A program made the position numbers and the translations under genes. From NCBI GenBank assembly GCA_008534395.1, contig SHMQ01000045.1:1-13864 (forward strand): a stretch of 13,864 nucleotides of DNA, in the 5' to 3' direction. How positions within the stretch are numbered: the stretch's first letter is position 1; each line of letters starts with the position of its first letter. The notes under the pieces are model-generated. The model did no database searches. It was not told the DNA's origin and saw nothing but the letters and a program-made list of their open reading frames with translations. The stretch is from Candidatus Acidulodesulfobacterium acidiphilum (GTDB taxonomy: Bacteria > SZUA-79 > Acidulodesulfobacterales > Acidulodesulfobacteraceae). Below are positions 1 to 13,864 of the stretch, in pieces.

Positions 1-1
1 A

Positions 2-127
2 TCGTTAAATTTTTTTATTTCGGCTATTTTAATATTAGGCGGCATTATATTTGTAATACTTAAAGAAAAAAAAGCGGAAGTAAAAGAAGAGACCATTGAA
101 GATTTAGAAGAAACATTTGATAAATAA
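2..127 (+). CDS. C-terminal end of an integral membrane protein (partial)
   Basis: A reading frame is open from the left edge and stops at TAA 125-127, giving 41 residues. It starts with one hydrophobic helix (about residues 4-20, including the stretch ISAILILGGIIFVIL) and ends in a short charged tail rich in Lys and Glu that closes with TFDK. This is how many polytopic transporters end, and a final helix of this kind followed by a charged tail fits EamA/DMT-type permeases, but that is a guess from one helix. The start and most of the gene lie outside the window. The same-strand gene downstream has its own promoter, so the two need not be linked. Confidence 0.55.
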   Translation, partial: SLNFFISAILILGGIIFVILKEKKAEVKEETIEDLEETFDK

Positions 128-187
128 ACAAATAATAAAAGACGATATATTAGCCCTTTAATTCTACTTCGCCAGTTTTATCAAAAA

Positions 188-229
188 TTATGCCAATTTG
201 GCATAAATATTTATGCCAAATTGGCATAA
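188..229. promoter_or_regulatory. Tandem 19-bp palindromic operators, probable activator-binding enhancer
   Basis: Two copies of TTATGCCAAWTTGGCATAA lie at 188-206 (central T) and 211-229 (central A), separated by ATAT. Each copy is a perfect palindrome around its central base. Because the central bases are complementary, the whole 42-bp block is also a perfect palindrome. The half-site is TTATGCCAA. The centres are 23 bp apart, about two helical turns, so two dimers would sit on nearly the same face of the DNA. The block is about 100-140 bp upstream of the start site predicted from the sigma-54 promoter at 303-318, the usual place for an enhancer-binding protein. The pairing is directly seen; the activator role is inferred. 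A repressor site, or a cruciform with no regulatory role, is possible but less likely. Confidence 0.75.
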
Positions 230-302
230 AATTAATTTAAACTTTTAAAAGGATAATTTTAAAAATTTAATTAATTCATTATCTTAATCTTAACTTTCAA
301 AA

Positions 303-318
303 TGGCACATTTATTGCA
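303..318 (+). promoter_or_regulatory. Sigma-54 (-24/-12) promoter of the sulfur operon
   Basis: The sequence TGGCAC-ATTTA-TTGCA matches the RpoN consensus TGGCAC-N5-TTGCW at every defined base. The GG at 304-305 and the GC at 316-317 are exactly 12 bp apart, as required. Transcription would start near 329-330, leaving a leader of about 97 nt before the dsrE-like start codon. It is the only such match I found in the non-coding parts of the window. Sigma-54 promoters need a remote ATP-dependent activator, and the palindrome pair at 188-229 is suitably placed to bind one. Confidence 0.8.
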
Positions 319-426
319 ATATTTTTAATAAAAGTATACCAAAAATATATAAATATACTAAGTTATGCAATATAAAATTATTCAATATAAAAATATATTA
401 AAACATAACAATAAGGAGAGTGAATT

Positions 427-819
427 ATGTCTGACAAATTAGCGATTATTATCGCATCCGAAGAGTATGAAAAATCACACGTGGCTTCAATGATCGCGTC
501 TGTTGCAGCGGTTTCCGGGGTCGAGGTTTCTATTTTCGTAACTATGAATGCGGTTTACAATTTTTTAAAAGAAACGGTGGAAAAGAAAAATTTTACCGGC
601 GGAAAACTTTACGAACAGATAAAAGAAAAAAAAGCATCCATGTTTTACGAACTGTTTGATCAGGCAAAAATGTTGGGCGGTCTTAAAATTTATGTCTGCT
701 CAATGGTAATGGATATTCTTAAAATCGAAAAAGAAGATTTATTAGACATAGTAGACGATCATTTAGGTCTTGCGGCATTTTTAGGGATTATGGAAGGCGC
801 CGAAACGATAACTTTTTAA
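427..819 (+). CDS. DsrE-family sulfurtransferase-like protein (soluble, DsrE2/DsrE3-like)
   Basis: This 130-residue protein fits the DsrE fold. The N-terminal strand LAIIIAS is followed by a helix and a second strand, VEVSIFVTM. The only Cys, C91 in KIYVCSMVMDIL, occupies the place of the conserved DsrE2-type cysteine (family pattern roughly ACxMSMD). DsrE proteins accept sulfane sulfur on this cysteine and pass it to partners such as TusA, which is the next gene. No membrane helix is visible, unlike some DsrE2 proteins that carry one. AAGGAG at 413-418 lies 8 nt before the ATG. It is the first gene of the sigma-54-driven unit with tusA, sqr and the DUF1641 gene. Family assignment is firm; subtype and in vivo role are inferred. 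Confidence 0.85.
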   Translation: MSDKLAIIIASEEYEKSHVASMIASVAAVSGVEVSIFVTMNAVYNFLKETVEKKNFTGGKLYEQIKEKKASMFYELFDQAKMLGGLKIYVCSMVMDILKIEKEDLLDIVDDHLGLAAFLGIMEGAETITF

Positions 820-912
820 AGATAAACGACAAAAGTTTTTAAATATTCAATTTAAATGATTATAGATTTGATTCATAAAATAATTTAAAAATATTTAAGG
901 AGGTATTTAGTA

Positions 913-1173
913 ATGACAGAAGAAGAATTGAAACAGATTAAACCTACGGTTACGGTAGATGCAAGGGGAACATATTGCCCCGGTCCTCTTATGGAGTTGA
1001 TAAAAGAAGTTAGGCAGCAGCCGGTAGGTTCGGTAATAGAACTGATTTCCGGAGATGCCGGAAGCGCAAAAGACGTTCCCGAATGGCTAAATAAAGTAAA
1101 ACAGGAATTTCTTGGAGTTATTCCCGGTGATGGTTATTGGCGCATTTTTTCTAAAAAAGTTAAAGATATGTAA
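913..1173 (+). CDS. tusA: TusA-family sulfur carrier protein
   Basis: This 86-residue protein has the TusA/SirA signature: a strand with VDARG followed by YCPGPLMEL, where C22 of the Cys-Pro-x-Pro motif is the persulfide-carrying residue, then GSVIELISGD and a C-terminal strand. The N-terminus (about 12 residues) is slightly extended. TusA proteins carry sulfane sulfur between a donor and an acceptor. In sulfur oxidisers they work with Rhd, DsrE and Hdr- or Dsr-type systems rather than only in tRNA thiolation. The position between a DsrE protein and an SQR supports the dissimilatory or detoxifying role, although no Hdr, Dsr or rhodanese gene is in view. AAGGAGG at 897-903 lies 9 nt before the start. 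The 93-nt gap from the previous gene has no visible promoter or terminator. Confidence 0.9.
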   Translation: MTEEELKQIKPTVTVDARGTYCPGPLMELIKEVRQQPVGSVIELISGDAGSAKDVPEWLNKVKQEFLGVIPGDGYWRIFSKKVKDM

Positions 1174-1251
1174 AAACTAAAAATATTTTGTTTGCGTTAA
1201 ATTTAAATTATTTAAATTAATTTTTAAATTTTAATTTTTAAGGAGGCAGTT

Positions 1252-2391
1252 ATGTCAAAAAGAGTAGTTATAGTCGGAGGAGGAGTCGGTGGAACTATTA
1301 TCGCAAATTTACTTGCAAAGAAAATGCGCCCCGAACTTAAAAAAGGCGAGCTAGTAATTGACGTTATTTCCGATAAAGCGGAGCATTTTTATCAGCCTGG
1401 TCTTTTGTATATGCTATTCGGCATGAAACACTATGAAGAGCTTGTAAGAAACGAAATTGATTTGCTTGACCCGATGGTAGCGCTGCATCTTCACCCTGCA
1501 ATTAAAATAGATAAAGATAAAAACGAAGTTCATCTTAAAAACGGCGTTATAATTAAATACGACATATTGGTTCTTGCGACAGGCTCCAGGCCGGCTCCGG
1601 AAATGATACCGGGCTTAAAAGAAGGCGGAAATTGGTTTTACGAAATCGAAGCCTGCAGAAAACTTCGCCATGAATTAATGACGTTTAAAGGCGGGAAAAT
1701 TGTTTTAACTATAGGTCTTCCTCACAAATGTCCTGTCGCTCCGCTCGAAGTTTCCTATATGATGGACGAATGGTTCAGGCAGAGAGGATTAAGGGATAAG
1801 GTAGATTATACTTACACATATCCTATCGGCAGACTTCACGGACTTGAATCGGTAGCGCATTTTGCCGCTAAAACGTTCCCGAAACACGGAATAAATACAG
1901 AAACGTTATATAATATGAAAGAAGTCGATCCTAACAAAAAAACGGTTACCAGCCTTGAAGGAGTAACTTTAAAATATGATCTTCTTATTACTATTCCGCC
2001 GCATAAAGGAGCTCAGGTCATAGAAGATTCCGGGTTAGGACAGAACGGTTTCGTGCCTACCGATAAATTTACCCTTAAAATGGAAGGCTCGACAAATATT
2101 TACGTAGTCGGCGATACTACAAATCTTCCAATAAGTAAAGCCGGTTCGACCGCCCACTTTGAATCGGACATTATAGTCGAAAATATAGCATCCGAATTAA
2201 GAAATGGCTTGACGCCGTTCAGGTATGACGGAAAGGTTTTCTGCTTTATAGAAACCGGCCTATCTAAAGCCACTTATATTATGTTCGATTATAATAATCC
2301 GCCTAATCCCATTACTCCTTCGGCACTTATACACTGGTTTAAATTAACATACAATAAAGTTTACTGGCTGACCCCGATGGGAATTCTTTAA
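1252..2391 (+). CDS. sqr: Sulfide:quinone oxidoreductase-like FAD protein
   Basis: This 379-residue flavoprotein oxidises sulfide and reduces quinone at the cytoplasmic membrane face, if the family assignment holds. It starts with an FAD-binding Rossmann motif (VVIVGGGVGG, residues 5-14), has the SQR-like HFYQPGLLYML (45-55), the second dinucleotide motif LVLATGSRPAP (106-116) and the C-terminal FAD motif VVGDTT (285-290). Cys135, Cys160 (in PHKCPVAP) and Cys331 (in VFCFIETG) are its only cysteines. The last two occupy the usual redox-active positions of SQR, and all three fall where the three SQR cysteines are expected. The C-terminal segment HWFKLTYNKVYWLT resembles the membrane-contacting tail of the family. 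AAGGAGG at 1240-1246 is 5 nt before the ATG. The SQR subtype cannot be settled by eye. A related flavocytochrome c or NDH-2-like enzyme is less likely because of the cysteine pattern. Confidence 0.88.
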   Translation: MSKRVVIVGGGVGGTIIANLLAKKMRPELKKGELVIDVISDKAEHFYQPGLLYMLFGMKHYEELVRNEIDLLDPMVALHLHPAIKIDKDKNEVHLKNGVIIKYDILVLATGSRPAPEMIPGLKEGGNWFYEIEACRKLRHELMTFKGGKIVLTIGLPHKCPVAPLEVSYMMDEWFRQRGLRDKVDYTYTYPIGRLHGLESVAHFAAKTFPKHGINTETLYNMKEVDPNKKTVTSLEGVTLKYDLLITIPPHKGAQVIEDSGLGQNGFVPTDKFTLKMEGSTNIYVVGDTTNLPISKAGSTAHFESDIIVENIASELRNGLTPFRYDGKVFCFIETGLSKATYIMFDYNNPPNPITPSALIHWFKLTYNKVYWLTPMGIL

Positions 2392-2417
2392 TTTAATGTT
2401 ATAAATGGAGGCAAATT

Positions 2418-3509
2418 ATGGCTGAAAATGAAACAATAGACGTCGGTGCCGCCCTGACTAATAAACTCAAGGAAAAGCCGCAAGCTTTAGAACATTTATT
2501 AAATATTATCGATAGATTAGATACTCTTGACGAGTTTAGCGCAATGTTACAAGCTCAGAAAGACGGAGCTACCGATATGATGGTCCAGAGAGTCTCCGAT
2601 AATATTACTACAGGTCTTTCTATTATGGACAGTTTTTCTGGGGAAGAACAATTGTCTATGATTAAAACTGCCGGCAATAAAGCAGAAAGCCTTAAAAAGA
2701 GCATTGAAACGATTGCGGAACTAGAGAAATCCGGAACGCTTCAGTCGCTTAAAGAAATGGGCGATTTCGTAGCCGGTTTCAGCAAAGGCACTACCGACGC
2801 AATGATAGAGCGTATGGCCGGCACCGCAGAAAAATTGGCTGAGCTTACCGATTCTCTGACCGACGAAAATATGGTAGGTTTAATCAAAAAAGCTCAGCAT
2901 TTATCCGATTCGCTTGAAAATTCGTTAGATAAAATTGCGGAACTAGAGAAATCCGGAACGCTTCAGTCGCTTAAAGAAATGGGCGATTTCGTAGCCGGTT
3001 TCAGCAAGGGAATGACGGATTCTATGGTAGAACGCATGGCAGGCACCGCCGAGAAATTAACGGAACTTACCGATCTAACGTTAAATTATAATGTTAAACC
3101 GTTGTTAGATGCCGGCGAATCGCTTATTAACAGCGGAACATTGGATGATCTTATAGAATTGGCTAATGCGACGGCTGCCGCAAGGAAAATGCTTACGGAC
3201 GGATTAGTCGACAGGGTCGTAAATACGGCGCAGGCAATGGTTGAAGCCATCATGACGCAGGTGGATGTTAAAGAAGCTATAAAATCTATCAACCGTTCAA
3301 CTATTAAAACAATAAATAATGCCAAAGAAGAGAAATATGCAAAAGGAGGTATTTTGTCGTTATTATCTATGGCAAAAAATCCTGAAATAATGCAGGGTCT
3401 TAAATTTATGATGCTTTTATCTAAAAATTTAACCAGCGATATAAACGAACATGCAGAGGATATATTTATTACGGGTGAGATTGCCAAAAAAGAATTCAAA
3501 AAATTATAA
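2418..3509 (+). CDS. DUF1641-containing protein linked to SQR
   Basis: This 363-residue, almost wholly helical protein has no signal peptide, clear membrane span or cysteine. Residues about 310-340 (LSLLSMAKNPEIMQGLKFMM) match the DUF1641 pattern, in which an NPE-x-x-x-GL segment precedes a hydrophobic helix. DUF1641 proteins are often encoded beside SQR or formate dehydrogenase-like genes; no biochemical function is established that I know of. The middle consists of 74-residue repeats (from residues 99 and 173) that share ELEKSGTLQSLKEMGDFVAG and a following ERMAGTAEKL segment. The helical repeats suggest a scaffold or membrane-peripheral partner for SQR (inference). GGAGG at 2407-2411 precedes the ATG, only 26 bp after sqr, so the two are co-transcribed. 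A strong terminator follows at 3604-3650. Confidence 0.8.
   Translation: MAENETIDVGAALTNKLKEKPQALEHLLNIIDRLDTLDEFSAMLQAQKDGATDMMVQRVSDNITTGLSIMDSFSGEEQLSMIKTAGNKAESLKKSIETIAELEKSGTLQSLKEMGDFVAGFSKGTTDAMIERMAGTAEKLAELTDSLTDENMVGLIKKAQHLSDSLENSLDKIAELEKSGTLQSLKEMGDFVAGFSKGMTDSMVERMAGTAEKLTELTDLTLNYNVKPLLDAGESLINSGTLDDLIELANATAAARKMLTDGLVDRVVNTAQAMVEAIMTQVDVKEAIKSINRSTIKTINNAKEEKYAKGGILSLLSMAKNPEIMQGLKFMMLLSKNLTSDINEHAEDIFITGEIAKKEFKKL
2712..3007 (+). repeat. 74-bp exact direct repeat inside the DUF1641 gene
   Basis: Bases 2712-2785 and 2934-3007 are identical over 74 bp, with a 222-bp (74-codon) offset that keeps the reading frame. Similarity continues at protein level (ERMAGTAEKL in both) with scattered base differences. 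The identity extends to synonymous positions, so the copies come from a recent duplication or have been homogenised by gene conversion. Confidence 0.95.
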
Positions 3510-3527
3510 TATACCCTTATTTTTCTA

Positions 3528-3590
3528 TGCATGCCCGTGAGCGAATGAGCGCAGCATGCAGAAGATAAAGACAAGCGCGCGTTAGCGCGT
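3528..3590. repeat. GC-rich palindromic islet after the sulfur operon
   Basis: Between the DUF1641 stop and the terminator is a short stretch that is much richer in G+C than its surroundings. It holds a 7-bp inverted repeat, TGCATGC (3528-3534) with GCATGCA (3554-3560), a tandem TGAGCG pair (3538-3543 and 3546-3551) within the loop, and then a tight hairpin, CGCGC-GTTA-GCGCG (3576-3589), extended by one G-U pair. It lacks a start codon with a ribosome binding site. It may be a copy of a dispersed REP-like repeat or part of a structured 3' end. The structure is seen; what it does is unknown. Confidence 0.55.
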
Positions 3591-3603
3591 AAGATATTAT
3601 ATC

Positions 3604-3650
3604 AAAGGCTATTAGCAATATTATTATTGCTAATAGCCTTTTTATTTTTT
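3604..3650 (+). terminator. Intrinsic terminator of the dsrE-tusA-sqr-DUF1641 unit
   Basis: A perfect 17-bp stem (3604-3620 with 3625-3641) has a four-base TTAT loop and runs directly into a T-rich tract, TTTTTATTTTTT, at 3639-3650. This is the strongest terminator in the window and marks the right end of the sigma-54-driven operon. Confidence 0.93.
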
Positions 3651-3783
3651 AAAATTTTATTTGAGTTTGTTATTGGATAAGGAACAAAAATATTTAAAAT
3701 TAAAATAAAAAATGATATTATTAAAAAGTTTAATATAAATACGATAAGCATATAAAACAATTCCAAAGGGGGAATAATATTAT

Positions 3784-5031
3784 ATGATAATAAATGCCGA
3801 TTCTTTTAGCGCCGGAAACATTGCATGGGTTTTAACTTCTGCCGCGCTTGTGTTAATGATGACGCCTGCTCTAGGCTTTTTTTACGGAGGGATGGTAAGA
3901 AAGAAAAACGTGCTTAGCACTATTTCTCTTAGTTTCGTTACTATTGCTACCGTAAGTTTTGTATGGATTTTATGGGGATATTCTTTGTCTTTTGGACCCG
4001 ACGCTTACGGCGGCTTTATAGGAAACTTGAAATACATAGGACTGTTTAATATGAAAATTAATCAGCATTCAAGGTATGCGAACACCTTACCTTCATATGT
4101 TTTCGTAGTATTTCAACTAATGTTTGCTATAATAACCGTTGCGTTAATAAGCGGCTCCTTAGTGGAAAGGGTTAAATTTTCGACATGGGTCGTTTTTACG
4201 GTAATATGGCTGACGGTAGTTTATGCGCCTATAGCGCAATGGGTATGGGGTAAAGGAGGATTTCTTGCAAAAATGGGAGCATTGGACTTCGCCGGCGGAA
4301 CCGTCGTTCATATAAGCGCCGGTTTTGCAGGGCTTGCCGGAGCGTTAGCGCTTGGAAAAAGGAATAAATACCTTACAGAAAACATAATACAGCCGAATCA
4401 ACTCGGTTATACTATATTGGGTGCCGGGCTTTTATGGTTCGGCTGGTTCGGTTTTAACGGCGGCAGCGCACTCGCCGCAAATTCTATTGCCGCTTCGGCA
4501 ATTTTGGCGACAAATACTGCTGCAGCGTCTGCGGCGATAAGCTGGATGATAGCGGAATGGGTAAGAAACGGCAAGCCTACAAGTTTAGGCATTGTTTCGG
4601 GGGCTATTGCCGGTCTTGCGACTATTACGCCGGCGGCCGGCTATGTAACGCCTTGGGCTGCTATGATTATAGGTCTTATCGCAGGCATTATATGTTTTTC
4701 TATGGTAATTTTTATTAAACCTAAATTAGGTTACGACGATGCTTTAGACGTTTTCAGCGTTCACGGAGTAGGAAGCGTTTGGGGAGTTTTTGCTACAGGA
4801 TTATTTGCAGACCCTTTAATAAATAAAGTAGGAAGAGGATTGTTTTACGGAAATCCAAGACAGTTATTGGTTCAGGTAATTACTATAATAATAGTCGCTA
4901 CCTATTCTTTCGCGTTAAGTTTTATCATATTCAAAGTACTTGATTTAATTATGGGTCTAAGGGTAGATAAAGACTCGGAAACTATGGGCTTGGATATTAC
5001 CCAGCACGAAGAAACGGGATATAATTTATAG
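3784..5031 (+). CDS. amt: Ammonium transporter, Amt family
   Basis: This 415-residue, roughly 11-helix membrane protein conducts ammonium across the cytoplasmic membrane. Diagnostic features include GFFYGGMVR (31-39), the DFAGGTVVHISAG motif with Asp168 and His176, and SVHGVGSVWG with His327; the two histidines are the conserved pore pair. The C-terminal tail has the family motif GLD-x-x-x-HEE-x-GY needed for trimer and PII control. There is no cleavable signal peptide before helix 1. The start is supported by AAAGGGGG at 3765-3772, about 11 nt upstream. No glnK/glnB PII gene lies beside it, although amt and glnK are usually paired. The 79-bp gap to the next genes has no terminator, so read-through into the two small genes is likely. 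No sigma-54 site is visible upstream, and the promoter is not obvious. Confidence 0.95.
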   Translation: MIINADSFSAGNIAWVLTSAALVLMMTPALGFFYGGMVRKKNVLSTISLSFVTIATVSFVWILWGYSLSFGPDAYGGFIGNLKYIGLFNMKINQHSRYANTLPSYVFVVFQLMFAIITVALISGSLVERVKFSTWVVFTVIWLTVVYAPIAQWVWGKGGFLAKMGALDFAGGTVVHISAGFAGLAGALALGKRNKYLTENIIQPNQLGYTILGAGLLWFGWFGFNGGSALAANSIAASAILATNTAAASAAISWMIAEWVRNGKPTSLGIVSGAIAGLATITPAAGYVTPWAAMIIGLIAGIICFSMVIFIKPKLGYDDALDVFSVHGVGSVWGVFATGLFADPLINKVGRGLFYGNPRQLLVQVITIIIVATYSFALSFIIFKVLDLIMGLRVDKDSETMGLDITQHEETGYNL

Positions 5032-5110
5032 CAAATATTATACTTCAGATTAAATTATAAATAAATTATAAAGTTAAAGAGCAAAATTACGCGAAGAAAG
5101 TTTAATATTT

Positions 5111-5389
5111 ATGAAAAATATAGCAGTTTTAATTAAGTCCAAGGAAAGACATTCCGAAGGTTTAAGGATTTCTGCCGGATTAAGCCTTCTCGGCGATAAA
5201 GTAGATATTTTTCTTTTAAACGAAGATTTTAATGTAAACGATCTGCCGGTTATAAAGAATCATCTTGAAATGATTAAGGCGGTCGGCATAGGATTGTATT
5301 CAAATTTTAAAAAAGAAGGCTTCAGCTTTATTTCAGATTTAGATATAGGAAAAAAAATGTTAAAATACGATATCGTGTTTTTTTATTAA
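5111..5389 (+). CDS. Small DsrE/DsrF-fold-like protein, hypothetical
   Basis: This 92-residue protein starts with the strand IAVLIKS, then GLRISAGLSLL (helix) and DKVDIFLLNED (strand), the order expected for the first half of a DsrE/F/TusC-type fold, and ends with a strand, YDIVFFY. It has no cysteine, so it cannot carry a persulfide itself; a structural role, like non-catalytic DsrF/DsrH or TusB/TusC subunits, is possible. The stop is followed after one base by the next gene's ATG, so the two are translationally coupled and probably form a complex. A weak AAGAAAG lies upstream of the start. The family call rests on pattern only and could be wrong. Confidence 0.55.
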   Translation: MKNIAVLIKSKERHSEGLRISAGLSLLGDKVDIFLLNEDFNVNDLPVIKNHLEMIKAVGIGLYSNFKKEGFSFISDLDIGKKMLKYDIVFFY

Positions 5390-5390
5390 T

Positions 5391-5579
5391 ATGAAAATTT
5401 TATATTTAATAAAAGAAAAAATTGACGGGGATTTAGCTAAATCTTTTAACAGCGTCGTAGCCGCTCAAAAATCCGAGGGTATCGAGGTTTTAATAATTAA
5501 TCTTTGGGAAATAGATAGTAACGGTTACGACTCGGTTTTAGATAAAATTTTTGAATACGATAAAACTATATGCGTTTAA
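5391..5579 (+). CDS. Very small DsrH/TusB-like protein, hypothetical
   Basis: This 62-residue protein has the strand MKILYLIKEK, the helix SFNSVVAAQKS, the strand EVLIINLWE and a final YDKTICV strand. This is a reduced alpha/beta layout like DsrH/TusB or a cut-down DsrE protein. The only cysteine is Cys61, two residues from the end. It starts 1 bp after the stop of the preceding small gene and has no separate ribosome binding site, so translation probably depends on coupling. Base use matches its neighbours, and the reading frame agrees with the predicted strands. I cannot exclude that it is a fragment of a larger ancestral gene. Confidence 0.5.
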   Translation: MKILYLIKEKIDGDLAKSFNSVVAAQKSEGIEVLIINLWEIDSNGYDSVLDKIFEYDKTICV

Positions 5580-5632
5580 TTTAATAAAAATCAACCAATT
5601 AAAAAATATAAAAAAGGAGGGATAAAATATTT

Positions 5633-6409
5633 ATGGATTATGGAATGCAAAACAGACTTTCCCGCATTATTAAGCCGAAAGACGGAAAAACCGTTATGCT
5701 TGCCGTAGATCACGGCTATTTCATGGGGCCTACAGGTGGACTTGAAAATATAAAAAAATCTATTTCTCCTCTTTTAGAAAATGCAGATTCTCTCATGCTG
5801 ACGCGCGGTATTTTAAGAACCCAGATTAATCCCGAAATAGATATTCCCGTCGTTTTGCGCGTAAGCGGCGGTACCAGCATACTTAAAGACGACCTTTCCG
5901 ACGAAGATATAACAGTTTCTATGGAAGATGCCGTAAGATTGAACGTCTGCGCCGTAGCCTTATCTATTTTTATAGGTTCTAAAAATGAAAAGCAGGGTAT
6001 AATCAATCTTTCGAAATTAGTCGATAAAGGCAATAAGTACGGCATACCTGTACTTGCGGTTACCGCCGTCGGCAGAGAAATGACGAGGGATGTCCGTTAT
6101 CTGTCTCTTGCCGTAAGGATAGCCGCAGAAACCGGAGCAAGTATAGTAAAAACTTATTACTGCGAGGATTTTAACAGGGTAATAGAAACATGTCCCGTTC
6201 CCGTCGTAGTCGCCGGAGGGAAAAAGACCGGCGAACTTGAAGCGCTTAAACTTGCATATAACGCCGTTAAACATGGAGCTGCCGGCGTCGATATGGGAAG
6301 AAATATATTTCAGTCCGAAAAACCCGCAAATATGATTAAAGCGGTAAAAGAAGTAGTTCACGGCGGCATATCGCCCGAAGACGCTTACGGTAAAATATAT
6401 GATATATAG
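5633..6409 (+). CDS. LsrF-like class I aldolase/thiolase
   Basis: This 258-residue TIM-barrel enzyme belongs to the LsrF/DhnA aldolase family. From memory of E. coli LsrF it is strikingly similar along its whole length: DYGMQNRLSRI, TVMLAVDHGYF, GPTGGLE, LTRGILR, SMEDAVRLN, IVKTYYCE, VPVVVAGGKK and GVDMGRNIFQS. Lys173 in the KTYY motif is the expected Schiff-base lysine. It lacks the roughly 30-residue N-terminal extension of the E. coli enzyme. LsrF acts in AI-2 breakdown, but no lsrA/B/C/D/G/K or regulator is present. Relatives in archaea and many anaerobes act as fructose-1,6-bisphosphate aldolase or in aromatic precursor synthesis, so the substrate is open. AAGGAGGG ending at 5621, 11 nt before ATG, supports the start. 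A gene symbol is withheld because of this uncertainty. Confidence 0.85.
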   Translation: MDYGMQNRLSRIIKPKDGKTVMLAVDHGYFMGPTGGLENIKKSISPLLENADSLMLTRGILRTQINPEIDIPVVLRVSGGTSILKDDLSDEDITVSMEDAVRLNVCAVALSIFIGSKNEKQGIINLSKLVDKGNKYGIPVLAVTAVGREMTRDVRYLSLAVRIAAETGASIVKTYYCEDFNRVIETCPVPVVVAGGKKTGELEALKLAYNAVKHGAAGVDMGRNIFQSEKPANMIKAVKEVVHGGISPEDAYGKIYDI

Positions 6410-6517
6410 CAGATAAAATATTGATAAATAATGGAATGATGAAGCATATTTATTTACATAATCTGCATGACTTCATTTAATTCTTGTCGCAGGCGTTATT
6501 AAGGAAATTATACTTTT

Positions 6518-8731
6518 GTGAATAATTTAAACAGCGAAAAAAGTTCTTATTTAAGGTCGGCGGTTCATCAGCCTGTTAACTGGTATCCATGGTGTATGGA
6601 GGCTTTTGAAAAAGCTAAAGAAAAAGATTTGCCGGTTTTATTAGATATAGGCGCAGTCTGGTGTCACTGGTGCCACGTAATGGATTCCGAATCTTATGAA
6701 GACGAGGAAACTGCGGCTATAATCAATGAACATTATATCGCCGTTAAGGTTGACAAGGACGAAAGACCGGATGTAGATTCACGCTATCAAAAAGCCGTAA
6801 GCGTGTTTTCCGGTACCGGAGGGTGGCCTCTTACTGCTTTTTTAACCTGCGACGGTAATTTTTTTTACGGCGGAACATATTTTCCTAAAGAGCCGGCTTA
6901 CGGTTTGCCTTCATATAAATCGGTTTTAATTGAGATAGCAAAATATTATCGCGAGAACAAAGAGGCGGTTTTTAATCAGAGTTTAGATTTTTTTAAAAGA
7001 ATTTCAAGCGATGCGAATAAATTTTCTATATTTAATATAAATATTAAAAGAATTAACGATTCTATTAAAAAAGATAATTCGTTAAATATAGAATACGTAA
7101 AAAAGTTTATAAACGAAGCCTCGTATGAATATAAACTTCATTTCGACGATACAAACGGCGGAATAGACGAATCCCCTAAATTTTTTTATTTTTCTGCATT
7201 AGAACTTCTTGCTCTCGATTATATAGCGAACAGAGACAGGGATTCTTTAAATAAAGGAATTTATACTTTAAATAAAATTGCCTCCGGCGGAGTATTCGAC
7301 CATGTAGGGGGCGGTTTTCACAGATACTCTACGGACAAGAAATGGATAGTTCCCCACTTTGAAAAACTGGCGGAAGTTAACGCTCAGGCTTTAAGAACAT
7401 ATTTCTTATATTACAGGTTGACTAACGATAAAGCGCTTCTTAACGTTATAAATAAAACTTTAGATTTTATAACGGGAGAGCTTTACGACCGCATAAACGG
7501 CGGTTTTTATGGAAGCATCGATGCCGATACCGGAGACGAAGACGACGGAAAATTTTATACCTGGTCGTATAACGAGTTCAGGGAAATTTTTTCCGAAAGA
7601 GAAGAATTTAAAGCGGCGGCGGAAATATTTAATATAAATAAAGAAGGAATTATGCATAACGGCAAAAAGGATTGCGATAACGCCGGCGAATATTCCGATT
7701 CGCAGTCTAACATCGCTTATGAACCCGGCGAAATTCCTAACGTATTATATTTAGGCGATAATTTTGAATATTTAGGCGGTAAAATTTACGAATCGGCGAT
7801 TTTGAAACTAAAAAATTTTAGGGACAGGAGAAAAAAACCTTTCATAGACAGAGTAAAATATTCTTCTTTAAACGGCAATATAATATATTCTATTACCGAA
7901 TTGAGCAAAATTTTTAATCCTTTTGATTTAAACAGACAAAAATTAAATAAGATAGGAGAAATATCCATAAAGCTTTTTATGGATATTTTTGATAAAAACG
8001 GCGACGTCGGCAGATTTATAGGCGAAGCAGGCGGTTCCGTTTTGGAAGATAATGCTTATATAGTGCTGTCGTTAATCGGTTTATTCGAAACGACGTCGAA
8101 TCCCGTATATTTTATTTACGCAAAAAAAATTGCCGAATATACGATAAAAAATTTTTATGATTGGGAAAGAGGCGGTTTTTTTGATATACAGCATACGACG
8201 AAAAGCTCTAAGATAGGCTACCTCGTCCATAAAGAAAAAAATATAGCCGACTACGGCGGCTGTTCGCAAAATGCCTCTGTTTTGCTTGCTATGTCAAAAC
8301 TTTATATTCTTACCGGAGAGATTCAGTTTAAAAACGTCATTTTAAAATCTTTCGAATATTTTATAAACGAAGCGAGTATGCTTAAACATAGCGCTTCGGG
8401 GTATCTTGCCGGTTTGATATATTATGCCGACAAAGCCAAGGTTAATGTTATAGTAGGCAGATATAACGATAAAGCCGTAATAGATTTTTATTCTATCTAC
8501 GAGAAACTGAATACTTTCGATAAATTAAAAACGGGATTTAATTCTTTTAATATTTTTATAGATGCAGGTAATAAAGAAATTATAGATATTTATTCAGGCT
8601 TTGCAGGTTATCAAAAAGGCGATGCGCTTATTCTGGAAGAAATAAGAAATGCCGTAGCTGAATACGGAAGAGTAAAAAAACCTTTAGTATTTATGTGCGG
8701 TTACAAATCGTGCAATACAAAAATTTTATAA
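6518..8731 (+). CDS. Thioredoxin-domain protein with six-hairpin-like domain (DUF255, YyaL/SPATA20 family)
   Basis: This 737-residue protein has an N-terminal thioredoxin-like DUF255 domain (about residues 8-165) with the signatures HQPVNWYPW, a CxxC in AVWCHWCHVM (Cys49 and Cys52), DKDERPDVD and GTGGWPLTAF. It is followed by a large helical (six-hairpin-glycosidase-like) region carrying GGGFHRYSTD (near residue 265), PHFEKLAEVNAQ and IDADTGDEDDGKFYTW. The family is widespread and the precise function is not settled; a role in thiol or redox chemistry, or in carbohydrate handling, has been proposed from the domains. The start is GTG at 6518, with AAGGAAA at 6501-6507 upstream. Length is near the upper end of the usual range. 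It stands alone, with modest gaps on both sides. Confidence 0.9.
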   Translation: MNNLNSEKSSYLRSAVHQPVNWYPWCMEAFEKAKEKDLPVLLDIGAVWCHWCHVMDSESYEDEETAAIINEHYIAVKVDKDERPDVDSRYQKAVSVFSGTGGWPLTAFLTCDGNFFYGGTYFPKEPAYGLPSYKSVLIEIAKYYRENKEAVFNQSLDFFKRISSDANKFSIFNINIKRINDSIKKDNSLNIEYVKKFINEASYEYKLHFDDTNGGIDESPKFFYFSALELLALDYIANRDRDSLNKGIYTLNKIASGGVFDHVGGGFHRYSTDKKWIVPHFEKLAEVNAQALRTYFLYYRLTNDKALLNVINKTLDFITGELYDRINGGFYGSIDADTGDEDDGKFYTWSYNEFREIFSEREEFKAAAEIFNINKEGIMHNGKKDCDNAGEYSDSQSNIAYEPGEIPNVLYLGDNFEYLGGKIYESAILKLKNFRDRRKKPFIDRVKYSSLNGNIIYSITELSKIFNPFDLNRQKLNKIGEISIKLFMDIFDKNGDVGRFIGEAGGSVLEDNAYIVLSLIGLFETTSNPVYFIYAKKIAEYTIKNFYDWERGGFFDIQHTTKSSKIGYLVHKEKNIADYGGCSQNASVLLAMSKLYILTGEIQFKNVILKSFEYFINEASMLKHSASGYLAGLIYYADKAKVNVIVGRYNDKAVIDFYSIYEKLNTFDKLKTGFNSFNIFIDAGNKEIIDIYSGFAGYQKGDALILEEIRNAVAEYGRVKKPLVFMCGYKSCNTKIL

Positions 8732-8758
8732 AAAACATGACAAAAATAACTATTACTC

Positions 8759-8788
8759 TTGACACAAATTAATATTTTGTAGTAATAT
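8759..8788 (+). promoter_or_regulatory. Candidate sigma-70-type promoter of the LysM-NlpC/P60 gene
   Basis: A perfect -35 hexamer, TTGACA (8759-8764), is followed after 18 bp by TAATAT (8783-8788), which matches four of six bases of the -10 consensus. It lies about 90 bp before the wall hydrolase start, in the gap after the DUF255 gene. The -35 match is strong; the -10 match is only fair in such AT-rich DNA. Confidence 0.45.
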
Positions 8789-8878
8789 ACTCTACTAAAG
8801 ATAATCAATTGCACAAAAACGTTATGCAAGGGAATAAAAAGTTTAACATTTAACTGTTTAAAAGCAGGAGAAGTCGTC

Positions 8879-10171
8879 ATGAAAAAGGTATTGGCTTTGT
8901 TTGTTTTTTTAACAATACTTTTTATTTTAAACTTAAATGCCTATTCTTATATTAACGTAATTACCGTCAGTCCCGGAGCAACGCTCGGCCAGATAGCGGA
9001 CAACTACAATACCAGCGTAAGTTCTATAATGTCTTTAAACGGGCTTCATAACTACGTCATATATCCGGGCGAAAAATTAAAAGTTCCCGCAAACGGTTCT
9101 TATCAACCTGCACCGCGGTACGGCCATTACACCGTCCAATTCGGCGACACTCTTTCTTTAATAGCCCAGAAATACGGCACTTCCATTGCCGAACTCAGGA
9201 AGCTTAATCATCTTTATTCAAACGTAATAAGGACTGGAGCGGTACTTACCGTGCCCATCGGAAATAATACTGGAAACGGAACGGCTTCACAGGCGGTTGC
9301 ATATATTACCGTCAGCCCGGGAGCAACGCTCGGCCAGATAGCGGACAACTACAATACCAGCGTAAGTTCTATAATGTCTTTAAACGGGCTTCATAACTAC
9401 GTCATATATCCGGGCGAAAAATTAAAAGTTCCCGCAAACGGTTCTTATCAACCTGCACCGCGGTACGGCCATTACACCGTCCAATTCGGCGACACTCTTT
9501 CTTTAATAGCCCAGAAATACGGCACTTCCATTGCCGAACTCAGGAAGCTTAATCATCTTTATTCAAACGTAATAAGGACTGGAGCGGTACTGGCAGTTCC
9601 TGAAAGTTATAAGAAAATTTATCCTTATAGGACTGCTGAAAATAACGACGTAAAAAATCATAAATACGATTATTTCGGAAATAAAAACGTTTCAAAAAAA
9701 ACAGGTTATCAAGTAGCAACTTTTAAAGTAGTTAATCCAAACAGATGTTCTTTGAACGGCAATGGAGCCGCTGGTAAAAAAACGGACGGAATAGATAATT
9801 TAAATATTGGAGAAAAAATTGTAGATACTGCTTATAAATATCAAGGCGTACCTTATGTATGGGGCGGCACTACACGCTCAGGCATGGACTGTTCGGGATT
9901 TGCCCAGCATGTTTTCGGCAAAATAGGCATAGATTTGCCGAGAACGGCAGCGGAACAGGCAAGATTGGGCAAGTATGTTCCAAAAAATAAATTAAAACCA
10001 GGCGATCTTTTATTCTTCAGAACTTATGCACCCTATATTTCCCATGTAGGAATATATATAGGCCATGGTAAGTTTATCCAGGAAAATTCAGGAGCCGGAA
10101 TGGTTACTATTAACAGTTTAAACAACGAGTATTTTGAAAGAACTTATGCTTTTGCAAAGTCTATAAAATAA
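8879..10171 (+). CDS. Secreted LysM-NlpC/P60 peptidoglycan hydrolase
   Basis: This 430-residue protein starts with a signal peptide (MKKVLALFVF and a hydrophobic run ending near NLNAYS) and has four LysM-like domains in two identical pairs (about 27-122 and 142-237). It then has a roughly 85-residue linker and a C-terminal NlpC/P60 domain (about 310-430). In that domain GMDCSGF carries catalytic Cys338 and SHVGIYIG carries His389, with Gln401 at the third, polar position. Such proteins bind peptidoglycan through LysM and cut stem peptides in the periplasm or wall. The first LysM of each pair (SPGATLGQIADNY) is less typical than the second (FGDTLSLIAQKYG). AGCAGGAGAAG, 8863-8873, is the likely ribosome binding site. 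It could be an endopeptidase for cell growth or division; the exact bond cut is not visible. Confidence 0.92.
   Translation: MKKVLALFVFLTILFILNLNAYSYINVITVSPGATLGQIADNYNTSVSSIMSLNGLHNYVIYPGEKLKVPANGSYQPAPRYGHYTVQFGDTLSLIAQKYGTSIAELRKLNHLYSNVIRTGAVLTVPIGNNTGNGTASQAVAYITVSPGATLGQIADNYNTSVSSIMSLNGLHNYVIYPGEKLKVPANGSYQPAPRYGHYTVQFGDTLSLIAQKYGTSIAELRKLNHLYSNVIRTGAVLAVPESYKKIYPYRTAENNDVKNHKYDYFGNKNVSKKTGYQVATFKVVNPNRCSLNGNGAAGKKTDGIDNLNIGEKIVDTAYKYQGVPYVWGGTTRSGMDCSGFAQHVFGKIGIDLPRTAAEQARLGKYVPKNKLKPGDLLFFRTYAPYISHVGIYIGHGKFIQENSGAGMVTINSLNNEYFERTYAFAKSIK
8975..9591 (+). repeat. 272-bp perfect direct repeat encoding a LysM pair
   Basis: Bases 8975-9246 and 9320-9591 are identical over 272 bp with a 345-bp (115-codon) offset. 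Each copy encodes two LysM-type motifs. Similarity extends a few bases further left, with only synonymous differences at 8971/9316 and 8974/9319. Perfect identity over codon third positions indicates a very recent in-frame duplication, or conversion between copies. Confidence 0.97.
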
Positions 10172-10240
10172 TCTATTTAAAAGTAAACTCCCGATAATTT
10201 AAAAAATTAAAAGGAAAAATTAAGAGGATAATAAATATAC

Positions 10241-11113
10241 ATGTTTAATTTTAACAACTGGTACGCGCCTAATCCGATAGTCTATATAGGACCGCTTCCC
10301 GTTCACTGGTATGGAATATTAATTGGAATAGGCTTTATAATCGGTATAACCATCGCTTATTTCAGAGCTAAGTCTTGGGGCGAGGATCCCGAAAATATAA
10401 TTAATATTATGGTTTTTGCCATACCTGTATCTATAATTTTTGCGCGCCTTTATTATGTTGTTTTTGCTTGGGGTTACTATGCAAATAATCCTATTAGTAT
10501 ATTTTACATTTGGCAGGGAGGTCTGGCAATTTACGGCGGAGAAATAGGCGGACTTATAACGCTTTATTTATACACCCGCATTAAAAAACTTAATATATGG
10601 CGCTATATAGACATGCTTGCGCCGAGTCTTCTTTTAGGTCAGGCAATTGGCAGATGGGGAAATTTTATAGACCAGCAGGCTTTCGGCTATCCCGTTAAAT
10701 GGGGACTGCCTATAGCAAAAGCTTTACGTCCGGTTAATGCCTATACGCCTAAGCATTTAATATTAGGATTATGGGGTTATCCTTTCCAAACCGCATATCC
10801 GAAAAACCTGACTATGTATTCTCATTTTGAACCGTCTTTTTTCTTTGAATCCATTCCTGATTTTTTAGGTTTTATTTTTTTAATGTGGCTTTCAAGAAAA
10901 AAACCGAAAGTAGCCGGTACAATATTAATAGGCTATTTAATATGGTACGGGACTACGAGATTTTTTACCGAAGGTACGAGAATAGACAGCTTATGGCTCG
11001 GAAACAGCATAAGGGTATCTCAAGTGCTTAGTATGTTTGCCGTAATAATTTCGATAGCCGTCATAATTTACAGGCACTATAAATATAAAGACGTTAAAGA
11101 TACCATAAATTAG
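10241..11113 (+). CDS. lgt: Prolipoprotein diacylglyceryl transferase
   Basis: This 290-residue membrane enzyme moves a diacylglyceryl group from phosphatidylglycerol to the lipobox cysteine of prolipoproteins. The family signature GRWGNFIDQQAFG (137-149) includes Arg138, equivalent to E. coli Arg143. The N-terminal PVHWYGI (20-26), GGLAIYGGEIGG (93-104) and the C-terminal TRFFTEGTRIDS fit as well, with about seven hydrophobic helices. At Tyr98 the E. coli enzyme has His103, which is reported as important. Tyr also occurs in some other Lgt proteins as far as I recall, so this may be ordinary variation. AAGAGGA at 10222-10228 is the likely ribosome binding site, 12 nt before ATG. It follows the wall hydrolase by 69 bp with no terminator between, so the two may be co-transcribed. 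Confidence 0.95.
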   Translation: MFNFNNWYAPNPIVYIGPLPVHWYGILIGIGFIIGITIAYFRAKSWGEDPENIINIMVFAIPVSIIFARLYYVVFAWGYYANNPISIFYIWQGGLAIYGGEIGGLITLYLYTRIKKLNIWRYIDMLAPSLLLGQAIGRWGNFIDQQAFGYPVKWGLPIAKALRPVNAYTPKHLILGLWGYPFQTAYPKNLTMYSHFEPSFFFESIPDFLGFIFLMWLSRKKPKVAGTILIGYLIWYGTTRFFTEGTRIDSLWLGNSIRVSQVLSMFAVIISIAVIIYRHYKYKDVKDTIN

Positions 11114-11200
11114 AAGCCATTACTATAAAGATTATTAGGCCATTTCATGCGTAAAAAAATCTGACACTTACGGCAGTTGTTAATGTAGTGTATATTTAAA

Positions 11201-13072
11201 CTACATCTTTACCCTTACCATTACTCCGTTGACTTTTTCGGCCGGAAGTTTATAAAACCTGACGAATGAAGGGGACAATTTTTTAATCAGCGCGAATATC
11301 TTCCAGAATATGTTATTGCTTACTATTTCCTCGAACCCGTAAAATATGACGGTTTCATCGATATTATATTTTTTCAGCATAGTTTCGACGTCCACTACTT
11401 CCGAATAGCCTGCTCTTATAAGAAATTGGCTGAGTCCGGGAGATACTTCGCTTTTAAGTGTGCTATCTATCCCGTATGGCTTTTCCGTTCTTTCGATTGA
11501 AACAAAGATATTTCTTTCATATATTATGTTGTTGCTAAACATAGTTTTAACGATATATGGCGATACTTTATCGGAAAGGCTAGCAAAAAAAAGCGACGTT
11601 CCGGCAAGTTTGGAAAAATTTTTATAACGGTATTCATATTCTTTTAAAAATACGTTAAAGTCCGTCATTTTGTATATAGAGTGCAATTTTTTTTGCCCGT
11701 TCGTATAAATCATAATTACAATAAAAGGTATCGTTGCTATTATAAGCGCGAAATAACCACCCTGCAAAGTTTTATAAAGCAGGTTTGAAGTTAAAAACAT
11801 AATATCCGCAAACGTCGTTATAGTAGAAATTAACAGCATAAAATATCTGCGCTTATGAAAAAAATGTATATTTATTAAAATTCCGGTAAAAGTCATCGTT
11901 CCGCTGACTGCAAGTCCGTATGCCATGGCAAGGTTGTTAGACGTCCTGAATATCAATATTGCCGCTATAACGCTTACAAATAAAAACCAGTTGGCAAAAC
12001 TTATATATATCTGAGACTGAATTTCGCTGGAATTGTAGTTTATTTTTAATAACGGAATAATTCTGTTGTTGATAAGCTGATAGACTATTGAAAATATTCC
12101 GCTTATAACCGCCTGAGATGCTATTATCGTAGCCGCAATACTTAAAATAAGAATGGGCGTGTAAAATATATGCGACTGCGAATAAAGCATCATAAAAAAA
12201 GCATCCGTCTGCGTCTTATGCGTAAGCAGGAAAGCGCCCTGTCCCATATAGTTAAATATTAGCGCTATAAATACAAAAATCCATGCTTTCGTAATTGGTT
12301 TTCTTCCTATATGCCCCATATCGGCGTAAAGGGCTTCGCCGCCGGTTGCAGAAAGAATGACGTCGGAAAGAACGAATAAAGAAATGATTCCGTGGGCTAT
12401 TAAACGATTTGCCGAAATACTGCCGTTAAATAAAAATCTCAAAGCGTAGTAAGGGTCTATAACCTTTAAAAATATTTGCGGCATATGCAAAAGCGATAAA
12501 ATGCCGGAAGCGCCGATAACTATAAACCATAAAAGCATTACCGGACTGAAAATATTTGCTACCTTTTCCGTCCCTTTATGTTGATACCAGAATAACACGA
12601 TAGTTATTACGACCGAGATTAAAATTACGGTATCCGTCGTTATATTTTTAAAAAAAGGAATAAGGCTTATCCCCTCTACGGCACTTAATATACTTATAGC
12701 CGGAGTAATAACCGAATCTCCTATGAGCAGCGACAGCGCAATATACGATATTACGGTTATGAAAGCAACTTCGCGGGCGGATTTAATATATTTTTGAATA
12801 ATATTTTTAAGTATTATAGTGCCGCCTTCGTTTCTTTCGCTAATACCCATTGCAAACCATACGTACTGGACGGTAACCAGCAGGGTAAGCGTCCAAATTA
12901 TAAGCGACACTACGCCTAAAACGTTTGTGCCTGTTACTTTAAAGTAGGTAAAAATAACGGCTATAGTGTATATAGGGCTAGTCCCTATGTCGCCGAAAAC
13001 TATGCCGAGAGCTTTAAGGGGTTTATTTTCGGTTAAAGCTTTTTTAGCATTGCCCGTACTTAGTTTATTCAT
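11201..13072 (-). CDS. kup: Low-affinity potassium transporter, Kup family
   Basis: This 623-residue protein of the KUP/HAK/KT family mediates proton-coupled K+ uptake. The signature FGDIGTSPIY (26-35) lies near the N-terminus, followed by about 12 transmembrane helices with ERNEGGTIIL (typical EGG motif) after helix 2, DPYYALRFLFNG and SDVILSATGGEALYADMGH. A cytoplasmic tail of roughly 150 residues ends in RVKM. Length matches the family norm. The ATG is preceded by no clear Shine-Dalgarno sequence, but the distance to the signature motif supports it. The gene is on the minus strand. Its 3' end converges on lgt, and its 5' end shares an AT-rich gap with the divergent prepilin-like gene. I see no obvious c-di-AMP or K+-responsive RNA in that gap. 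Confidence 0.95.
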   Translation of the reverse strand: MNKLSTGNAKKALTENKPLKALGIVFGDIGTSPIYTIAVIFTYFKVTGTNVLGVVSLIIWTLTLLVTVQYVWFAMGISERNEGGTIILKNIIQKYIKSAREVAFITVISYIALSLLIGDSVITPAISILSAVEGISLIPFFKNITTDTVILISVVITIVLFWYQHKGTEKVANIFSPVMLLWFIVIGASGILSLLHMPQIFLKVIDPYYALRFLFNGSISANRLIAHGIISLFVLSDVILSATGGEALYADMGHIGRKPITKAWIFVFIALIFNYMGQGAFLLTHKTQTDAFFMMLYSQSHIFYTPILILSIAATIIASQAVISGIFSIVYQLINNRIIPLLKINYNSSEIQSQIYISFANWFLFVSVIAAILIFRTSNNLAMAYGLAVSGTMTFTGILINIHFFHKRRYFMLLISTITTFADIMFLTSNLLYKTLQGGYFALIIATIPFIVIMIYTNGQKKLHSIYKMTDFNVFLKEYEYRYKNFSKLAGTSLFFASLSDKVSPYIVKTMFSNNIIYERNIFVSIERTEKPYGIDSTLKSEVSPGLSQFLIRAGYSEVVDVETMLKKYNIDETVIFYGFEEIVSNNIFWKIFALIKKLSPSFVRFYKLPAEKVNGVMVRVKM

Positions 13073-13109
13073 AATGTAAGATATTGAAATATACTAAATA
13101 AAATTTATT

Positions 13110-13143
13110 AAGTTTATTTATATTTAAAATTATATATAAACTT
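13110..13143. repeat. AT-rich imperfect inverted repeat upstream of kup
   Basis: The arms 13110-13122 (AAGTTTATTTATA) and 13131-13143 (TATATATAAACTT) pair at 12 of 13 positions around an 8-nt spacer. The block is 38 bp upstream of the kup start. It could be an operator in the divergent region, but DNA this AT-rich produces such pairs by chance rather easily. Confidence 0.3.
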
Positions 13144-13209
13144 CTTATTATATTACATTTTAAAGAAAATGGAAGAAAATAATAGCTAAATTAACTATAT
13201 TTTACATTT

Positions 13210-13238
13210 TTTACATTTACTTAAAATTACGATATAAT
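13210..13238 (+). promoter_or_regulatory. Sigma-70-like promoter of the prepilin-like gene
   Basis: A -35 TTTACA (13210-13215, five of six consensus bases), a spacer of exactly 17 bp and a perfect -10 TATAAT (13233-13238) predict a start near 13245. The leader to the ATG at 13302 would then be about 57 nt. This is the best vegetative-type promoter in the window. Confidence 0.65.
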
Positions 13239-13285
13239 TTAACAATAATTACAATTATAAAAATGGATAAGATCAGGCGTAACGT

Positions 13286-13292
13286 AAGGCGG
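13286..13292 (+). promoter_or_regulatory. Ribosome binding site that selects the prepilin start at 13302
   Basis: AAGGCGG lies 9 nt before the in-frame ATG at 13302. The earlier in-frame ATG at 13263 is preceded only by A/T-rich sequence with no purine-rich GG core, so the later start is preferred. Confidence 0.5.
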
Positions 13293-13301
13293 AATGTTAG
13301 T

Positions 13302-13862
13302 ATGCGTAATAAAATAGTTAAGGCGGACTATATAGGCAAAGACGGATTCAGTCTTATAGAAATAGTTTTTACGATTATTATAATCGGACTGGCTATGGGC
13401 GCTATAACCGAAAGTTTTATAGCCGGTTCCGCAAAGAGCGTGAATATAGTAAACGAGGAAACGGCGGTTAATGTTGCAAAGCAGGAAATGGCTGCGCTGA
13501 ATTACTGCAGGAACGGAGGAAGCGTAAGCGGGGTGTGCAGTGCGTTTAATAATAACGGCAGTCCTAACTGTAGTGGCAGCAACCAAAATACGTGGGATTG
13601 TCCTTCTAGTTTCTACACGCCTTATATTGGTCCGACCGTTGTAAACAACGAATGTTTTTATACAAAGATAACGGCAAGCAACGTTAATTTTGCCGATACT
13701 AACGGGAACGGGACCATTAACGGAAGTTCGAACAATTTGATACTGTCAACTTTTTTGTGTAAATTTTTTATAAAAAGGCAAATTAGGCTGCACCTTCCCG
13801 ACAATATTATGCGTCCAAGCCGCTTCCATTTTTATGGATATAAATGCAAGCAGATTATATGA
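13302..13862 (+). CDS. Type IV prepilin-like minor pilin/pseudopilin
   Basis: The predicted protein has 186 residues. The class III signal is clear: a positively charged leader of 15 residues ends in Gly15, followed by FSLIE (mature Phe1 and Glu5) and a long hydrophobic helix, IVFTIIIIGLAMGAI. A prepilin peptidase would cut after Gly15 and the protein would enter a type IV pilus or type II secretion-like fibre. The globular part is rich in Asn, Gly and Ser with several Cys, including an NGNGTINGSS segment and an ending LILSTFLC that resembles PilV/GspI-type C-termini. The last 30 or so residues after LSTFLC are basic and unlike a pilin end, and may reflect a frameshift in a T/A-rich run (13749-13775). 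An earlier in-frame ATG at 13263 would add 13 residues but lacks a ribosome binding site. Further pilus genes may lie to the right. Confidence 0.72.
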   Translation: MRNKIVKADYIGKDGFSLIEIVFTIIIIGLAMGAITESFIAGSAKSVNIVNEETAVNVAKQEMAALNYCRNGGSVSGVCSAFNNNGSPNCSGSNQNTWDCPSSFYTPYIGPTVVNNECFYTKITASNVNFADTNGNGTINGSSNNLILSTFLCKFFIKRQIRLHLPDNIMRPSRFHFYGYKCKQII

Positions 13863-13864
13863 AC

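Follow-up and report, generated by a model that had tools for sequence, protein, structure and literature searches.

Conserved promoter and paired enhancer sequences point to sigma-54 control of a dsrE-tusA-sqr unit in Candidatus Acidulodesulfobacterium acidiphilum

The window analyzed here, a stretch of 13,864 nucleotides from Candidatus Acidulodesulfobacterium acidiphilum, makes up the whole of contig 45 in a draft genome of 2.09 Mb (G000; 100% complete, 0.03% contamination) that has a low GC content and carries sqr, sox-type genes, and a nifH-like gene, features in keeping with Candidatus Acidulodesulfobacterales. The host family consists of uncultured, little-known bacteria, probably of acid-mine drainage, and sqr and sirA (TusA family) of Candidatus Acidulodesulfobacterales are among the transcripts highlighted in an acid-mine-drainage metatranscriptome (PMC6776010). 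A dsrE-tusA-sqr-DUF unit spans positions 427-3509 of the window and is followed by a strong terminator (Table 1), whose stem and T-rich tail bear out the clean terminator described in the initial annotation. The names given there to the first three genes also stand, on the strength of Pfam matches and of solved sulfide:quinone oxidoreductases (SQRs). The third protein matches Pfam Pyr_redox_2 and solved SQR homologs at E = 2e-32, and it scores 336 bits against the NCBIfam SQR_III model, under the cut-off of 525. Both catalytic cysteines expected at the FAD of an SQR are present as C160 (KCPVAP) and C331, which align with cysteines of a solved enzyme and are invariant (n = 8 sequences). The DUF1641 name of the fourth gene is less secure, as its product falls short of the curated Pfam score for PF07849 (15.0 bits against a cut-off of 21, residues 305-338). 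Within this DUF1641-like protein, IAELEKSGTLQSLKEMGDFVAGFSKG occurs twice as an internal repeat, and the match in one relative (G010) is ≈74 columns longer, so that the repeat number varies. The gene order of the unit is the same in relatives throughout the family, some of which have an additional tusA copy.

Table 1 Coordinates of the predicted regulatory elements, the gene unit, and the candidate activator pair
Feature	Position	Strand	Evidence
Distal enhancer half, palindrome TTATGCCAATTTGGCATAA, predicted activator-dimer site, ≈-132	188..206	.	Core invariant in alignment of 8 relatives
Proximal enhancer half, palindrome TTATGCCAAATTGGCATAA, ≈-109	211..229	.	Same alignment of 8 relatives
Sigma-54 -24/-12 promoter TGGCACATTTATTGC	303..317	+	Perfect match; GG and GC kept in relatives
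Predicted transcription start	329..329	+	12 nt after the -12 element, inferred from position
dsrE-like sulfur carrier, 130 aa	427..819	+	Pfam PF13686, PF02635
tusA-like sulfur carrier, 86 aa, CPGP motif	913..1173	+	Pfam PF01206
sqr, sulfide:quinone oxidoreductase, 379 aa, nearest type III SQR model	1252..2391	+	Solved SQR homologs
DUF1641-like protein, internal repeat, 363 aa	2418..3509	+	Sub-threshold PF07849; position after sqr kept in family
Intrinsic terminator, 17-bp stem and T-rich tail	3604..3651 (stem 3604-3641)	+	Terminator/hairpin scan
OG8 PAS kinase/response-regulator pair	G000:C9, L103:8841-10010 and 7493-8839	-	Activator profile

Elsewhere in the window, two short ORFs of 92 and 62 aa (5111-5579) resemble by eye degenerate DsrF/DsrH-type proteins, and a Pfam search with the two returned no match; similar ORFs sit divergently upstream of dsrE in G017. 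An NlpC/P60 protein with LysM domains (8879-10171) contains an internal duplication 345 bp apart, and the -24/-12-like matches at 9175 and 9520 are consequently one sequence present twice.

Ahead of the unit lies TGGCACATTTATTGC, the sole -24/-12 match without a mismatch in the window, 110 nt before the dsrE start. It has the features of a sigma-54 promoter, with invariant GG and GC, the correct spacing, and a position upstream of a gene, and the consensus RpoN site reported initially is confirmed both in its sequence and in its conservation among relatives. We rejected a consensus -24/-12 sequence by itself as evidence: across the genome, matches with up to one mismatch number 25 forward and 29 reverse, no more than the 23 and 33 of a reversed-pattern control, and matches with up to two mismatches in the window number 7 against 5.8 by chance. 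The motif alone being weak, it is the position and conservation of the element that lead us to take it as real. No sigma-70-like site was found on the plus strand before dsrE (positions 1-430).

A feature that the initial annotation missed is the enhancer, or UAS, which takes the form of two perfect 19-bp palindromes, TTATGCCAANTTGGCATAA. The palindrome centers lie 23 bp apart, or about two helical turns, with the predicted start ≈109 and 132 bp downstream of them; tandem sites at such a distance are typical of enhancers to which a sigma-54 activator binds as two dimers. The predicted enhancer thus lies where one would be expected (≈80-150 bp upstream of the start), and its sequence is conserved. 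The only two exact copies of the palindrome in the genome are those found here, with no further copy within two mismatches; allowing up to three adds just three sites, every one of them at three mismatches.

Conservation of both elements was assessed in 21 dsrE upstream regions, the window included, with 2,000 dinucleotide shuffles of each region as the control. A strict NGGCA[CT]N5TTGC sequence within 420 nt of dsrE and a strict TGNCAN3TGNCA UAS core each occur in 17 of the 21 regions (0.04 expected in either case), and the -24/-12 element and paired UAS occur together in register in 15 of 21 against 0 expected, in a set that holds close relatives of shared ancestry and, with L080 and L081 near-identical, at most 20 independent regions. 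In L086 and L093 the paired UAS is intact and the -24 element reads GGTAT (CGGTAT), L080 and L081 have a relaxed UAS only, and L092 has both elements farther upstream, with the -24/-12 at -499 and the UAS at -694 and -673. The sole locus with neither element belongs to G017 (L091); a replacement sigma-70 promoter there (TTGACA-N18-TATTAT, 11/12) was considered and rejected, promoter-like sites in that region numbering 7 against 5.6 expected. An alignment of eight upstream regions shows the palindrome cores and the GG/GC to be mostly invariant and the intervening DNA to be much less so. Searched for across 30 family genomes, the combined -24/-12 and UAS pattern gave 20 among the matches listed against 4 in the reversed control and, at longer spacing, 29 against 1, counts that take in non-dsrE targets, chiefly htrA. 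The near-identical operon contigs come from two genera (L081, G029:C227; L080, G015:C48), which is probably a binning error; G029 has a second sqr, 82% identical.

Outside the family, dsrE-tusA-sqr clusters with the same genes, often in the same order, occur in Alphaproteobacteria, Magnetococcales, Campylobacterales, Bacillota, Archaeoglobus, and others. These clusters differ in that no -24/-12 element scoring ≥9/10 was found within 350 nt of the first gene, although longer leaders or additional upstream genes could hide such a site. The widely spread regulon suggested initially is accordingly not supported: the gene set is found in many phyla, and a comparable sigma-54 site was found only in the unit's own family.

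A search of the genome identified one rpoN and nine full-length sigma-54 activators, and the possibility that rpoN is absent, on which the initial proposal would have fallen, does not apply. Seven of the nine activators have a receiver domain, one has a MetOD1-AAA+-Fis architecture, and one, without a recognized receiver domain, lies among flagellar genes. With the -24/-12 element, the conserved paired UAS, rpoN, and nine activators, functional sigma-54 control is near certain in computational terms, and the sigma-54 control of the unit put forward initially is supported. Judging from these sequence features, we estimate a probability of ≈85% that the dsrE-tusA-sqr-DUF unit is under sigma-54 and enhancer control, a value that covers this mode of control and not the identity of the activator. 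We propose that sigma-54 RNA polymerase would transcribe the unit from its -24/-12 element, and that a signal, acting through a kinase, would yield a phosphorylated AAA+ activator sitting as two dimers on the tandem palindromes (188-229). We infer that the AT-rich stretch between enhancer and promoter would loop to bring this activator to the polymerase and that its effect would be positive, the promoter being opened at ≈329 when the signal is present so that SQR and the sulfur carriers are made. SQR would then oxidize sulfide to sulfane sulfur with quinone as the acceptor, and DsrE and TusA would carry the sulfane sulfur. Going by gene function, sulfide or one of its products has about even odds of being the signal.

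Sequences of this kind could in principle arise otherwise. The palindromes might be an ordinary repressor or activator site, or a terminator, unrelated to sigma-54, with the -24/-12 element matching by chance, and the terminator/hairpin scan does score them as a terminator-like hairpin. Such a coincidence is highly improbable, however, given that the UAS and the -24/-12 element occur together, with several different spacings, ahead of nearly every operon among the relatives, that each copy is itself palindromic while the two copies differ from each other in relatives, and that dsrE lacks a sigma-70-like promoter on its strand. A different question is whether the operon is driven by a one-component activator that senses sulfane sulfur. 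A few Proteobacteria are known to place sigma-54 promoters under sulfide-responsive control by way of FisR. In Cupriavidus pinatubonensis and Acinetobacter baumannii, FisR and sigma-54 control sqr-pdo operons, and the A. baumannii FisR adjoins its own operon (PMC7315123). The unit described here has in common with these systems a sigma-54 promoter on an sqr-containing operon, and hence the same enzyme and sigma factor (PMC7315123), as well as rpoN and AAA+ activators in the genome. FisR operons, however, carry a persulfide dioxygenase and TauE, whereas the partners of sqr here are dsrE, tusA, and the DUF1641-like gene; and unlike in A. baumannii, no activator gene was found in the family operon neighborhoods searched, with the exception of G021. 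G000 does hold one activator, and only one, that is clearly FisR-like, the MetOD1-AAA+-Fis protein (L098:4359-5924), which has no receiver domain and has a Cys-containing sensory domain, and in G021 the MetOD1 cassette lies directly upstream of dsrE-tusA-sqr. Yet this activator occurs in just 4 of the 30 family genomes, as opposed to the near-universal dsrE enhancer of operon-bearing genomes. It is also divergent from a CS2-hydrolase/β-carbonic-anhydrase-type gene in G000, G021, and G027, and the promoter before that gene, its presumed target, is without TGNCAN3TGNCA. Because it is rare in the family and tied to the CS2-hydrolase-like gene, we rejected the MetOD1 activator as the conserved dsrE regulator, and the FisR-type control raised initially becomes very unlikely.

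A sulfur-responsive two-component system acting on the operon together with sox must also be weighed. In Acidithiobacillus caldus, TspS/TspR exerts sigma-54 two-component control of sox, and the published TspR site is TGTCCCAAATGGGACA (PMC6335251). The unit shares with that system a sulfur-oxidation operon, sigma-54, a palindromic UAS, and probably a two-component activator, and G000 has its own TspR-like kinase/response-regulator pair adjoining ccdA-soxY-soxZ-like genes that have a separate sigma-54 site (L102, G000:C6, 787-8381). The sigma-54 site at this sox-type locus (3349, minus strand) is accompanied by the palindrome TTGTCC-N6-GGACAA, a form close to that of the A. caldus TspR site. 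The likely UAS of the pair (TGTCC-N6-GGACA) therefore fits TGTCCCAAATGGGACA (PMC6335251) and not the dsrE UAS, ATGCCAANTTGGCAT; the target genes differ from those of A. caldus as well, and a genome in which dsrE does have the promoter and enhancer, G018, yielded no member of the group to which the pair belongs (OG5). On these grounds we rejected the TspR-like pair as the dsrE regulator, and joint control with sox is likewise very improbable. The control of the unit resembles FisR-sqr or TspR-sox but is a member of neither, because a conserved one-component activator and a persulfide dioxygenase are both missing and the TspR site differs. It is instead a variation, specific to this lineage, on an established type of control, and its enhancer has long been conserved. 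Sigma-54 acts on an SQR operon here through a different and exactly definable enhancer, probably with an activator of a different class from FisR, and that enhancer offers a way to identify the activator, and the signal to which it responds, in bacteria that are not yet in culture.

The dsrE activator under sigma-54 and enhancer control is most likely of the response-regulator type rather than the FisR type. An activator tree covered G000 and eight further genomes, the enhancer-bearing ones among those profiled being G000, G008, G016, G018, and G019. OG3, OG7, and OG8 are the only profiled groups present in every one of these, and OG8 alone of the three is missing from G017, where the promoter and enhancer have been lost. 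This pattern makes the OG8 pair of PAS kinase and response regulator (G000:C9) the best single candidate, at odds that we place a little short of even; its correlation with the enhancer is a suggestive lead that turns on one correlated loss, in a draft genome (G017) that is 95% complete. OG8 is present in 28 of the 30 family genomes and missing from G017 and G024, in the latter of which an sqr search gave no match. Some genomes in which no sqr operon was detected, G001 and G013 among them, retain OG8 all the same, so that it must have other targets, and no dsrE-type site was seen next to its own gene. The upstream neighbor of OG8, where readable, is a histidine kinase, which in G000 has a PAS domain and in all copies read keeps the motif CY-x3-H-x5-PC-x6-C. 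Binding of the palindromes by another response-regulator activator, either OG3 (NtrX-like) or OG7, is a less likely though still serious alternative. Both occur in all profiled UAS-positive genomes, and OG7 lies near OG8 in the tree with a similar C-terminal helix (VYRKL); however, both are also kept in G017, where the dsrE promoter is without the -24/-12 and UAS.

The arrangement in G021 (L342, G021:C8, 1-5733) is of separate interest. The CS2-hydrolase-like gene, a nickel transporter, dsrE, tusA, and sqr, the last cut by the contig end, follow one another there in this order on one strand. The ≈73 bp between the transporter and dsrE contain neither a -24/-12 element nor a UAS, and TGGCATGAGATTTGC lies ahead of the first gene, so that dsrE-tusA-sqr has apparently been rewired to a different sigma-54 promoter behind the CS2-hydrolase/nickel-transporter cassette. 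Hydrolysis of CS2 yields sulfide, the substrate of SQR, and the arrangement makes sense in that light. The best solved homolog of the G000 CS2-hydrolase-like protein is a CS2 hydrolase (3ten, E = 2.4e-52), and a literature search for 'CS2 hydrolase' together with 'sigma54' returned no paper. The loci concerned are L098 (G000:C5, 4359-8444), L342, L343, and L374; in the G000:C5 cassette, the MetOD1 activator is divergent from the CS2-hydrolase-like gene and a nickel transporter, with a sigma-54-like site at C5:6254, and a homolog of the activator is found on a Methylobacter plasmid near a 'carbonic anhydrase' gene. More speculatively, and with doubt outweighing confidence, the family may possess an undescribed two-component system in which a PAS kinase with the CY-x3-H-x5-PC-x6-C motif, its cysteines sensing sulfide or persulfide, would work with an activator on ATGNCAANTTGNCAT enhancers before dsrE-tusA-sqr, one relative's operon having been rewired behind the CS2-hydrolase-like gene under a different sigma-54 activator.

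The RpoN regulon of G000 was sampled by pattern searches and in selected stretches. Intergenic sigma-54-like sites precede htrA, flagellar genes, an lpxC-like gene, a nifH-like gene, and others, as well as one sox-type unit, and the expectation that further such sites might mark sulfur genes is mainly not borne out. The site of htrA, which encodes a Do-type protease and sits downstream of clpB, is perfect in G000 (C14:43876, in the stretch 43876-43942), and in many family genomes htrA has a sigma-54 site with a paired TTGTCATNATGACAA-type UAS (relatives' loci L117, L118, L125, L126, L128, L132, L229, L231, L236, L238, and L240). The TGNCAN3TGNCA core is not private to one activator, as it also stands before htrA, including that of G017, which lacks OG8. 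Among the sites compared, which were picked by hand and omit the dsrE sites of genera g2 and g4, themselves more divergent, UAS positions -7/+7 are A/T before dsrE and T/A before htrA, and positions -1/+1 differ too. A single activator for both genes is disfavored by these differences and by the htrA site of G017. The comparison lends support to the idea that two activators with related helices may serve dsrE and htrA; OG7 and OG8 group together in the tree and have similar C-termini.

Related sites were seen elsewhere in the family. At L224 (G003:C69, 907-3222), the gene after tusA encodes a GAF-like-AAA+ activator, and a sigma-54 site and UAS belong to this locus itself. A UAS of the form GTTGGCANNATGNCAAC also lies before a porin-like gene (G003, G012) and before a chemoreceptor-like gene at the right end of G000:C14. 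That end and the left end of C61, which starts within the chemoreceptor-like gene, seem to overlap, placing a [NiFe]-hydrogenase-like gene pair downstream of it. A UAS-like site before the hydrogenase gene (C61:905) was rejected as a sigma-54 target, no -24/-12 being seen there. A paired UAS and sigma-54 site precede the gene for an exported protein of no recognized family at L248 (G013:C80, 1037-2685) and L250 (G018:C21); the protein is possibly haem-binding, and the dsrE activator may have its gene as a second target.
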